64,000 nt of DNA from Roseibium porphyridii (GTDB taxonomy: Bacteria; Pseudomonadota; Alphaproteobacteria; Rhizobiales; Stappiaceae). The stretch covers positions 5,064,001 through 5,128,000 of the forward strand of contig NZ_CP120863.1 of assembly GCF_026191725.2 (NCBI RefSeq), given 5' to 3'. The position numbers and the translations under genes are program-made. Below, piece after piece: positions 1 to 64,000 of this stretch (position 1 is its first letter; each line of letters opens with the position of its first letter). Under the pieces are notes generated by a model. The model was not told the DNA's origin. It saw only the letters and a program-made list of their open reading frames with translations, and ran no database searches.

Positions 1-1320
1 TTCCGCAGTTCTTATGCTTTCTCTCAGATCGATCCGCTCGATCCGGCTTTCTCCGGGACGCGAAAACCGCTTCAGCTCCTGTGTCAGATTGGCCATTCGC
101 AGTTGCAGAGAATCGATCTCCACCAGGTTCTCGGCAGCTGTCTGCGTGTCGCCCTTTTCCAGAAACTTTCGCGTTCCGGCGACGAACATGCGCAGCGCTG
201 CAAGCGGCTGGCTCAGTTCGTGCACAACGGCTGCCGACATTTCGCCGACAGCAGCAAGCCTGTTTGAACGGGCAAGCCCTCTTTGTGCCTCAAGCAGCTC
301 TCGCTCAATGCGTCCTCGTTCCTGTATTTCGCCGACAAGCCGTGTGTTGAGTTCTTTCAGGTCCGCGGATTCCTGACGCAACAAGACAGACGTCTTGCGC
401 AACCTTCGCCCTCTGAGCACAAGGACAATGACCGCGTAGACCAGGCATAGGGTGATGGCCGATGCCCAGATCGGAAGGATGCTTTTGCGGGTTTCTTCAA
501 CAGGCACCAGAAAATGAAGTGTCCAGCCAAGTAGACCCACATCGGCTGCATTGTGCCGGAAGGCCTTGCCGTCTATCGTGACAAGCTCACGTGCCCTCAC
601 AGCCTGATCACTGACAGGTTCCAGGCTTCTGCTTGCATATTGACGTGTCAGGTCAATTGTTTCGCGCACGTCCTTGGTCAGCGGTTCGATCGTGCGGTAA
701 CGCCAATCCGCGTGACTGGACAGGAAAATCACACCATTGGCGTCTGACGCGAAAACCGTTTCACCACCTTCCGCCCACGCATCTTCCAGCGGCCCCATGT
801 CCACCTTGACCACAGCCACTCCAATTGGAGAGCCGGCCACCGGTGTTGGTCGTGCCAGAAAGAGACCTGGCTCGTCCGATGTTGCTCCGATCGCGAAAAA
901 CCGTCCCTCTTCACCCTGGATCGCCGATTTGAAATATGGCCGGAACCCATAGTTCCGACCTACAAGGGACAAGGGCTCTTGCCAGTTGCTGGCTGCAAGG
1001 GTGGTTCCGTCGCCATTCATCACGTAGAGAAGTTCCGCGCCGGAATTTTCAGCCATCTCCTGAAGAAAGCGGTTGGCACTGTCCACGGGCTGACCGAGAC
1101 CAAGTGCCGATGTCGCCCGCGGGTCGCGCGCAATCATATAGGGAAGATACCGGTATTTCTGGTACTCACCCAAGATTGTCTGTCGATAGAGCGTCAAACG
1201 CTCGGCGGCCTTACGGTCCACACTCGCTTCATCCAGTTCCTGAACCAGTTGAACCAGAACGAATGCGATCGCAACGAGCAGAAGTGGCGGCAGGGCCAGA
1301 TAGAACAAGCGTTTTGACAT
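1..1320 (-). CDS. DctB-like membrane sensor histidine kinase (partial, C-terminus off the left edge)
   Basis: The frame starts with ATG at 1320 (MSKRLFYLALPP) and stays open to base 1, giving 440 residues without a stop. A first hydrophobic segment (about residues 5-22) is followed by a roughly 260-residue extracytoplasmic region of double-Cache type (contains YQKYRYLPYMIARDP, a DctB-style start). A second membrane segment lies near residues 280-300, then a coiled coil, then a HisKA domain with the phospho-acceptor His in VVHELSQPLAALRMF. The ATPase domain and any response regulator lie outside the window. By family, DctB-type kinases sense C4-dicarboxylates or related organic acids; the ligand here is unknown. 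It is divergent from the universal stress gene. Confidence 0.85.
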   Translation of the reverse strand, partial: MSKRLFYLALPPLLLVAIAFVLVQLVQELDEASVDRKAAERLTLYRQTILGEYQKYRYLPYMIARDPRATSALGLGQPVDSANRFLQEMAENSGAELLYVMNGDGTTLAASNWQEPLSLVGRNYGFRPYFKSAIQGEEGRFFAIGATSDEPGLFLARPTPVAGSPIGVAVVKVDMGPLEDAWAEGGETVFASDANGVIFLSSHADWRYRTIEPLTKDVRETIDLTRQYASRSLEPVSDQAVRARELVTIDGKAFRHNAADVGLLGWTLHFLVPVEETRKSILPIWASAITLCLVYAVIVLVLRGRRLRKTSVLLRQESADLKELNTRLVGEIQERGRIERELLEAQRGLARSNRLAAVGEMSAAVVHELSQPLAALRMFVAGTRKFLEKGDTQTAAENLVEIDSLQLRMANLTQELKRFSRPGESRIERIDLRESIRTAE

Positions 1321-1382
1321 GCTCCTATTTTTACGGATTTTTTCGGTCTGCGCCAACAGGGCGTTTCAGCTGACGTAAAAGT

Positions 1383-1396
1383 TTGATACGCGTCAA
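1383..1396. promoter_or_regulatory. FNR/FixK-type box (TTGAT-N4-GTCAA)
   Basis: The sequence TTGATACGCGTCAA matches the Crp/FNR-family pattern TTGAT-N4-(A/G)TCAA. It lies between the divergent sensor kinase (start 1320) and the stress gene (start 1476). Universal stress genes are common members of FNR/FixK regulons in this class. Binding is inferred. Confidence 0.6.
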
Positions 1397-1475
1397 GGAC
1401 GCACGTTCAGGCTGTCCTTTACAACATCAGTCAGACAGGTTCGACCAGCGGAACCGTGCCCTTAGGAGGGATAAG

Positions 1476-2309
1476 ATGCCTATCAAAGACATATTGACGA
1501 TACTGGATCTGGCAGGTGATCAGCCTGCTGCCAAATACGCCCTCGAATTTGGCCGAAATCACGATGCCCATGTCACCGGACTTGCGGTTTCCTTCGAGCC
1601 GGTTGTACCGGCCTTCGCTGCAGCCCCAATGCCGGTCGACTATCTTCAGGCCGCGCACGATCAAGCCATTGCCGCGGCCAACGAGGCCAAGAAAGAATTT
1701 GACGAGCTGGCCCGTCTTGCCGGCGTCAACAACGAAAGCCGGGTTTCGGAAATTCTGACCGGCGGACCTCTGGAAAATGTCCTTGTGCATTGCCGACCAA
1801 CCGACATGGTGGTGATCGGACAGGCCAATCCAGACAAACCTGAACCGATGCGCGAGCTCCTTATCGAAACCGTGCTTTTTGAGAGCGGCGTGCCGGTTCT
1901 GCTCGTGCCCTATATCGGCAGCACCAGCTTTCAGCCGAAAAACGTGCTTGTCGGGTGGGACGGCAGTTCCACTGCAACCAGAGCCATCCATTCAGCCCTT
2001 CCTGTCCTGGAAAAAGCCGATGAAATCACGCTCCTGGTCATCGAGAAATCATCTACCGCGGCGAACGGACAGCCGGGTGCTGATGTTGCCAATTATCTGG
2101 CGCGCCATAACATGAAGGTCACCATCAAGGTGATTACAAATCCTCAAACCGGCATTGCGGACACGGTGCTCAATCATGTCTCGGAAAGCGGCAACGACCT
2201 TGTCGTCATGGGCGGGTATGGACACAGCCGGATGCGCGAATTCCTGTTTGGCGGCGCCACCAGGGAAATTCTGGAATCCATGACGGTACCGGTCCTGATG
2301 GCACACTAG
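1476..2309 (+). CDS. Universal stress protein, tandem UspA domains
   Basis: Cytoplasmic protein of 277 residues. The frame is open from 1383, but ATG 1476 directly follows a strong AGGAGGG site, so it is the start. The first Usp domain covers about residues 1-140. The second (about 150-277) carries the nucleotide-binding signature in VVMGGYGHSRMREFLFGGATREIL, typical of ATP-binding Usp proteins. An FNR/FixK-type box lies about 80 bases upstream, and a perfect-stem terminator follows the stop, so it is probably its own transcription unit. By family it promotes survival under starvation or low oxygen; its target is unknown. Confidence 0.9.
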   Translation: MPIKDILTILDLAGDQPAAKYALEFGRNHDAHVTGLAVSFEPVVPAFAAAPMPVDYLQAAHDQAIAAANEAKKEFDELARLAGVNNESRVSEILTGGPLENVLVHCRPTDMVVIGQANPDKPEPMRELLIETVLFESGVPVLLVPYIGSTSFQPKNVLVGWDGSSTATRAIHSALPVLEKADEITLLVIEKSSTAANGQPGADVANYLARHNMKVTIKVITNPQTGIADTVLNHVSESGNDLVVMGGYGHSRMREFLFGGATREILESMTVPVLMAH

Positions 2310-2328
2310 GAGCCACAAATGATGCAAG

Positions 2329-2369
2329 ATACCCGCGGAGCCTATCAAAACTGGCCCGCGGGTATTTTT
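2329..2369 (+). terminator. Rho-independent terminator after the Usp gene
   Basis: ATACCCGCGG (2329-2338) pairs perfectly with CCGCGGGTAT (2356-2365) across a 17-base loop, and a run of five T (2365-2369) follows. It separates the Usp gene from the acyl-CoA synthetase gene. Confidence 0.8.
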
Positions 2370-2444
2370 GTCTTAAGTGTTTAATCGAAGTCTGTTGATT
2401 GTTGCGCATTGCATCGTCTTACGGTCGATGAAGGGACCGCGCAG

Positions 2445-5168
2445 GTGACCATTCGAAATCTTGAAGGCTTTTTCGCTCCGACATCAATCGCCGTTCTCGG
2501 GCCTTGTCGGCATCCAGGCGTGCTTACCGAAAAGCTGATCGCATGTCTGCATGATATCGAGGCCGCTCACAGGGTCACGCTGGTCGGTATCGAGCAAGAC
2601 GTTGCCTTCGGAGGCCAGCGCGTTGCACTGCTTGACGACCTGGAGCGCATGCCGGATCTGGTGATCTATCTCGCAAAGGCCGAGTCTTTGCCCGCGACGA
2701 TTGCGAAGCTCGCCGACGGCGGCACTCGAGCGGTCCTAATACCTTCTCCAGGCTATGAAAGCTGGCCCGAAGCGCTCATTCAGGAATGCAGGGAAGCCGC
2801 CAGAAAAACCAATTTGCGCATTATCGGCCCCGGAAGCCTGGGCATTGCCGTTCCGGCGAGCAAACTGAATGCGCTTTTGAGCGCTGAAACGCCCAACAAG
2901 GGTGATGTCGCATTTTTCTCCCGCTCCGGGGCTGTGCTGAATGCAACGCTTTCCTGGGCCAAAAATCACAACACCGGCTTTTCATCCATTGTCTCGCTTG
3001 GCCAGCGTGTCGACGTCGATGTCGGCGACCTGATCGACTATTTTGCACAGGACTATCGAACGCGGTCGATCGTGTTGCACCTGGAAGGCATAGCGGTTCC
3101 ACGGAAATTCATATCTGCCGCACGGGCGGCTGCCCGCAGCAAACCGGTGATCGTGCTCAGATCGGGCAAGAGCCATGACACCGGCGGAACCGGTCGCACC
3201 CATGCCGGACGTCTTGCCCGAACAGACCTTGTCTATGAGACGGCGTTTCGCAGAACCGGCCTGCTGCGCGTGCATGATCTCGATGAAATGTTCGAGGCCC
3301 TGGAGACACTTTCACAAATTCGGGTGCCGCGCTGTGACCGACTGGCTGTTCTTGCAAATGGCCGCAGCCTCGCCAGTCTGGCCGTCGACAGGTTGATGGA
3401 TCTTGGCGCTAGATTTGCTGAGCTTGGAACGGAGACCCGGGAAAGTCTCGAAGGCTTAAGCCGCACGTATGACGACCTTGAGAAAACCCCGGCGGCGAAT
3501 GGAACTCTGGTGCTGCGCGAGAACATGACGCCAGACGACATCACGCGCGCGATTGCCACCGTGCTGAAAGACACCCAGGTCGACGGTGCGCTTGTGCTGC
3601 AATCCGCAAGTGCATTCCAGTCGCTGCCGGAAATTGCCAAGGCCATAACCGATGCCGCAACCCTGGACCGAAAACGAACCGGTCGACGCAAGGCTTTGGT
3701 GGCAGGTCTGATCGGCGGTGACGGTGCACTGCGAGCGCATCTTTCCGATGCAAAAATCCCGAATTATGCCAGCCCGGCCGAAGCCGCCCGCAGTCTGATG
3801 CATCTGGCACATGACGCACAGGCCCGGGAATTTCTGATGGCAGCTCCCCCAAGCCTGCCCAGTAGCTTCACCCCGGATACCAGCAAAGCCCGTGGTATTG
3901 TTGAAGCTGCCCTGAAAACAGATCGCACCTGGCTTACACCAAAAGAAGTCTGTCAGGTGCTCGAGTGCTATGACCTTCCAATCATGGCCACGGAAATGGC
4001 GGCTACCGCGGACGAAGCCGGGGAACTCTCCAGGTCATTTTTCGAAACAGCAAAACACTGCGTGGCCAAACTGATTTCGCCTGATCTGCCGTTCAAATCC
4101 AACATTGATGGTGTCAGGCTCGGACTGGAAAGCCCGAAAGCGGTAAGACAAGCGGCTGAAGAACTGATCAACAACACGCGGAACGCTTTCCCGGACGCGA
4201 GAATTGCAGGTGTTTCCGTTCATCCGATGCTGGAAGACAGGCACGGGCTCGAACTTTATATGGGGCTTGCCGAAACACATGAATTCGGCCCTGTCCTGGT
4301 GTTCGGGCATGGGGGAACCTCGATAGAGGAAAGCGTCGACATTGCGCTGGAGTTGCCACCGCTCGATCTTCACCTTGCTCAGGCTCAAATCAAACGCACA
4401 CGGATTGCAAGATTGCTCGAAGGCGGCCCTGCCCGTCCTCCTCTCGACACCCCCGCTCTGGCCGAAGCACTAGTAAAACTCTCGCAAATTACAATCGACA
4501 TTCCGGAAATTCAGGAACTGGATATCAATCCGATTGTCGCATTGCCGTCCGGCCTCATCGCCCTGGACGCGCGCATGACCCTTTGTCACCCCGAAAATCG
4601 CCCTGGCCGGACCGGTAAATCTCGTCTGGCGATCACCCCTTATCCAAAGGAATGGGAACAGACGATCTCCTTGAAGGACGGTCAGGACGTCTTCATACGA
4701 CCTGTCAGGCCAGAAGATGAAGACTTGTTCAAGTCGTTTTTCCAGGCCATTACCCCTGAGGATCTGAGGCTGCGGTTCTTTGCACCGGTGCGCGATTTCT
4801 CTCACAGGTTTCTGGCAAGACTGACACAGCTTGACTATGCCCGCGCGATCGCTTTTGCCGCGATAGACCCGGAAGATGGCCGTTTGCTCGGCGTCGTGCG
4901 CCTTCATGCCGACCCGGACCATCAAACCGGAGAATACGCCGTCATGGTGCGATCCGACCTTAAGGGTGTCGGTCTTGGATGGGCCCTGATGCAGCTGATC
5001 ATCCGCTATGCCAAGGTCGACGGTATCACCACTATCAAGGGTGAGGTTCTGAAGGAAAACACCTCGATGATCTCCATGTGCCATGCCCTCGGCTTCACCG
5101 TTGGAACGTCACCGGACGATCCAGGCATAGCCCTGGTGACGCTGCCGGTGGCCGACGTTCCAGACTAG
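2445..5168 (+). CDS. ADP-forming acyl-CoA synthetase fused to a GNAT acetyltransferase (Pat-like)
   Basis: About 907 residues. An upstream TTG (2409) is possible, but GTG 2445 follows GAAGGGA and gives the family-typical start MTIRNLEGFFAPTSIAVLG. Domains in order: CoA-binding Rossmann domain (about 1-130), succinyl-CoA-ligase-like domain (about 140-300) with the catalytic His kept in GRTHAGRLARTD, ATP-grasp domain (about 470-700, containing VFGHGGTSIEES), and a C-terminal GNAT domain (about 725-900) with the acetyl-CoA loop region VRSDLKGVGLGWALM. Proteins of this design either make acyl-CoA with ADP release or are lysine acetyltransferases that tune acetyl-CoA synthetase. Retention of the His leaves both possible. 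It follows a Usp gene. Confidence 0.85.
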   Translation: MTIRNLEGFFAPTSIAVLGPCRHPGVLTEKLIACLHDIEAAHRVTLVGIEQDVAFGGQRVALLDDLERMPDLVIYLAKAESLPATIAKLADGGTRAVLIPSPGYESWPEALIQECREAARKTNLRIIGPGSLGIAVPASKLNALLSAETPNKGDVAFFSRSGAVLNATLSWAKNHNTGFSSIVSLGQRVDVDVGDLIDYFAQDYRTRSIVLHLEGIAVPRKFISAARAAARSKPVIVLRSGKSHDTGGTGRTHAGRLARTDLVYETAFRRTGLLRVHDLDEMFEALETLSQIRVPRCDRLAVLANGRSLASLAVDRLMDLGARFAELGTETRESLEGLSRTYDDLEKTPAANGTLVLRENMTPDDITRAIATVLKDTQVDGALVLQSASAFQSLPEIAKAITDAATLDRKRTGRRKALVAGLIGGDGALRAHLSDAKIPNYASPAEAARSLMHLAHDAQAREFLMAAPPSLPSSFTPDTSKARGIVEAALKTDRTWLTPKEVCQVLECYDLPIMATEMAATADEAGELSRSFFETAKHCVAKLISPDLPFKSNIDGVRLGLESPKAVRQAAEELINNTRNAFPDARIAGVSVHPMLEDRHGLELYMGLAETHEFGPVLVFGHGGTSIEESVDIALELPPLDLHLAQAQIKRTRIARLLEGGPARPPLDTPALAEALVKLSQITIDIPEIQELDINPIVALPSGLIALDARMTLCHPENRPGRTGKSRLAITPYPKEWEQTISLKDGQDVFIRPVRPEDEDLFKSFFQAITPEDLRLRFFAPVRDFSHRFLARLTQLDYARAIAFAAIDPEDGRLLGVVRLHADPDHQTGEYAVMVRSDLKGVGLGWALMQLIIRYAKVDGITTIKGEVLKENTSMISMCHALGFTVGTSPDDPGIALVTLPVADVPD

Positions 5169-5266
5169 ATCCATCTTTCAGAGCGCATACGCCTTTGGCA
5201 TTTTTCAGCATTTCGCTCTTTCCGCTTTTAACCTAACGTGATGTCAAACGCGTTGGGGGAAGGCAA

Positions 5267-6796
5267 ATGGATGGAAAGGCGAAACGAATTCTTGCAGCTG
5301 TTTCTATCCCCTCTTTCCTGATCGGGACCGACTTTACCGGTGCTATGCTGCTTGTGACGCCAATCGAGCAGGAATACTCGGTCGACATCACCACCACTCA
5401 ATGGGTGCTCAACGCCTACGCACTCACGCTTTCAATGGGTTTGGTGGCAGGCGGCAGGCTGGGTGACATGCTCGGTCATCGCAGATTTGTGCTTATCGGA
5501 CTCGCCATTTTCCTGTTTGCTTCGCTTGCCTGCATCCTGGCACCCAACGTGACGGCCCTAATCGTCGCCAGAGCCCTACAAGGAATAGGGTCGGCGCTCG
5601 TCTGGCCCTGCATTCTTGCGCTAGCGGCAACGTCAGTCGAAGAAGACGAACGGGCTCAGGCGATGGGAATCCTGATGGGCACGGTTGCCGGCGGCAACGT
5701 TCTAGCGCCCTTCATCGCAGGCACGTTGGCCGAATTTGGCGATTGGCGCGGTTTCTTCGTTTTCAATTTGGTTTTTGCGCTGATCGCCATGGTCTTGATT
5801 GCGCGTTTCATTGAAAGGGAAAAGGAACACAATACCGACGAGGCGGTGGACCTTGCAGGAATGGCTGTCCTTGCGGGCGGCGTTTTCTGTCTGCTTTTCG
5901 GGTTGGACGTTGGTGCAGATAACGGTTGGACCGACTGGGTCACGCTTTCGCTGTTTGCAATCGCCTGTGTCCTATTCGTTCTGTTTCCCTTTATCGAGAA
6001 GGCTGTGCGGGATCCGATGATCCCGGTGTCCATGATGCGCAATCACCAATTTGTCCGCACACTTGCCTTGAACGGCCTGCCTGCAATCGTCCTTTTTCTT
6101 TGCCTGCTTTATCTGCCTCAATACATGCAAAAGGTTCTCGGCTGGTCAATCTTCTGGAGCGCGATGGGCATGTTGCCCCTGGCTGTCGTCGTCGCGTCAA
6201 TGAACCTTGCCGTCGGGAACTACTACAATTCCGTTGGACCCCGAAAACTGATGTCGCTCGGCCACGCCTTCCTGATGGCAGGCTGCGTCGGAATGCTCTT
6301 CCTGCAAACCTCCTGGGGCTACCTGGCCCTGGTCCCAATCATGGTTCTGGTCGGATTGGGGGGCGGACTGGTCTTCGGTCCAGCTGGAACGGCAGCCGTC
6401 AATGCGGTTGGGGCAAAGGGAGCTGGCCTGGCCGGCGGACTGTCCTTCATGTTCCATTTGGGGTTGGGCGCTATCGGTATCGCATTTGCAACGTCGATGA
6501 TGTTCCTCTCCGCAACCAGAGTGGTTGAAAATGCCCTGGCGGCCGCAACGATAAAGCTTGGATCTCAGGACATACACACGCTAGCGGCAGGAACGCTGAA
6601 GGATCCAGCGGTCGCTGCGATCATCGATAGATTAAGCAGTAAAGATGCAGTGACCGTCACTGCCGCTGTTCGCGACAGTTTTGCCGAAGGGCTGCACACA
6701 GCCTTTTGGTTCGGCCTCGTGGTCGCGGCGGTTGGTGTCGTCGTCTCACTCAGCGTGGATGAAAAAAAGCTGAAGACCGAACCGGAGCAGACCTGA
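5267..6796 (+). CDS. MFS multidrug efflux transporter, DHA2 (14-TM) family
   Basis: 509 residues, ATG at 5267 after GGGGGAAGG. The many hydrophobic segments and length fit the 14-helix DHA2 (EmrB/QacA) group. Visible motifs are TTTQWVLNAYALTLS in the first helices, motif A as GGRLGDMLGHRR (about residues 63-74), and ARALQGIGSALVWP resembling antiporter motif C/B regions. It would sit in the inner membrane and export drugs or metabolites by proton antiport. No EmrA-like adaptor or TetR regulator is adjacent, so the substrate cannot be guessed. Confidence 0.9.
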   Translation: MDGKAKRILAAVSIPSFLIGTDFTGAMLLVTPIEQEYSVDITTTQWVLNAYALTLSMGLVAGGRLGDMLGHRRFVLIGLAIFLFASLACILAPNVTALIVARALQGIGSALVWPCILALAATSVEEDERAQAMGILMGTVAGGNVLAPFIAGTLAEFGDWRGFFVFNLVFALIAMVLIARFIEREKEHNTDEAVDLAGMAVLAGGVFCLLFGLDVGADNGWTDWVTLSLFAIACVLFVLFPFIEKAVRDPMIPVSMMRNHQFVRTLALNGLPAIVLFLCLLYLPQYMQKVLGWSIFWSAMGMLPLAVVVASMNLAVGNYYNSVGPRKLMSLGHAFLMAGCVGMLFLQTSWGYLALVPIMVLVGLGGGLVFGPAGTAAVNAVGAKGAGLAGGLSFMFHLGLGAIGIAFATSMMFLSATRVVENALAAATIKLGSQDIHTLAAGTLKDPAVAAIIDRLSSKDAVTVTAAVRDSFAEGLHTAFWFGLVVAAVGVVVSLSVDEKKLKTEPEQT

Positions 6797-6828
6797 CGCA
6801 CTGCGCGGCCTTTAAAGGCTTGCGCTGA

Positions 6829-8496
6829 CTAGTGTTTGTCCAAGGCAGCTGTTCGAATCTGGCTGAGGCTGGCTGCAGGAGTGATCGCTTCCGGATCCAG
6901 TTTGAGGTGCAAGATTGCCGGTTTGCCAGAGGCTCGTGCGCGCTCAAAGGCCGGACCGAATTCTGCCGTGGTTTTTACCGTCTCACCAAAAGCGCCGTAG
7001 CTTCTGGCCAAGACAGCAAAATCCGGATTGACCAGGTTTGTCGCCGAAGGGCGGCCAGGATAGGTGCGTTCCTGGTGCATGCGAATAGTGCCATACATGC
7101 CGTTATCGATGACGAGCACAATGATGTTGGCGCTCTCCTGACAGGCCGTGCCAAACTCCTGCATGGTCATCTGCAGACATCCGTCGCCCGCAAAACAGAT
7201 CACTTCCCGCTCAGGATAGGCAAGCTTCGAGGCAACCGCCGCCGGAAGGCCGTATCCCATGGAACCGGAAGTTGGAGCAGCCTGTGTTCCAAACCGACGA
7301 AATCGATGGAAGCGGTGTAGCCAGGTTGCATAGTTGCCGGCACCGTTGGTGCAAATGGTGTCTTCGGCAAGATTTGCTTCCAACCAGTCCATGACCCCGG
7401 CCATCTGAAGTTCACCCGGCGTTTTCGGTCGTGCCCCTGACCAATCGAGATAGTCCTGATGCGCGGTTTCGCTCTGGCCGGAATTTCTCAACTCATTGGG
7501 AGGCTGCACTGCCTCCAGCGCCTTGGCAAAGGCGGTTGGGCTTGCGTGGATTGCAAGCGAAGGAACGTAAACTCGCCCAAGCTCTTCGGCATCGGGATGT
7601 ATGTGAACCAGCTGTTGCGCCGGAGACGGGATATTAAGCAACGAATAGGATTGGCTCGGCATTTCGGAAAGCCGGCCGCCGACAAGCAGTATGAGATCGG
7701 AGCCCTTGATGCGCGCCAACAGTTTCGGATTGATACCGATCCCGACGTCCCCCGCGTAATTGTCGTGAAGATTGTCGAACAGCATCTGTCGGCGGAAGGA
7801 ACAGGCGACCGGAAGAGCAAAGCGCTCCGCAAAGCGCGTAAAGGCAGCGACGGCGTCTTCTGACCAGCGACTGCCGCCAAGAATGGCAATCGGCCGCTCG
7901 GCTGCCCAAAGACGTTTTTGAAGATCTGCCATCTGCGTGAGACCCGGGTAGGTCTCGGTCTGGGTCCAGGCCGCTGGCTGAGTGACGTTGGCGGTTTCAA
8001 CCAGCATGTCTTCAGGAAGCGCAAGCACGACCGGCCCCGGACGGCCCGATGTCGCCACGTGATAGGCACGCGAGATGAATTCTGGCACCCGGTCAGCATG
8101 GTCAATCTCGGCAACCCATTTGGCAATACCGCCAAACATCTGCCTGTAGTCGACCTCCTGGAAAGCTTCGCGCTCGCGCATACCGCGTTCGATCTGACCG
8201 ATGAACAGAATCATCGGCGTGGAATCCTGCGCGGCAATGTGTACACCCGCTGAGGCATTCGTCGCGCCCGGTCCCCGGGTCACCATGCATATCCCAGGCT
8301 TGCCCGTCAGCTTCGCATGCGCGTCTGCCATCATGGCGGCACCGCCCTCCTGACGGCAAACGGTGACCGGTATCGATGCGTCGAAAAGAGCATCGAGAAC
8401 TGCCAGATAGCTCTCACCGGGGACGCAGAACACCCGGTCGGCCCCGTGTCGCTCCAACGCGCCGACCAAAAGTTCTCCACCGGTCATCTGGCTCAT
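6829..8496 (-). CDS. Thiamine-diphosphate-dependent enzyme, acetolactate-synthase-like
   Basis: 555 residues from ATG 8496 (a TTG at 8517 is also in frame; GGAG lies upstream of the ATG). The N-terminal Pyr domain has the catalytic glutamate in VTVCRQEGGAAMMADAHAK. A central Rossmann-like domain follows (about 190-330). The C-terminal PP domain has the ThDP motif GDGCLQMTMQEFG ending in VLVIDN. Family members include acetolactate synthase, benzoylformate decarboxylase and sulfoacetaldehyde acetyltransferase. No IlvN-type small subunit is near, so a catabolic or specialised role is as likely as branched-chain amino acid synthesis. It is convergent with the MFS gene. Confidence 0.85.
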   Translation of the reverse strand: MSQMTGGELLVGALERHGADRVFCVPGESYLAVLDALFDASIPVTVCRQEGGAAMMADAHAKLTGKPGICMVTRGPGATNASAGVHIAAQDSTPMILFIGQIERGMREREAFQEVDYRQMFGGIAKWVAEIDHADRVPEFISRAYHVATSGRPGPVVLALPEDMLVETANVTQPAAWTQTETYPGLTQMADLQKRLWAAERPIAILGGSRWSEDAVAAFTRFAERFALPVACSFRRQMLFDNLHDNYAGDVGIGINPKLLARIKGSDLILLVGGRLSEMPSQSYSLLNIPSPAQQLVHIHPDAEELGRVYVPSLAIHASPTAFAKALEAVQPPNELRNSGQSETAHQDYLDWSGARPKTPGELQMAGVMDWLEANLAEDTICTNGAGNYATWLHRFHRFRRFGTQAAPTSGSMGYGLPAAVASKLAYPEREVICFAGDGCLQMTMQEFGTACQESANIIVLVIDNGMYGTIRMHQERTYPGRPSATNLVNPDFAVLARSYGAFGETVKTTAEFGPAFERARASGKPAILHLKLDPEAITPAASLSQIRTAALDKH

Positions 8497-8665
8497 GTCT
8501 TTCGGCTCCCAGTTCAAAGCAATCGCTGTTCATTCTATAGCGTAACAAAGATCGAGCCGTTAGACGCTGAAATCAGATTAATTGGCAATGAGATCATTCC
8601 TAATTGGATTGACCTTTTCGTGAAGCTCCCCTTATTGCCGCCATGCAGGCTCTCCGCCACGCACC

Positions 8666-8690
8666 AAAAAAAGCGCCGGCAAACCGGCGC
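8666..8690 (-). terminator. Rho-independent terminator
   Basis: On the minus strand GCGCCGG (8690-8684), loop TTTG, CCGGCGC (8679-8673) and a run of seven T. It lies just downstream of the small conserved gene at 8718-9098. Confidence 0.9.
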
Positions 8691-8717
8691 CTCTGTCTAA
8701 CGAATATGTCGCAGATC

Positions 8718-9098
8718 TCAGATCGAGAGAACCGTTACCACCTGGAACGTGTGAAGCTCACCGTCTTCGTCCTTGATGGAGACATATTCGCCAGGGTTGA
8801 ATGCATGAGCCCCGAAACGGTAGCCCGCCTCATCATCGTCGTCTCCATCAATGTCATAATGAAAAGCCCATGATCCGCCAGGCCGGTGAATCAGGTGTCC
8901 GATATCCTCTTGTTCGTCGCCCCAGAATCGACGCACACGGCAATGATCGCGCTCTTTCTTCCACAAGGCAGCGTCGATATGTCCAGTATCATCCAAAGGT
9001 GCAGTGAACTCGTAGCCATGGCGTGCGGAACCTTGCGGAAACTCTTTGGTCCTGGCCAGGTTAAGCCTGATCTTCTTCAAAGCAGGATATTCGCTCAT
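8718..9098 (-). CDS. Conserved hypothetical protein
   Basis: 126 residues from ATG 9098 (MSEYPALKKIRLNLAR), chosen because GGAGG precedes it; earlier in-frame starts at 9119 and 9110 are less likely. There is no signal peptide or membrane segment. The middle is rich in Trp, His and charged residues (WGDEQEDIGHLIHRPGG), followed by the acidic stretch DIDGDDDDEAG and a beta-rich end (NPGEYVSIKDEDGELHTFQVV). I do not recognise the family. It shares a 128-base divergent promoter region with the kinase fusion gene, with an FNR-like box midway, and has its own terminator. Confidence 0.75.
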   Translation of the reverse strand: MSEYPALKKIRLNLARTKEFPQGSARHGYEFTAPLDDTGHIDAALWKKERDHCRVRRFWGDEQEDIGHLIHRPGGSWAFHYDIDGDDDDEAGYRFGAHAFNPGEYVSIKDEDGELHTFQVVTVLSI

Positions 9099-9155
9099 GA
9101 GAGCCTCCATTACTGACAATCCAGATTATTTGTGACACATCGCTGTCACCTCACA

Positions 9156-9169
9156 TTGAGAAGGATCAA
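9156..9169. promoter_or_regulatory. FNR/FixK-like box (TTGA-N6-TCAA)
   Basis: TTGAGAAGGATCAA has the conserved TTGA-N6-TCAA core of FNR/FixK sites; the fifth base is G instead of the consensus T. It lies 57 bases from both divergent start codons (9098 and 9227), so one dimer could serve both promoters. Inference from pattern and position. Confidence 0.5.
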
Positions 9170-9226
9170 ACGCAGCAGTACAGACCTGGGGCAAGGTCTA
9201 TCGGCAGGCGAGATAAAGGAGACGAC

Positions 9227-10777
9227 ATGGTCCATTCGCAAACCCAGGACAAAGTCTTTGAGTTTCTCATGGGTTTGAAGTCTGACGATCCGGAGCGTCC
9301 GGATGTGAAGCGGATCGATACTCATGCCAACGTCATTTTTCTTGTCGGCAGCAAAGCCTACAAGGTGAAGCGCGACGTCAAATTTCCGTTCCTGGATTAT
9401 TCGACACTGGCCCTTAGAGAAGAGGCCTGCAAAGCTGAAATCACTTTCAACAAACCAAATGCTCCACAAGTCTATTTGCAGGCGCTTGCCATCACGGAAT
9501 GCGCGGATGGCACACTTTCGTTCGGCGGCGATGGTACTCCCATCGACTGGGCGGTTCAGATGAACCGTTTTGAACGCCGGAACGAGCTGGACGTGCAAGC
9601 GGACAAGGCAGCATTCGGCGACGCGTTGTGCGAAGACCTTGCCGATATGATGCTTGCTGCACATAACGAAGCCCCGGTTCGTGACGGTGACGGCTTTTTT
9701 GAGGGACTTGCCAGCTATGTCGAACAGAATGATGCTGCCTTCCATGAGCATCCTGATCTGTTTCCTGCAGAGGATGTTCGTCATCTGACGGAGACCTCTC
9801 GAACGGTCCTCTCCTCGCTGCGGGACCTGATCCTTCACCGCGGCGACCAGGGCCTCATCCGCCGGTGTCACGGCGATGCGCACTTGCGCAATATCGTCCT
9901 GATCGATCAGAAGCCGGTGCTGTTCGATGCGGTAGAATTCTCCGACGCCATCGCAACCGGCGACATTCTTTACGACCTTGCATTTCTGCTGATGGACCTC
10001 TGGGAGCGCGGGCAACCCATTGCAGCCAATCGCGTCTTCAACAGATATCTCGACAAGAGCCGATTGGACGATCATCCCGAAGGTCTCGCCGCCTTGCCCT
10101 TCTTCATGATGATGCGCGCGGCCATTCGTTCGAAAATCGCAGCCAGTGCCGCACTTGCGCAGTCGGATCCAAACCTGCGGCAAAGCCAGCAAGAACAAGC
10201 CAGGAAATATTTCCGGTATTCGCTGGAGTTTCTGTCACCGGCCATGACCCGCCTTGTGGCTGTGGGTGGCCTCTCGGGCACTGGCAAAACCACTTTGGCT
10301 TATGCTCTTGCGCCAACCATTGGCCGCGCGCCTGGGGCACGTGTTCTTAGGACGGACGTCATGCGAAAGAAAATCCTGAACATTCCAGAAACCGAGAAAG
10401 CCCCGCCGGAGGCCTACACACGAGACGCCTCTAACAAGGTCTATCACGTTCTGGACGACACTATTCAGTGCGTGCTGGCCGCCGGTCATTCGGCCATATT
10501 TGACGCGGTCTTTGCCTCTGAAAACGAGCGCCGACGCATTGAAGGCATTGCTGATCGCGTGGAGGCGAAATTTCAGGGCCTTTGGTTGATTGCACCGGAA
10601 GCGACATTGAAAGAACGTGTCACCAGGCGACTGGATGATGCATCCGATGCGACGACAGATGTGATCGAGAGCCAGCTGGGATATGAACTGGGCCAATTGG
10701 ATTGGAAGAAGGTGAATGCCGGAGGCAGCCGTCAGGAGACTGCGGAGCGCGCTGAGGCAATTCTCAGGACAACCTAG
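9227..10777 (+). CDS. Aminoglycoside-phosphotransferase-like domain fused to a P-loop kinase
   Basis: 516 residues, ATG 9227 after AAAGGA. The N-terminal part (about 1-330) is an APH-like kinase fold with the Brenner-type motif CHGDAHLRNIVL and a downstream metal-site region VLFDAVEFSD. The C-terminal part (about 340-510) is a small P-loop kinase with Walker A GGLSGTGKTT and looks like a shikimate/zeta-toxin-type kinase domain. This architecture is known as a bifunctional APH/ATP-binding protein and often accompanies universal stress genes. Its substrate is unknown, and resistance should not be assumed. The stop overlaps that of the convergent azlD by four bases. Confidence 0.85.
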   Translation: MVHSQTQDKVFEFLMGLKSDDPERPDVKRIDTHANVIFLVGSKAYKVKRDVKFPFLDYSTLALREEACKAEITFNKPNAPQVYLQALAITECADGTLSFGGDGTPIDWAVQMNRFERRNELDVQADKAAFGDALCEDLADMMLAAHNEAPVRDGDGFFEGLASYVEQNDAAFHEHPDLFPAEDVRHLTETSRTVLSSLRDLILHRGDQGLIRRCHGDAHLRNIVLIDQKPVLFDAVEFSDAIATGDILYDLAFLLMDLWERGQPIAANRVFNRYLDKSRLDDHPEGLAALPFFMMMRAAIRSKIAASAALAQSDPNLRQSQQEQARKYFRYSLEFLSPAMTRLVAVGGLSGTGKTTLAYALAPTIGRAPGARVLRTDVMRKKILNIPETEKAPPEAYTRDASNKVYHVLDDTIQCVLAAGHSAIFDAVFASENERRRIEGIADRVEAKFQGLWLIAPEATLKERVTRRLDDASDATTDVIESQLGYELGQLDWKKVNAGGSRQETAERAEAILRTT

Positions 10778-11109
10778 ACGCCAACAGCTCTCAGACCAGC
10801 TGCGACCAAAGCTGCGCAGAAAACGGCTGCATATTCCTTTTTGAGCTTCACTTGTGCGGCGATGGCCACAACAAGACAGAGGCCGACGGCGATCCCGCCC
10901 TTCAGCACGATCGGAAAGATCGTCGACACGATAATTGCGCCTGGAAGCGCTTCCAGACCGCGCCGAACTCGCGGTGTGATCGACAAACGGCCCATAAGCC
11001 AATACCCGCCGGCGCGAAGGGAATAGGTGACTGCCACCATCCCGATCACGGCAAAAACGAACATCCAGTCCGATGGCAGAATGCCACTTGCTGCGATTGC
11101 CTCACTCAT
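10774..11109 (-). CDS. azlD: AzlD-family branched-chain amino acid export subunit
   Basis: 111 residues with about four hydrophobic helices. ATG 11109 (MSEAIAASGILPSDWMFVFAVIG) overlaps the azlC stop by eight bases, the usual translational coupling of this pair, and is preferred over the longer frame from 11178. The segment SLRAGGYWLMGRL and the end PGAIIVSTIFPIVLKGG fit AzlD. With AzlC it forms an inner-membrane exporter (LIV-E class) for branched-chain amino acids or analogues. Confidence 0.85.
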   Translation of the reverse strand: MSEAIAASGILPSDWMFVFAVIGMVAVTYSLRAGGYWLMGRLSITPRVRRGLEALPGAIIVSTIFPIVLKGGIAVGLCLVVAIAAQVKLKKEYAAVFCAALVAAGLRAVGV

Positions 11110-11803
11110 CCAGGTAAGCTCCCGCAATAGCGCCTGCGACCGCCCCGGTGAAGATGCTCCAGTAACCGCCAACAGCAATCCATGTCAGCCAGGCGACGCC
11201 GCCTGCAATGAGCCAGCTGACCGTCTGGCGCTTTCCCTTCCAGAGCGGCACAAGCAACGCGGCAAAGAAGGCGGGCAGGATGACGTCGAGACCGAATGCC
11301 TTGGGGTCCGTGATCAGGCTTCCGGCGAAATAGCCTGGAATTACCGAGAGAGACCAGACAGCCCAGACAGTCAGACCGCTCCCGAGATACACACCCCAGT
11401 CGCGCGTTCCCTTCTCATATTCGGAAATGGCCAGCAGCCAGTTCAGATCCGTCAGGAAGAACAGAGCGGGGTAAGTCTGATAACCCGGCACCTGCCCGAG
11501 CCAGGGCCTGAGGCTTGCCCCGATCAACAGCATGCGCATGTTGACGGCCCCGGTAACGCCGACCATTGCAATCAGCAATCCCCAGGTCAGTGGCTCGTTG
11601 TAGACCTCCATTGCAACGAACTGGCTGGCACCCGCAAAGACGAGCGAATTGATCATCAGTGTTTCCAGAAAGGTCAGTCCCTTTTGGGCCGCAACCGTGC
11701 CGAAAACGGCGCTCAATGCGATAATGCCGGGGAACACCGGAATGCAGAGCAAAGCGCCCTGAATGCAGCCTTTGAGACTGAGGGTTACATTTTTTTCCAG
11801 CAT
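11102..11803 (-). CDS. azlC: AzlC-family branched-chain amino acid exporter, large subunit
   Basis: 233 residues with multiple hydrophobic helices. The early region SAVFGTVAAQKGLTFLETLMINSLVFAGASQF matches the AzlC signature (two Ala/Gly-rich helices ending in FAGASQF). It is the first gene of a two-gene operon with azlD (eight-base overlap). An AsnC/Lrp regulator often sits next to this pair; none is seen here. The stretch 11804-11922 before the next minus-strand gene has no coding signal. Confidence 0.9.
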   Translation of the reverse strand: MLEKNVTLSLKGCIQGALLCIPVFPGIIALSAVFGTVAAQKGLTFLETLMINSLVFAGASQFVAMEVYNEPLTWGLLIAMVGVTGAVNMRMLLIGASLRPWLGQVPGYQTYPALFFLTDLNWLLAISEYEKGTRDWGVYLGSGLTVWAVWSLSVIPGYFAGSLITDPKAFGLDVILPAFFAALLVPLWKGKRQTVSWLIAGGVAWLTWIAVGGYWSIFTGAVAGAIAGAYLDE

Positions 11804-11922
11804 TGCTGTCCAAGAACTGAGAGGCGGACCGTGCCGCCCGAGGATGGGAGACTATTGCCCATAATCGAACTGAGGACCAATGAATCCTTTTGATCCAACC
11901 ATCACGAAATCTGCTCGCCGAT

Positions 11923-12771
11923 TTAAACCAGAACTCCATAGATCATCCGAAGTCCGGTGAACCCTAGAAAGAGCGCAAATACCAGCTTCAGCTTGGAGGG
12001 ATCGATCGCATGGGCGATTTTCGCACCAAGCGGGGCGGCAAGTGTGGATGCCGGAATGATCAACAGGAAGCCCACCAAGTTGACATAGCCAAGGGAAAAC
12101 GGAGGACGTCCCTCAACACCCCATCCAAACCAGATCGATAGCAATGTTCCAGGCACGGCGATGATCAAGCCAATTGCAGCTGCCGTTCCTACGGCTTTTC
12201 GGATCGGATAATTGAACAGCGTCAGGGTTGGCACTCCAAGCGTGCCGCCGCCAATGCCCATCATGACTGATATTCCACCGATCAGGAAACCGAGCACCTC
12301 CTTGAGGGGCGAACCGGGGAGTTTGTCGGCCAGATGGGAACCGTCCTTTCGAAACATCATGTTGGCTGATACCGCCAGGGCGACGATGCCAAAGACGAGT
12401 GTCAGCGCTCCACCGGAAATGTTGCCCGCAAGCGAGGCTCCGGCGAACACACCGATTGCAATGGCCCACCACCACCGTTTCAGGAGGTCCATGTCGACAC
12501 TGCCACGCTTGAAATGCGCGCGCGCCGAGGATGTGCCGGTTGCCAGGATGGTTGCCAAAGACGTACCGACTGCAACATGCATCAGCACGGAAGGATCGAT
12601 TTCGAGGGCCGTGAACATGTAATAAAGAACAGGAACAATCACGATCCCGCCGCCAACCCCAAGGAGCCCGGCAATGATGCCGGCAACCACGCCTGTGGCC
12701 AGGAGTGCAAGAGCCAACAGGCCAATTGATAATAGGCTGAGATCTTCCAAACCGGCGTCCTTGTTGTTCAT
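11923..12771 (-). CDS. TauE/SafE (TSUP) family membrane permease
   Basis: About 282 residues from ATG 12771 (MNNKDAGLEDLSLLSIG). No good ribosome site precedes it, and TTG 12750 behind AAGGA is an alternative. The first helix motif GVVAGIIAGLLGVGGGIVIVP and the repeat GGISVMMGIGGGTLGVPTL are the paired Gly-rich signatures of the TSUP family, with eight or so helices. Members export sulfite, sulfoacetate or other small anions. The cys genes are over 30 kb away, so the substrate is open. Confidence 0.85.
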   Translation of the reverse strand: MNNKDAGLEDLSLLSIGLLALALLATGVVAGIIAGLLGVGGGIVIVPVLYYMFTALEIDPSVLMHVAVGTSLATILATGTSSARAHFKRGSVDMDLLKRWWWAIAIGVFAGASLAGNISGGALTLVFGIVALAVSANMMFRKDGSHLADKLPGSPLKEVLGFLIGGISVMMGIGGGTLGVPTLTLFNYPIRKAVGTAAAIGLIIAVPGTLLSIWFGWGVEGRPPFSLGYVNLVGFLLIIPASTLAAPLGAKIAHAIDPSKLKLVFALFLGFTGLRMIYGVLV

Positions 12772-12942
12772 GTCGCGGGTGTCTGGGTTCCCGCGCCGGG
12801 CGTGACACCTGCGATTAGACCAGGCTGAGTGATTTTTCCAGCCAAATAACCGTTCAATCCGGCTTATGAGCAACGCTCGGCCTTGAAGTCGAACACGAAT
12901 GCGGACAGTGTTCCAAGGGAATTGACCGGACGAGGAGGAGAC

Positions 12943-13509
12943 ATGTTCGGCCACTGGCTCGCGCTCTATACATTCGCCCAGTTTCGCACGCGGGCGGACG
13001 ACCCTTCCAATGATGCCTTTTTTGCCAACGAACCAGCTGTCTGGGCTGCAATGGAACGCGCGGAGGGTTTCATTGCCCGCTCGGGATACGAAGACGAACC
13101 GGGGACGCAGAGTTGGGGTGAGCAGGTGTTTCCCAAATACTGGGTCGACAACGGAGATGGTTGGGCTCCATCCACCATCTCCCTTTGGCAGGATCTGGAA
13201 AGTGCGCTTGCTGCTGTCTATCGCGGCCCCCATGCGGAAATCCTTCGTCTAGGCCATTTGTTCGTGAAGGACGCCGAAGACTATCCGGCTTATGCCTTAT
13301 GGTGGGTGCCGGAAAACCATCAGCCGGATTGGACCGAAGCGGTCGAACACCATGAGTTGCTGGGTGACAATGGGCCATGTCCGGCAGCTTTTACGTTCAA
13401 GGTGGCCTTCGACCCGAGAGGCCACGAACTTATCGTGGATGGCACCCGCTCAAAGGAAATTGCCGAGCGCAATCGATTGCGTGCCGATCTACCCAAAGCA
13501 GTTCAATAG
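12943..13509 (+). CDS. DUF3291 family protein
   Basis: 188 residues. ATG 12943 directly follows GAGGAGGAG. The sequence has the DUF3291 pattern: a start like LALYTFAQFR, then STISLWQDLESALAAVYRGPHAEILR, then YALWWVPENHQPDWTEAVEHHELLGDNGPCPAAFTF. The fold is related to antibiotic-biosynthesis monooxygenase/dimeric ferredoxin-like proteins, soluble, with no known reaction. It is divergent from the TSUP gene with 171 bases between them. Confidence 0.8.
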   Translation: MFGHWLALYTFAQFRTRADDPSNDAFFANEPAVWAAMERAEGFIARSGYEDEPGTQSWGEQVFPKYWVDNGDGWAPSTISLWQDLESALAAVYRGPHAEILRLGHLFVKDAEDYPAYALWWVPENHQPDWTEAVEHHELLGDNGPCPAAFTFKVAFDPRGHELIVDGTRSKEIAERNRLRADLPKAVQ

Positions 13510-13640
13510 GTATTGTTCATTAATTGATGACTAATTGTCAATTTTTGGCATGATTGTAAAATATTAACTAACAACGATCTTTAGCCCAACGACGCACCAG
13601 CAAAGCAACCCGGTGCCAGGAACTGGGAAAGGATCGAGAT

Positions 13641-14345
13641 ATGAACCAACTACTTCGACCATCCGCCGAACGCGGAAACGCCGATTTCGGCTGGCTGAAA
13701 AGCAAGCACACATTCTCCTTTGGCTCCTACTACGACCCGAAACACATTGGTTTTGGCTCGTTGCGGGTGATCAACGAAGACAAGGTTGCTCCGAGTGCAG
13801 GCTTTCCGGCACACCCGCACGAGAATATGGAGATAATCTCCTACGTCGTATCCGGCGCTTTGGAGCACAAGGATTCGCTTGGAACCGGCTCGGTCATACG
13901 GCAGGGAGACCTTCAGCGTATGAGCGCCGGGACCGGAGTGCGCCACAGTGAATACAACCACTCTGACAAGGAACCGGTCCATTTCCTTCAGATCTGGATT
14001 GTTCCCGAGAAAGACGGCCTGACGCCCGGCTATGAGCAGAAGACCTTCCCCGATGCCGAAAGGCGGGACAATCTTCGGCTGATTGGGTCCCGGAACGGCC
14101 GCTCGGGCTCGGTGGTGATCCACCAGGATGTGGACCTTTATGCCTCGCTGCTGACAGCAGACAAGAGCGTTGCATTTGACATCCGGCCGGGACGAAAGGT
14201 CTGGCTGCAGGTCATCAAGGGTGCGCTTAGCGTTGGTGGGCAGAAACTTTCGGCCGGCGACGGGCTCGGTCTGCTGGAAGCAGGTGAAGTGTCGCTCGCC
14301 GCCTCGCAAAACACCGAGTTCTTGCTGTTCGATCTGTCAACCTAA
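13641..14345 (+). CDS. Pirin family protein
   Basis: 234 residues, ATG 13641. The N-terminal cupin has the metal-site motif FPAHPHENMEIISYVVSGALEHKDS and the family block MSAGTGVRHSEYNHSDKEPVHFLQIWI, supplying the His/Glu ligands. The C-terminal cupin is shorter, as in YhhW-type pirins. Bacterial pirins of this size can act as quercetin dioxygenases or as regulators; activity here is unproven. The flanking gaps (13510-13640 and 14346-14489) show no gene. Confidence 0.9.
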   Translation: MNQLLRPSAERGNADFGWLKSKHTFSFGSYYDPKHIGFGSLRVINEDKVAPSAGFPAHPHENMEIISYVVSGALEHKDSLGTGSVIRQGDLQRMSAGTGVRHSEYNHSDKEPVHFLQIWIVPEKDGLTPGYEQKTFPDAERRDNLRLIGSRNGRSGSVVIHQDVDLYASLLTADKSVAFDIRPGRKVWLQVIKGALSVGGQKLSAGDGLGLLEAGEVSLAASQNTEFLLFDLST

Positions 14346-14489
14346 CCCTGGAGGGCGCGGCCGCCGAGCCGCGTCACTCCTTTCCCATCGCTTTGAAAAA
14401 GCAGGACCTGGCTGACACCTGCTCAAACTGGTCCGCTGTTTTCCGTTTGTCGTAGCACTTCTAAAGCTTGCCAAATCCAGGATTGCCAG

Positions 14490-14795
14490 ATGTCAGAGAC
14501 ACAATCACCTATCATCACGCTGTCGACAGACGGCACCAAGGGGCGATATGCGGCAAAGGTCGATAGCATTGATGAGCCCGCCGAACTTACATTTTCGATT
14601 GTCAATGAGAGCCTCATTATCGCCGATCACACGGCCGTCCCAGACACTATGAGAGGCTTTGGTGTTGGAATGGCACTTGTCGAGCGTTTGATCGAGGATG
14701 CGCGCAGGAAGCAGGTGAAGATCATACCGCTCTGCCCTTATGTGAAGGCGCAATCGCAAAAACACCCCGAATGGTCTGATGTCATTCATAGCTAG
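14490..14795 (+). CDS. Small GNAT-like N-acetyltransferase (YjdJ/CG type)
   Basis: 101 residues, ATG 14490 preceded by CAGGA. It fits the short Acetyltransf_CG family: HTAVPDTMRGFGVGMALVERLIEDAR is the acetyl-CoA loop, followed by IIPLCPYVKAQSQKHPEW, the conserved PLCPY...HPE ending. These are cytosolic and of unknown substrate. The gene appears monocistronic. Confidence 0.85.
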   Translation: MSETQSPIITLSTDGTKGRYAAKVDSIDEPAELTFSIVNESLIIADHTAVPDTMRGFGVGMALVERLIEDARRKQVKIIPLCPYVKAQSQKHPEWSDVIHS

Positions 14796-14840
14796 AGACA
14801 TATTCGACTGAAGTTCCTTTCAGCGAACTCCAATCCAATG

Positions 14841-15365
14841 TCAGCTGCCAGGCGTCACCTGCTCAGGATCGTTTGCACACCCTCTTAGTGCGAAAAGAGC
14901 ATCGGTCAGAGTTGTTCCGGCCTGCTTGAAAATGGCATTCGTCACTTGCGGTCCAGCTTCGCTGAGACCTTGCGCGGCAGTTTTCACATCTGCGAGGTTG
15001 CGATTAAGTTCCTTGAGTTGCTGTGCAACCTCCCAATGATCCTGTTCATCCGGATTGGCAAGTTGATTGGAGATCTGTTCGATCTTGCTGTCCAAAGCGA
15101 CCAGTTTCGTTTTGAACTCTTCCGGTGACACCTGAAGTCGGGCGAGCGCTGCGTCGGTCAGATTTCCAGCTATTTTAGATCCGGCGTTGTCCACACGGTT
15201 CAACACGACGATTGCCAGCACGCAGGCGACGATAACCAGAAGTGCCGTTGCGTTGATCAATGCGAGTAGAAGCTGCCCGGGCAGACGGGCCAGGCGCTGC
15301 CCGAGGCTGGGCCTATCGTAATACATTGACTGTTTCCCATTGCCAGTTTGTGCGCACCGGCTCAT
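14841..15365 (-). CDS. Hypothetical membrane-anchored coiled-coil protein
   Basis: 174 residues from ATG 15365 (AGGA eight bases upstream); ATG 15326 is an alternative giving 161. One strong transmembrane helix (LLLALINATALLVIVACVLAIVVL, about 32-55) is followed by a roughly 100-residue, charged, helical region with heptad-like spacing (SPEEFKTKLVALDSKIEQISNQ), and a C-terminal stretch with one Cys. Topology is probably N-in with the coiled coil in the periplasm. I do not recognise the family. The neighbours (GNAT, globin) give no functional clue. Confidence 0.7.
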   Translation of the reverse strand: MSRCAQTGNGKQSMYYDRPSLGQRLARLPGQLLLALINATALLVIVACVLAIVVLNRVDNAGSKIAGNLTDAALARLQVSPEEFKTKLVALDSKIEQISNQLANPDEQDHWEVAQQLKELNRNLADVKTAAQGLSEAGPQVTNAIFKQAGTTLTDALFALRGCANDPEQVTPGS

Positions 15366-15549
15366 GCAGCCGTTCCTGACGCAGTAAGGGCAATATCACG
15401 CCTGAGTCCCGAACGTCAGGCAACAGCAATTGCCCAAGTCGGGACAGCTAGCTGTGGCTATCCTTGATTGTTTCACAAAATACGGCGCGTTGCGCCCCAC
15501 AGGTGGCCGTTCGCTTAGTCTGCATCAGACACATTTGCCGCGGCGTCTT

Positions 15550-15939
15550 TCATGTGGCCGCGACAGCTGCAAAGGTATCGGTCCAGGCTTCTTTCAGCTC
15601 CGGAGTGAAGGCGTCTCCCAAACCTATCTTGAGCGTATGAAGCAAGGCCTCTCCGACAGTGTCGTAGTGCTTGTCTTTGACACCATAGGAGACGTGTTTT
15701 TGTCCCAGATCCTTTAGCGTTGGCAGGACCGCTTCCAATCGATGCAGGTTGTTCACGGCGACGCTAAGAGTTTGCATCAGCTTTTCTTTTTGTCCGGACA
15801 TGTCTTGCGGAAACATTGAACGAAGTTCCGGAGCGATCTCGAACAGATGATTGTAAAAGATTTCAGCGGCCTCGTCGGCAATCGGGGCGACAAGCACAAA
15901 ACTGTTCTGGACGAGTTGGATTTTCTCTGGTGTCAGCAC
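15550..15939 (-). CDS. Single-domain bacterial haemoglobin (Vitreoscilla/flavohaemoglobin-like globin)
   Basis: 129 residues if started at GTG 15939 (LTPEKIQLVQNSF aligns with the start of Vitreoscilla haemoglobin); an in-frame GTG at 15999 would add 20 residues that do not resemble globin. Haem-pocket residues are visible: the CD1 Phe in RSMFPQDM, a candidate distal Gln in SGQKEKLMQ, and the proximal His in LGQKHVSYGV. The C-terminal reductase domain of flavohaemoglobins is absent. By family it binds oxygen or detoxifies NO. It sits two genes from the secreted cytochrome, but no shared operon is shown. Confidence 0.85.
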   Translation of the reverse strand: MLTPEKIQLVQNSFVLVAPIADEAAEIFYNHLFEIAPELRSMFPQDMSGQKEKLMQTLSVAVNNLHRLEAVLPTLKDLGQKHVSYGVKDKHYDTVGEALLHTLKIGLGDAFTPELKEAWTDTFAAVAAT

Positions 15940-16259
15940 TGGGTCATTTCTCGCCAAACATCCAAAGGCGACAAAGGCTTTTCGGTGCCAAGACTGCACA
16001 ACCTGCTTACGCCGAAGGTGATCTCCTCATTCGCTCAAGACATTGCCTTGGTCCTTTGTGTTTGGCAATGAAAAGGCGCAAACACCGACAGCTCTGGCTA
16101 TCCGCTCAAGGATCAGAACATTCTTGAAAGTGCGCTCTCACGAAACGAAGAGAGATGACAGACCTTGCCGCTTAAAGGCAGGCGGATGCCTTGTGCGCTC
16201 AGGAGAGAAATTTTCATTTTCTTCGAGCACCCGACAAAAAACCAGGTTCTCGAAAAAAC
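15940..16259. other. Non-coding gap
   Basis: 320 bases between the globin and cytochrome genes, both on the minus strand. I find no credible gene, strong terminator or operator; it presumably holds the globin promoter. Confidence 0.5.
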
Positions 16260-17708
16260 TCATTTTCGCGATTTCAAATAAGCGATCAATGCCGCCCGGT
16301 CTTCGGTCATTTTGTAGCCGTCAAAACCCATGACTGTTCCTGGAACCAGGTTTTTTGGAGACCGGAGAAATTCATCCAGTTGCTCCTCGCTCCATGTGCC
16401 CTCGGCCTTGGCGTATTTGAGCAGTGCTGGTGAATAGCGATCGAAGGCGGGGTCACTCGCGATCGGCTTGCCAACAACATCATCGAGAGAAGGGCCGACT
16501 GACTGTTGATTGCTGGATTTGTGGCAAAGTGCACATTGCGCAAAAAGCTGCCTTCCCCTCTCGACCGGATCTTCAATGCTAACGGCGTCGGTTTGAGCGG
16601 TATATTTCGCCCTCATTGCCAGCAACTCTGCGGACTGGGTCTCCGACAGACCGTTTCTGACATCCAACATCGCCATGGCTTGAGACCAGGTCATACTCGC
16701 CTCGATCTCCCCAATTTCAGCCCCAAGGTGCGCAACACGGGCCGTGTCGATACGTTGACCGGACAAGGAAGTTTCAAGAACTCGCATAAGCTGAGCTCTT
16801 ACGGTCAGGAATTCAGGAAATTCACGAGCATTATGCTGGGCAGCGTCCCGCAGCCGATCGATCTGGGAGGGGGTGAGCATTTCCATCACCTGCTTGGCAA
16901 CGGCCCCTCGCTTCACGCCATGGTTGGAATCTATTCGCAATGCCACAAAACCAAAATGCTGACTTGGTTTGCCGACGACTTCAAAATCGTTGAATTCCTG
17001 GGATCCAGTCGTCCAACTCAAGAATCTGGCTGAAACATTCACCAGCTCCTTTTTGTCCGCCTTTGAAAGTTTCTTCAATCTCAGGCTGCCTGCGCCGCTG
17101 CCCTGCTGAGCTTCTCCTGATACGTGTGCCACGCGAATGGCTGTCAGTGCCTGCTTCTGGTCGGTCGAAAGTGTTTGGGCAATGTCTCCAAACGTTTGCG
17201 CAAGCACACGTCCAAGTTCTGCTTCGTGTGACCCGTAATCGCGCCCGAGTTCAATGAAGCGCTCCTTGGTAACCGGTTCAAATGCGAGCAGTCCCTCCAA
17301 GGCACGGTTCATCTCATGGCGCGCTTGTTGCGCTTCTTTCAACGCGTCCATCTGGTCGTGTACCAGCGACACCATTGCAGCGCGCTGCCGCTCGTTCAAT
17401 ACGGACAATGTTTCTTGGGCGATCCGGCTTCGCTTGAGACTGTGCCGACTCGCAACCCTTAGCCCGACGAACCCGAAAAAATTGGCCAATCGGCCGACCG
17501 ATATATAGTCGTTGTTCGCCGAGTTTCCCGTCAGCCAAGTCAACGTTCTTGACGCGACAGCCTCTGTTAGTCGCCGTTCATCAACTTGAATTTTACTGAT
17601 GTCTCGCAGTGCTGCGCTTTCACCCGAGGCGGCAAAACCGGAGGGTGCAAACGATAGCGATTGAGCCAGAAGGCCAATAGACACAATTATTGCGGTGCTT
17701 TTTGACAT
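16260..17708 (-). CDS. Exported cytochrome c with two Spy/LTxxQ-like repeats
   Basis: 482 residues with a Sec signal peptide (about 1-27, ending GFAASGE). Residues about 46-193 and 220-367 are an internal duplication. Each copy has a block like LTWLTGNSANNDY / LSWTTGSQEFNDF, then FFGFVGLRV / HFGFVALRI, then a long amphipathic helical stretch with LNERQ, LSTDQ, LTPSQ and LSETQ, resembling Spy/CpxP LTxxQ helices. Residues about 383-482 form a class I cytochrome c domain with CALCH (392-396) and a likely axial Met in GTVMGF (460). It would lie in the periplasm. The combined role is unknown: perhaps a redox-linked sensor or chaperone. Confidence 0.8.
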   Translation of the reverse strand: MSKSTAIIVSIGLLAQSLSFAPSGFAASGESAALRDISKIQVDERRLTEAVASRTLTWLTGNSANNDYISVGRLANFFGFVGLRVASRHSLKRSRIAQETLSVLNERQRAAMVSLVHDQMDALKEAQQARHEMNRALEGLLAFEPVTKERFIELGRDYGSHEAELGRVLAQTFGDIAQTLSTDQKQALTAIRVAHVSGEAQQGSGAGSLRLKKLSKADKKELVNVSARFLSWTTGSQEFNDFEVVGKPSQHFGFVALRIDSNHGVKRGAVAKQVMEMLTPSQIDRLRDAAQHNAREFPEFLTVRAQLMRVLETSLSGQRIDTARVAHLGAEIGEIEASMTWSQAMAMLDVRNGLSETQSAELLAMRAKYTAQTDAVSIEDPVERGRQLFAQCALCHKSSNQQSVGPSLDDVVGKPIASDPAFDRYSPALLKYAKAEGTWSEEQLDEFLRSPKNLVPGTVMGFDGYKMTEDRAALIAYLKSRK

Positions 17709-17872
17709 GAAACTACTCGCGATTTGAAGAGCAATTCCATTTGGTTATAAACTCGTCACGTCGCACACTTATGCCAACGCTGGAGCAAACTGTAACAAGT
17801 TGTACTCAGGGTGGTCATGCAATCGAAGCTATTTGCATCGACTCGGCATTTTGTAAGGCGTTTTATTGAAGA

Positions 17873-17949
17873 TGGTACAGACGAGTGGATTCGAACCACC
17901 GACCTTCGGAGCCACAATCCGACGCTCTAACCAACTGAGCTACGTCTGC
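17873..17949 (-). tRNA. tRNA-His (anticodon GTG), lacking G-1
   Basis: On the minus strand the acceptor stem GCAGACG (17949-17943) pairs with CGTCTGT (17883-17877). The gene has the D-arm AGCTCAGTTGG, anticodon loop with GTG, and T-arm GGTTCGAATCC. The discriminator base is A73 followed by an encoded CCA (17875-17873). The base before G1 is T, so the usual G-1 is absent, and position 1:72 is G-U. This matches the unusual tRNA-His described for many alphaproteobacteria. Confidence 0.93.
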
Positions 17950-18066
17950 ATAAGGTCGTCAAAGTGGGGCGGACAATACTCGTCCGAACCGCCATTTGCA
18001 AGGCGTCTTCTAACGCCGTTTCTCTTCTCCGGCAAGCGCGAATTTTGATGAAAAAACCTGCCTGTT

Positions 18067-18099
18067 GAAAAGCAAATGCCCGAGGCAAAGCCCCGGGCA
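18067..18099 (-). terminator. Rho-independent terminator of the first phasin gene
   Basis: On the minus strand TGCCCGGGGC (18099-18090), loop TTT, GCCTCGGGCA (18086-18077; one G-T pair), then ATTTGCTTTT. It lies about 40 bases after the phasin stop. Confidence 0.8.
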
Positions 18100-18140
18100 C
18101 ATGTCGGTTCTCCGCGGTCTGACCGCAGTATCAACTTGGA

Positions 18141-18653
18141 TTAGTTGACCTTCAATTCCTTGAAGGATTTTTCAAAAGCTTCCTTGACCGGAGCAGAAAC
18201 GTCAGTGCCGAGTTTGGTGGCAAGATCCTGCATTTCCTTGGTCTGCGCGCTCATTGCATCGAACTGCTGGCGTGCGAAAGAAGACTGAAGCTCGATAGCC
18301 TCAGCAACGGTTTTCGCGGACATGATGTCTTTCACGAAAGTGAAAGCAGCATCAGCGTTGGCTTTAGCAGCGTCGACGGCTTTGTGATTGAATTCCACAA
18401 CACCCTGGCGAGACGTTTCGAATGTGTCTTCCATCAGGTCAGTTGCGTCTTCTGCAGCAGTTTTCACTTTTGCATATGCTTCACGTGCGTTTTCGATGCC
18501 CTTTTCAGTGGCTTCACGGAACGCAGCCGGAACTTCCATGTTAGGCATTGCGAAAGCTTCGAAATCCGGGAAAGCAACGCCGGCAGCCGGTGCAGCTTTG
18601 GCCTTGGCGGCACGTGATTTCGGAGCAGCTTTAGCTGTAGTCGTCTCAGTCAT
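18141..18653 (-). CDS. Phasin family protein (170 aa)
   Basis: ATG 18653 follows AGGAGATGAGATC. An Ala/Lys-rich, Thr-rich N-terminal tail (about 1-25) precedes the phasin helical domain, with PAAFREATEKGIENAREAYAK, then FNHKAVDAAKANADAAFTFVKD and IELQSSFARQQFDAMSAQTKEM, the typical amphipathic heptads. Phasins coat polyhydroxyalkanoate granules and control their number and size. No PHA synthase is in the window. Two TGCA-rich palindromic sites upstream fit PhaR control. A terminator follows. Confidence 0.92.
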   Translation of the reverse strand: MTETTTAKAAPKSRAAKAKAAPAAGVAFPDFEAFAMPNMEVPAAFREATEKGIENAREAYAKVKTAAEDATDLMEDTFETSRQGVVEFNHKAVDAAKANADAAFTFVKDIMSAKTVAEAIELQSSFARQQFDAMSAQTKEMQDLATKLGTDVSAPVKEAFEKSFKELKVN

Positions 18654-18761
18654 GATCTCATCTCCTAGAGTCCGGATGCGATCATTGGTGCAAATTCTCT
18701 CCGCCGATCCATTTGTCGGCGGACCTTGTCGTCATCCGCAAACACTACATAGTGCAGGTCT

Positions 18762-18791
18762 TGTTGCATTGCAACATTTTTTTGCACTGCA
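18762..18791. promoter_or_regulatory. Candidate PhaR-type operator pair upstream of the phasin gene
   Basis: TGTTGCATTGCAACA (18762-18776) is a perfect 15-base palindrome, and seven bases on TGCACTGCA (18783-18791) repeats the TGCA-N-TGCA core. PhaR repressors of alphaproteobacteria bind TGC/GCA palindromes near phasin genes. The sites lie about 110 bases before the phasin start. The rest of the 367-base gap (18654-19020) shows no gene. Confidence 0.5.
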
Positions 18792-19020
18792 CAACGAATT
18801 TCCGCAAGGTTTTTCGACGAATTTACAGCTTCCGCCAGTTTTGACTGGGAGAAAACAGCGCCAAGGTGGTGCGTGTTTCCGAAATTGGAATCCGTCATCG
18901 AACGACAAAATGCAGGTCACGGGCATGAGAAGGCATCATGTCAGGCTCAACAAGCCCATTCTTGTGGTCTGGCGCGCATGGCACTCCAAAGCGCGCCAGT
19001 CAGTCAGTTAAGTGCCGTTG

Positions 19021-19407
19021 CTATTTTTTCTGTGCTGCCTTGGTGGCGTCCTGAACGGCCTTGGTGGCACTGTTGGAGAATTCGCGGGTCTGCTCGCCAA
19101 GTGTTTCCATCTGATTGCGCAGATAATCCTGCTGCAACTTCATCATGTCTTCGACATTGTCGGCTTTGACCAGATCCTGTGCGAATTTGAAGGCCGCAGT
19201 GACATGTTCCTCGGCGTAGGTCAGCGCCTTCTTGTTCACGTCAGCAGCGCCTGCCTGCATCGCGTTTGCACTGTCTTCCACATTGACGACGGCTTTTTGG
19301 GTAGCGCCCATGAAGTCATCAAATGCCTTGCGAGCTTGATCAACGCTCTTTTCGGCAAAATCGCGCATCTGTTCGGGGACTTCGAAACCGGTCTTGTCTG
19401 TGCTCAT
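19021..19407 (-). CDS. Phasin family protein (128 aa)
   Basis: The open frame extends to 19515, but ATG 19407 (MSTDKTGFEVPEQMRDFAEK) follows GAGGAG and starts the family-typical sequence. The whole protein is amphipathic helix: KSVDQARKAFDDFMGATQKAV, YAEEHVTAAFKFAQDLVKAD, LQQDYLRNQMETLGEQTREF. It lacks the Ala/Lys tail of the neighbouring phasin and is a diverged paralogue in the same orientation, 367 bases upstream. No TGCA palindrome is seen before this copy, so regulation may differ. Confidence 0.9.
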   Translation of the reverse strand: MSTDKTGFEVPEQMRDFAEKSVDQARKAFDDFMGATQKAVVNVEDSANAMQAGAADVNKKALTYAEEHVTAAFKFAQDLVKADNVEDMMKLQQDYLRNQMETLGEQTREFSNSATKAVQDATKAAQKK

Positions 19408-19674
19408 GTTTGCACTCCTCAGGTCGACGGAAGAAAATTCGGGTCGGGCTCGTTGAAGACGTTGCTTACCAAAAGTTCGTAACATGGCGATGGCAATCGG
19501 GCAAACGAGCAGCATTTCGGGTTAACCACGCCTTCATGTAAGCCCTTTAACAACATTGCTTTACATGGACGGCGTAGGCGATTGCTTGTATTAACGGAGT
19601 GTTTACCACTTGCGGCAAATCCGGCAGCCGCGTGCCCTGTCACCCGGTGTTGCAGACCAGTTTGGAGCTGAGCC

Positions 19675-22600
19675 ATGGACGGTACGACCCAATCATTCCT
19701 GGAACTGACAGCCAAGGATGATCTGGTCCAGCTCGTCGCCGACAAAAAAGCTGCCTGGCTTTGGTCGTCGGACGGCGCGCGCATTCTTTGGGCCAACGCG
19801 GCAGGTGCGTCGTTTTTCTCCGCGCACTCAATCAGCGACTTGAGAGGACTTGCATCCCTTGAGCGTTCACCGGCACGCCCTCACATCGCGCGCATCGCTG
19901 AAAGCGGTGCAACGGACAAGTTCAGCATCGACCGGCTTCGGTTCTACCGCGGGCTGAGGGTCATGCTGTTGACCTGCCAGTGCAAGAAGCTGGAGCTCGA
20001 CACCGGTGAGACTGCAGCCCTGATCGTTTGTGGCGACAAGGGCCTTATCACGACAAAGGATCCCGTTGACACGTTTGCCCAGATGATCGCGTCAAGTTCA
20101 ACAACCGCATTCGTAATGTCCGGTGACCAGATCGAACACCGCATTGGCACGCTGGAAGGCACCCCGGAAAACCCCGACTTACCGGACGGCCAAAATGCGG
20201 TTTTCGGACCATTGAAGATGAATGACGGACTGCATGAAGGTGCCGCTCTCGATCTGGACACCGGTCAGAAACTGATCGTCCTCGGAGATACGCCGCTGAT
20301 CGATGACGGATCAGAGGTCGATGAGCCTGAACTTGAGACCGTTTCTGGGGGAGCGCTCTTGGCTGCAGGAGCTGGCGCAGCTGCGCTTGCCGCGAGTTCG
20401 GCGTCAACGCCGCAAACCGATGACGATTTGGCCATCGATGATGAAGAGCCTTCTCAAGCTGACCAGGAAAGCGAAAACACGCTACCGGATTCAGATACTG
20501 ACGATAATCACAACACAGAGGCTGAAAACAACGCATCTGCATGGGTGAGGGCCGACGCTGAAGAAGTCGACACGAACGCAGATAGCGCCGATTTCGAGCT
20601 GGAAACACCCGCTGACGATGCTATCGCAATGGCCGAACCTGGCGAGCCACCAGCCGAGGCAACCGAAAGTGCGAGCGGGGCTGATCACGCGGAAGATGAC
20701 GGCCCCGGTAGCGATACTATCGCGGCTACCGCAGAACCTGAGCATGAAGACATTGAGGACAGCTCTGAGGACTCCGGGGAATTTGTGTTTCAGCCGCTCC
20801 GGCGACCGGTACGCTTTGCCTGGAAGATGGACATCGAGCAGCGCTTTACATTCCTCTCCGATGAGTTTGCCGACGTCTTGGGTCCGGGCGCGACAGACAT
20901 TGTCGGCAAAACGTGGGCTGAAGTCGCCGGCGCATTCGATCTTGACCCACGTGGTCAGATTTCGAGAGCCCTCGACCGACGCGACACCTGGAGCGGGAAA
21001 ACCGTCGACTGGCCTGTGACCGGAGCGGCATTGCGCGTTCCCGTTGACATGGCCGCCCTGCCCGCTTTTGACAGAAATCGGAAGTTTGAGGGTTATCGCG
21101 GGTTTGGTGTTTGCCGGTCAGCCGACGCGGTTCAAGACCAGAACGGTTTGGTTGTTGCCGCAGCCGGAGCCTTACTTGCAGGCGATGCAAGCGACTTCGA
21201 AGATGAGACAGCTGCCGACGTCGCCGACACGGATGAATTCGTCGAGGACGCGGCAGACAGCAGTCAAGATGCGATCTCTGCATCAAATGAAGAAACCATT
21301 GCGGACACATATGCAGAGGTTTCTGACGACAGCACTGAAATTGTCGGTGGAGACATTCCGGAAGAAACCGGCGACTTTCCACCTTCAAGTGAAGAAGTGG
21401 AACTGGAAGCTCACACAGATCCACAAGTTGACGAGAACCCAGATACTCGCGGACAGGACAGCGAAGATCTGGATACCGTGGAAGAAGGTACTGCTGCAGA
21501 GGACACGGCGTCGAAATCTGAACCTGACGACCTGCAGGATTTGAAACCGGCGCAGCCCGATACCTTTGCCGGCAAAACTTTTCTTGGTGCGAGCGCGGCT
21601 GCGCTTGTTGGTTCGCTGGCAAAATTTACCGGCAAGTCTCACAAGGAAACGGCTGAAGAGCCGACAACTCCACCGGAGCCTGACAATTCAGATGAAATGA
21701 CCGACACCCCGCTCTCCCTGACTGAGGAGTTGCAGCAGGTGGCCGCGGCATTGGATGAGGGCGACGCGCAAGGAACTGAGGCGGACGCGACTGACGCCGG
21801 TTTGGTTGAGGACGCAAATTTGGAAGGCGCTGCGTCCTCTTCCGACACTGAAGACGACATCAGTGACACAACCGACTTTGATGCCCCTCTCGACGACGAT
21901 GACGACAACGCAGAGGCGGAAGTGCCTGATGATCAATCAGCTGAGGACAGTCTCTCAACCGCAACCGATGCCATTGATGAAGATGACGGTGACACCGCCG
22001 AGTTGGACGCTCAGACCAATGACGAAGCATCTCCGGAACAAAAGATAGAAAACGAAGAAAGCCGGAGCGAGGCTGGCACCGAAGTTCTGGACGAAGAGCC
22101 GGTTGGCATTTCCGGACCTGCGGCCCTCAAACCGGCCGAAATCGAAAGCGCTGTAAAATCGTTGGCAAAAACCTACAAAGCCAACGAAAAATCAACGGCC
22201 GACCTTTTTGACGATGGCGACGCGGACGCCAAGACGCCCGGCGAGCAGCAAGAGACGAGCCGGGAGCAAGACAACGATAACGGAGACGCGCTGAGCGACG
22301 ACACCGATGCGTTGGAAATCGCTGCCGAAGACGACGCTGAGCAAAGCGACACCGACGAGCAGGATTTCTTTGAAGAAACGGCGGCGTTCGAGCAGGAAGA
22401 CAAGGCAGCTGAGGCCGACGGCGATGACGAACCGGAGCCGAAGCCGGAAAAAACCGGTGAAGTCATTCCGCTCGCAACCGTGAAACCTCGCGTGGTGCCG
22501 GTTGACACATCTGGTCTTTCGCGTCCTGAACGCCAGGCATTCCGCAAGATCGCGGAAGCACTCGGTGCGCGGCTTGAAGGCGACCTCGGAGACTTTGACG

Positions 22601-24177
22601 AGCCGGATCCCGTTGAAGAGCCTGAAGAAGAGCTGCCGCCCGACCTGCCTGAAGCCGGACCAATCGATCCCAGTCTCCTGGACCGATTGCCAATCGGCAT
22701 TTCTATCGTGCATGAGCGCGAGGTGCTTTATGCCAACAAGGCTCTTCTGACCATGATCGGCTACAAGACGACTGCAGCTCTGTCGGAAGCCGGCGGTCTG
22801 GAAGCGCTTTTCATTGACGACACCGAAGAACTGCCGGATGCGGAGGGCATGGACGGCGAAGTCGATGAGGCAATGAAGCTTCGTCTTGCCGATGGCGGCG
22901 TTCTGAATGTCGATGCTCACATGCATTCTGTTCCCTGGAACGGAAGCTATGGTCTGATGATCTCGATTACCGAACGTCCAATGAAGGCAACACTGCCTGC
23001 CGCGGCACCGACATCACCCAACTTCTTTGCCGAAGTGCGCGGCGAACTCGACACGGCCCGGAACCAGATTGCCGAGATGGATACCATCCTGGAAACGGCA
23101 ACCGACGGCGTGCTTGTGCTTGATCAGCACGGGACTATCCTCAAGGTCAATGGTTCAGCTGAGGCGCTTTTCAGCGCAAACCGCGCAGACATGATTGGTG
23201 CTCCCTTTACCGAGTTTCTGGCACCGGAAAGCCATCGGGCGGCCGCGGACTATCTGGACGGGCTGTCGCGAAACGGTGTTGCCAGCATTCTCAATGACGG
23301 CCGTGAAGTGCTTGGCAAAGTGCCCAGCGGAGGTCTGATCCCGCTCTTCATGACCATGGGCCGCATCACGAACGGTCAGGATGAAGCAAAGTATTGTGCG
23401 GTACTCCGCGACATAACCCAATGGAAAACGGCTGAAGAAGAGCTGACGCAGGCCAAGCGACAGGCCGAAGACGCAAGCTCTGCCAAGTCCGACTTTCTGG
23501 CAAAGATCAGCCATGAAATACGGACGCCCCTGAACGCGATCATCGGGTTTTCCGAAGTGATGATGGAAGAGCGTTTCGGCGCTATCGGAAACGACCGCTA
23601 CAAGGACTACCTGAAGGACATTCGAACATCCGGTTCTCACATCATGAGCCTGATCAACGATCTGCTGGATCTTTCCAAGATCGAGGCGGGCAAGCTGGAT
23701 TTGAAGTTCACGGCCGTTTCGACAAACGATGTGGTCAATGAGTGCGTGGCGCTGATGCAGCCACAGGCCAACCGGGAGAAGGTTATCATAAGGGCAAGCC
23801 TACCGGACTCGGTTCCAGAGGTCGTTGCCGATCCGCGCTCCCTGCGGCAGATCGTTCTCAACTTGCTGTCGAATGCCATCAAGTACAACAAGTCCAGCGG
23901 ACAGGTCATTTTGTCGACGGCGCTAGAAAGCAATGGTGAAGTTGCCTTGCGTGTACGCGACACCGGTACGGGCATGACGGCAAAGCAGCTTGCTGCGGCG
24001 CTTGAACCCTTCCGGCAACTGCACACAGCCAGCCGCGGTGGCGGCACAGGACTGGGTCTTCCTCTGACCAAGGCGCTGGTCGAGGCCAACCGTGCAAGCT
24101 TCCATATCGATTCCACACCTGACCAGGGTACATTGGTGGAAATCATTTTCCCGACGCAACGGGTCCTGTCGGAATAG
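19675..24177 (+). CDS. Large multi-PAS histidine kinase with long acidic linkers (PdhS/PleC/DivJ-like core)
   Basis: 1500 residues, no evident transmembrane helix. Order: N-terminal PAS-like domain (about 10-125, with AAWLWSSDGARILWANAAGA); acidic low-complexity linker (about 210-375); second PAS (about 378-485); a very long acidic linker (about 500-970) of Asp/Glu/Ala/Thr with short Ala-rich hydrophobic patches such as GASAAALVGSLAKF; third PAS (about 1004-1105); fourth PAS (about 1137-1255); HisKA with phospho-acceptor His1280 in ISHEIRTPLNAIIGFSEVM; HATPase with N-box NLLSNAIKYNK and G-box GGGTGLGLPL. The kinase core resembles the DivK-partner kinases of alphaproteobacterial cell-cycle control. 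No response regulator is adjacent. Confidence 0.85.
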   Translation: MDGTTQSFLELTAKDDLVQLVADKKAAWLWSSDGARILWANAAGASFFSAHSISDLRGLASLERSPARPHIARIAESGATDKFSIDRLRFYRGLRVMLLTCQCKKLELDTGETAALIVCGDKGLITTKDPVDTFAQMIASSSTTAFVMSGDQIEHRIGTLEGTPENPDLPDGQNAVFGPLKMNDGLHEGAALDLDTGQKLIVLGDTPLIDDGSEVDEPELETVSGGALLAAGAGAAALAASSASTPQTDDDLAIDDEEPSQADQESENTLPDSDTDDNHNTEAENNASAWVRADAEEVDTNADSADFELETPADDAIAMAEPGEPPAEATESASGADHAEDDGPGSDTIAATAEPEHEDIEDSSEDSGEFVFQPLRRPVRFAWKMDIEQRFTFLSDEFADVLGPGATDIVGKTWAEVAGAFDLDPRGQISRALDRRDTWSGKTVDWPVTGAALRVPVDMAALPAFDRNRKFEGYRGFGVCRSADAVQDQNGLVVAAAGALLAGDASDFEDETAADVADTDEFVEDAADSSQDAISASNEETIADTYAEVSDDSTEIVGGDIPEETGDFPPSSEEVELEAHTDPQVDENPDTRGQDSEDLDTVEEGTAAEDTASKSEPDDLQDLKPAQPDTFAGKTFLGASAAALVGSLAKFTGKSHKETAEEPTTPPEPDNSDEMTDTPLSLTEELQQVAAALDEGDAQGTEADATDAGLVEDANLEGAASSSDTEDDISDTTDFDAPLDDDDDNAEAEVPDDQSAEDSLSTATDAIDEDDGDTAELDAQTNDEASPEQKIENEESRSEAGTEVLDEEPVGISGPAALKPAEIESAVKSLAKTYKANEKSTADLFDDGDADAKTPGEQQETSREQDNDNGDALSDDTDALEIAAEDDAEQSDTDEQDFFEETAAFEQEDKAAEADGDDEPEPKPEKTGEVIPLATVKPRVVPVDTSGLSRPERQAFRKIAEALGARLEGDLGDFDEPDPVEEPEEELPPDLPEAGPIDPSLLDRLPIGISIVHEREVLYANKALLTMIGYKTTAALSEAGGLEALFIDDTEELPDAEGMDGEVDEAMKLRLADGGVLNVDAHMHSVPWNGSYGLMISITERPMKATLPAAAPTSPNFFAEVRGELDTARNQIAEMDTILETATDGVLVLDQHGTILKVNGSAEALFSANRADMIGAPFTEFLAPESHRAAADYLDGLSRNGVASILNDGREVLGKVPSGGLIPLFMTMGRITNGQDEAKYCAVLRDITQWKTAEEELTQAKRQAEDASSAKSDFLAKISHEIRTPLNAIIGFSEVMMEERFGAIGNDRYKDYLKDIRTSGSHIMSLINDLLDLSKIEAGKLDLKFTAVSTNDVVNECVALMQPQANREKVIIRASLPDSVPEVVADPRSLRQIVLNLLSNAIKYNKSSGQVILSTALESNGEVALRVRDTGTGMTAKQLAAALEPFRQLHTASRGGGTGLGLPLTKALVEANRASFHIDSTPDQGTLVEIIFPTQRVLSE

Positions 24178-24530
24178 CGTCTGCGACAGGACTTGAGCTG
24201 CAAATTGTGCCTGAGTTTGAGAACCAGGTAGTTGTGCTCCGAAGCTTGTGCGCGCCGTAGCGACGACGCACTTGCCGGTTGTCGCGAAAGCAGCCGAGTA
24301 CTTGGCCTGTGCAGGGCCAACACACATTCTGACGTTGCTGGAAACATGGCAAGACAAGCCTTCGGTCGCTCTCTACCGCTGCTGAAACGAATTGCCGCAC
24401 ACCATGCTCACGTTTTCGTGAACACTCTCACATGCCACGGACACCACTCAGTTACAATAAAAGTCGAGTTTTAAACTCCTGTTTTTGTTCTCGTTTTTGG
24501 TCAAATAGTGGAGACAAAAACTCCAGTTAG
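24178..24530. other. Non-coding gap
   Basis: About 350 bases after the kinase gene with no convincing gene or strong terminator. The last 70 bases are T/A-rich and lead into the iron-transport promoter region. Confidence 0.5.
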
Positions 24531-24547
24531 TTTTGAATCATTCTAAA
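24531..24547. promoter_or_regulatory. Irr-type iron control element (ICE-like palindrome)
   Basis: TTTTGAAT-C-ATTCTAAA is an inverted repeat with 7 of 8 pairs matching and resembles the Irr/ICE consensus TTTAGAA...TTCTAAA. It lies about 115 bases upstream of an iron-type ABC binding protein gene and just upstream of a sigma70-like promoter. Confidence 0.6.
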
Positions 24548-24568
24548 CTATTGATTTTACTGAACTTA

Positions 24569-24597
24569 TTGACTTGAGTACGGTATCGCGACATATT
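24569..24597 (+). promoter_or_regulatory. Sigma70-like promoter of the iron-transport gene
   Basis: TTGACT (24569-24574), a 17-base spacer, then CATATT (24592-24597). The start codon is at 24661, giving a leader of about 55 bases. The Irr-like box lies upstream of the -35 element, a position more like activation than blocking. Confidence 0.5.
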
Positions 24598-24660
24598 CCG
24601 GGCACTCGATGAGCAGGACTTGTCGAAACGGAACAACCAACCAGAAACTGGGAGAGTTTC

Positions 24661-25704
24661 ATGCGCTCCACTCTTCGCGCCCTTACAGGTGCGTTCGCAA
24701 TGACCACAGCAACCTTTGCCGCAGCTCCGGCCTTTGCCGATGGTGAAGTGAATATCTATTCTTACCGTCAACCGTTCCTGATCCAACCGCTGCTGGATGC
24801 ATTTACGGCTGAAACCGGTGTCAAAACCAATGTGGTCTTTGCTTCCAAAGGCCTTGGCGAGCGTATGGCCGCCGAAGGTGCCAACTCACCGGCAGACGTT
24901 CTTCTGACCGTTGATATCGGTCGCCTGGACGGCGCTAAACAGCTTGGTGTCACTCAGCCAGTTGCTTCCGATGTTGTGAATGAGAACATTCCAGCCCAAT
25001 ACCGTGATCCGGAAGGTCACTGGATTGGTTTGACCAACCGTGCGCGGATCATTTACGCGTCCAAGGATCGCGTCAACCAGGACAGCATCACATACGAAGA
25101 GCTGTCTGATCCGAAATGGAAGGGTAAACTCTGCACCCGTTCCGGTCAGCATGTCTACACAATCGGCTTGATCGCATCGATGGTCGCACACCACGGCGAA
25201 GAAAAAACCGAAGAGTGGTTGGCAGGTGTTCGCGACAACCTTGCTCGCAAGCCAGCCGGCAACGACCGCGCGCAGGTGAAAGCCATCTTTGCTGGCGAAT
25301 GCGACATCTCCATTGGCAACACCTACTACATGGGCAAAATGGAGACCAATGACAAAGAGCCGGAGCAAAAGGAATGGGCGGAAAGCGTCCGCATTCTTTT
25401 CCCGAACACCGACGATCGCGGTAGCCATGTAAACCTTGCCGGCGTCGTTCTGGCCAAACATGCGCCAAACAAGGACAACGCTGTTAAGCTGATCGAGTTC
25501 CTGACGTCGGAAAACGCGCAGAAGATCTATGCCGAGTCCAATTTCGAATATCCGGTGACCCCGGGTGTCGAGGTTTCCGAGCGGGTCAAGAGCTGGGGTG
25601 AACTGAAGCCCGATGCGCTCTCGCTCGACGATGTGGCCAAAAACCGCAAGACCGCCAGTGAGCTTGTCGACAAGGTCGGATTTGACGACGGTCCAGCGTC
25701 CTGA
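24661..25704 (+). CDS. Fe(3+) ABC transporter substrate-binding protein (FbpA/FutA-like)
   Basis: 347 residues. ATG 24661 follows GGGAGAGTTTC. It has a signal peptide (about 1-28, ending AAPAFADGEVNIYSYRQ). The mature start VNIYSYRQPFLIQPLLDAF is typical of the FbpA/FutA group. Candidate iron-ligand region: GNTYYMGKM, with the adjacent tyrosines used by these proteins to bind ferric iron. It acts in the periplasm and would deliver iron to the permease encoded downstream. It is preceded by an Irr-like box. A terminator hairpin separates it from the permease gene and may give higher binding-protein output. Confidence 0.88.
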   Translation: MRSTLRALTGAFAMTTATFAAAPAFADGEVNIYSYRQPFLIQPLLDAFTAETGVKTNVVFASKGLGERMAAEGANSPADVLLTVDIGRLDGAKQLGVTQPVASDVVNENIPAQYRDPEGHWIGLTNRARIIYASKDRVNQDSITYEELSDPKWKGKLCTRSGQHVYTIGLIASMVAHHGEEKTEEWLAGVRDNLARKPAGNDRAQVKAIFAGECDISIGNTYYMGKMETNDKEPEQKEWAESVRILFPNTDDRGSHVNLAGVVLAKHAPNKDNAVKLIEFLTSENAQKIYAESNFEYPVTPGVEVSERVKSWGELKPDALSLDDVAKNRKTASELVDKVGFDDGPAS

Positions 25705-25731
25705 TTCCGACATATTGGCATCAACATCAAG

Positions 25732-25755
25732 CGCCGCTTTCCAGCGGCGTTTTTT
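25732..25755 (+). terminator. Hairpin terminator/attenuator between binding protein and permease
   Basis: CGCCGCT (25732-25738), loop TTCC, AGCGGCG (25743-25749), then a run of six T. Partial read-through here would lower permease expression relative to the binding protein. Confidence 0.8.
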
Positions 25756-25815
25756 GCATTTTTGTCATTTTGCCGCTAGAGCTTTTGCGAAGCATTATCA
25801 ACTAGAAGACCCGCT

Positions 25816-27504
25816 TTGCTGCGCACGCCCTCCCTCACGTTTGTAGACCGTTTCTGGCAAGTCGCCGCACTATTGATTGCGTCTCTGGTGCTGTTGCCGC
25901 TTGGTGCCATTGTTGTCATCGCCTTCACGCCGGCAACAGAGGTCTGGGTTCACCTTTTGCGCACTGTTCTGCCAGGGGCAACGCAAACCACATTGCTCTT
26001 GATGCTCGGTGTCGGCTTGACCACCGGCGTTACCGGCGTCCTGACTGCGTGGCTCGTCACGATGTGCAATTTTCCGGGGCGCAGGATCCTAGATTGGGCG
26101 CTTCTGGTACCACTTGCCGTTCCCACCTATATTGTCGCCTTCGCCTATGTGGAAATCCTCGACTATACAGGGCCAGTTCAAAGCCTGATCCGCGATGTTT
26201 TCGGTTTCAAAACGTCCAGAGATTACTGGTTTCCTGAAATCCGATCCCTAGGTGGCGCGATTTTCGTTATGGGCGCTGTGCTCTACCCCTATGTCTATCT
26301 CACCACCCGCGCGAGCTTTCTGATCCAGTCAGCGTCCACATTGGATGTTTCGCGTACCCTGGGTGCTTCACCTTATGGATTGTTTTTCCGCATTGCGCTG
26401 CCGCTGGCGCGTCCGGCCATCGCCATTGGCGTCTCCCTGGCGCTTATGGAGTGCCTGAACGACATTGGCGCGGTGACATTCTTCGGCGTCAAAACGTTGA
26501 CCTTTTCGGTTTACGACACCTGGCTCAACAGATCGAGCCTGGGCGGTGCGGCTCAACTGGCATTGGCGATGCTCCTGATGGTGTTCCTGCTGTTGTGGCT
26601 GGAACGGTTCGGCCGCCGCAAGCAGCGTTTTGACAGTGGTGGTGGTTCCAAGCAACGGCCTCCTACCCGTTTCAACCTCAATGCCTGGCAGGCAGCACTT
26701 GCGCTTTTGCTTTGCCTGACACCGATCATCGTCGGCTTCATCGTCCCGGGTCTTCTTCTAGCCGACCGTGCAAGCCGACGCCTCGACGACCTCTTCTCCG
26801 ATGGCTTTCTTCAAACGGTCTGGAACAGTTTCAGCCTCGCAGCTGTTGCGGCGCTGCTCACTGTCGTTATCTCCGTGTCTCTTGCCTATGCCCTGCGCCT
26901 CAACTCAAAGGGTCCTTTGAAGACTGCCGTTCGTCTTGCCTCAATCGGATACGCGATCCCCGGAACGGTGCTGGCAATCGGCATTCTCATTCCACTCGCC
27001 AATTTCGACAATTTCCTCGATGCGAGAATGGAAAGCTGGTTCAACATCAACACTGGTCTGTTGCTGCTCGGAAGCGGTACAGGTCTCGTCTATGCCTATG
27101 TTGTCCGGTTTCTGGCCGTCTCCTATGGACAGGTAGAGGGTGGCTTCGGCAGAATTACGCCTCATCTGGACATGGCATCCAGAACGCTTGGAAGAAACAG
27201 CGGCCAAACTCTGACACAAGTACACCTTCCGATCCTGAAGCCGGTGCTGCTATCCGCGGCACTCCTCAGTTTCGTTGATTGCATGAAGGAACTTCCAGCC
27301 ACCATCCTTCTGCGGCCCTTCAATTTCGAAACACTTGCGACAACCGTGTTCGAAGCAGCGTCAAGAGAAGCGTTTGAAGAAGCGGCCTTGCCATCGCTGG
27401 CGATCGTGCTTGTCGGGCTGATCCCTGTCATTTACCTCGCTCGCTCCAGCGCATCATCGTTCCGGACAAAACTGTCCACTCGCCAGGTCGGTCCCGCGAC
27501 CTGA
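25816..27504 (+). CDS. Fe(3+) ABC transporter permease, fused two-domain (FbpB-like)
   Basis: 562 residues from TTG 25816 (weak GAAG upstream; no in-frame ATG near). It contains two copies of the binding-protein-dependent permease domain with about 12 helices. The coupling (EAA) loops are visible as DVSRTLGASPYGLFFRIALPLARPA and MASRTLGRNSGQTLTQVHLPILKPV. It forms the membrane channel for the binding protein encoded upstream. The usual third gene, an FbpC-type ATPase, is absent: the next gene is ftsH-like. A remote ATPase must serve it if it works. Confidence 0.88.
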   Translation: MLRTPSLTFVDRFWQVAALLIASLVLLPLGAIVVIAFTPATEVWVHLLRTVLPGATQTTLLLMLGVGLTTGVTGVLTAWLVTMCNFPGRRILDWALLVPLAVPTYIVAFAYVEILDYTGPVQSLIRDVFGFKTSRDYWFPEIRSLGGAIFVMGAVLYPYVYLTTRASFLIQSASTLDVSRTLGASPYGLFFRIALPLARPAIAIGVSLALMECLNDIGAVTFFGVKTLTFSVYDTWLNRSSLGGAAQLALAMLLMVFLLLWLERFGRRKQRFDSGGGSKQRPPTRFNLNAWQAALALLLCLTPIIVGFIVPGLLLADRASRRLDDLFSDGFLQTVWNSFSLAAVAALLTVVISVSLAYALRLNSKGPLKTAVRLASIGYAIPGTVLAIGILIPLANFDNFLDARMESWFNINTGLLLLGSGTGLVYAYVVRFLAVSYGQVEGGFGRITPHLDMASRTLGRNSGQTLTQVHLPILKPVLLSAALLSFVDCMKELPATILLRPFNFETLATTVFEAASREAFEEAALPSLAIVLVGLIPVIYLARSSASSFRTKLSTRQVGPAT

Positions 27505-27603
27505 CAACAGCCTTCGGGTTCGTCGATGATGCAACCTTGACAGCACGTGGTCTTGTCGTCCCAATGGCACCATTCTTTCTGCGCATTCTCAGGACGTTCT
27601 TCC

Positions 27604-29430
27604 ATGGAAAAGAAACACCAGATCAATCTTTGGTACGCCTTTGCGGCGATGATGCTGGTGCTCCTGTTTCAGAGCTGGTGGACGACATACAAGAATGTCG
27701 AACCTATTCCCTACAGCCAGTTCGAGCAGTATCTCAAAGACAAGAAAATCGAAGAGATTTCCGTTAAGGAAAACACGATCCAGGGCAAGTTCAAGGAACC
27801 GCTGAAGGATGGGAGGCAGTATTTTGTCACCACCCGCGTCGACATTCCACTCGCTGAAGAGCTGACAAAATACGACGTCAAATTCGAGGGTGTTGTCCAA
27901 AGCACGTTTTTGAAAGACATCCTTTCGTGGGTCCTGCCCGTGTTGCTGCTCTTCGGGCTCTGGATGTTCTTCATCCGGCGCTTTGCGGAAAAACAGGGTA
28001 TCGGCGGCATGATGACCGTCGGCAAGTCCAAGGCCAAGGTTTATGTGGAAACAGACGTCAATGTCCGCTTCACCAACGTGGCCGGTGTCGACGAAGCCAA
28101 ACAGGAGCTGAAGGAAGTTGTCGACTTTCTAAAAGACCCGAAAGACTATGGTCGCTTGGGCGCTCATGTACCAAAGGGCATTTTGTTGGTCGGCCCTCCC
28201 GGCACCGGTAAGACCCTGCTTGCAAGAGCAGTCGCAGGCGAAGCCGGCGTGCCTTTCTTTTCCATTTCCGGCTCGGAATTTGTCGAAATGTTCGTCGGCG
28301 TCGGGGCAGCCCGCGTGCGCGACCTGTTTGAGCAAGCTCGCAAGGCCGCCCCTGCCATCATCTTTATCGATGAACTGGACGCCCTTGGCCGTGCGCGCTC
28401 CAGCGGCGCGATGGGTACAAACGATGAGAAGGAACAGACGCTCAATCAGCTCCTGACGGAACTTGATGGCTTTGATCCTTCCAGCGGCATCATTCTGCTG
28501 GCTGCGACCAACCGGCCCGAGATTCTGGATCCCGCCCTTTTGCGTGCAGGTCGTTTCGACAGACAGGTTCTGGTCGACCGCCCGGACAAGCCTGGTCGCC
28601 GGGCAATCCTGGACGTCCATGTGAAGAAAATCATCCTGGCCGAGGACACCGATCTCGATCAGATTGCTCAGCTCACCGCAGGTTTTTCAGGAGCGGATCT
28701 CGCCACTCTCGTCAACGAGGCCGCCCTTCTGGCAACGCGGCGCAAGGCAGATGCTGTTACCCTTCAGGATTTCAATGAAGCCGTGGAACGTGTGGTTGCG
28801 GGCCTTGAGAAACGCAGCCGCATTCTTTCCGACAAGGAGCGCAATACGGTCGCCTTTCACGAGATGGGTCACGCGCTGGTGGCAGCCAATCTTGAAGGGT
28901 GCGATCCGGTTCATAAAATCTCGATCATACCCCGTGGCGTCGGTGCGTTGGGATACACGATGCAACGGCCAACCGAGGACCGGTTTCTTCTGTCGAGCCA
29001 GGACCTAGAACACCGGATGGCCGTCCTGATGGGCGGTCGGGCCGCAGAAGAAATCGTCTTTGGCGAAATATCGACCGGTGCTTCGGACGACCTGCAGAAA
29101 GTAACGGAAATCGCCCGGGACATGGTCATGCGCTACGGCATGGAGGGCGATCTCGGCAACCGTGTCTATTCCGCTCAACGGCAGAATTTCCTTGGTCAGC
29201 CAGCCGGAGATGTCGTTGAAGTTTCGAACGAGACACAGCGCGAGATCGACCTGGCAATCAAAACCCGTGTCGAAACGGCTTTTGCCCGCGCCAAGGAACT
29301 GCTCACTTCACACCGGACGGAACTTGATGAAGGTGCCAACCTGCTCCTGACAAAAGAAACTTTAACCGATCAGGATTTTCCGGCGATCCGCCCGCTTGCC
29401 GAACGACAGGAAAGCACCGCGGCCCAATGA
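27604..29430 (+). CDS. ftsH: FtsH-type ATP-dependent zinc metalloprotease
   Basis: 608 residues from ATG 27604 ([22 protein letters not shown] upstream). Two N-terminal membrane helices (about 9-24 and 107-125) flank a periplasmic domain. The AAA domain has Walker A GPPGTGKT, Walker [12 protein letters not shown] and [25 protein letters not shown]. The peptidase has the zinc motif HEMGH and the third ligand region [10 protein letters not shown]. It degrades membrane and unstable cytosolic proteins. The N-terminus differs from the housekeeping FtsH of this class as I know it (MNPNFRNFALW-like), so this may be a second copy. A bidirectional terminator follows. Confidence 0.92.
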
Positions 29431-29550
29431 CCACGATGCGGGTGCGCTGTAACTGAAAAAACGCGACCGCTTGTTCAACTTCGCAGGCTCTGTTGCCCTA
29501 AGTTTCGTGTGCGCTTTCACGAGGCCGGGTTGTCTCCGTCGCAATGCACA

Positions 29551-29580
29551 AAAAAGCGCCCGCGATTTGCGGGCGCTTTT
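29551..29580. terminator. Bidirectional terminator between ftsH and scoB
   Basis: AGCGCCCGC (29555-29563), loop GATTT, GCGGGCGCT (29569-29577), with A-run before and T-run after. It can end transcription of the convergent ftsH-like and CoA-transferase genes. Confidence 0.9.
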
Positions 29581-29618
29581 CATTCAGACGATGTTTTGAA
29601 AAACCGGATTTACAGCGA

Positions 29619-30245
29619 CTAAACCAGTGTCGCCAAGGTTTTCTCCTTGACCTCGTCGAGTGTCACGTCAGGTGCAAGCTCGACAACTTTCAAACCACCT
29701 TCTACGACATCGAAAACGCCGAGATTGGTGATAATCCTGTCGACGCAGTGAACTCCTGTCAGGGGCAGCGAACACTCTTTCAAGAGCTTTGGGTCACCCG
29801 CTTTTGACGTATGGTCCATGATCACGACAACCCGTTTGACACCGGCAACCAGATCCATGGCACCGCCCATGCCCTTCACCATCTTACCCGGGATCATCCA
29901 GTTGGCGAGATCACCGGTTTCAGCCACTTCCATCGCACCGAGGATCGACAGATCAATGTGACCACCCCGGATCATGCCGAAGCTGTCGGCTGAGGAAAAA
30001 TAACTCGTCTGCGGCAGTTCGGTAATGGTCTGCTTGCCTGCATTGATCAGGTCGGCGTCAACTTCATCTTCCGTCGGGAACGGGCCCATGCCGAGCATGC
30101 CGTTTTCCGACTGAAGGGTCACATGAACACCTTCGGGAATGTAGTTCGAAACCAGTGTCGGTATGCCGATACCGAGGTTTACATAGAAACCGTCTTCAAG
30201 CTCTTGCGCAGCGCGCTGTGCCATATCATCACGTGTCCAAGCCAT
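29619..30245 (-). CDS. scoB: 3-oxoacid CoA-transferase, subunit B
   Basis: 208 residues. ATG 30245 follows AGGAGACACATC. It has the family start [31 protein letters not shown] and the active-site glutamate region [12 protein letters not shown]. With subunit A it moves CoA from succinyl-CoA to acetoacetate (or another 3-oxoacid), feeding ketone-body or PHB breakdown products into acetyl-CoA. It lies 12 bases downstream of the subunit A gene in one operon and ends before a shared terminator. Confidence 0.93.
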
Positions 30246-30257
30246 GATGTGTCTCCT

Positions 30258-30953
30258 TTAGGCTGCGCGCGTCGTGCGCTTTTCGATACGTTTTTCATGA
30301 TTGCCCACAATGATGCGGTCAACAAAGATGCCAGCAGTGTGGATGTTGTCCGGGTCCAGTTCGCCCACTTCAACCAGTTCTTCCACTTCGACCACACACA
30401 TCTTGCCGGCAGTTGCCATCATTGGATTGAAGTTCCGCGCGGTCTTGCGGTAGACGAGGTTGCCCTCCTTGTCGGCTTTCCATGCCTTCACAAGCGATAC
30501 ATCGGAGACAAGCCCTGTTTCCAATACATAGGTTTCGCCGTTGAAATCCTTCAGTTCCTTGCCTTCAGCAATCAGCGTGCCGACACCGGTCTTGGTATAG
30601 AAACCCGGAATACCGGCACCGCCAGCGCGAATGCGTTCGGCCAGCGTGCCCTGCGGGTTGAATTCCAGTTCCAGCTCGCCATTCAGGTACTGTTTTTCGA
30701 ATGTCGCGTTTTCACCGACATAAGACGACACCATCTTCTTGATCTGGCGGGTCTGCAGCAACAGCCCCAGACCGAAATCGTCGACGCCGGCATTGTTGGA
30801 AATAGCGGTGATGTCTTTTGCGCCGGAGTCCCGTAGCGCCACAATCAAGTTTTCCGGAATGCCGCACAGGCCGAACCCACCGGCCATCACAGTCATGCCG
30901 TCAAAGGTCAGGCCTTCAAGCGCCGCCTTTGCGTCCGGATAAATTTTGTTCAT
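30258..30953 (-). CDS. scoA: 3-oxoacid CoA-transferase, subunit A
   Basis: 231 residues. ATG 30953 follows GGGAGTGAAAG. It has the CoA-transferase family I signature near the start, with [23 protein letters not shown], and [25 protein letters not shown] in the middle. It pairs with subunit B immediately downstream. The presence of phasins elsewhere in the window suggests, but does not prove, a role in PHB-derived acetoacetate use. Confidence 0.93.
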
Positions 30954-31253
30954 CTTTCACTCCCAATAAAGACCGCATGGTGCGTGAGCGGCACATTCGC
31001 TGCTTGGTTCTCCGTGGTCAAGATGTCTTTGCCGCATTGCAGCGAAAAACATGAATGCACTGTCACTTAATCGATTTGGCGCGTTTACCAAGCCTTCAAT
31101 CGAGCGGTTTGCGGCGTGTCTTCCCGATTTTCTGCCAAGTTGTTTATGGTATGTAAATTGTTAAAGCAAAGAATTCTGAAGTGCCGATGCAAGGGGCTGG
31201 GGTGGTTTCCTGCACAGCGCCAGCAAAACTTACTCTGAAAGAAAACGATAGCT
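30954..31253. other. Divergent intergenic region
   Basis: 300 bases between scoA and the small DUF6460 gene. It must hold both promoters; I see no clear operator or small gene. Confidence 0.5.
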
Positions 31254-31496
31254 GTGTATCAGTTCCTGTCGACAGTCTTCAAAATCGCTGTCATTTCCCT
31301 GCTCGTCGGGGCGGGACTGTCTTTTGTCAACATTACGGCCGTGGACATTTTGGGCTCTGTTGGCCTCAGTCCGATGCAGCTCTGGATCTACCTGCTGGAA
31401 TTCTGGGATTGGGCCGTCCCGAACATGATCCTCGGAGCATTCATTGTGGTGCCGGTCTGGTTGGTGATCTATCTGTTCAAGCCCCCCAGGGCCTGA
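31254..31496 (+). CDS. Small membrane protein, DUF6460-like
   Basis: 80 residues from GTG 31254. There are two hydrophobic helices (about 10-28 and 55-75) separated by LSPMQLWIYLLEFWDW; the end WAVPNMILGAFIVVPVWLVIYLF fits the DUF6460 pattern of two-helix inner-membrane proteins of alphaproteobacteria. No function is known. It is convergent with the potI gene, ten bases away. The start is uncertain as no strong ribosome site is present. Confidence 0.75.
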   Translation: MYQFLSTVFKIAVISLLVGAGLSFVNITAVDILGSVGLSPMQLWIYLLEFWDWAVPNMILGAFIVVPVWLVIYLFKPPRA

Positions 31497-31506
31497 ACAA
31501 CAAAGA

Positions 31507-32331
31507 TCAGCTATCTGCTCCAAACGCAGCACGTTCGTCACGTTCCCGCTGCACCTGCTGGCGCTTGGTAACGATTGACGCTGCAATCACGCCGATGGTG
31601 ACCAGACCGACAAGCAACGTACAGACAGCATTGATCTCAGGCGTCACGCCCAGGCGAACCTGGGAATAGATCTTCATCGGCAATGTGGTTGCGCCGGGTC
31701 CCGTGGTGAAGCTTGCGATGACGAGATCATCCAATGACAAGGTGAAGGCCAGCATCCAGCCGGCGATAACACCTGGCAGGATGATCGGCAGTGTAATCAG
31801 GAAGAAGGTTTTGACAGGTGGACACCCGAGGTCTTCGGCCGCTTCTTCCATGGACTTGTCAAAACCCACCAGGCGCGACTGAACGACCACCGCGACATAA
31901 CACATGGCAAAGGTCGTATGCGCCAGCATCACGGTCCAGAAACCGCGCGCCTGATCCATCGAAACAAACAGCAGCAACAGGGAAAGCCCCAGAATAACTT
32001 CAGGCATCACCAGAGGTGCGAAAATCATCCCGGAAAAGAGCGAGCGCCCGACAAAGCGGCCTGACCGGACAAGCACCAGCGCAGCCAGAGTGCCCAATAC
32101 CGTTGCGATACAGGCCGACGTGAAAGCAACACGCAGTGTCACCCAGGCCGCATCAAGCAGCTGGTCGTTTTCCAACAAAGAAGCGTACCACCTCGTTGAG
32201 AATCCGCCCCAGACTGTCACCAATCGACTGTCATTGAAGGAATAGATCACCAGAAGCACAATCGGCAGGTAAAGGAAGGAAAACCCGACGACCAAAGACG
32301 TGACGTTGAACCAGGTCGGACCGCGCGTCAT
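31507..32331 (-). CDS. potI: Putrescine/spermidine ABC transporter permease (PotI/PotC-like)
   Basis: 274 residues from ATG 32331, which overlaps the potH stop as ATGA. It has six helices and the EAA loop MEEAAEDLGCPPVKTFFLITLPIILPGV; the segment FTLSLDDLVIASFTTGPGATTLPMKIYS is typical of PotC/PotI. It pairs with PotH to form the inner-membrane channel of a polyamine importer. Last gene of the potFGHI cluster. Confidence 0.93.
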   Translation of the reverse strand: MTRGPTWFNVTSLVVGFSFLYLPIVLLVIYSFNDSRLVTVWGGFSTRWYASLLENDQLLDAAWVTLRVAFTSACIATVLGTLAALVLVRSGRFVGRSLFSGMIFAPLVMPEVILGLSLLLLFVSMDQARGFWTVMLAHTTFAMCYVAVVVQSRLVGFDKSMEEAAEDLGCPPVKTFFLITLPIILPGVIAGWMLAFTLSLDDLVIASFTTGPGATTLPMKIYSQVRLGVTPEINAVCTLLVGLVTIGVIAASIVTKRQQVQRERDERAAFGADS

Positions 32332-33257
32332 CCTTCTTTCTCCGACATTTTTTGCTGCTGGTTTTGGAAGAGAACGATCGGGATCACCAGGATCAGCAAC
32401 AAGATAACGGCAACAGCAGAGGAAACAGGCCAATCCCGATTGTTGAAAAATTCAACCCAGAGCGTCTTTCCGATCATCAGCGTGTTGGAGCCCCCCAGAA
32501 GATCCGGGATAACAAACTCGCCCACGGCTGGAATGAACACCAGGAAGCAGCCTGCGATGATGCCAGGCAGTGAAAGCGGCACTGTTATCTTCCAGAATGC
32601 CTTCCACGGCGGACAGCCAAGATCCTCAGCCGCTTCCAGAAGACTGCCGTCCAGACGTTCAAGGCTGGCATAAAGCGGCAGCACCAGGAACGGCAGGTAG
32701 GAATACACAATGCCGATATAAACTGCGATGTTGGTGTTGAGGATCACCAGCGGTTCATTGATCAGACCGAGTGACAGCAGCAACTGATTGAGCAAACCTT
32801 CGTTCTTCAGGATGCCGATCCAGGCATAGACACGGATCAGAAAACTTGTCCAGAACGGCAGAATGACAAGCATTAGCAGCGTCGGGCGCAAGGATTGCGG
32901 TGCGCGTGCCATGCCATAGGCAATCGGGTAACCAATCAACAGCGTCAGGAAGGTCGAGACCGCGGCAATGGTGACGGAGGAAAGATAGGACTTCCAGTAA
33001 AGCGCATCCTCGGTGAGCCAGACATAGTTTTCCAGGGACAGCTCGCCCAGTCCGTCTGTAAAGGCCTGCCAGCCTTCCGAAAGGTCGAAAGTCGGAACGT
33101 AAGGCGGAATGGCAATCGCCACTTGCGACAAGGAAATCTTGAAGACAATCAGGAACGGCGCAAGGAAAAAGATCAGCAGCCATATGTAGGGCATGGCAAT
33201 CAGTAGCCAGCCTCCCAGACCCCGCCTGACCGGGGGTGCGACGTGTTCTTCCGCCAT
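32328..33257 (-). CDS. potH: Putrescine/spermidine ABC transporter permease (PotH/PotB-like)
   Basis: 309 residues. ATG 33257 follows GAGGATAGGGGG. The N-terminus is cytosolic, then six helices; the EAA loop is LLEAAEDLGCPPWKAFWKITVPLSLPGI. The phrase PAVGEFVIPDLLGGSNTLMIGKTLW is a PotB/PotH hallmark. It lies four bases downstream of the ATPase gene and overlaps potI by four bases, so all are co-translated. Confidence 0.93.
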   Translation of the reverse strand: MAEEHVAPPVRRGLGGWLLIAMPYIWLLIFFLAPFLIVFKISLSQVAIAIPPYVPTFDLSEGWQAFTDGLGELSLENYVWLTEDALYWKSYLSSVTIAAVSTFLTLLIGYPIAYGMARAPQSLRPTLLMLVILPFWTSFLIRVYAWIGILKNEGLLNQLLLSLGLINEPLVILNTNIAVYIGIVYSYLPFLVLPLYASLERLDGSLLEAAEDLGCPPWKAFWKITVPLSLPGIIAGCFLVFIPAVGEFVIPDLLGGSNTLMIGKTLWVEFFNNRDWPVSSAVAVILLLILVIPIVLFQNQQQKMSEKEG

Positions 33258-33261
33258 CCCC

Positions 33262-34419
33262 CTATCCTCTCAGTATCACACCGGCGTCCCTGTCGAACGT
33301 CAGCACCACGTTGTCATCCCAGGTGATCGGTTTTTCCACGATGCGTGAGACATTTGCGAAGGTTGATCGAAGCGTATCGTGATCGTCTTCACCCACCTTG
33401 GCATGAATGATAGAGACGTCCCCCAGATACGCGATGTCCCAAACCACGCCTCCGATCTGATTGACACCGCCGGGTTCGGCATTGCCTTCGGCGATACGGA
33501 CCTTTTCCGGTCGAATGGCATACCAGACGGTTTCACCAACACCGGCATCCGTCGCCTGATCGCATTCGATGGCAAAACTGTCGACAACCGATGTCATGCG
33601 GGTGAGCGTGTCGGTCTTCTCCGTCACCTTCGCCTCGATCAGGTTCACATCACCGATGAAGTCGGCAACGAATTTGCAATTGGGTGCTTCATAGATTTCT
33701 GCAGGCGTTGCGACCTGAATCAATTCGCCCTTGTCCATCACCGCAATCCGGTCAGCAACGGTCATGGCTTCTTCCTGATCGTGCGTAACGATCAGGAAGG
33801 TCATTTTCAGTTCTTCCTGCAGGTTCATTAGTTCGAACTGCGTTTCTTCACGCAGCTTGCGGTCAAGCGCACCGAGTGGCTCGTCGAGCAGCAGGACCTT
33901 TGGCCGTTTTGCCAAGGATCTCGCCAGCGCCACCCTTTGGCGCTGGCCGCCGGAAAGCTGATGTGGCTTGCGCTTGGCAAATTGCTCCAGCTTGGTCAGC
34001 TTCAGCATTTCCGACACCCGGGCCTCCACTTCCGAGGCAGGCATCTTGTCCTGTTTCAAACCGAAGGCGATGTTCTTTTCCACGCTCATATGCGGGAAAA
34101 GCGCATAGGACTGGAACATCATGTTGGATGGACGGCGATAAGGTGGAATGCCTGCAAGGTCCTGTCCGTCGAGAAAAATCTGACCGGAGGTTGGCGTTTC
34201 AAATCCGGCAAGCATGCGCATCAAGGTGGTCTTGCCACAGCCGGAACCTCCCAGCAGCGCGAAAAACTCTTTCTCGTAGATCTTCAGAGAGAGGTTCTTC
34301 ACAGCCGTGAAGTCACCGAACTTCTTGGTAACATTGCGAAATTCGATGAAGGGAGGATGATCGGGGTTTTCCCAGGGCATGAACTCCCTGCGCACCGGCC
34401 CTACTGATTTTTTTGCCAC
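33262..34419 (-). CDS. potG: Polyamine ABC transporter ATP-binding protein
   Basis: 385 residues if started at GTG 34419 (GGGG just upstream); GTG 34431 is also possible. It has Walker A GGSGCGKTT, signature LSGGQRQRVALARSL, Walker B LLLDEPLGALD and H-loop VTHDQEEAM, then a C-terminal TOBE domain (from about 280) with WYAIRPEKVRIAEG. It powers PotHI-mediated polyamine uptake. It is transcribed after potF, from which it is separated by a terminator hairpin. Confidence 0.92.
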   Translation of the reverse strand: MAKKSVGPVRREFMPWENPDHPPFIEFRNVTKKFGDFTAVKNLSLKIYEKEFFALLGGSGCGKTTLMRMLAGFETPTSGQIFLDGQDLAGIPPYRRPSNMMFQSYALFPHMSVEKNIAFGLKQDKMPASEVEARVSEMLKLTKLEQFAKRKPHQLSGGQRQRVALARSLAKRPKVLLLDEPLGALDRKLREETQFELMNLQEELKMTFLIVTHDQEEAMTVADRIAVMDKGELIQVATPAEIYEAPNCKFVADFIGDVNLIEAKVTEKTDTLTRMTSVVDSFAIECDQATDAGVGETVWYAIRPEKVRIAEGNAEPGGVNQIGGVVWDIAYLGDVSIIHAKVGEDDHDTLRSTFANVSRIVEKPITWDDNVVLTFDRDAGVILRG

Positions 34420-34549
34420 AATATCCCCCACCGGATGATTGACCGGCTTCCTAACGCGTCCTCACGAACGCACGAGGCCGATCCATGCAACGTGCGAACC
34501 CTTGCTTCCGGTTCTTCCGGAAAACGTGAGGCCCCTCAGCACACCAAAC

Positions 34550-34582
34550 CAAAAACCGCCGGGTCTTTCCAGAACCGGCGGT
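34550..34582 (-). terminator. Hairpin terminator/attenuator between potF and potG
   Basis: On the minus strand ACCGCCGG (34582-34575), loop, CCGGCGGT (34562-34555), then a T-run. It lies immediately after potF and probably raises the binding-protein to membrane-component ratio. Confidence 0.85.
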
Positions 34583-34590
34583 CTTTTCAG

Positions 34591-35685
34591 TTACTGGCCG
34601 CTTTTGACGCCAGTCCAGGTGCGCGTCACAATCCTCTGCACCTTCGGCGGATAAGGCGTCGTGGTGAAGAGGTTCTGAACCGTTGCTTCGTCTGGGTAAA
34701 TCGCCGCATCGCCGATAACGTCTTCGTTCAAAAATTCCTGAGACGCCTTGTTGCCGTTGGCGTAATAGACAACATTGGACGCCTTGGCCATGACATCCGG
34801 ACGCATGATGAAGTCCAAAAACTCGTGTGCTTCAGCCTTGTTGGGCGCATCCGCAGGGATAGCCATCTGATCGAACCACATCTGTGCGCCTTCTTTCGGA
34901 ATGGCGTATTCAATGGTCACGCCATTGTCGACTTCCGCTGCACGGTCACGGGCCTGCAGCACATCGCCCGACCAGCCGATCGCCACGCAGATATCGCCAT
35001 TGGCAAGCGCATTGATGTACTCCGACGAATGGAACTTCTGAATAGACGGGCGGACCGATTTCAGAAGTTCGCCTGCCTTCTCAATTTCCGACGGATCCTT
35101 GCTGTCCGGATCAAGGCCCAGATAGTTGAGTGCAGCCGGGATCATCTCCGCGGGAGCATCCAGCATGTGGACACCGCATTCCTTCAGCTTTTCGATGTTT
35201 TCCGGCTTGAAGACAAGGTCCCAGCTGTCCACTGGCGCGTCCTCACCCAGGGCCGCCTTTACCTTGTCGACATTATAACCAATGCCAGTTGAGCCCCACA
35301 TGTAGTTGATGGAGTAGGCATTGCCCGGGTCGTATTTCTCAACGCGGTCTTCAATATCTTTCCACATGTTGGAAAGGTTGGGCAGTTTGTCCTTTTCAAG
35401 TTCGGAAAAGACACCTGCCTGGATCTGGCGCGCCAGGAAAGTCCCTGTCGGAACCACCACATCATATCCTGTTCCGCCTGCCAGCAATTTGGTTTCCAGC
35501 ACCTCGTTGCTGTCAAAGACATCATAAACGACCTTGATACCGGTTTCCTTGGTGAAATCCTCAAGGACCGACTCATCGATATAGTCCGACCAGTTGTAGA
35601 CATTCACAGTCCGGTCCTGCGCCAGTGCAGCGCCGCTCATCAGGCTGAGAACAGCAACACCGGTCAACATGGTTCTTAACGTCAT
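34591..35685 (-). CDS. potF: Putrescine/spermidine-binding periplasmic protein
   Basis: 364 residues from ATG 35685 behind GAGGGGAG; the open frame to 35832 is not used. Signal peptide about 1-22 (MSGAALAQDRTVNVYNWSDY). The mature start VNVYNWSDYIDESVLEDFTKE is diagnostic of PotF/PotD, as is the pocket segment NYMWGSTGIGYNVDKV and WSGDVLQARDRA. It captures putrescine or a related polyamine in the periplasm and hands it to PotGHI. Confidence 0.94.
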   Translation of the reverse strand: MTLRTMLTGVAVLSLMSGAALAQDRTVNVYNWSDYIDESVLEDFTKETGIKVVYDVFDSNEVLETKLLAGGTGYDVVVPTGTFLARQIQAGVFSELEKDKLPNLSNMWKDIEDRVEKYDPGNAYSINYMWGSTGIGYNVDKVKAALGEDAPVDSWDLVFKPENIEKLKECGVHMLDAPAEMIPAALNYLGLDPDSKDPSEIEKAGELLKSVRPSIQKFHSSEYINALANGDICVAIGWSGDVLQARDRAAEVDNGVTIEYAIPKEGAQMWFDQMAIPADAPNKAEAHEFLDFIMRPDVMAKASNVVYYANGNKASQEFLNEDVIGDAAIYPDEATVQNLFTTTPYPPKVQRIVTRTWTGVKSGQ

Positions 35686-35833
35686 CTGAAAACTCCCCTC
35701 AGAGTTTGTGTTGGCCCGGTTGGGGCCTAGTCCCTGATTAAAAACGGACATTCGCGCTTTTTGCATCTTGTCTGTCCTGCAGATTGGCGATGGCACCGGA
35801 TTTTGTCCAGCGCCGATTTTGTGCAGCGTCAAC

Positions 35834-37222
35834 TCACAAATAGGTCTGGCGCTCCAGCGACGAGATCTCTCGCCCGAATTCGTTCAATTCCTCTCTTTTG
35901 ATCTCCGTCAGCACCTTGTGCATTTCCTTGCCGACAGCTTTTTTCATAAGCTTGGACGCTTCAAACGCATCGATGGCTTCATCCATCCACGGTGTCAGCC
36001 GTTTCTTCCGCTTTTCATAGGCATTGCCGGTGACAGGTGCCGGCGGATCCTTTTGCAAGGTCAGCCCTTCCATCATCCCGGCAAGAATGCCCGTCAGTAC
36101 AAGATACGGATTGGCGTCAGCTCCAGCGATCCGGTGCTCAACGCGCGCGGCTTCAGGACTGGAAGCTGGAACACGCAAGGCAACCGAGCGATTGTCATAG
36201 CCCCAGCAGATCGACGCCGGTGCGTACGATCCCGGTTGCATGCGCCGGAAGCCGTTGAAGGTCGAGATAAACAGTAACAGTGCCTCAGGCATGGTTTTCA
36301 GCAGCCCGTTGATGGCATATCCAAGTCGCTCGCCACCCGTTTCCGGGTCGGCGAACAGGTTGCCATTCTCATCCTCCATGGAGACGTGCACATGCATTCC
36401 GTTGCCTGGCCATTCCACAAACGGCTTGGCCATAAATGAAGCTTTGAGTTCGTGTTTTCTGGCAACACCGGCCACAAGGCGGCGCAGGAGTACAACATCA
36501 TCGGCAGCAAGTAGGGGGTCGCGGCGATGGTGCAGGTTCAATTCAAACTGCCCGGGCGCTGCTTCAGAAACCGCGGCATCAGCCGGTATGCCTTGCGCTT
36601 CACAGGCCTTGCGCAAATCGTCGACAACCGGCAGCAGCGCTTCAAGATCGGACAAGGCATACATGTTCTGGCGAGCTGGACCAAGGTGCGTTGAAAACAA
36701 CGGTTTGGGCTGTTCGGTCCAATCGCCGTCACTCTCCTGGAAAAGATAGAACTCCAGTTCAAAGGCACAGGTTGCCGAAACGCCGTACTCGGATTTCAGG
36801 CGTGCGACCATGTTCTCCAGTACATGACGCGGGTCTGCGAGAAACGGCTCGCCGTCGCGGTCATACATCGACAGCAGAACCTGTGCTGTTTTGCGGTCCG
36901 CCCAGGGAACCAGCTTGAGGGTTTCGGGGATGGGCCAACAGACGCCATCCTTGTCGCCCGTTTCCAGATGCATGCCGGTTGCTTCAACTTCCCGGCCCCA
37001 GACATCAAGACCAAACAGTGAATAGGGGAAGGCAACGCCGCCTTCGAATACTTTCGGCAGGGCTGAGCCCGGCAGCCACTTGCCACGCAGGACCCCGTTG
37101 GTATCGGGAAGGATGACTTCAAGCGTATCCAGATCCGGGTGGGCAGCCAGGAAGGCTTCAAATCCGGCCTTCCATCCATGCTCCGCAGGGTGTTCCAGGA
37201 TCTGATGGGGAAGCTCGTTCAT
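35834..37222 (-). CDS. puuA: Glutamine-synthetase-family enzyme, probable gamma-glutamylputrescine synthetase
   Basis: 462 residues. The N-terminal beta-grasp has ILPDTNGVLRGKWLPG. The catalytic domain has TCAFELEFYLFQES, PGQFELNLHH (GS metal-site pattern) and NGMHVHVSMEDENG, and the C-terminal DANPYLVLTGILAGM. These match PuuA-type ligases that attach putrescine to glutamate rather than nitrogen-assimilating GlnA. Location next to potF and a putrescine aminotransferase supports this. The substrate is inferred. Divergent from the GntR gene, with an operator-like site between the two. Confidence 0.85.
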   Translation of the reverse strand: MNELPHQILEHPAEHGWKAGFEAFLAAHPDLDTLEVILPDTNGVLRGKWLPGSALPKVFEGGVAFPYSLFGLDVWGREVEATGMHLETGDKDGVCWPIPETLKLVPWADRKTAQVLLSMYDRDGEPFLADPRHVLENMVARLKSEYGVSATCAFELEFYLFQESDGDWTEQPKPLFSTHLGPARQNMYALSDLEALLPVVDDLRKACEAQGIPADAAVSEAAPGQFELNLHHRRDPLLAADDVVLLRRLVAGVARKHELKASFMAKPFVEWPGNGMHVHVSMEDENGNLFADPETGGERLGYAINGLLKTMPEALLLFISTFNGFRRMQPGSYAPASICWGYDNRSVALRVPASSPEAARVEHRIAGADANPYLVLTGILAGMMEGLTLQKDPPAPVTGNAYEKRKKRLTPWMDEAIDAFEASKLMKKAVGKEMHKVLTEIKREELNEFGREISSLERQTYL

Positions 37223-37311
37223 TGAGTGCTCTGTTACGCCCCTTGCCTTGTCACCGCGAGGTCACTCCACGTCATGACCATACCGACAGCTTTTGTTTGC
37301 GTCCTTTTCAA

Positions 37312-37326
37312 AAATGTGATCACTTT
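37312..37326. promoter_or_regulatory. Candidate GntR operator, site 1 (GTGATCAC core)
   Basis: AAATGTGATCACTTT, with a perfect GTGATCAC core at 37316-37323, lies between the first GS-like gene (start 37222, minus) and the GntR gene (start 37387, plus). The same core recurs before the second GS-like gene. Confidence 0.55.
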
Positions 37327-37386
37327 CGGAAAACCCTGTCAAGGCAGATCGAGCAGCGATTTCATTTGGCTGATTGGAGACCATCC

Positions 37387-38094
37387 TTGTCCGTCCGGCA
37401 AACTGCATGGCCATCAGGCATTGAGAAAAGGGACGGAAGTCCCGTTCCAAGCAAACGGGGCGCTACGCGTGAACAGGTCGATCACTCGGTGCGCAACGGT
37501 CTTTTGACCGGCCGCTTCATTCCTGGGAAGGCGGTAACGATTCGCGGGCTCGCCACAGAGCTTGACGTCAGCCCGATGCCTGTGCGCGAAGTCCTGCAAA
37601 GGCTGGCAGCGGAAAATGCGCTGGAAGTCAAACCCAATGGCCGTGTGCAGGTGCCCGACATGACGCCAGATCGTTTCGACGAACTTCTAAAAGCGCGTTT
37701 GTTGCTTGAACCGGAACTTGCGGAGCTTGCGTTGCCTCATCTCAGGACGCTGGACGTTAAGGCGTTGATCTCAATCGATGACGAGATTGACCGCCATCTG
37801 ATCGGCGGCGATGCCGAAGCCTACATGAGGCTTAACCATGCCTTTCATTTCCGGATCTATAGAGCGTCGCTGTCAAAGGTGCTCTTGCCGTTGATCGACA
37901 GCCTTTGGCTGCAATTCGCGCCATTCATGCGTACGGTCTATGGGCGCGTCGGCACGGCGAACCTGGAAGATCGACACAAGGAGGCCATTCGTGCAATCGA
38001 ACAGAAAAACGGGCCTGCCCTGCGGTCGGCAGTGACGGCCGACATCAGCGACGGCATGGGGTTGCTGGGCAAGGAAATTCTTACGGACGCATGA
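37387..38094 (+). CDS. GntR-family regulator, FCD (FadR) subfamily
   Basis: About 235 residues. The open frame begins at 37222, but the first 55 codons have no GntR similarity. TTG 37387 behind GGAGA gives a normal family length. The winged-helix HTH shows VRNGLLTGRFIPGKAVTIRGLATELDVSPMPVREVLQRL, followed by the FCD ligand domain with LLLEPELAELALPHL and His residues in RLNHAFHFRIYRAS that would bind metal. It very likely controls the adjacent polyamine genes through the GTGATCAC sites. Ligand inferred only. Confidence 0.85.
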   Translation: MSVRQTAWPSGIEKRDGSPVPSKRGATREQVDHSVRNGLLTGRFIPGKAVTIRGLATELDVSPMPVREVLQRLAAENALEVKPNGRVQVPDMTPDRFDELLKARLLLEPELAELALPHLRTLDVKALISIDDEIDRHLIGGDAEAYMRLNHAFHFRIYRASLSKVLLPLIDSLWLQFAPFMRTVYGRVGTANLEDRHKEAIRAIEQKNGPALRSAVTADISDGMGLLGKEILTDA

Positions 38095-38125
38095 GCCTGT
38101 TGATCCTTCCGTCAGGCCATGCCAT

Positions 38126-38139
38126 TTTGTGATCACAAA
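38126..38139. promoter_or_regulatory. Candidate GntR operator, site 2 (TTTGTGATCACAAA)
   Basis: A perfect 14-base palindrome about 120 bases upstream of the second GS-like gene and just after the GntR stop. It shares the GTGATCAC core with site 1. Confidence 0.6.
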
Positions 38140-38260
38140 TTAAACGTTCGCGCAGGCGATGACCTTTCCAAACGTGAATTCGGCGGTCGGCTCCGGGCCG
38201 GTCAACCAGGTCACCCCGCCCAGTCTGCCGCGAAACCGCATTAGACCATTGGAGCTTCAC

Positions 38261-39667
38261 GTGAGCGCAGACAATCCAGGCAGCCAATCCGCCAATCCCG
38301 TCGACAGTCTTCGGGGTGTCCCGGATGTCGACGCAGCGCGCGACTGGCTGCATGCCCGCAATATCCAGGATATCGAATGTGTGGTTCCCGATATTGCCGG
38401 TGTGGCACGTGGCAAGATGATGCCGACCGAGAAGTTCTTCTCCGGTTCGGTCATGACCATGCCTGCCTCAATCTTCGCGCAAACCATTTCCGGCGACTAC
38501 CCGGAAGACGACGACAGGTTTCAACATAACCCGACCGATGGCGATCTCTATTTTCGTCCCGACTACAGCACACTGACCACGGTTCCTTGGGAGGCCGACC
38601 CGACCGCTCAACTGATCCACGATGCCTATACCCGAGACGGTGCGCCCGTTGAAACCGCGCCACGCAACGTCTTGAAACGCATCCTCAAGCTTTATCAGGA
38701 CAAAGGCTGGAACCCTGTCATCGCGCCGGAGATCGAATTCTACCTGGTTCGCCCGAACACTGATCCGGACTACCCTCTTGAGCCGCCACGCGGGCGCTCC
38801 GGCCGTCCTGAGGTGGGGCGGCAGTCCTATTCCATTTCCGCCCTGAATGAATTCGACGATCTGATCGACGACATTTACGACCTGTCCGAAAAACAGGGCC
38901 TTGAGATCGACACTCTGATCCACGAAGAAGGCGCAGCGCAGATGGAGATCAACCTGCGCCACGGCCATCCGCTCGTGCTGGCCGACCAGGTGTTCCTTTT
39001 CAAACGCACGATCCGTGAAGCGGCGCTGCGGCATGACATGTACGCCACCTTCATGTCCAAGCCCATGTCGAACCAGCCCGGATCGGCCATGCATATTCAC
39101 CAATCCGTGCTCGACAGCCAGACAGGCCAGAACATCTTTGCCGGGGACAATGGTGAAGAGACACCGGCTTTCCTGTCTTTCATTGCAGGTCACCAGAAAT
39201 ATCTGCCCAAGGTCGCCTGTATAATGGCGCCCTTCGTCAATTCCTACCGGCGGTTCTCCAAGACCTCGACCTCTCCGGTCAACGTCTATTGGGGCTACGA
39301 CAACCGCACAGTCGGGCTGCGGGTTCCCTATTCCAGCGCTGATGCAAGGCGGCTTGAAAACAGGATCCCCGGCTCCGATGCGAACCCTTATCTTTCCATA
39401 GCCGCCAGTCTTGCCTGTGGCTATCTCGGCATCATCAACGAGCTTAAGCCTGACGCCCCCAAATCGGACGATTGCTCCGAGCGAGCAAGGTCGCTGCCGC
39501 GCGGCTTGCCGGAGGCCGTGGCCAAGTTTGAAAAGTCCGAGGAGATGGTCGAGGTCTTTGGCGAGCAGTTCGTCGCGACATACAGGGCGATCAAATATGA
39601 GGAATTCGAAACCTTCATGTCAGTGATCAGTGCATGGGAGCGGGAATATCTCCTGCTCAATGTTTGA
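38261..39667 (+). CDS. Second glutamine-synthetase-family (PuuA-like) enzyme
   Basis: 468 residues from GTG 38261, which has TTGGAGC at good distance; ATG 38159 is in frame but lacks a ribosome site. Key blocks: VPDIAGVARGKMMPTEKF, APEIEFYLVRPN, EEGAAQMEINLRHG, SAMHIHQSV, SDANPYLSIAASLACGY. It is a paralogue of the enzyme at 35834-37222, clearly diverged. The organism may use one for putrescine and the other for a different amine; this is inference. It is followed at 42 bases by the aminotransferase gene. Confidence 0.85.
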   Translation: MSADNPGSQSANPVDSLRGVPDVDAARDWLHARNIQDIECVVPDIAGVARGKMMPTEKFFSGSVMTMPASIFAQTISGDYPEDDDRFQHNPTDGDLYFRPDYSTLTTVPWEADPTAQLIHDAYTRDGAPVETAPRNVLKRILKLYQDKGWNPVIAPEIEFYLVRPNTDPDYPLEPPRGRSGRPEVGRQSYSISALNEFDDLIDDIYDLSEKQGLEIDTLIHEEGAAQMEINLRHGHPLVLADQVFLFKRTIREAALRHDMYATFMSKPMSNQPGSAMHIHQSVLDSQTGQNIFAGDNGEETPAFLSFIAGHQKYLPKVACIMAPFVNSYRRFSKTSTSPVNVYWGYDNRTVGLRVPYSSADARRLENRIPGSDANPYLSIAASLACGYLGIINELKPDAPKSDDCSERARSLPRGLPEAVAKFEKSEEMVEVFGEQFVATYRAIKYEEFETFMSVISAWEREYLLLNV

Positions 39668-39709
39668 CCTCCTCGATCCCGCCAATTTCATTCCATTGGA
39701 GTTCACGCC

Positions 39710-41104
39710 ATGACGGCCCATTCCAACATCTATCCGACCAAGGTTCTGCAGGAGCTTGATGCTGCCCATCACTGGCATCCCTTTTCGGATATGAAGAGCC
39801 TCAACGAAGAAGGCAGCCGCATCATCACGCATGCCGATGGCGTGTGGCTGACGGATTCTGACGGCAAGAAGATCCTTGACGGAATGGCCGGTCTCTGGTG
39901 CGTGCAAGTTGGCCATGGACGGCGAGAAATCGCCGATGCGGTCTTCAAGCAGATGAACGAACTTGCCTATTACAACACGTTTTTCAAGACCACCCACCCG
40001 CCGGCGATTGCCCTGTCTGAAAAACTGGCCAAGCTCGCGCCAGAGCATATCAACACGGTGTTTTATTGTTCCTCCGGGTCTGAAGCGAACGACACGGTTT
40101 TTCGCATGGTGCGAACCTATTGGGACATGAAGGGAAAGCCGGACAAGAAGGTGATCATCGGCCGCTGGAACGGCTATCATGGGTCAACACTCGCCGGCAC
40201 CAGCCTCGGTGGCATGAAGGCGATGCACAAGCAGGGTGACCTGCCGGTTCAGGGTGTTCATCATATAGACCAGCCTTATTGGTTTGGCGAAGGCCACGAC
40301 ATGAGCCCGGACGATTTCGGCATTGCCGCCGCCCGCAAGCTTGAGCAGACGATTGACGAAATCGGCGAAGACAAGGTGGCCGCCTTTATTGCCGAGCCGA
40401 TCCAGGGGGCCGGTGGCGTCATCATTCCACCTGAGACCTATTGGCCTGAAATCCGCCGTATACTCGCCGAACGAGACATTCTCTTTGTGTCCGACGAAGT
40501 CATCTGCGGTTTCGGTCGTCTCGGTGATTGGTTCGGATCATCTTATTACGGCATGGAACCCGACTTGATGCCAATCGCCAAAGGCCTGACCTCGGGCTAT
40601 CTGCCAATGGGTGGCGTCCTGGTGTCTGATCGCGTTGCGGAAGGGCTGATGAACGCGGGTGAAGACTTCAACCACGGTTATACCTATTCCGGGCATCCCG
40701 TTTGCGCAGCTGCTGCGCTGGCCAATCTTGAAATCATTGAACGCGAAGGCCTCGTTGAAAGAGTTAGAGACGACATCGGCCCCTATCTGCAGGAACGCTG
40801 GCGAAAACTGGGTGAACACCCTCTTGTCGGTGAAGCCCGCATGACCGGGCTCATGGGAGCTCTGGAGCTTGTTCCAAACAAAGACGCCCCTCACAAACCG
40901 TTCAAGGATGTTGGAACCGTTGGCACCATTTGCCGCGATGCCTCGTTCCAGAACGGCATGGTCATGCGCGCTGTCCGTGACAGCATGATCATCTCGCCGC
41001 CACTCGTGCTTAGCCACGAAGAAGCCGACTTCCTGATCGAGACCGCCTCAAAAACCCTTGATGACACACATCAGATCCTGAAGCGTGACGGGTGGCTGGG
41101 ATAG
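39710..41104 (+). CDS. spuC: Putrescine--pyruvate-type aminotransferase (class III, SpuC-like)
   Basis: 464 residues. ATG 39710 follows TTGGAG. PLP-enzyme class III features: DGMAGLWCVQVGHGRREIADA near the start, FYCSSGSEANDTVFRMVRTYW, the metal-free Asp in LFVSDEVICGFGRLG, and the PLP-binding lysine in LMPIAKGLTSGYLPMGGV. The sequence follows the SpuC/omega-transaminase pattern. It would deaminate putrescine (or a related diamine) with pyruvate as acceptor, giving 4-aminobutanal. Probably co-transcribed with the GS-like gene upstream. Confidence 0.88.
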   Translation: MTAHSNIYPTKVLQELDAAHHWHPFSDMKSLNEEGSRIITHADGVWLTDSDGKKILDGMAGLWCVQVGHGRREIADAVFKQMNELAYYNTFFKTTHPPAIALSEKLAKLAPEHINTVFYCSSGSEANDTVFRMVRTYWDMKGKPDKKVIIGRWNGYHGSTLAGTSLGGMKAMHKQGDLPVQGVHHIDQPYWFGEGHDMSPDDFGIAAARKLEQTIDEIGEDKVAAFIAEPIQGAGGVIIPPETYWPEIRRILAERDILFVSDEVICGFGRLGDWFGSSYYGMEPDLMPIAKGLTSGYLPMGGVLVSDRVAEGLMNAGEDFNHGYTYSGHPVCAAAALANLEIIEREGLVERVRDDIGPYLQERWRKLGEHPLVGEARMTGLMGALELVPNKDAPHKPFKDVGTVGTICRDASFQNGMVMRAVRDSMIISPPLVLSHEEADFLIETASKTLDDTHQILKRDGWLG

Positions 41105-41216
41105 GAAAAACTTCTCATCGACATTTCGAGACGACCATTGCTCGTGCCGTGTTGATAGACAGGATGAAACAAGCCCTGCAACAAATCACCGTTCCGGAGA
41201 TTTTCTTGACCCATCC

Positions 41217-41243
41217 TGTCGGATAAGCTGAGGCACAAACGTC
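41217..41243 (+). promoter_or_regulatory. ECF-type promoter (TGTCGG-N17-CGTC) for the YciI/sigma operon
   Basis: TGTCGG at 41217-41222, 17 bases, then CGTC at 41240-41243, 36 bases before the YciI start. The same arrangement occurs at 42920-42946. TGTCGA-like -35 elements are known for ECF42 sigma factors. Confidence 0.6.
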
Positions 41244-41279
41244 CCTTGATCGAACCTAGGGAACCGGAGGAACTCAGCA

Positions 41280-41672
41280 ATGCTCTTTTCCGTTTTGATT
41301 TACGGCAGTGAAGATTTCTACGACGCGCTTTCACCGGAAGAGCATCAGGAAATCCTGAAGAAGCATGGGGCGTTTCACGAACGCACCAAGTCCGACCGGA
41401 CCTTTGCTGCGGCGACCAAGCTGATGTCGACTGGAACGGCTGTCACGGTCAATAGGGACAGCAGCGACTTTGTCGTCACCGACGGGCCATTTGCAGAAAC
41501 CAAAGAGCAGTTCATGGGTTTCTATCTGATTGACACGGCCAACCTGGAAGACGCAATCGAGGCCGTGAAAGAACTGCCTTTTGACAACGGCCGCGTCGAG
41601 ATCCGACCTGTAGCCTATTTCGAAGGGGCAGACTTCCAGAATGCCGAGCGCCTGGTTATCGACGCATCTTAG
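41280..41672 (+). CDS. YciI/DGPF-domain protein, ECF42 partner
   Basis: 130 residues. ATG 41280 follows GGAGGAACTC. It contains the DGPF-type motif as VTDGPFAETKEQFMGFYLIDT and the usual C-terminal VEIRPVAYF. It has a small dimeric alpha/beta fold of unknown biochemistry. DGPF genes are the hallmark neighbours of ECF42 sigma factors. The stop lies 32 bases inside the sigma gene, suggesting coupled translation. Confidence 0.9.
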   Translation: MLFSVLIYGSEDFYDALSPEEHQEILKKHGAFHERTKSDRTFAAATKLMSTGTAVTVNRDSSDFVVTDGPFAETKEQFMGFYLIDTANLEDAIEAVKELPFDNGRVEIRPVAYFEGADFQNAERLVIDAS

Positions 41673-42888
41673 AGCGGCCCGTCCGCGCGTTCTGGCTGCG
41701 CTCAACCGGGCATTTGGCGACATTGATCTTGCCGAGGATGCTTTTCAGGAAGCTTCCCTCAAGGCGGTTCGCATTTGGCAACCACACGACCTGCCAAAGG
41801 ACCCTGTTGCCTGGCTGATCGTCACCGGTCGGAATTCCGCCATAGACGCACTGCGCAAACGGCGAAGGGAAACCCTATCAGCGCCGGAAGATCTGGAACC
41901 GGCACATGAAGAAAACAATCCGGAAGAAGACCTGACGGAAGCGCTTGATCGTTCTGTCTACCGCGACGATATCCTGCGGCTCCTCTTTACGTGTTGTCAT
42001 CCAGTGCTGCGCCGCGACCAGCAAATTGCCCTCGCGCTCAAGGTTGTCGCAGGTCTGACGGTGGAAGAAATCGCCCGTGCCTTTCTGGTGCAGCCAAAGA
42101 CAATGGAACAAAGGATCACGCGTGCGAAGAAACGGCTCCAGGCCGCCAGACTTTCCTATGAAGAACCTGATGCTGCCGAACGGGCCGACCGCCTGAGTAC
42201 CGTCGCCAATGCGATTTACCTTGTTTTTAACGAAGGTTATTCCGCCTCTCAGGGAACTGCCCTGATCAAGGAACCATTGTGTGAAGAGGCCATCCGCCTT
42301 GCCCGGTTACTTGTGCGCCTCTTTCCCGAAATACCGGAATTGCGCGGTCTTCTCGCCCTCTGCCTCATCCAGCATTCCAGACGAATTGCAAGGCTGACAG
42401 CCGACGGTCAGGCGGTGACGCTGGAATTGCAGGACCGATCCCTGTGGGACAGGAAACTGGTTGCCGAAGGAACCGTTCTTCTCGAGGCAGCCTTGCGTCG
42501 TGCGAAGCCTGGTCACCTTCAGATCGAAGCAGCCATTGCGGCCACGCACGCACGGGCGGCAACCTATGACCAGACAGACTGGCAAGAAATCGAACGGCTC
42601 TATCGAGCCCTGCAGCACATTCGCCCCTCACCCGTGGTCGCGCTCAATCATACTGTTGTGCTTGCCAAACTTCACGGACCGGAATTCGCACTTGAAAGAC
42701 TGGACGGCCTACAGTCATCGCTTGAGAGATATGCCGGCTATTTTGCAGTCAAAGGCTCGCTGTTGACGGACCTCGCCCGCACACAGGACGCTTATGATGC
42801 CTTGAAGCGCGCCTTTGATCTGGCAGGTACGGATGCTGAACGGCTGCACATAGAACAGAAACTGCAGAAACTCTCCAAAGGCGCCTGA
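41641..42888 (+). CDS. ECF42-family RNA polymerase sigma factor
   Basis: 415 residues. Sigma region 2 shows ALNRAFGDIDLAEDAFQEASLKAVRIW and VTGRNSAIDALRKRR. Region 4 shows ALKVVAGLTVEEIARAFLVQPKTMEQRITRAKKRL. A roughly 230-residue C-terminal helical extension (ANAIYLVFNEGYSASQGTALIKE onward), characteristic of ECF42, replaces anti-sigma control. No anti-sigma gene is present. ATG 41641 lies inside the YciI gene; an operon with likely self-regulation from the promoter at 41217. The inducing signal is unknown. Confidence 0.9.
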   Translation: MPSAWLSTHLRAARPRVLAALNRAFGDIDLAEDAFQEASLKAVRIWQPHDLPKDPVAWLIVTGRNSAIDALRKRRRETLSAPEDLEPAHEENNPEEDLTEALDRSVYRDDILRLLFTCCHPVLRRDQQIALALKVVAGLTVEEIARAFLVQPKTMEQRITRAKKRLQAARLSYEEPDAAERADRLSTVANAIYLVFNEGYSASQGTALIKEPLCEEAIRLARLLVRLFPEIPELRGLLALCLIQHSRRIARLTADGQAVTLELQDRSLWDRKLVAEGTVLLEAALRRAKPGHLQIEAAIAATHARAATYDQTDWQEIERLYRALQHIRPSPVVALNHTVVLAKLHGPEFALERLDGLQSSLERYAGYFAVKGSLLTDLARTQDAYDALKRAFDLAGTDAERLHIEQKLQKLSKGA

Positions 42889-42919
42889 CGCCTGCTTTTT
42901 TCAAAAAAATACGACACCC

Positions 42920-42946
42920 TGTCGGAATCGCCGAACTTCATTCGTT
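42920..42946 (+). promoter_or_regulatory. ECF-type promoter (TGTCGG-N17-CGTT) before the VOC gene
   Basis: TGTCGG at 42920-42925, 17 bases, then CGTT at 42943-42946. The eight bases CCTGTCGG and the spacing match the site before the YciI gene, so the adjacent sigma factor probably transcribes this gene too. Confidence 0.6.
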
Positions 42947-42998
42947 CTTAGAACACCTGGCCATTTCAGGTGGACTTCAAACGACGAGGACAAGAGAT

Positions 42999-43382
42999 AT
43001 GAGCAATCCGATGCAAACACATGGTGCCTTCAGCTGGATGGAGCTGCACAGCGGCGACGGATCAAAAGCCAAAGCGTTTTACACAGACCTTCTGGGCTGG
43101 GGCACGGAAGAGATCGAAATGCCCGGCATGACCTACACGGTGATTGCCAATGGCGACGAAAAGATTGGTGGTTTTCCACCTGAACAGTCAGACACCTCCC
43201 GCTGGCTGCCATATGTCACGGTCGATGATGTTGATGCACGCATTGAAAAGGCCAAGTCACTCGGAGCAACAATCGCAAGCGAGCCAATGAGCGTGCCAGG
43301 TGTCGGCCGGATGGCAACACTTGTTGATCCGGTTGGCGGCGTAATCGCCCTGATCACCTATGAAGCGCCTTCGGCGGAATAA
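42999..43382 (+). CDS. VOC-superfamily (glyoxalase/bleomycin-resistance-like) protein
   Basis: 127 residues. ATG 42999 follows GAGGACAAGAG. Two beta-alpha-beta-beta-beta units: FSWMELHSGDGSKAKAFYTDLLGWG with candidate metal ligands (Glu15, His17), and WLPYVTVDDVDARIEKAKSLGA followed by VGRMATLVDPVGGVIALITY. Cytosolic; substrate unknown. It is 110 bases after the sigma gene and has its own ECF-like promoter, so it is a likely target of that sigma factor. Confidence 0.88.
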   Translation: MSNPMQTHGAFSWMELHSGDGSKAKAFYTDLLGWGTEEIEMPGMTYTVIANGDEKIGGFPPEQSDTSRWLPYVTVDDVDARIEKAKSLGATIASEPMSVPGVGRMATLVDPVGGVIALITYEAPSAE

Positions 43383-43439
43383 GCGTCCCGGTGGGTCGAT
43401 CAGACCGGTCGGCCGCCCTACTCCCGAAGGAGTTTTGAC

Positions 43440-43847
43440 ATGAACATTGTTTCTACATTTCCAGTGACACTCTTGTTCATAGCCCTATTGGCGCTGGTAC
43501 AGATCCCCATGACGGTTGCCGTCGGTCTTCGGCGTCTGAAAACGGAAACACATTTTCTGGATGGCGGCGATGAACTGCTGCTCAAGCGTATGCGCGCGCA
43601 CGGGAATTTCACCGAAACGGTTCCGATCGTGTTGCTTGCAATGGCTGCCGCAGAATATTGCGGAGCTCCAACCTCACTTCTCTGGGCTGGCGGCTGTTCC
43701 CTTCTTTTGGGCAGGCTCGTTCACTATGGCACTCTGGTGAATTCCGGGTTTGGCAACGGCAGAGCCGTCGGCATGTTGCTGACGCTTGCACCGATGCTCA
43801 TTTTCCCAGGCTTTGTCCTGTGGGCGCTCGTTGGCGTCAGCGCTTGA
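43440..43847 (+). CDS. MAPEG-family membrane protein
   Basis: 135 residues. ATG 43440 follows GAAGGAG. Four hydrophobic helices with the family signature around ELLLKRMRAHGNFTETVPIVLLAMAAAEYCGA and the end GNGRAVGMLLTLAPM. The first helix region carries VGLRRLKTETHFLDGG, typical of bacterial MAPEG proteins related to glutathione-dependent detoxification. It lies 57 bases after the VOC gene and may be co-transcribed as part of an ECF42 stress response. Confidence 0.88.
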   Translation: MNIVSTFPVTLLFIALLALVQIPMTVAVGLRRLKTETHFLDGGDELLLKRMRAHGNFTETVPIVLLAMAAAEYCGAPTSLLWAGGCSLLLGRLVHYGTLVNSGFGNGRAVGMLLTLAPMLIFPGFVLWALVGVSA

Positions 43848-43921
43848 GCCTGTCCAGAGCTGCAGGCGGAATGCAGGTTGCCGAACCTGCATTTTGAGTT
43901 TCAAGCTTTGATCAGAACAAA

Positions 43922-43947
43922 CGCCGCGAAGGATATCCCTCGCGGCG
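43922..43947. terminator. Hairpin after the MAPEG gene
   Basis: CGCCGCGA (43922-43929) pairs with TCGCGGCG (43940-43947). The T-tract is poor, so this may be a weak terminator between the convergent MAPEG and SDR genes. Confidence 0.5.
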
Positions 43948-44036
43948 CTTAAAGGTCATTTGCTAACTCTTCGGACCATGCGGCCTATTCCATTCGACAA
44001 CATGCTTGAGATTTCAGCAAACCTAACTCAGTGCGC

Positions 44037-44918
44037 TTATTGTGCTGCCCCGGTATAAACCGGTTTCAGACTGTTCACGAGTTCTGCCTGGATGGGGGCG
44101 ACGGCATCGTTGAGTGCGGAAACGCCCATGTCATGGCCGACCTGCGTGCGGATGGGACGAGGGCCGTCCATGTCCACCAGTTCAACAATCTTCATTGCAA
44201 CATTGTTGGCATCCGTGCTCGCATCTCGTTGATCAAACATGCCTTGGAACATGCCGAGCAACCGGTCTCGCCCATTTGAGAGATCGCCATATTCTCCCAC
44301 CGTGCTTGTATCTCCCGGTGCCGGTGCCGTTGTTACGAGGTCGGTGCCGTGACCGCTCGGTTCCACAAGAACCGATTCAATGCCGAATGGCTCAAGCTCG
44401 TAGTGCAAAGCCTCACAATAGGCTTCCATCGCCCATTTGCTGGAACAGTAGAGACCGAAATACGGCATGCCAAACCGGCCAGCTACCGAACTGAGGCTGA
44501 CAACAAGACCGGTTCTACGTTTCCGCATTTGCGGAAGCACTGCTTTTGTTGTCCGCATGACGCCATAGACGTTCACGTCGAACAGATCCTCTGCCTGCTT
44601 CATGGTGAAACCCTCGGTCAGGCCGACCGGCATCACGCCGGCATTGTTCACCAGGACATCAATCGCGCGATCCTTTTCAATGCCCTCGATGGCTCTGTCG
44701 ACACTTGTCGCATCGGTTACATCAAGGTCGATGGGGACAATCGTTCCGGAAGCGCCTGGGGCATATGCCGCAAGTTCAGCGGCGGCTCCCTCGTTTCGTG
44801 TTGTCAGTCCCCGCATGCCTGCATAGACCACGTGCCCACGGTCCGCCAAACGTTTGGCGGTCAAAAGACCAATCCCTCGGCTGGCGCCGGTAATCAAAAC
44901 GGTTTTCGGAGCTGCCAT
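44037..44918 (-). CDS. Short-chain dehydrogenase/reductase (classical SDR)
   Basis: 293 residues from ATG 44918 (AAGGA upstream); the frame from 44933 is less likely. Cofactor motif TGASRGIG, NNAG in VDVLVNNAGVMPVG, catalytic Ser in SLSSVAGRFGMPY and the YxxxK pair in FGLYCSSKWAMEAY. The Y-C-S-S-K arrangement keeps Tyr and Lys. Oxidises or reduces an unknown small substrate with NAD(P). Starts one base after the TetR stop, so it belongs to a TetR-led operon. Confidence 0.9.
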   Translation of the reverse strand: MAAPKTVLITGASRGIGLLTAKRLADRGHVVYAGMRGLTTRNEGAAAELAAYAPGASGTIVPIDLDVTDATSVDRAIEGIEKDRAIDVLVNNAGVMPVGLTEGFTMKQAEDLFDVNVYGVMRTTKAVLPQMRKRRTGLVVSLSSVAGRFGMPYFGLYCSSKWAMEAYCEALHYELEPFGIESVLVEPSGHGTDLVTTAPAPGDTSTVGEYGDLSNGRDRLLGMFQGMFDQRDASTDANNVAMKIVELVDMDGPRPIRTQVGHDMGVSALNDAVAPIQAELVNSLKPVYTGAAQ

Positions 44919-44919
44919 T

Positions 44920-45522
44920 TCAAATTCCTTCATTCTTGAAGATTGTGCGCATGAAAAGCGCCAGGGGTTCGTCGTCGCGGCACGCCTTCATTCTGGTCAG
45001 CGCGCCACTCCACGAATTCATGAGCCAGTCCGCAGCCTCATGGGCCGAGAGATGGCCAAGGCCGATGTCGGATGTGTCCATTTCTTTCAGGCAAGCCGTC
45101 AACTCGCGAACCATTGCCTGCCAATGCGTGTCCAGCTCAGCCTGAAACTCCGGTTTTTCATCTGCAAGCTCCGTCGACAGGTTGCACATCAGACAACCCT
45201 GCGCGAAGGCACGATCCTTCATGCCTTGGCGGGCTCCTTCGAAAAAGGATTTCAGGCGCTTGAGAGGTGGTATCGAAACGTCAGAAAGAATGCTCTGCGC
45301 GGTTGCCACTTCCTGTGCGTTGTAGTGACGGGCAACCGCGATGCCGAAAGCTTCCTTGGTGTCGAAGTAATGGTAAAAAGACCCTTTTGGAACGCCACAA
45401 GCTTTCAACACATCGTTGATACCAACGCTGGCGAAGCTATTTTCCCGGATCAAATCCAGACCGGTGTCCAACAACTTGCTTCTGGCGGTTTCATATGCGG
45501 CTTCGTTTCGAGTTCGTGCCAT
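44920..45522 (-). CDS. TetR/AcrR-family transcriptional regulator
   Basis: 200 residues. N-terminal HTH: INDVLKACGVPKGSFYHYFDTKEAFGIAVARHY, of the NemR/YxaF-like subgroup. The ligand domain contains a Cys pair region AQGCLMCNLSTELAD, reminiscent of cysteine-bearing electrophile sensors. It heads an operon with the SDR and is preceded by a 16-base palindrome, so autorepression is likely. The effector is unknown; reactive electrophiles are a guess from the subgroup. Confidence 0.9.
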   Translation of the reverse strand: MARTRNEAAYETARSKLLDTGLDLIRENSFASVGINDVLKACGVPKGSFYHYFDTKEAFGIAVARHYNAQEVATAQSILSDVSIPPLKRLKSFFEGARQGMKDRAFAQGCLMCNLSTELADEKPEFQAELDTHWQAMVRELTACLKEMDTSDIGLGHLSAHEAADWLMNSWSGALTRMKACRDDEPLALFMRTIFKNEGI

Positions 45523-45599
45523 TTGTTCAGACTTTCCAAAAAAACAGATGCGCCAGGGAGGTGGTCGGGCGAGAGGCTGTTATCGGTAATTCAATAAAT

Positions 45600-45615
45600 A
45601 ATAGACCGGTCTATT
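45600..45615. promoter_or_regulatory. TetR-type operator (AATAGACCGGTCTATT)
   Basis: A perfect 16-base palindrome 78 bases upstream of the TetR start, in the promoter of the TetR-SDR operon. The core TAGACCGGTCTA resembles NemR-type boxes as I recall them. Confidence 0.75.
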
Positions 45616-45772
45616 TATTGTCAATCGACAGGGCTCTCACACTCGCGTTATCAGTTGGATGGAGAGAGCGACTTCTTCAAATTCAGATTAGAAACAAAGG
45701 CTTGGGCTACCTGTCAGTACAAACATCTTGACGCGCTGTATTGCTCTCGCTGCAAAAAAAACGGAAAAGAAA

Positions 45773-45800
45773 ACCCGGTCACAGCTTCCTGTAACCGGGT
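45773..45800. terminator. Hairpin with A/T-tracts after the cys operon
   Basis: ACCCGGT (45773-45779) with ACCGGGT (45794-45800), plus an inner ACAG/CTGT stem and loop CTTC; on the minus strand it is followed by T-rich sequence, so it fits termination of the cys operon. A second hairpin (CCCGGTTT/AAACCGGG) lies at about 45860-45883. No gene is seen in 45616-45894. Confidence 0.65.
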
Positions 45801-45894
45801 CAAACTTTTTAGATCTGAAGGCGCGAGAACGCAGTGCGCACCTTTTACAGACAGTAATCCCCGGTTTTGGCACAAACCGGGAGACTGAATCTTG

Positions 45895-46428
45895 TTACTC
45901 GGCGGCAACCGCAACGTCGCGGAAGGACCGGCGTGCCCAGGGGCGAGTACCGACAGGAATTTCTTCAACTGTTCCAACAGGCTGCAAGTATTTTGTGACT
46001 TCAGGCCATTCACCGGCCTTCAAGGCCTTCAAGACTTCTGGCTTTGAGATCTCGAACGAGGAGACGCCGCACCGACGGGCCAGGGGAACCTGGTCGAGAA
46101 TGTATTTGCCAACCGCCCGTATGTCGCCCTGATAGCCCAGTTGCTCCCGCAAAACGCGTGCGGCAGAGAACCCGCGGCCATCAGCAAAACTCGGGAAATC
46201 AACTGCGACGAATGCCAGTCGGTCAAGATGCGGCTGCAAGGGCTCAACGTCATCGCCAGCTTCAACCAGCACGGCAGTCTTTGCTGAGCGGGTCAGAAAC
46301 CTGTCTGCCTCTTCGATGAAGAGCGAAAGCGGAACAATCGCATCACCTTCAATCGTTTCACCTGTTTCCGCGTCCGCGCGGTTCCAGGTTTCTTCGACAA
46401 ACTCACCGTCCTTGTAGATCGTAGCCAT
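45895..46428 (-). CDS. DUF934 family protein of the cys operon
   Basis: 177 residues from ATG 46428 (MATIYKDGEFVEETWN; GAGGA upstream). The conserved DUF934 block is LDRLAFVAVDFPSFADGRGFSAARVLREQLGYQGDIRAVG, with the end FLPVG-like region. It is soluble and always found with cysH/cysI in this class; it probably helps sulfite reduction, but its reaction is not established. Last gene of the operon. Confidence 0.9.
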   Translation of the reverse strand: MATIYKDGEFVEETWNRADAETGETIEGDAIVPLSLFIEEADRFLTRSAKTAVLVEAGDDVEPLQPHLDRLAFVAVDFPSFADGRGFSAARVLREQLGYQGDIRAVGKYILDQVPLARRCGVSSFEISKPEVLKALKAGEWPEVTKYLQPVGTVEEIPVGTRPWARRSFRDVAVAAE

Positions 46429-46463
46429 TTCTTGCGTCCTCAAATTCGTATCCCCGGCAACTG

Positions 46464-47225
46464 TCAGATGCCACTACCGTCAATTTCTTTGCCATGCGTT
46501 GGCCAATGAATGCCGCATTCCGTCTTGTCCTGGCCGCGCCAACGCCCGGCGCGCGGGTCCTCGCCCGGTGCAACCTTGCTTGTGCAAGGCAGACACCCAA
46601 TCGATGGATAACCTTGAGCGACCAGCGGATGCGGTGGAAGATCATGAGATTGTGCGTAGTCCAGAACCTCGGTGGCAGTCCAATCAGCAAGCGGATTGAT
46701 CTTCACGCGGCCATCATCGATTTCGAACGTGTCGAGATTGGAGCGTGTAGAGCTCTGGTGACGTTTGCGACCCGAGATCCAGGACCCAAATCCACTCAGT
46801 GCCCGTTCCAGCGGAACGACTTTGCGCATGTGGCAGCAAGCGTCGGTATCAGTCATCCAGAGCATTCCGGCCGGGTCGGTTTTGGCGAGCTCTTCCTGCA
46901 ACGGTTTATGCGTCCGCACATCCGTCAGACCCAGCGTCTCGATCAGCTCCTCGCGGTAGAGCAGCGTGGCCGGGAACAGCTTGACTGTATCGACAAACAG
47001 AACCGGTGTTGATGGATCGATCTGTGCGACCATGTGCAAAAGCACCGCTGAATCCGCACCAAAGCTTGAAACCATGGCAATATCACCGGCAAACTGATGC
47101 CGGATGGAAGACATCAGAATTTCCTGCGCCGTCGCATCCTCGAACTGGGTATTCAGAGTGGCAACTTCCGCCTGAAGGCCCAGCTCCGGATCAACACCGA
47201 GGCTGAATGTCTCATGCAGCCCCAT
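46464..47225 (-). CDS. cysH: Adenylyl-sulfate (APS-type) reductase
   Basis: 253 residues from ATG 47225 (GGAGG upstream), overlapping the cysI end by 14 bases. PP-loop region SSFGADSAVLLHMV. The double cysteine pair DACCHMRKV and GCLPCTSKV are the four ligands of a [4Fe-4S] cluster, so it should use APS rather than PAPS. The catalytic Cys is in TECGIHWPTHG. It reduces activated sulfate to sulfite with thioredoxin-like electrons. Part of cysG-DUF2849-cysI-cysH-DUF934. Confidence 0.93.
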   Translation of the reverse strand: MGLHETFSLGVDPELGLQAEVATLNTQFEDATAQEILMSSIRHQFAGDIAMVSSFGADSAVLLHMVAQIDPSTPVLFVDTVKLFPATLLYREELIETLGLTDVRTHKPLQEELAKTDPAGMLWMTDTDACCHMRKVVPLERALSGFGSWISGRKRHQSSTRSNLDTFEIDDGRVKINPLADWTATEVLDYAQSHDLPPHPLVAQGYPSIGCLPCTSKVAPGEDPRAGRWRGQDKTECGIHWPTHGKEIDGSGI

Positions 47226-48870
47226 AAAGAGCCTCCTTGAAGGGTGCCTCCCCGACCCGGCGATAGGCCTCCAGGAAGGTTTCTTCTTTGCCTGATCTGA
47301 GATCGACATAGGTGTCGACCAGTTTTTCAATCGCATCGACCACTTCATCAGACGAGAAACCGCGTCCAACGATTTCGCCAATGGATGCATTCTCGTTCGC
47401 GGAACCGCCAAGCGTGACCTGGTAGAATTCCTCGCCTTTCTTTTCCAGACCAAGAATGCCGATGTGGCCAACGTGGTGGTGGCCACAGGCATTGATGCAG
47501 CCGGAAATCTTGATCTTCAACTCTCCGATTTCCGCCTGACGTCCAGCGGCACCAAAACGCTCGGAAATACGTTGTGCAACCGGAATGGAGCGGGCAGTTG
47601 CCAACGCACAATAGTCCATGCCCGGGCACGCGATGATGTCGGTAACGAGGCCTGCATTGCCTTCAGCAATTTCGGCTGCCACGAGCTGATCGAACAGGGC
47701 CGGAAGATCTTCCAGTTTGACGTGCGGAAGAATGACATTCTGCTCGTGAGAAATGCGAATTTCATCCTGACCGTATTTCTCTGCAAGGTCTGCAATCACG
47801 TCCATCTGCGCATCCGACGCATCGCCTGGAATGCCACCAATCGGTTTCATGGACAGTGTCACCGACGTATAACCCGGCACCCGGTGCGGGTTGAGGTTAT
47901 GCGCCACGAATTGTGCAAAAGCTGCATCAGAAGCCTTGCGAGCTTCCACGGCTTGAGATGTCGAAGCACCGACTTCAAGCGGTGGCGGTGTGAAGTAAGC
48001 TTCGATCCGGCGAACTTCCTCATCAGGCAAGCGCAGCACACCGAAACGGATCTTTTCAAATTCCGCTTCGATATCAGCCTTCAGCTCATCCAACCCCGTT
48101 TCATGAACCAGGATCTTGATGCGCGCCTTGTATTTGTTGTCCCGGCGGCCGTAGCGGTTATAGACGCGCAGGATCGCTTCGGAATAGGCCAGAAGATCCT
48201 CTTCCGGCAGGAAATCACGCACCTTACGGCCAATCATGGGCGTGCGGCCGAGTCCACCGCCAACAAAGACAACAAAGCCGATCTCACCCTCGGCGTTCCG
48301 TGCCAGTTGCAAACCGATGTCATGGACCTGAACAGCGGCACGATCATTGGGTGCACCCGTGATCGCGATCTTGAACTTGCGCGGCAGGAAGGAGAATTCC
48401 GGATGCAGCGAGGACCACTGACGCAAGATTTCTGCGTAGGGGCGCGGATCAGCAATTTCATCAGCCGCAGCACCCGCGAAATGATCTGCAGTCACGTTGC
48501 GAATGCAGTTGCCTGACGTCTGGATCGCGTGCATCTCCACTTCGGCCAGCTCTTCCAGGATTTTTGGCGTGTCTTCCAGTTTCGGCCAGTTGAACTGAAT
48601 GTTCTGACGGGTGGTGAAGTGGCCGTAACCCTTGTCGTAGGTCCGAGCGATGTGGGCAAGCTTGCGCATCTGCCGGCCGTTGAGGGTTCCGTAAGGGATC
48701 GCAACCCGCAGCATGTAGGCGTGCAGCTGGAGATAAAGGCCATTCATCAAACGCAGCGGCTTGAACTCGTCTTCACTGAGTTCTCCCGACAGCCGGCGCC
48801 GCACCTGGTCTTTGAACTGCTCCGTGCGCTGGTTAACGAAGCTGGCATCGAATTCATCGTAACGGTACAT
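47212..48870 (-). CDS. cysI: Assimilatory sulfite (nitrite/sulfite) reductase, haemoprotein
   Basis: 552 residues. ATG 48870 follows AGGAG; the longer open frame to 49017 is not used. Two ferredoxin-like/sirohaem halves; the sirohaem-[4Fe-4S] ligands are CPGMDYC and SGCINACGHHHVGHIG. It reduces sulfite to sulfide. Ferredoxin-type electron input is likely, as no CysJ flavoprotein is adjacent. Substrate sulfite is inferred from cysG and cysH in the operon. Confidence 0.93.
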   Translation of the reverse strand: MYRYDEFDASFVNQRTEQFKDQVRRRLSGELSEDEFKPLRLMNGLYLQLHAYMLRVAIPYGTLNGRQMRKLAHIARTYDKGYGHFTTRQNIQFNWPKLEDTPKILEELAEVEMHAIQTSGNCIRNVTADHFAGAAADEIADPRPYAEILRQWSSLHPEFSFLPRKFKIAITGAPNDRAAVQVHDIGLQLARNAEGEIGFVVFVGGGLGRTPMIGRKVRDFLPEEDLLAYSEAILRVYNRYGRRDNKYKARIKILVHETGLDELKADIEAEFEKIRFGVLRLPDEEVRRIEAYFTPPPLEVGASTSQAVEARKASDAAFAQFVAHNLNPHRVPGYTSVTLSMKPIGGIPGDASDAQMDVIADLAEKYGQDEIRISHEQNVILPHVKLEDLPALFDQLVAAEIAEGNAGLVTDIIACPGMDYCALATARSIPVAQRISERFGAAGRQAEIGELKIKISGCINACGHHHVGHIGILGLEKKGEEFYQVTLGGSANENASIGEIVGRGFSSDEVVDAIEKLVDTYVDLRSGKEETFLEAYRRVGEAPFKEALYGAA

Positions 48871-48925
48871 CTTCTTACTCCTGGCTGGGCGCTGCCGTTT
48901 CAGGCGCTGCCCGTTTAAGGTCCTG

Positions 48926-49225
48926 TCAGGCGGATACGGCTTGCGCCTGTTTGCCGAAATCTGGATGCGTGGTCGGGCCGGCTGCACGGATTTTTTCGCG
49001 CAAGCGGACCGGGACAATCACACCCTCTTCAACCGTCACGGCCATGTCATAGACGCCGACGACTTCCTGGTTTTTCTCACCTTCAGCCCCTTGGGAGAGC
49101 CCATCGGCAACTTCGTCCTTACCTTCAAAGACCTTGGCCAGGGTGATCCGTTCAACCCAGCTTCGGTTGTCTCCAAGCCAGACGACATCACCATTCAAAA
49201 GACGGTTGGCAGTTATGACTTTCAT
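48926..49225 (-). CDS. DUF2849 family protein of the cys operon
   Basis: 99 residues from ATG 49225 (MKVITANRLLNGDVVWLGDN). The block VVWLGDNRSWVERITLAKVFEG and the end PVRLREKIRAAGPTTHPDFGKQ match DUF2849, a small protein encoded between cysG and cysI in many alphaproteobacteria. Soluble, function unknown, presumably supporting sulfite reduction. It is 21 bases after cysG and 55 bases before cysI. Confidence 0.9.
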   Translation of the reverse strand: MKVITANRLLNGDVVWLGDNRSWVERITLAKVFEGKDEVADGLSQGAEGEKNQEVVGVYDMAVTVEEGVIVPVRLREKIRAAGPTTHPDFGKQAQAVSA

Positions 49226-49246
49226 TGCGTCCACTCTCTTCAACAA

Positions 49247-50710
49247 TCAGGCTGCAGCGAACCGGGCTGCATCTTGCAGCGCCAGAGGTTCGGCGTTTTC
49301 CAAAGCGGCGTGCCCAACGGCTTCGCCGATGACAATCAGGACCGGTCCGTCGATCTCCGTGCGGTTCGAAAGAACAGCGAGTTCTGACAGGTTTCCGGAG
49401 AACTGGCGCTCATCCGGATGGGCTGCGTTCTCGATGACCGCGACCGGGGTCCGGGCATTCATCCCAGCAGAAATCAGTTTGGCCGCGACAGCGGCTGACA
49501 CGGTCCGACCCATGTAAACGGCAACGGTTGCGCCCATCAGTGCCAATCCGGCCCAGTCCGGAAGCGTTTCGGATTTCGCGTTGTGGCCTGTCGCAAAAAC
49601 CAGATTGGAAGCCACACCGCGTAGTGTCAGTGGGATCTGTGCAGATGCAGCAGCCGCAAAGGCCGCAGTCACACCTGGCACAACCTCAAATCCGATCTCG
49701 TTTTCGCGAAGCGCATCCATTTCCTCAGCAGCGCGTCCGAATATCATCGGGTCACCGGCCTTCAACCGAACGACCTTTTGGCCACTGCGACCAAGCTCAA
49801 CCAGCAAATCGCAGATCTCGCTCTGGCGCACCGAATGGGCACCTTTGCGCTTGCCGACAGAAATTCGCTCCGCGTCCCGCCGCCCCATGGCAATGACACC
49901 TGCGGGAACGAGCGCATCATGAACGATGACGTCCGCTTCCTGCAGCAAGCGCTGCGCGCGCAAAGTTAGGAGATCTTCAGCACCGGGGCCCGCACCCACC
50001 AGCCAGACAAATCCTGGTTCGTCGGCCATGCTGTTCAAAAGGCGTTGCGCCTCGGACCTGGCAACATCGGCCTTGCCGGCATAAAGATTTGCGGCCACTG
50101 ACCCGGAAAAGAACCGCGCCCAGAAATTGCGGCGCAACGCGCCGTCACGGATAACCTTCGTCGCCGCGTCCCGAAAGCTCTCGGCAAGCCTTGCCAAGTC
50201 ACCTGTCGCACGTGGCAACATGGCCTCGATACGGGCGCGAATATGACGAGAGAGTACCGGACCAACGCCGGTGGAGGTGATCGCAACTGCGATTGGGGCG
50301 CGATTGACGAGAGCACCGGTATAAAAGTCGCAAAGTTCTGGTTTGTCGACCGCATTGACCGGAACACCCATGATGCGCGCCGCATCAACCACCGCTTTGT
50401 CCAGGGCCCAATCCTCTCGCGCCGAAAACACAAGCGCAGCGCCATTCAAGTGCGCGGGGCGGAAATCCTCGCTGACGTGCTCTGCGTCGAAACGCTCAAT
50501 AGCTTCTGCAAGATCGGCTTCAACGGAGGCGGAGATGACGACAATGCTTGCATTGGTCTCACCCAACAAACGAACTTTCGCGGCAGCCTCCGCTCCATGC
50601 CCAACCACAAGCACACGCTGTCCAGCGACCTTCATGAAGGTCGGGAACACGTCGAGCCGGTCTTCCGGCCTTTTGCGTGATTTTGATGTAGTGGTCAGGC
50701 GCGTGGCCAT
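49247..50710 (-). CDS. cysG: Sirohaem synthase (CysG): dehydrogenase/ferrochelatase plus uroporphyrinogen methyltransferase
   Basis: 487 residues from ATG 50710 (GGAG upstream). N-terminal domain: GQRVLVVGHGAEAAAKVRLL (NAD site) and TSTGVGPVLSRHIRARIE. C-terminal SAM methyltransferase (from about 235): VWLVGAGPGAEDLLTLRAQRLL, VRLKAGDPMIFGRAAEE and a late TVAVYMGRT. It makes the sirohaem cofactor required by CysI. First gene of the cys operon; about 290 bases upstream (50711-50998) show no gene. Confidence 0.93.
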   Translation of the reverse strand: MATRLTTTSKSRKRPEDRLDVFPTFMKVAGQRVLVVGHGAEAAAKVRLLGETNASIVVISASVEADLAEAIERFDAEHVSEDFRPAHLNGAALVFSAREDWALDKAVVDAARIMGVPVNAVDKPELCDFYTGALVNRAPIAVAITSTGVGPVLSRHIRARIEAMLPRATGDLARLAESFRDAATKVIRDGALRRNFWARFFSGSVAANLYAGKADVARSEAQRLLNSMADEPGFVWLVGAGPGAEDLLTLRAQRLLQEADVIVHDALVPAGVIAMGRRDAERISVGKRKGAHSVRQSEICDLLVELGRSGQKVVRLKAGDPMIFGRAAEEMDALRENEIGFEVVPGVTAAFAAAASAQIPLTLRGVASNLVFATGHNAKSETLPDWAGLALMGATVAVYMGRTVSAAVAAKLISAGMNARTPVAVIENAAHPDERQFSGNLSELAVLSNRTEIDGPVLIVIGEAVGHAALENAEPLALQDAARFAAA

Positions 50711-50998
50711 CTTTAGGGTCTCCAATCCCAGTTTGATGGCTTAAATGTAATGGGTGCCGACCAGACACGCCGGGCACCGGTTTTCAAAGCTTTCCCATCA
50801 AGCGGAAAAGTTTTTTGCCAAACCCCTGTTTTGCCGACTTCAATTCCTGAACAATGGAAGCTGCCCTCAGGGTCTCGTATCGTTTCAGTCTCTATGAAGC
50901 CCCTTAAAGCTTAGCATTCCAGCAATAATGGATGACGTGAAACACGCGAACGGCTATGGAAAGTGTCGGGCGCGTTCAATCCGACAAAGCAGACTCAA

Positions 50999-51499
50999 AT
51001 GCCTCATTTCAAAATGAAACTCTTCCTTGCCGCAACGCTATTTGGAGCATCTTTCGCGAGCCCTGTCTCCGCTCAACAGCAGGGTCAGGACGGCCTGTGG
51101 CAAACTCGCTGCGCAGGTCCCTCGCGCAACCTGGAAGCATTGGTGTGCGAAGCCACACAAAGCATCAGAGTAAAGGAAAGCGGTCAGCTTCTCTTCAAGG
51201 TAGACATTGTTTTTCCCGCTCAAAAGGAAGCGCCCATACTGCAAATGCAAGCCCCGCTTGGTTTCTATCTGCCGGGCAAAGTCAAACTGACTGTAGACGG
51301 GACTGCACTTGGCGAACTTGATGTAGGGACATGCGATCAACGCGGGTGTTTTTTGAATATTGAAGCAACGCCGGAGATGATTGACGCCATGAAAGCGGGC
51401 GCCAACCTGGAAATCGATTTTGCCCCGAGCGCCGAAAGGCGGCAAAAAATCAATGTTCCACTGACCGGCTTTACCCGGGCGATGGAGGCCATCCAGTAG
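50999..51499 (+). CDS. Invasion-associated locus B (IalB)-like exported protein
   Basis: 166 residues if started at ATG 50999 (GTG 50963 and ATG 51014 are alternatives). Signal peptide MKLFLAATLFGASFASPVSAQ. The mature domain has the IalB features: DGLWQTRCA near the start, EATQSIRV, PLGFYLPGKVKLTVDG, and a Cys pair in VGTCDQRGCFLNIEA. Periplasmic or outer-membrane-associated. IalB proteins occur in free-living relatives as well as pathogens, so the name does not imply virulence. Confidence 0.85.
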   Translation: MPHFKMKLFLAATLFGASFASPVSAQQQGQDGLWQTRCAGPSRNLEALVCEATQSIRVKESGQLLFKVDIVFPAQKEAPILQMQAPLGFYLPGKVKLTVDGTALGELDVGTCDQRGCFLNIEATPEMIDAMKAGANLEIDFAPSAERRQKINVPLTGFTRAMEAIQ

Positions 51500-51629
51500 C
51501 TCCTTGCGAAAAATTCCTAGCCAGAACGCAGGGCCCACGCTTTCTTGATGCCGCTACGGAATTCGCTTAGCCTTTCCTGAACACTGGCTGCTCCGCTCCT
51601 GGCGAAGCAGTGATTTGTTGGGGGGATTG

Positions 51630-52721
51630 ATGCGACTGTTTCGACTGCTGGCGATCGCCAGCGCAATCATATTCGCAGGCACGGGCATTGCCGCGGCGGC
51701 CATCGTGGAAAACTTCCGTCTTGGCGGCTGGAACGGGAGCGCGTTTACCGAAGACGACAGCGGAAGGTTTTCCACCTGCGTTGCATCGGCAACCTACAAA
51801 AGCGGCATCACGCTCTATGTGCAGGTTGATACGAGCTACAGTTGGGCAATCGGCTTTTCCGCACCCCATTGGGACATGGAAGTCGGTTCGGACATTCCCC
51901 TTCAGTACCGTATCGACAGAGGCGGATGGCAAAGCGGAGTCGCGAAGGCGACATCCAAAGATCTGGCACGCATGCAGATGCCCCAAGGTGGCTACATCAT
52001 CACCCGCTTTCGCCGTGGCAGGACACTCTATGTCTATGATGGTGCCTACAACTATGAATTCCGCCTGACGGGAACATCCAGACTGATGGCCCGACTTGCA
52101 AAATGCGTCGAACAAAACATCGCCCGGTATGGAGCTGCACCGGGTATGGGCGATACTGCAGCAGCAAGTCCCTCTGGTGGTCTGGGGCAAAAGCCTGAAT
52201 CTCAAGGGACAGCGCCAACAAATACGGCCTCGGACCCACAGCTCGCGGTGGAAGCGACCCAGGCACTCTTTAACCTCATGGGAAGCGCAGGACTCTCTGG
52301 ACTAAAGCTCATTCCCGATGGCCAGCGTGAAGAGGACCTCAATGGACTGCATGCTGTTGCCGCCAATGATGCGCGTACTGTCGTTGCGCATATTTTCTCA
52401 CCTGGCAGCTATCAATCGGAAGAGGAACTGATGTCTCTGGTGGTCGCAGACAGTCAGAAGTCCTGCACAGATGGAAGTTTTTCGTCCGGTACCGAGCGAC
52501 TAACCGAAGGTGGCAAGGATCTCTACACAAGTTATGCCAATTGCGAGGCCGGCGATTTTCAGCTGATAGAGCGGGTGGCAATCGTCAAGAGGAATTCCGG
52601 CGGGATCTTTGTCTATGGTGTCGCTGATACTTATGTCGGCGAAGGTGGCGGCGCGCCGGTTTCGCCTCCGGAGTTGACCGACCCGGATTTCCATGCGGCT
52701 GCGGCCACAGCTGCCAACTAG
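51630..52721 (+). CDS. Hypothetical exported protein
   Basis: 363 residues from ATG 51630 (GGGGGGATTG upstream). Signal peptide MRLFRLLAIASAIIFAGTGIAAAA. An N-terminal beta-rich domain (about 25-170; FRLGGWNGSAFTEDDSGRF, with Cys in FSTCVAS and RLAKCVEQ), a Ser/Gly/Pro/Ala linker (about 175-210), and a C-terminal domain with Cys in SQKSCTDGSF and YANCEAG. I do not recognise the C-terminal family. Adjacent, in the same orientation, to the IalB-like gene, whose Cys-paired exported fold the first domain resembles loosely. Confidence 0.7.
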   Translation: MRLFRLLAIASAIIFAGTGIAAAAIVENFRLGGWNGSAFTEDDSGRFSTCVASATYKSGITLYVQVDTSYSWAIGFSAPHWDMEVGSDIPLQYRIDRGGWQSGVAKATSKDLARMQMPQGGYIITRFRRGRTLYVYDGAYNYEFRLTGTSRLMARLAKCVEQNIARYGAAPGMGDTAAASPSGGLGQKPESQGTAPTNTASDPQLAVEATQALFNLMGSAGLSGLKLIPDGQREEDLNGLHAVAANDARTVVAHIFSPGSYQSEEELMSLVVADSQKSCTDGSFSSGTERLTEGGKDLYTSYANCEAGDFQLIERVAIVKRNSGGIFVYGVADTYVGEGGGAPVSPPELTDPDFHAAAATAAN

Positions 52722-52743
52722 GCCCCTTAAGGGAGGCCTTGTC

Positions 52744-53184
52744 TCATTGAGCCAGAAGAATGACGGCACAAGCTAACCCGAGCGCAATTATCAGCGGGTT
52801 GAAGAAGCGCCGATTGTAGGTGCGAAACGGTTCGATCTGAGGCATGGCCGAAACGCTCAGATAGCCAAGGCATCCACGCAGCAGGAAAACGGCGGCCTGA
52901 ACAAACAGCAGCCAGAAAACCAGCTTCTGGGGAAGCGGGTCCGGCAGAACATTGGCATAAAAAAGCGGAAGAATAGCCGACGTCAAAATGGCACCTGCCG
53001 CGACCATCGTAACACCGCATTTGGTGAGAGGACTGATTTTTGGATTGAGACCGGGGCCACCAACAGCCTGCGCCAGCATTTTTTCCGATTTGAAAGGCCA
53101 AGGACTGCCCAAGGCCCAGAGAAAGTGCAACCCGGCAACCGGTAAAAGAATACCTGCCACGATCAGGGCGAGACCAGTCGTCAT
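52744..53184 (-). CDS. DUF3995 membrane protein
   Basis: 146 residues. ATG 53184 overlaps the stop of the SRPBCC gene (ATGA). Four hydrophobic helices; the first has AGILLPVAGLHFLWALGSPWP, the family hallmark, and the last RFFNPLIIALGLACAVILLAQ. Inner membrane, unknown function. Third gene of an operon after the monooxygenase-like and SRPBCC genes; the tight overlaps suggest a shared role. Confidence 0.85.
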   Translation of the reverse strand: MTTGLALIVAGILLPVAGLHFLWALGSPWPFKSEKMLAQAVGGPGLNPKISPLTKCGVTMVAAGAILTSAILPLFYANVLPDPLPQKLVFWLLFVQAAVFLLRGCLGYLSVSAMPQIEPFRTYNRRFFNPLIIALGLACAVILLAQ

Positions 53185-53981
53185 CCATTTCTCCTGCTGA
53201 CAGACGTTTCAAGAATGCGAAGTCTGCGTGGGTGCCGTTGCCGGTACATGTATCGCGCCCACGCTGCAAATAGTGGTGTCAAAAGTCCGCCATCGATTTC
53301 GATGCGTTCGGTCAGTCGGCTTCCTGTCGGCGTTGTTGCAACAGACAGACTGTGCCGCCAGGTTTTCACACCTGCTCCTTTCTCCTCTGACGTAAAAGCC
53401 ATGTTGGCATCGTCAAATTCTACGACTCTCATTTCATACGGCTGGTAGGGAAGTCTGCCGAACAGCGAAACTTCCACGCGCATTTCCTGGCCCTGGTGGA
53501 TTTCACCGTGCGGCAGGTTACGAAAGGCCAACAGGCCCTCCGTAACTGTCTTCAGATGATCGAGGTCTGTCGCAACCCGCCACACGTCGCGTGCAGGAAA
53601 GGGATAGTCATGGACAAGTTGCACGTGTGTGGTCATTGGCCTCAGAGCTCTAAGTTTTCGCAAGGTGGATGTTCCGTATTCAGTGCCGTGCCGACGCCAG
53701 AATGCCGTTGAAGCTTGCACAGATACCCATTCCTGCCAGATTGCAATGACGCCGGTTTCGTCCATGAAACCATCCGCACGCATGCAGCCTTCGGTTTTTC
53801 GCAAGCGGCTGAGCAAATCTGCGGTCCTGGCAGACGAAACGATGCTGTCTCGTCGATAAACCGGCTCACCCATGGATACGGGTACGCTCGTAGGCCCCCA
53901 GGCCTTTGCCTGACTTTCTGCGGCAAGGAGCGGCAAAGCGATCAGCACCGTGCGACGGCTTACATCGGTTCTGTGGATCAT
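53181..53981 (-). CDS. Tat-type signal protein with ABM-like and SRPBCC domains
   Basis: 266 residues from ATG 53981, which shares a base with the previous stop (TGATG). Twin-arginine start: DVSRRTVLIALPLLAAESQA. Residues about 40-110 look like a ferredoxin-like monooxygenase (ABM) domain (VYRRDSIVSSARTADLLSRL, IWQEWVSVQASTAFW). Residues about 125-255 are an SRPBCC (START-like) ligand-binding domain (VQLVHDYPFPARDVWRVATDLDHL). Probably periplasmic; small hydrophobic ligand likely but unknown. Middle gene of a three-gene operon. Confidence 0.75.
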   Translation of the reverse strand: MIHRTDVSRRTVLIALPLLAAESQAKAWGPTSVPVSMGEPVYRRDSIVSSARTADLLSRLRKTEGCMRADGFMDETGVIAIWQEWVSVQASTAFWRRHGTEYGTSTLRKLRALRPMTTHVQLVHDYPFPARDVWRVATDLDHLKTVTEGLLAFRNLPHGEIHQGQEMRVEVSLFGRLPYQPYEMRVVEFDDANMAFTSEEKGAGVKTWRHSLSVATTPTGSRLTERIEIDGGLLTPLFAAWARYMYRQRHPRRLRILETSVSRRNG

Positions 53982-54271
53982 CACATCACCAGCTTCTTGT
54001 AGTAGGTTACCGAGGGCGGCCCCTCCATGAAGCCTAGCAATGCGGCCATGACGCCCTTCTCTTCTATAAAGGCCAGATACGCCTGGTGATGTTCCCGGCT
54101 CATCCATTCTTCATGAATGAGAAATGCGCGTGTGGCTGTGTCATAAAATAGTGTGACACTCAGTGCACCATCAAAGCCGCGCACATTTGCGAGATTGGCT
54201 TTCAAGAACTCCGAAAGTGCCTCGAATGCTCCGTCCTTTACGGTCATCTCGAGAGTTACCCATGTGGTCAT
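53981..54271 (-). CDS. Antibiotic-biosynthesis-monooxygenase (ABM/YgiN-like) protein
   Basis: 96 residues with a dimeric ferredoxin-like fold. ATG 54271. It has the ABM pattern VTLEMTVKDGAFEALSEFLKANLANVRGFDGALSV and the end FLIHEEWMSREHHQAYLAF. YgiN-type proteins oxidise quinols or cyclic intermediates without cofactor. First gene of the operon with the SRPBCC and DUF3995 genes. Divergence from the AraC gene is not seen; both are on the minus strand with 116 bases between them. Confidence 0.85.
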   Translation of the reverse strand: MTTWVTLEMTVKDGAFEALSEFLKANLANVRGFDGALSVTLFYDTATRAFLIHEEWMSREHHQAYLAFIEEKGVMAALLGFMEGPPSVTYYKKLVM

Positions 54272-54387
54272 TCGTGGTCTCCTTCACTGTGATGCGCACA
54301 GTATTTCCGTCCACACAGGTGCCGGATAGAAAACTCGCGGCGAAAATAGGGATTATGCGGCGCTTTCTTCCCTGCTCCCCGGCAAGG

Positions 54388-55293
54388 TCAGGCCAGGCTC
54401 TGGCGCAGTTGCTTGGGCGTCTGCTGAAAACAGCTCTTGTAGGCCTTGATGAAATGAGACGTATCGGCGTAGCCCGCTGCATGAGCGATTTCGGAAATTG
54501 AAACGCGGCTGTTGATCACCATTTCGTGGGCATGCTCCAGCTTCGCTCTTCGTAGCCAGACGCTTGGAGCTTCGCCGAACTCCCGTTTGAAATCACGTTG
54601 AAAGGAAGAAACCGAACGCCCAGAAAGGGTTGCGTAGTCTGCGATGGAAAGGTCCGCCAAGGCATAAACGCGCATCAGCTGCTTGATGTTCCGCCGGGAG
54701 CGCCCCGCATTCTCATTGGCGAGAAAGCTCTGTAATTGCCTCTTTCGATCATGCATCTGCAAAAGAAACAGAACTTCTAGGAGCTTCGCTTTTACCAATG
54801 CAGGCGGTGACTGGACCGTGCCATAGACCTTCGGAAGCGCATCGATGTAAGCCCGCAGGCTTGCGGACCCTTCAAACAATGCTGTCCGGCTTTTGGAAGG
54901 GGGAACACTTGCCAGGGACGTCGCCCTCAGGAATTCGTCAATGACGGCGTCGCTGAAGAAGAACAACCATGCCTCCAATGGCCCTTTTTCCGCTCGGAAA
55001 TCCGAGACCATGTGATGGTGCCTGGGAAGCAGCAATGTGTCGCCGGATGCAACGACCGTCTTCGCGCCATCGGCATCAAAAAAGGTTTCCTGCCCTCGCA
55101 GGACATAGGCAAGGCACGGTGCATTGGTGAAAAACTCCGTTCCGAAGGCGTCCTTATCCAGCAACTTGTGAAAAATTCCCGCCTGCCCTGCAGTCATGAC
55201 AGCCTTCGCCCCGGCAAACACGCGAAGGCCTTCCGGTATAAGGAGGATACCGTTTTCGCTCTCGTCAACGAGCCGTTGTTGTTTGCCGGTCAT
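54388..55293 (-). CDS. AraC-family transcriptional regulator
   Basis: 301 residues from ATG 55293 (MTGKQQRLVDESE). The open frame extends to 55395, but that part overlaps a large inverted repeat and is not AraC-like. An N-terminal cupin-type sensor domain (ASGDTLLLPRHHHMVSDFR) precedes two C-terminal HTHs: ADLSIADYATLSGRSVSSFQRDFKREFGEAPSVWLRRAKLEHA and SISEIAHAAGYADTSHFIKAYKSCFQQTPKQLRQSL. Its target may be the ABM-SRPBCC-DUF3995 operon downstream on the same strand; this is inferred from proximity. Confidence 0.88.
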   Translation of the reverse strand: MTGKQQRLVDESENGILLIPEGLRVFAGAKAVMTAGQAGIFHKLLDKDAFGTEFFTNAPCLAYVLRGQETFFDADGAKTVVASGDTLLLPRHHHMVSDFRAEKGPLEAWLFFFSDAVIDEFLRATSLASVPPSKSRTALFEGSASLRAYIDALPKVYGTVQSPPALVKAKLLEVLFLLQMHDRKRQLQSFLANENAGRSRRNIKQLMRVYALADLSIADYATLSGRSVSSFQRDFKREFGEAPSVWLRRAKLEHAHEMVINSRVSISEIAHAAGYADTSHFIKAYKSCFQQTPKQLRQSLA

Positions 55294-55333
55294 GGGATCT
55301 GTCTCAGCTTCAGTGGATCGGTCCGCGTCACGA

Positions 55334-55381
55334 ACACTTGCGGGCAAAACATAACCAACGGTATGTTTTGCCCGCAAGTGT
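55334..55381. repeat. Perfect inverted repeat, 20-base arms with 8-base loop
   Basis: The arms 55334-55353 (starting ACACTTGCGGGC) and 55362-55381 (ending GCCCGCAAGTGT) are exact reverse complements, separated by ACCAACGG. It lies 40 bases upstream of the AraC start. There is no T-tract and no target-site duplication. It could be a mRNA hairpin, a double operator or a remnant element. Confidence 0.85.
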
Positions 55382-55570
55382 CGCCCAGGCGTCAAATCCG
55401 CACACCTGTTCCGGGTCTTCTAATCGCCAAGACCCGTGAAATTACCGGCCAGAAGACGCTTAGGTTAAGTTTTTTAAATGAAAATCGAGCAGTGCAAGCG
55501 CGCTGACTGCCAGCCATAGGCAAACACTCAGCGGCTTTTGCGACTGCTCTGGTCAGAACCCCAGACTTTA

Positions 55571-56953
55571 TCAGTTCTGGGTCGCCAGTTTCCTGATCAG
55601 GTTCGCATGCGCTTCAACGGGTGAAGCCTCTTCAAAGACGGTCATTTCGACATCGGGCTCGATGCCGCGGCCTTCCCAGAAACGCCCGTCGTTGTCCACG
55701 TGGACTTCATTGGCCAAGGACAGATACCAGCCGTTCGGCAAGGTCCGCCCGAGAACGTCGGATGCGGCCCCTCGCGTGGCCTTCCCGATATGCCTGACAT
55801 TTGGAAGGGCCCGCAGCGACAGCACCAACACCTCGGCAGCACTGACCGTAATGTCACTTGTCAGAACATGGACCGGACCTTCGAACCGGGTTCCGTTACT
55901 GGGCATCAGGGTCACTACCGTGCGGGGCGACTTTTCAGCATCGGCAGCATATTTCGTAAAGGCTTGAACCGGTTCAGATGCAAAGCGTTCTGCTATTGCG
56001 CGGGCAACGAACTCATATCCTCCAAAATGATTGTAGCCACCGAAATTCGCGCTGAGATCAATGATGACGGACCGCACGCCGGACGCTTGAAAGAACTGCA
56101 TTATTTCTTCCATGATGGCGTTTGTCGCTGCCATTTCCTCATCCGGTGACGCACCGCGCCGATCAAAATATCCGACGGTGGCGAGCGCCAAATAGCCTGT
56201 GTCGCCATTCAAGACGCCATATTGTATCCGCTGATTTCCAACGACCCGGCCTTGGCCGCTCAAGATGGTATTAGGGATGCTTTCGTACCAGAGCGGTCCA
56301 AAAAATGCTTCGACTGCCTGTTTTTCAGGAACACCTTTGTCCTTTGCTTCCTGAAACAACCGACTGAGCGTATCGCCGAGATAAGGTTCAAAACGGACAT
56401 ATTCCTCATCGATCCGGGCAGTGAGGTCCAGATGCCCATCCTGCAAAGGCGCCATCATTTGCTTGAACACCTCAAACAGCTCTTCATCCGACATCTCAGA
56501 TCTGATTTTTTCCCGAGCGGTTGCGACAATTGATTGCCAGTCAACGCCATGAATGTCGTGGAAGGGATAGTTGTGTTCAAGAAACGCGGCAAAGGCCGCG
56601 AAATTGGCTTCGGGCGTGTTCTCGGACTGGGTTTGACAGGCATCAGGTAGCGCATCGAGCCTCTCAGCACGGATCTGATGTTGCGCAAACGGCAGCGTTA
56701 CAGTGACGGTGCGTCCGTCCTTGGTGAGCACAAGATTGCTGTTGTCGATCAAAGCCGAAAGCGCTTCAGCATCTCCGCTCTCCTCGATGCAGATGTCACC
56801 GGCCGATTGATAGAATTTGATATTGCCGTCCTGTACCTTTGCGACCGTGCCATATCCATCGGTCTGCCAGAAACCGTTGAGTTCGGCTGGAAGGTCCGCG
56901 ATTGCGGGGACTGCATAGACTGCTGTTGCTAGAAAAATGGGTAGTCGTTTCAT
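55571..56953 (-). CDS. S41-family (tail-specific-protease-like) peptidase, exported
   Basis: 460 residues. ATG 56953 follows GGAGAAAGC. Signal peptide MKRLPIFLATAVYAVPAIAD. An N-terminal unknown beta-rich domain, then an S41 core: VRSVIIDLSANFGGYNHFGGYEF, VHVLTSDITVSAAEVLVLSLRAL with the likely nucleophile Ser, and IGKATRGAASDVLGRTLP. The canonical PDZ domain is not obvious. Periplasmic or outer-membrane located; substrate unknown. It sits between two AraC regulators. Confidence 0.85.
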   Translation of the reverse strand: MKRLPIFLATAVYAVPAIADLPAELNGFWQTDGYGTVAKVQDGNIKFYQSAGDICIEESGDAEALSALIDNSNLVLTKDGRTVTVTLPFAQHQIRAERLDALPDACQTQSENTPEANFAAFAAFLEHNYPFHDIHGVDWQSIVATAREKIRSEMSDEELFEVFKQMMAPLQDGHLDLTARIDEEYVRFEPYLGDTLSRLFQEAKDKGVPEKQAVEAFFGPLWYESIPNTILSGQGRVVGNQRIQYGVLNGDTGYLALATVGYFDRRGASPDEEMAATNAIMEEIMQFFQASGVRSVIIDLSANFGGYNHFGGYEFVARAIAERFASEPVQAFTKYAADAEKSPRTVVTLMPSNGTRFEGPVHVLTSDITVSAAEVLVLSLRALPNVRHIGKATRGAASDVLGRTLPNGWYLSLANEVHVDNDGRFWEGRGIEPDVEMTVFEEASPVEAHANLIRKLATQN

Positions 56954-57019
56954 AAAGCTTTCTCCGGTTGAGATTTCGCCGGATAGTCCCTGCTGCCGGA
57001 ATATGTCGTCCGATTCAGC

Positions 57020-58201
57020 TCAGACGGACAGATTTGTCGACAGCTTGTCGACCGCACCTTGTGCCTTTCGATAAGCTGTCGGTGTTTGCCCAGTCACTTT
57101 TTTGAACGCGGTGTAAAAGGACGAGCGGGAGTTGAAACCGGCATCAAGCGCGACCGTGAGGATCGTCTCGTCGCTTTCCCTCAGATTGATCTTTGCTGCC
57201 TCGATGCGGTGGCTGTTCACAAAGTCGAAAAAATTCTGACCGATCACCTCGTTCAGAACCTGGGAAATGTAGTTCTCGCTCACGCCTGTGTGCCGGGCGA
57301 GTATCCAGAGCGACAGGTTTGGATTGAGATAGAGCTTGTCGGTTGTCATTGCCTTGCGCAGCTTGGCAGCAATGCGATCCGTTGCTTCTTCTGTCAACGC
57401 TGAGTTTGCGTAGCGCTGCTCGGGTACCCGCGTTAGGTTTTCTTTGGGTCTCAGTCCCGGTCGTTGCCTCAAGCCCCAAACAGCCATGATCGTCTGAAGC
57501 GTCAGGTTCAGCAGAAAATAGACAAGGCTTGGAAGTCCGTCATAGTCCGGGACCATGTAGCTCAGGAGTGACGAGATCAGGCTGAGGACCCAGTAGAATC
57601 CGCTGACGCCAATCACAAAGGCAATCCAGCGGAGCTCTTTTCGTTCAGTGCTTGCAAAAAGGTCTTTCAGGCGAACTCGATAAGACACAAGCCGGCTATA
57701 AACCAGCAAAATGTAAACGCCCCATTGGAGCTTGATTGCAACGGTCACAAGGACCCAGAACACCCAATTGATCGCGACTGCCACCTGCTGCAGCACTTGT
57801 TCCGAAAGCCCGAAGAACCGGAGATCCGCCACCACCAAGTAAAGCACAATGGAAACGCTTGTCAGCAGAGTGAAGCCTGGCAAAACCATATGCCGGTAGA
57901 GATTTTTCGGAAGGGCTTCGTCTTCTGAGGTCAGTATCCAGACATAGAGCCAGATCAGGGGCGTGACGCATGCCATGGCTGTCAACCAGAGCGCTTCAAG
58001 CAGCGTGACAATACCCGCGCCGGTGACAACCATCTGCAAGGCCGTGGGCAGCTCCGTGACTGCCGCTGCCAGAAAAAACGCAGCCAGGACCCGAAAGAGA
58101 GTTTTGTTCCGATCTTGCAGCAAACAGCACAGTGCGCCGAACAACGGCACTGTCATCGCCATCGTTGAAATCAACACCAGCGTGTGCTGCGAGACATCCA
58201 T
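57020..58201 (-). CDS. Membrane-bound AraC-family regulator
   Basis: 393 residues. ATG 58201 after AGGTT. Seven hydrophobic helices in residues about 8-240 form a membrane sensor (MAMTVPLFGALCCLLQ first, ending LVYFLLNLTLQTIMAVWG), followed by a single C-terminal AraC HTH pair: LNPNLSLWILARHTGVSENYISQVLNEVIGQNFFDFVNSHRIEAAK and ILTVALDAGFNSRSSFYTAFKKVTGQTPTAYRK. Such proteins regulate from the membrane. The S41 peptidase gene lies directly downstream (66 bases), making it a plausible target. Confidence 0.88.
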   Translation of the reverse strand: MDVSQHTLVLISTMAMTVPLFGALCCLLQDRNKTLFRVLAAFFLAAAVTELPTALQMVVTGAGIVTLLEALWLTAMACVTPLIWLYVWILTSEDEALPKNLYRHMVLPGFTLLTSVSIVLYLVVADLRFFGLSEQVLQQVAVAINWVFWVLVTVAIKLQWGVYILLVYSRLVSYRVRLKDLFASTERKELRWIAFVIGVSGFYWVLSLISSLLSYMVPDYDGLPSLVYFLLNLTLQTIMAVWGLRQRPGLRPKENLTRVPEQRYANSALTEEATDRIAAKLRKAMTTDKLYLNPNLSLWILARHTGVSENYISQVLNEVIGQNFFDFVNSHRIEAAKINLRESDETILTVALDAGFNSRSSFYTAFKKVTGQTPTAYRKAQGAVDKLSTNLSV

Positions 58202-58522
58202 TCGAACAACCTGAGACCGGTCACCTTAATTCAGGACGCATTGCATCCGCGCCGCCTGATGACAAAGCGAGATGGCAAGATCATGTCCCGCCGCACTCTC
58301 GTGCGGCCAAAACCCTTGAACCAGTTCAATCGCCTAAGTTGCAAGAGAAATCGACGGGCAGCGCTGCTTCAGTCAATCAACTCGCTATTTTGGAAACTGG
58401 CGGGCGTTAACACAGCCGGTCTCGAAGCTGCCGCATCATGGCCAAATGGATTGGCGATCGAGTGCCATGGCGCTCAAATGAGGATGATCGAAATCATCCC
58501 CATTGAGTTGAGGTTGGCTGAC
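58202..58522. other. Non-coding gap
   Basis: 321 bases between the thiolase end and the membrane AraC start. An open frame from 58184 to 58864 on the plus strand is antisense to the thiolase gene and is not supported; nothing else is visible. Confidence 0.5.
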
Positions 58523-59689
58523 TTATTTCATCGCCTGCAACACGGAAACGAAGTTGGCGACCGCGGCACCGCCCATGTTGAAAATACCACCGATTTCAGC
58601 ATTCTTGACCTGAATGTCACCTGCCGTGTCGGTCAGCTGCATAGCCGTCAAAACATGCATGGAGACGCCTGTTGCGCCGATCGGGTGCCCCTTTGCCTTC
58701 AACCCGCCGGACGGATTGACCGGCAGCTTGCCGTCCATTTCAGTCCAGCCTTCAAGAACAGCCCTAGCGCCTTCACCTTCAGCAGTCAGACCCATGGCTT
58801 CATATTCGAGCAACTCCGCAATTGTGAAACAGTCATGGGTTTCAACAAAGGAAAGATCCTCTAACGCCAGATTCGCGTCGCCGAGAGCTTCGCCCCAGGC
58901 CTTGGAACAGCCTTCAAATTTCAGGATGTCGCGCTTGGACATCGGAAGGAAATCCTGCACGTGCGACATACCGCGGAACGCAACCGCCTTTTTCATGCCG
59001 AGTGCCGTGGCAGGGTCCGTCAGCACAAGTGCCGCAGCGCCGTCAGAAACCAATGAACAGTCGGTCCGCTTCAGGGGACCAGCGACAAACGGGTTTTTCT
59101 CGCTTTCGGCGCGGCAGAACTCGAAACCTAGATCCTTGCGCATTTGAGCGTAGGGATTGTTGACGCCGTTCTTGTGGTTCTTGGCGGCAATCTTGGCCAA
59201 CGCGTCGGACTGGTCGCCAAATTTCTGGAAATAGGCATCTGCTATCTTTCCGAAAACTCCGGCAAATCCTGCTGGAATATCGCCTTCTTCCTTCAGGTAG
59301 GAGGCCTTCAACAGGTTCTTCCCGATTTCCGGGCCCGGGGTCGTCGTCATCTGTTCGACACCAACAACAAGCACGAAGCGGGCATCTCCGGATGCGATGG
59401 CTCTCACACCCTGATGAACTGCTGCCGAACCCGTCGCGCACGCATTCTCAACCCGTGTTGCCGGTTTGAAACGAAGGGCCGGATCGGCCTGCAGGACAAG
59501 TGAGGCTGTAAAGTCCTGAACGGAAAAACCGGCATTGAAGTGCCCCAGCAAAATTTCGTCGACATCTTCCGGCGCAATGCCGGCATCGTGGATGGCGTCC
59601 ACTGCGACTTTGACGATCATGCTTTCGACTGTTTCTTCCGCATGCTTGCCGAAGGGCATATGTGCCCATCCCACCATTGCTGCCGTCAT
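58523..59689 (-). CDS. Thiolase-family protein, SCP-x type
   Basis: 388 residues. ATG 59689. It has the thiolase active-site Cys in RVENACATGSAAVHQGV and the His in GGLKAKGHPIGATG; the C-terminal GGIFNMGGAAVANFVSVL follows the SCP-x/acetyl-CoA C-acyltransferase subfamily. It lacks the second catalytic Cys motif (CGGG) of biosynthetic thiolases. It may cleave branched or sterol-like acyl-CoA. No Zn-ribbon/OB-fold partner gene is next to it. Confidence 0.88.
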   Translation of the reverse strand: MTAAMVGWAHMPFGKHAEETVESMIVKVAVDAIHDAGIAPEDVDEILLGHFNAGFSVQDFTASLVLQADPALRFKPATRVENACATGSAAVHQGVRAIASGDARFVLVVGVEQMTTTPGPEIGKNLLKASYLKEEGDIPAGFAGVFGKIADAYFQKFGDQSDALAKIAAKNHKNGVNNPYAQMRKDLGFEFCRAESEKNPFVAGPLKRTDCSLVSDGAAALVLTDPATALGMKKAVAFRGMSHVQDFLPMSKRDILKFEGCSKAWGEALGDANLALEDLSFVETHDCFTIAELLEYEAMGLTAEGEGARAVLEGWTEMDGKLPVNPSGGLKAKGHPIGATGVSMHVLTAMQLTDTAGDIQVKNAEIGGIFNMGGAAVANFVSVLQAMK

Positions 59690-60161
59690 GACACTTCCTC
59701 CAGGTTTCCTCGCGCAAAGCGGCTTGTCGCATCACAACGGCACGGATACGTGCCCGGCTCATTCACCGCTTCACTGAATTTGGCATTGCCGGACAGTTCC
59801 AGCTTCCATACTGCTTTGCAAGAAGAAAGTTACCTAAACGTCATAACTTTTTATTTTTATGTTATTTTTCAATATATTAATTGATCTAACACTACCACTC
59901 AAGACACGCTTTTTTATGATCAGAGATCACCAATCCTCGGTTTCTGCTCATATAAATGCCCTTCACGCAGGGCATTCATCTCAGCGTCATGAACACGCGG
60001 GTATTCGCAGGTGTTTCTGACCGAATGCTGTTTAAAGACCTTTCTGTCATTTTGCCGGTTCTACTTCGCAGGGCCGGTTTTTGATTTTGCGTACATTCGT
60101 CTCAAGGTCGGATCTCTCATCCGACTTGAAAAAAATCTCACGACTTTTTGTGAGCGACACC
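59690..60161. other. Long AT-rich intergenic region
   Basis: Holds the thiolase promoter and, from 59830 to 59930, a strongly A/T-rich stretch (possible UP element). An inverted repeat AATGCCCT/AGGGCATT lies at 59955-59976. No gene is supported. Confidence 0.5.
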
Positions 60162-60207
60162 TTGACCTTGCGATCCGCGGTATATAGCCATTCAAAGCGC
60201 TTTGAAT
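60162..60207 (+). promoter_or_regulatory. Promoter with LacI-type operator (ATTCAAAGCGCTTTGAAT)
   Basis: TTGACC at 60162-60167 and TATATA at 60181-60186 form a weak promoter with short spacing. A perfect 18-base palindrome, 60190-60207, covers the expected transcription start. The core CAAAGCGCTTTG is like operators of LacI-family sugar regulators such as AglR. Confidence 0.65.
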
Positions 60208-60328
60208 TCTAATGAACCGTCCAGATTTACCAAGCCCGTTTCAAGCCAACCGAGCAGAAACGGATGCTCAGTCGGCGGAAGGGAGACCGGCAATGTTCGA
60301 AGAAGTCGAAACAGGCCAGGAGGTCGAA

Positions 60329-61963
60329 ATGTCTGAAAACGCGATCAAGGACCAGGACTGGTGGCGCGGAGCTGTGATCTATCAGATCTACCCTCGCTCG
60401 TTTAACGACACGAATGGCGATGGTATCGGCGACCTGAACGGTGTGACCGAACGTATGGACTATGTTGCCTCGCTTGGTGTCGATGCCATCTGGCTGTCTC
60501 CGTTTTTCACGTCCCCAATGGCGGATTTCGGCTACGACGTTTCCAACTATGTGGATGTCGATCCGATGTTCGGCTCACTTGCGGATTTTGACCGAATGCT
60601 TGCCGCCGCGCATGATCGCGGTCTGAAAGTCATCATCGACCTCGTGATCTCGCACACGTCCGACCAGCACCCCTGGTTCGTTGAAAGCCGGTCTTCAAAA
60701 AACAATCCGAAGGCCGACTGGTTTGTGTGGGCTGATGCAAAGCCGGACGGAAACGTGCCCAACAACTGGCTCTCGATTTTCGGCGGCCCCGCCTGGGAGT
60801 GGGACAGCCACCGTCGCCAGTACTACATGCACAATTTCCTCGCCAGCCAGCCGGATCTCAACTTTCACAACATGGACGTTCAGGATGCGGTTCTGGATGT
60901 CGCCAAGTTCTGGCTCGACAGAGGTGTCGACGGCTTCCGCCTCGACACGGTGAATTTCTACGTGCATGACAAAGAACTGAGAGACAATCCACCACTCAGC
61001 GCCCACGAACTTCCATCCACCGTGGATCCGTCCAACCCATATGGCTACCAGGACCATGTTTACGACAAGACACGGCCGGAAAACCTGACATTCCTGGAAC
61101 GACTGCGGGCTTTGCTCGACCAATATCCAGGCGCGACATCAGTTGGCGAAATCGGTGCCGACGGACAGGCTGTGGAACTGACCGCATCCTATACGGAAGC
61201 CGGCAAGCGAATTCATATGGCTTACAGCTTCGATCTGCTGACGCCGCAGCATTCCGCTGCCTATATTCGCCGCATCGTGGAAGAAATGAACGACGGCATC
61301 GGATCGGGCTGGGCCAGTTGGGCTCTGTCCAACCATGATGTGCAACGGGTGGGCACCCGGTGGGGCGCCGGTCAGGATGTTGCCAGATTTGCTCCTTTCG
61401 AAACCGCCCTTTGCGCATCTTTGCGCGGCACGCCCTGCCTATATCAAGGCGAGGAACTGGGCCTGCCGCAGGCCGATGTACCTTTCGAGAAACTGCAAGA
61501 CCCCTATGGCATACGTTTCTGGCCCGATTACAAGGGCCGCGACGGTTGTCGAACTCCGATGCCCTGGGTGAGAGACAACGGGTATGCCGGTTTCTCCGAA
61601 GCTGAACCCTGGTTGCCTGTCGCGCCTGAACATCTTGAGCTTGCGGCCTTTGAACAGGACAAGGATGACGCGTCCATTTTGAACCGTAATCGCGCGTTTT
61701 ACGCTTGGCGGCAGAAGCACGCTCCTCTCAAGAAAGGCGATATGCATTTTCTCGACAGCGCTGGCGAAACTCTTGTGTTTACGCGTTCTTACAATGACGA
61801 AACCATCCTGTGCGCCTTCAACCTGGGGTCGGCGGCAGCGACTGTCGAAGTTGGCGCGCTTGATCTTGAAAACCTCGACGCACCCGGTTTTTCCGGCACA
61901 TTTGAAGGCACCAAGGTCGCCTTGGCTGGGCACGATGCACTGTTTGCACGAGTAAAATCCTGA
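60329..61963 (+). CDS. aglA: Alpha-glucosidase, GH13
   Basis: 544 residues from ATG 60329 (AGGAGG at ideal distance); the frame from 60212 lies too close to the operator. GH13 regions: DWWRGAVIYQIYPRSFNDTNGDGIGD, DLVISHTSDQHPWF, nucleophile Asp in GVDGFRLDTVNFY, acid/base Glu in SVGEIGADG, and LSNHDVQRVGTRWG. It hydrolyses maltose, sucrose-like or trehalulose-type glucosides in the cytosol. The LacI-type operator upstream supports sugar induction. The agl transporter genes are not in the window. Confidence 0.9.
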   Translation: MSENAIKDQDWWRGAVIYQIYPRSFNDTNGDGIGDLNGVTERMDYVASLGVDAIWLSPFFTSPMADFGYDVSNYVDVDPMFGSLADFDRMLAAAHDRGLKVIIDLVISHTSDQHPWFVESRSSKNNPKADWFVWADAKPDGNVPNNWLSIFGGPAWEWDSHRRQYYMHNFLASQPDLNFHNMDVQDAVLDVAKFWLDRGVDGFRLDTVNFYVHDKELRDNPPLSAHELPSTVDPSNPYGYQDHVYDKTRPENLTFLERLRALLDQYPGATSVGEIGADGQAVELTASYTEAGKRIHMAYSFDLLTPQHSAAYIRRIVEEMNDGIGSGWASWALSNHDVQRVGTRWGAGQDVARFAPFETALCASLRGTPCLYQGEELGLPQADVPFEKLQDPYGIRFWPDYKGRDGCRTPMPWVRDNGYAGFSEAEPWLPVAPEHLELAAFEQDKDDASILNRNRAFYAWRQKHAPLKKGDMHFLDSAGETLVFTRSYNDETILCAFNLGSAAATVEVGALDLENLDAPGFSGTFEGTKVALAGHDALFARVKS

Positions 61964-62043
61964 AATCTGTTCTTCAAATCGGTGTCCGGCGCGGCTAAAT
62001 AGTCGCGCCGGGGTCTTCCGGCGATCAACAAGCCGGAACACCG

Positions 62044-62832
62044 ATGACAAGCCGCCTTCCCCTCTCCGTATTCATCATCGCTCGAAATGAGGCCGACCGC
62101 ATCGCCCGGCCGATCGAGAGCGTGATCGACTGGGTGCACGAGGTCATTGTGGTCGACAGCGGGTCGAGCGACGACACGGTTGCAATTGCCGAAAACCTTG
62201 GTGCTCGCGTGGTGTTTCACGAGTGGCTTGGATACGGTCCACAGAAGCGCCATGGCGAAGACCAGTGCAAACATGACTGGATTTTGAACCTCGATGCCGA
62301 TGAAGAGGTGACACCGGAACTGGCGGCGGAGATCAAAGCGAAATTCGCAGACCAAACTTACAATGACGCCGATGGCTGGCGGATCATGATCCGGGATATG
62401 TACGCGCACGAAAGCACACCAGCACCGTGGGCTTACGGATATCACCAGATACGGCTTTATGACCGGCGCAAAGGACGGTTTTCAGACTCCACGGTTCACG
62501 ACACCGTCCGGCCTGAACCTGGTGCCAAGATCGAAAACCTGTCAGGCATCATGGCGCACCGGTCGATCCGATCTCTTGATTTTCAGGTCGAAAAATACAA
62601 CCGCTATTCCGCCATGCAGGTGGAAGACATGCGAAGCCGCGGCAGGCGACTGCCTAAAAGCCGCTTGATAACGGAATTTCCCGTCAGCTTTTTTAAAGCC
62701 TATTTCGTGCGCAGATACCGGAAATACGGCTGGTGGGGACTAATCCTGTCCATGAATTATGCCCATGCCCGTTTCTTGCGTGTCGCCAAGGCCTATGAGG
62801 CCGAGTTGCGGAATAAAAAGAACGCACCCTAA
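62044..62832 (+). CDS. Family 2 glycosyltransferase, WaaE-like (LPS core)
   Basis: 262 residues. ATG 62044. GT-A signature: SVFIIARNEADRIARPIESV, VVDSGSSDDTVAIAENLGARV, and the DxD motif in WILNLDADEEVT. The C-terminal FFKAYFVRRYRKYGWWGLILSMNYAHARFLRVAKAYEAE matches WaaE/KdtX-type beta-1,4-glucosyltransferases that decorate LPS core heptose. It is membrane-associated. It is convergent with the next gene, their stop codons overlapping by four bases. Confidence 0.88.
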   Translation: MTSRLPLSVFIIARNEADRIARPIESVIDWVHEVIVVDSGSSDDTVAIAENLGARVVFHEWLGYGPQKRHGEDQCKHDWILNLDADEEVTPELAAEIKAKFADQTYNDADGWRIMIRDMYAHESTPAPWAYGYHQIRLYDRRKGRFSDSTVHDTVRPEPGAKIENLSGIMAHRSIRSLDFQVEKYNRYSAMQVEDMRSRGRRLPKSRLITEFPVSFFKAYFVRRYRKYGWWGLILSMNYAHARFLRVAKAYEAELRNKKNAP

Positions 62833-64000
62833 GCCGGATCAGGTACGGCTTTTTGTACAACTTCATGGCGCTCGACACGAATTGGTTGGCGAACACCCGT
62901 TGTCTGATGGAAATGCTCAAGGCGGCGGATCGTCGTCGGGGTCAAGGTGTGCCCACGAGACAGAACCAATTCATGGCTGCTTTCGGTCAATGCATCATCA
63001 ACAAGGATATCGCCGGGCCGCAGCGACCGGATATGGCATTCTGCCACATGCTTTTTCCGTTCTTCGGGAACATCGTCCATCAGAACATTCTTGGCCAGCT
63101 CCAACAGCTTGGGGTCGTATTTCCGACGATTGATGGTCACAGCCTCAAACGCTGCAGCATCCGGTCCGGCTTCGGGACTGGCATACCAGAGATCTGTCAG
63201 CAACTTCAGTATTCTGGAGATTTGGGGAATATCTGATCCCGTCGGCCCGTCCTTAGGAAAACCGGAGCCATCGTACCCGCGTGCGGACAAATAGAGATAG
63301 TCCGACACCCGCTCCAATTGCGGGATGTTTTTCAAAAGTTCCTGCGTCTGGGCAGGAGATTTGTCGAGCACATCACGCTCCTGTTCGGTCAGGCTGCGCG
63401 CGGCGCGATAGCGGGCAAGGACCTGTTTGGGCAGCAACGCTTCACCCAGGGGCGACAGCATGACCGCCATTTCAAGTTCCCAGGTCTTTTTCATGCCCAA
63501 TGCCTTGGCAAGCTTTAAGGCTTGTTTGCGCACGACGCCCGTACGCCGGAAGGCTTCGGGGTGAAAAAGGGCCATCATGTCTATGAGAAGTTTGACAGAA
63601 CCTGCCAAGGTTCGTTCAAGCAACGCCCGGTCCTTGAACAGCTGACGGTGATGCGCAAGTGCCGTTTCCATGGCCGCAACGAGATCTGCCGGCTGACTCG
63701 GCTTGTCCAGAAACATGAAAGCATGGCCTTCATTCAGCGCCTGTTTGACAGCTTCTGCAGAACGCTCCCGCGTCAACATCACTCTTGCCGCCATTGGCGC
63801 AATGATTTCCGAAGCTCTCAAAAACGCGGACCCACCGCGACCCGGCAAGTTGAAGCAGGAACAGACGATGGCAGCACTGGGTTGCTGCTTCAGGAAAATC
63901 AAAGCTGAGTCAGAGTCAGAAAAGCAGGCGACTTCCATCTGACCGCCAAACAGTTTCTGGAAACCGGATTGAACATTGGGATCCGGGTCGGCGACGACGA
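62829..64000 (-). CDS. Receiver plus HD-GYP-like protein, both apparently degenerate (partial at right edge)
   Basis: Open to the right edge, at least 389 residues; an internal ATG at 63938 would miss the domain start. The edge codons encode VVADPDPNVQSGFQKLFGG, the opening of a receiver domain. The phospho-acceptor position in IVCSCFNLPGRGG appears to be Cys or Ser instead of Asp; the conserved Thr (MLTRERS) and Lys (FLDKPSQP) remain. The HD-GYP part aligns with MLSPLGEAL in place of HDIGK, and LSARGYDGSGFPKDG in place of HHE..DGxGYP. It is therefore likely a non-catalytic sensor or scaffold. Domain calls are fairly safe; loss of function is inferred. Confidence 0.75.
   Translation of the reverse strand, partial: VVADPDPNVQSGFQKLFGGQMEVACFSDSDSALIFLKQQPSAAIVCSCFNLPGRGGSAFLRASEIIAPMAARVMLTRERSAEAVKQALNEGHAFMFLDKPSQPADLVAAMETALAHHRQLFKDRALLERTLAGSVKLLIDMMALFHPEAFRRTGVVRKQALKLAKALGMKKTWELEMAVMLSPLGEALLPKQVLARYRAARSLTEQERDVLDKSPAQTQELLKNIPQLERVSDYLYLSARGYDGSGFPKDGPTGSDIPQISRILKLLTDLWYASPEAGPDAAAFEAVTINRRKYDPKLLELAKNVLMDDVPEERKKHVAECHIRSLRPGDILVDDALTESSHELVLSRGHTLTPTTIRRLEHFHQTTGVRQPIRVERHEVVQKAVPDPA

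What the first reader, a model, noticed from the sequence alone, without database searches (positions are those of the whole stretch)
16260..17708. Exported cytochrome c fused to two Spy/LTxxQ-like repeats
The 482-residue protein has a signal peptide, two about 148-residue repeats and a C-terminal haem domain (CALCH, Met in GTVMGF). The repeats share unusual motifs (LTWLTG / LSWTTG and FFGFVGLRV / HFGFVALRI) followed by helical segments with LTxxQ-like phrases (LSTDQ, LTPSQ, LSETQ) as in the periplasmic chaperones Spy/CpxP. I know of no named family with this arrangement. The gene could link redox state to periplasmic stress sensing or to metal/protein binding.
Basis: partly seen in the sequence, partly recalled or inferred. 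Interest (0 to 1): 0.7.

Follow-up and report, generated by a model that had tools for sequence, protein, structure and literature searches.

The report
Cytochrome c with twin Spy-like repeats
This exported bacterial protein joins two copies of a helical, Spy-like module to an electron-carrying cytochrome c; it belongs to a rare, strongly conserved family without a name in the libraries searched, and might link protection of the cell envelope to respiration.

Summary
The repeats are Spy/CpxP-superfamily-like rather than Spy: Pfam Metal_resist falls just under its cut-off here but passes in some relatives, LxxxQ phrases sit at matching places, and each repeat has an extra conserved ~50-residue cap. 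Direct tests against E. coli Spy, CpxP and ZraP were not significant; fold searches of the repeats were inconclusive. One search found 145 homologues; CxxCH and the haem Met are invariant in the 114 aligned. The gene is rare (5 of 45 genomes of its genus; 1 of 337 of its class), scattered, and under purifying selection. The globin neighbour looks incidental. A larger haem-free sister family (3536 hits) lies beside a histidine kinase in 4 of 5 full-length loci read; in one Vibrio a cytochrome member directly follows such a cluster. Best reading: a respiration-linked, two-lobed periplasmic binding or chaperone-like protein; function untested.

The parts
16260..17708 (-). whole gene, 482 aa, cytochrome c with two Spy-like repeats
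   Evidence: purifying selection
17631..17708 (-). signal peptide, residues 1 to about 26
   Evidence: read by eye from the sequence; no predictor was run
17433..17579 (-). repeat 1 cap, residues 44-92
   Evidence: conserved in alignment
17115..17432 (-). repeat 1 helical part, residues 93-198, Metal_resist-like, LNERQ and LSTDQ
   Evidence: Pfam 97-187, 27.6 bits, cut-off 29.2; model helices
17058..17114 (-). linker, residues 199-217
   Evidence: model confidence drops near residues 201-210
16911..17057 (-). repeat 2 cap, residues 218-266, with NDFEVVGKPSQHFGFV
   Evidence: near-invariant block
16593..16910 (-). repeat 2 helical part, residues 267-372, LTPSQ and LSETQ
   Evidence: gap-free alignment to repeat 1; model helices
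16266..16571 (-). class I cytochrome c domain, residues 380-481
16521..16535 (-). haem attachment motif CALCH, residues 392-396
16329..16331 (-). Met460, presumed second haem ligand
   Evidence: invariant in 114 rows; ligand role inferred from cytochrome c homology

Best explanation
An exported, soluble, two-lobed binding protein of the Spy/Metal_resist type with its own electron-transfer domain. Shown by sequence: tandem repeats each made of a conserved cap plus a Spy-like helical part, a class I cytochrome c domain with both expected haem ligands, and purifying selection; the signal peptide is read by eye. Inferred: the two repeats act as a covalent pseudo-dimer, where Spy uses two identical chains, and hold a client protein or small ligand; the c552-like haem exchanges electrons with the periplasmic respiratory chain, so that holding, repairing or sensing the bound partner depends on redox state. 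The stress-related setting is inferred from the sister family, which lies beside two-component systems.
For: Gap-free repeats; Pfam Metal_resist and LTXXQ in family members; confident model whose repeat 2 shows short-long-long-short helices after the cap; haem domain close to c552 electron carriers, including the native acceptor of an arsenite oxidase; haem ligands invariant in 114 rows; dN/dS 0.089-0.156 in four comparisons. Sister family: kinase neighbour in 4 of 5 full-length loci, one kinase closest to BaeS; a cytochrome member 137 bases after the kinase of such a cluster in L022. Spy is a four-helix, two-chain cradle (PMC8144458, passages) and is induced through BaeSR under chlorite (PMC12503329, abstract).
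Against: No direct detectable kinship with E. coli Spy, CpxP or ZraP; Foldseek and VIA did not list a Spy-type structure for the repeats in the rows shown; the window protein itself is under both Pfam cut-offs; the gene stands without a regulator beside it in the window and in most loci read; the caps are more conserved than a loosely selective chaperone would need; a cytochrome-less member exists (P0097).
Confidence: 0.4

Rival explanations
1. A metal-handling redox protein: the repeats bind a metal, as some proteins of the Metal_resist group do (CnrX and ZraP, recalled), and the cytochrome removes or supplies an electron, so it acts as a metal oxidase or redox-sensitive metal sensor.
For: Metal_resist is the best Pfam match of the repeats; conserved D241, E243, H251, H263, E336, M308, M339 and M347 in repeat 2; in L022 and L068 the sister's regulator and kinase are nearest to the heavy-metal models cztR_silR_copR and cztS_silS_copS.
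Against: Those regulator and kinase scores are below the curated cut-offs; conserved Cys occur only in the haem motif; repeat 1 lacks the His of repeat 2; no metal-resistance genes were recognised beside the gene in the window.
Confidence: 0.25
2. A dedicated electron carrier whose repeats are only a docking scaffold for one specific redox partner, with no chaperone or sensing role.
For: Strongly conserved caps (33 of the 44 invariant columns lie in residues 93-362); c552-type haem domain.
Against: No partner gene accompanies it across the loci read; the haem-free sister family keeps both repeats; a haem-less member exists (P0097).
Confidence: 0.2
3. A Spy-like holdase to which a cytochrome happens to be fused, the haem being dispensable.
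For: P0097 on a 1.34 Mb contig ends before the haem domain; the large sister family lacks haem.
Against: 115 of the 120 listed homologues keep CxxCH; haem ligands invariant in 114 rows; the haem domain is constrained (dN/dS 0.09-0.18 in the three pairs measurable).
Confidence: 0.1
4. A decaying or cargo gene without function.
For: Scattered presence; different surroundings in related genomes; one Vibrio-like copy has an internal stop.
Against: Low dN/dS in four comparisons and many invariant positions at 49-87% identity.
Confidence: 0.03

Closest known systems
Pfam PF13801 Metal_resist and PF07813 LTXXQ (the Spy/CpxP/ZraP/CnrX group; that grouping is recalled)
   Same: Helical part of each repeat, LxxxQ phrases at matching places; some members pass the cut-offs
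   Different: Window protein under both cut-offs; two repeats in one chain; an extra ~50-residue cap per repeat; fused cytochrome c; no significant match to E. coli Spy, CpxP or ZraP
Unnamed haem-free sister family (P0121, P0122, P0123 and others; some carry the source name Spy/CpxP family protein refolding chaperone)
   Same: Homologous over both repeats: 22% identity over 350 residues, E 4e-19; hhalign 99%; shared cap and LxxxQ positions
   Different: No CxxCH in the 122 sister proteins checked; repeat 2 carries YFCPERHG in place of VVGKPSQH; found with two-component genes, metallophosphoesterases and PEBP domains
Cytochrome c552 of Paracoccus and related class I cytochromes
   Different: Those are small carriers or membrane-anchored domains; here the domain is the C-terminus of a two-repeat protein

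Membership tests
Spy/CpxP (PF07813 LTXXQ) and PF13801 Metal_resist | Score of the window protein over Pfam's curated cut-off | tested here: not met
   Metal_resist 27.6 against 29.2; LTXXQ 11.4 against 24.3. So it is not filed as a member; 4 of 7 relatives scanned do pass one or both
Spy/CpxP (PF07813 LTXXQ) and PF13801 Metal_resist | Two LTxxQ-like phrases per domain at fixed places | tested here: met
   104-108, 180-184, 278-282, 354-358; Q108 and Q184 equivalents conserved across both repeats and the sister family
Spy/CpxP (PF07813 LTXXQ) and PF13801 Metal_resist | Detectable sequence kinship with E. coli Spy, CpxP or ZraP | tested here: not met
   HMM of helical parts: only shuffles in the rows shown; hhalign at best 33% probability over 31 columns
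Spy/CpxP (PF07813 LTXXQ) and PF13801 Metal_resist | Spy-type four-helix fold in three dimensions | tested here: inconclusive
   Helix order fits in repeat 2, repeat 1 with a split long helix; Foldseek and VIA did not list Spy in the rows shown
Spy/CpxP (PF07813 LTXXQ) and PF13801 Metal_resist | Chaperone activity or stress induction | not testable with these tools
   Needs bench work
Class I cytochrome c | PF00034 over cut-off, CxxCH, downstream Met | tested here: met
   29.9 against 21.3 bits; C392, C395, H396, M460 invariant in 114 rows
Class I cytochrome c | Haem actually bound and redox active | not testable with these tools
   Needs haem stain and spectroscopy

The most novel reading that the evidence does not exclude
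A redox-powered periplasmic chaperone or sensor: the fused cytochrome draws on respiration to keep the cradle, or the client or metal held in it, in the right redox state, so that one polypeptide does what in E. coli takes Spy plus a separate repair system (MsrPQ repairs oxidised Spy: PMC12503329, abstract only). The large unnamed sister family would be its haem-free counterpart, tied to two-component envelope-stress control.
Probability: 0.18. Interest if true: 0.8.

Novelty: new variant of a known kind. Interest (0 to 1): 0.5.

Why it matters
If right, a periplasmic, ATP-free helper protein is wired directly to the respiratory chain, an arrangement I did not meet in the papers searched. It also points to a large unnamed family (at least 3536 hits) with near-invariant motifs, whose neighbours in the few loci read suggest envelope or metal signalling, and which can be tested in ordinary marine isolates.

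Tried and rejected
Globin link: the globin occurs in 19 of 45 genomes of the genus at E<=1e-20, but beside this gene in only two of the five genomes that hold it, the window's own and the same-species one. Set aside as incidental.

Plasmid search with the full protein: 358 records with a match, none covering 80% of the query; of the 30 rows listed the first is the Chlorohelix sister protein, and the matches of the others reach into the haem domain. IMG/VR scans with the window-family and sister alignments confirmed no relative.

Direct tests against E. coli Spy, CpxP and ZraP were not significant. One weak point in favour: the hhalign match of repeat 1 to Spy (1.5% probability) starts at LNERQ on LTDAQ, in the expected register.

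Single-repeat relatives: a 10-row repeat alignment returned 304 proteins at E<=1e-4, 120 listed, mostly on short contigs; I saw no named single-repeat protein among them.

Literature: nine searches ran; three returned nothing. From titles and starts of abstracts I recognised no paper on a cytochrome c / Spy-like fusion or on the sister family. The library holds open-licence PMC papers only.

Full report
WHAT IS THERE. The ORF at 16260..17708 lies on the minus strand and encodes 482 aa. By eye, residues 1 to about 26 are a Sec signal peptide. Two repeats follow, then a cytochrome c domain (PF00034 at 382-481, 29.9 bits against a cut-off of 21.3). The repeats align without a gap over 147 residues (29% identity, E 7e-20; local score 176, maximum of 2000 shuffles 60; hhalign 99.8%).

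THE FAMILY. Residues 25-375 find 145 proteins at E<=0.001 among 7996 candidates scored; 120 are listed. Five of these 120 lack CxxCH: P0118 is short; P0115 is a record marked partial; P0029 looks frame-shifted at its end; P0007 ends before the haem domain on a 3.4 kb contig; P0097 ends before it on a 1.34 Mb contig. I aligned 114 of the 120, leaving out these five and, by oversight, P0117. In that alignment 44 columns are invariant, 33 of them between residues 93 and 362, and C392, C395, H396 and M460 among the rest. Named sources include Roseibium, Vibrio, Cognatiyoonia and MAGs. Pfam on 100 of the 114 at E<=0.001: Cytochrom_C 80, Metal_resist 38, LTXXQ 32. NCBIfam has no model for the whole; its best hit is a cytochrome c-550 domain at 40.4 bits against a cut-off of 240.

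DISTRIBUTION. Matches over the repeats, the centre genome counted: 3 of 61 relatives, 2 of 398 drawn from the phylum, 7 of 196 from the genus of G286, one with an internal TGA, 5 of 45 from the window's genus (the five full-length rows; all 45 match if cytochrome-only hits are counted), and 1 of 337 from the class. Neighbours differ: in the window the gene lies 164 bases after tRNA-His and 260 bases before a globin; in G023 it is beside hyp-type genes and in L007 beside transposase-like frames, both read by eye. In the 11 cases compared, the gene's GC content is within about 2.3 points of its surroundings. The tree puts the four named Roseibium rows in one group with two unnamed rows inside it (100/100); the Vibrio rows are weakly resolved. 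This reads as a scattered accessory gene; transfer is likely but was not demonstrated.

SELECTION. dN/dS against four relatives: 0.156 (G644, very close), 0.114 (G009), 0.089 (G023), 0.113 (G648). The repeats (0.07-0.12) and the haem domain (0.09-0.18 in three pairs; not measurable for G644) are both constrained. dS exceeds 1 for two pairs and is rough there.

SISTER FAMILY. A neighbour in Vibrio-like locus L022 turned out to be a haem-free homologue (P0121; 22% identity over 350 residues, E 4e-19). It has 3536 relatives at E<=0.001 among 7999 scored, a lower bound; none of the 122 sister proteins checked has CxxCH. Repeat 1 keeps PPGKVSDYFGFQYMRD and repeat 2 YFCPERHG.YFGGF.MK. One listed member is fused to a PEBP domain (P0176), and P0246 appears to be (by eye). 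Full-length loci read: L009 (Chlorohelix plasmid) regulator, kinase, sister, PEBP, two metallophosphoesterases; L022 sister, metallophosphoesterase, regulator, kinase, then the cytochrome member, all on one strand with gaps of 72, 89, 10 and 137 bases; L068 regulator, kinase, sister, the first two frames shorter than their models; L072 sister, a kinase closest to BaeS (398.5 bits against a cut-off of 500), then a regulator frame by eye; L067 no kinase on its 7.7 kb contig. So 4 of 5 have a kinase neighbour; two partial matches (L069, L073) were not counted. Nearest NCBIfam models: cop/sil/czt in L022 and L068, PhoB- and WalK-like in L009, all below cut-off. I take L022 as Vibrio hippocampi because P0123, named so, is 100% identical to P0121 and its longest contig has the length of the contig of L022. 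In the other six loci of that genus I recognised no adjacent regulator-kinase pair, reading only the first residues of neighbours; L026 has a large membrane-sensor-like frame nearby that was not scanned.

IS IT SPY? It may work like a Spy-type protein; I do not file it as one. The window protein is under both Pfam cut-offs, 4 of 7 relatives scanned pass one or both, and E. coli Spy, CpxP and ZraP are not detectably related by the tests run. Structure comparison of the repeats was inconclusive. One viral model, A0A1C9C581 of Heterosigma akashiwo virus 01, matched with probability 1.00, E 4e-3 and TM 0.68 by target length; its sequence was not examined.

MECHANISM. Spy is a two-chain cradle of four-helix monomers (PMC8144458, passages). 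Under chlorite stress it is raised through BaeSR, and its oxidised methionines are repaired by MsrPQ (PMC12503329, abstract). By analogy I infer a covalent pseudo-dimer that binds a client or ligand and is coupled to respiration through the c552-like haem. Repeats, haem-ligand residues and selection are shown; the pseudo-dimer, bound partner, electron route and stress regulation are inferred. Metal binding and partner docking are serious rivals.

NOVELTY. Known parts in an arrangement for which Pfam, NCBIfam and nine literature searches gave me no name. I rate it a new variant of a known kind, of moderate interest, raised by the unnamed sister family.

Noticed in passing
L022 14508-15815 (-), and the sister family at large: A large haem-free family of two-repeat proteins (3536 hits) with near-invariant PPGKVSDYFGFQYMRD and YFCPERHG motifs; kinase neighbours in 4 of 5 full-length loci read, phosphoesterases in two of these, PEBP fusions or neighbours in some.
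   Followed up: partly
BFVD entry A0A1C9C581 (no locus): An uncharacterised 220-aa protein of an algal virus (Heterosigma akashiwo virus 01) is the only convincing structural match to the repeats-only model among the rows shown (probability 1.00, TM 0.68 by target length).
   Followed up: no
L067 493-3027 (+): An 844-aa sister protein that seems to carry extra N-terminal Ig-like domains and a C-terminal PEBP-like domain (by eye).
   Followed up: no
window 18141-18653 and 19021-19515 (-): Two phasin genes (Phasin_2) in a row upstream of tRNA-His.
   Followed up: no
window 15550-15999 (-): A single-domain globin (Globin, 66.8 bits), patchy in the genus (19 of 45 genomes).
   Followed up: partly
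window 19675-24177 (+): A 1500-aa ORF with long acidic stretches and, by eye, a histidine-kinase-like C-terminus.
   Followed up: no
L026 408-1817 (-): A family member in a Vibrio-like genome (G594) with an internal TGA in its frame, probably a decaying copy.
   Followed up: no
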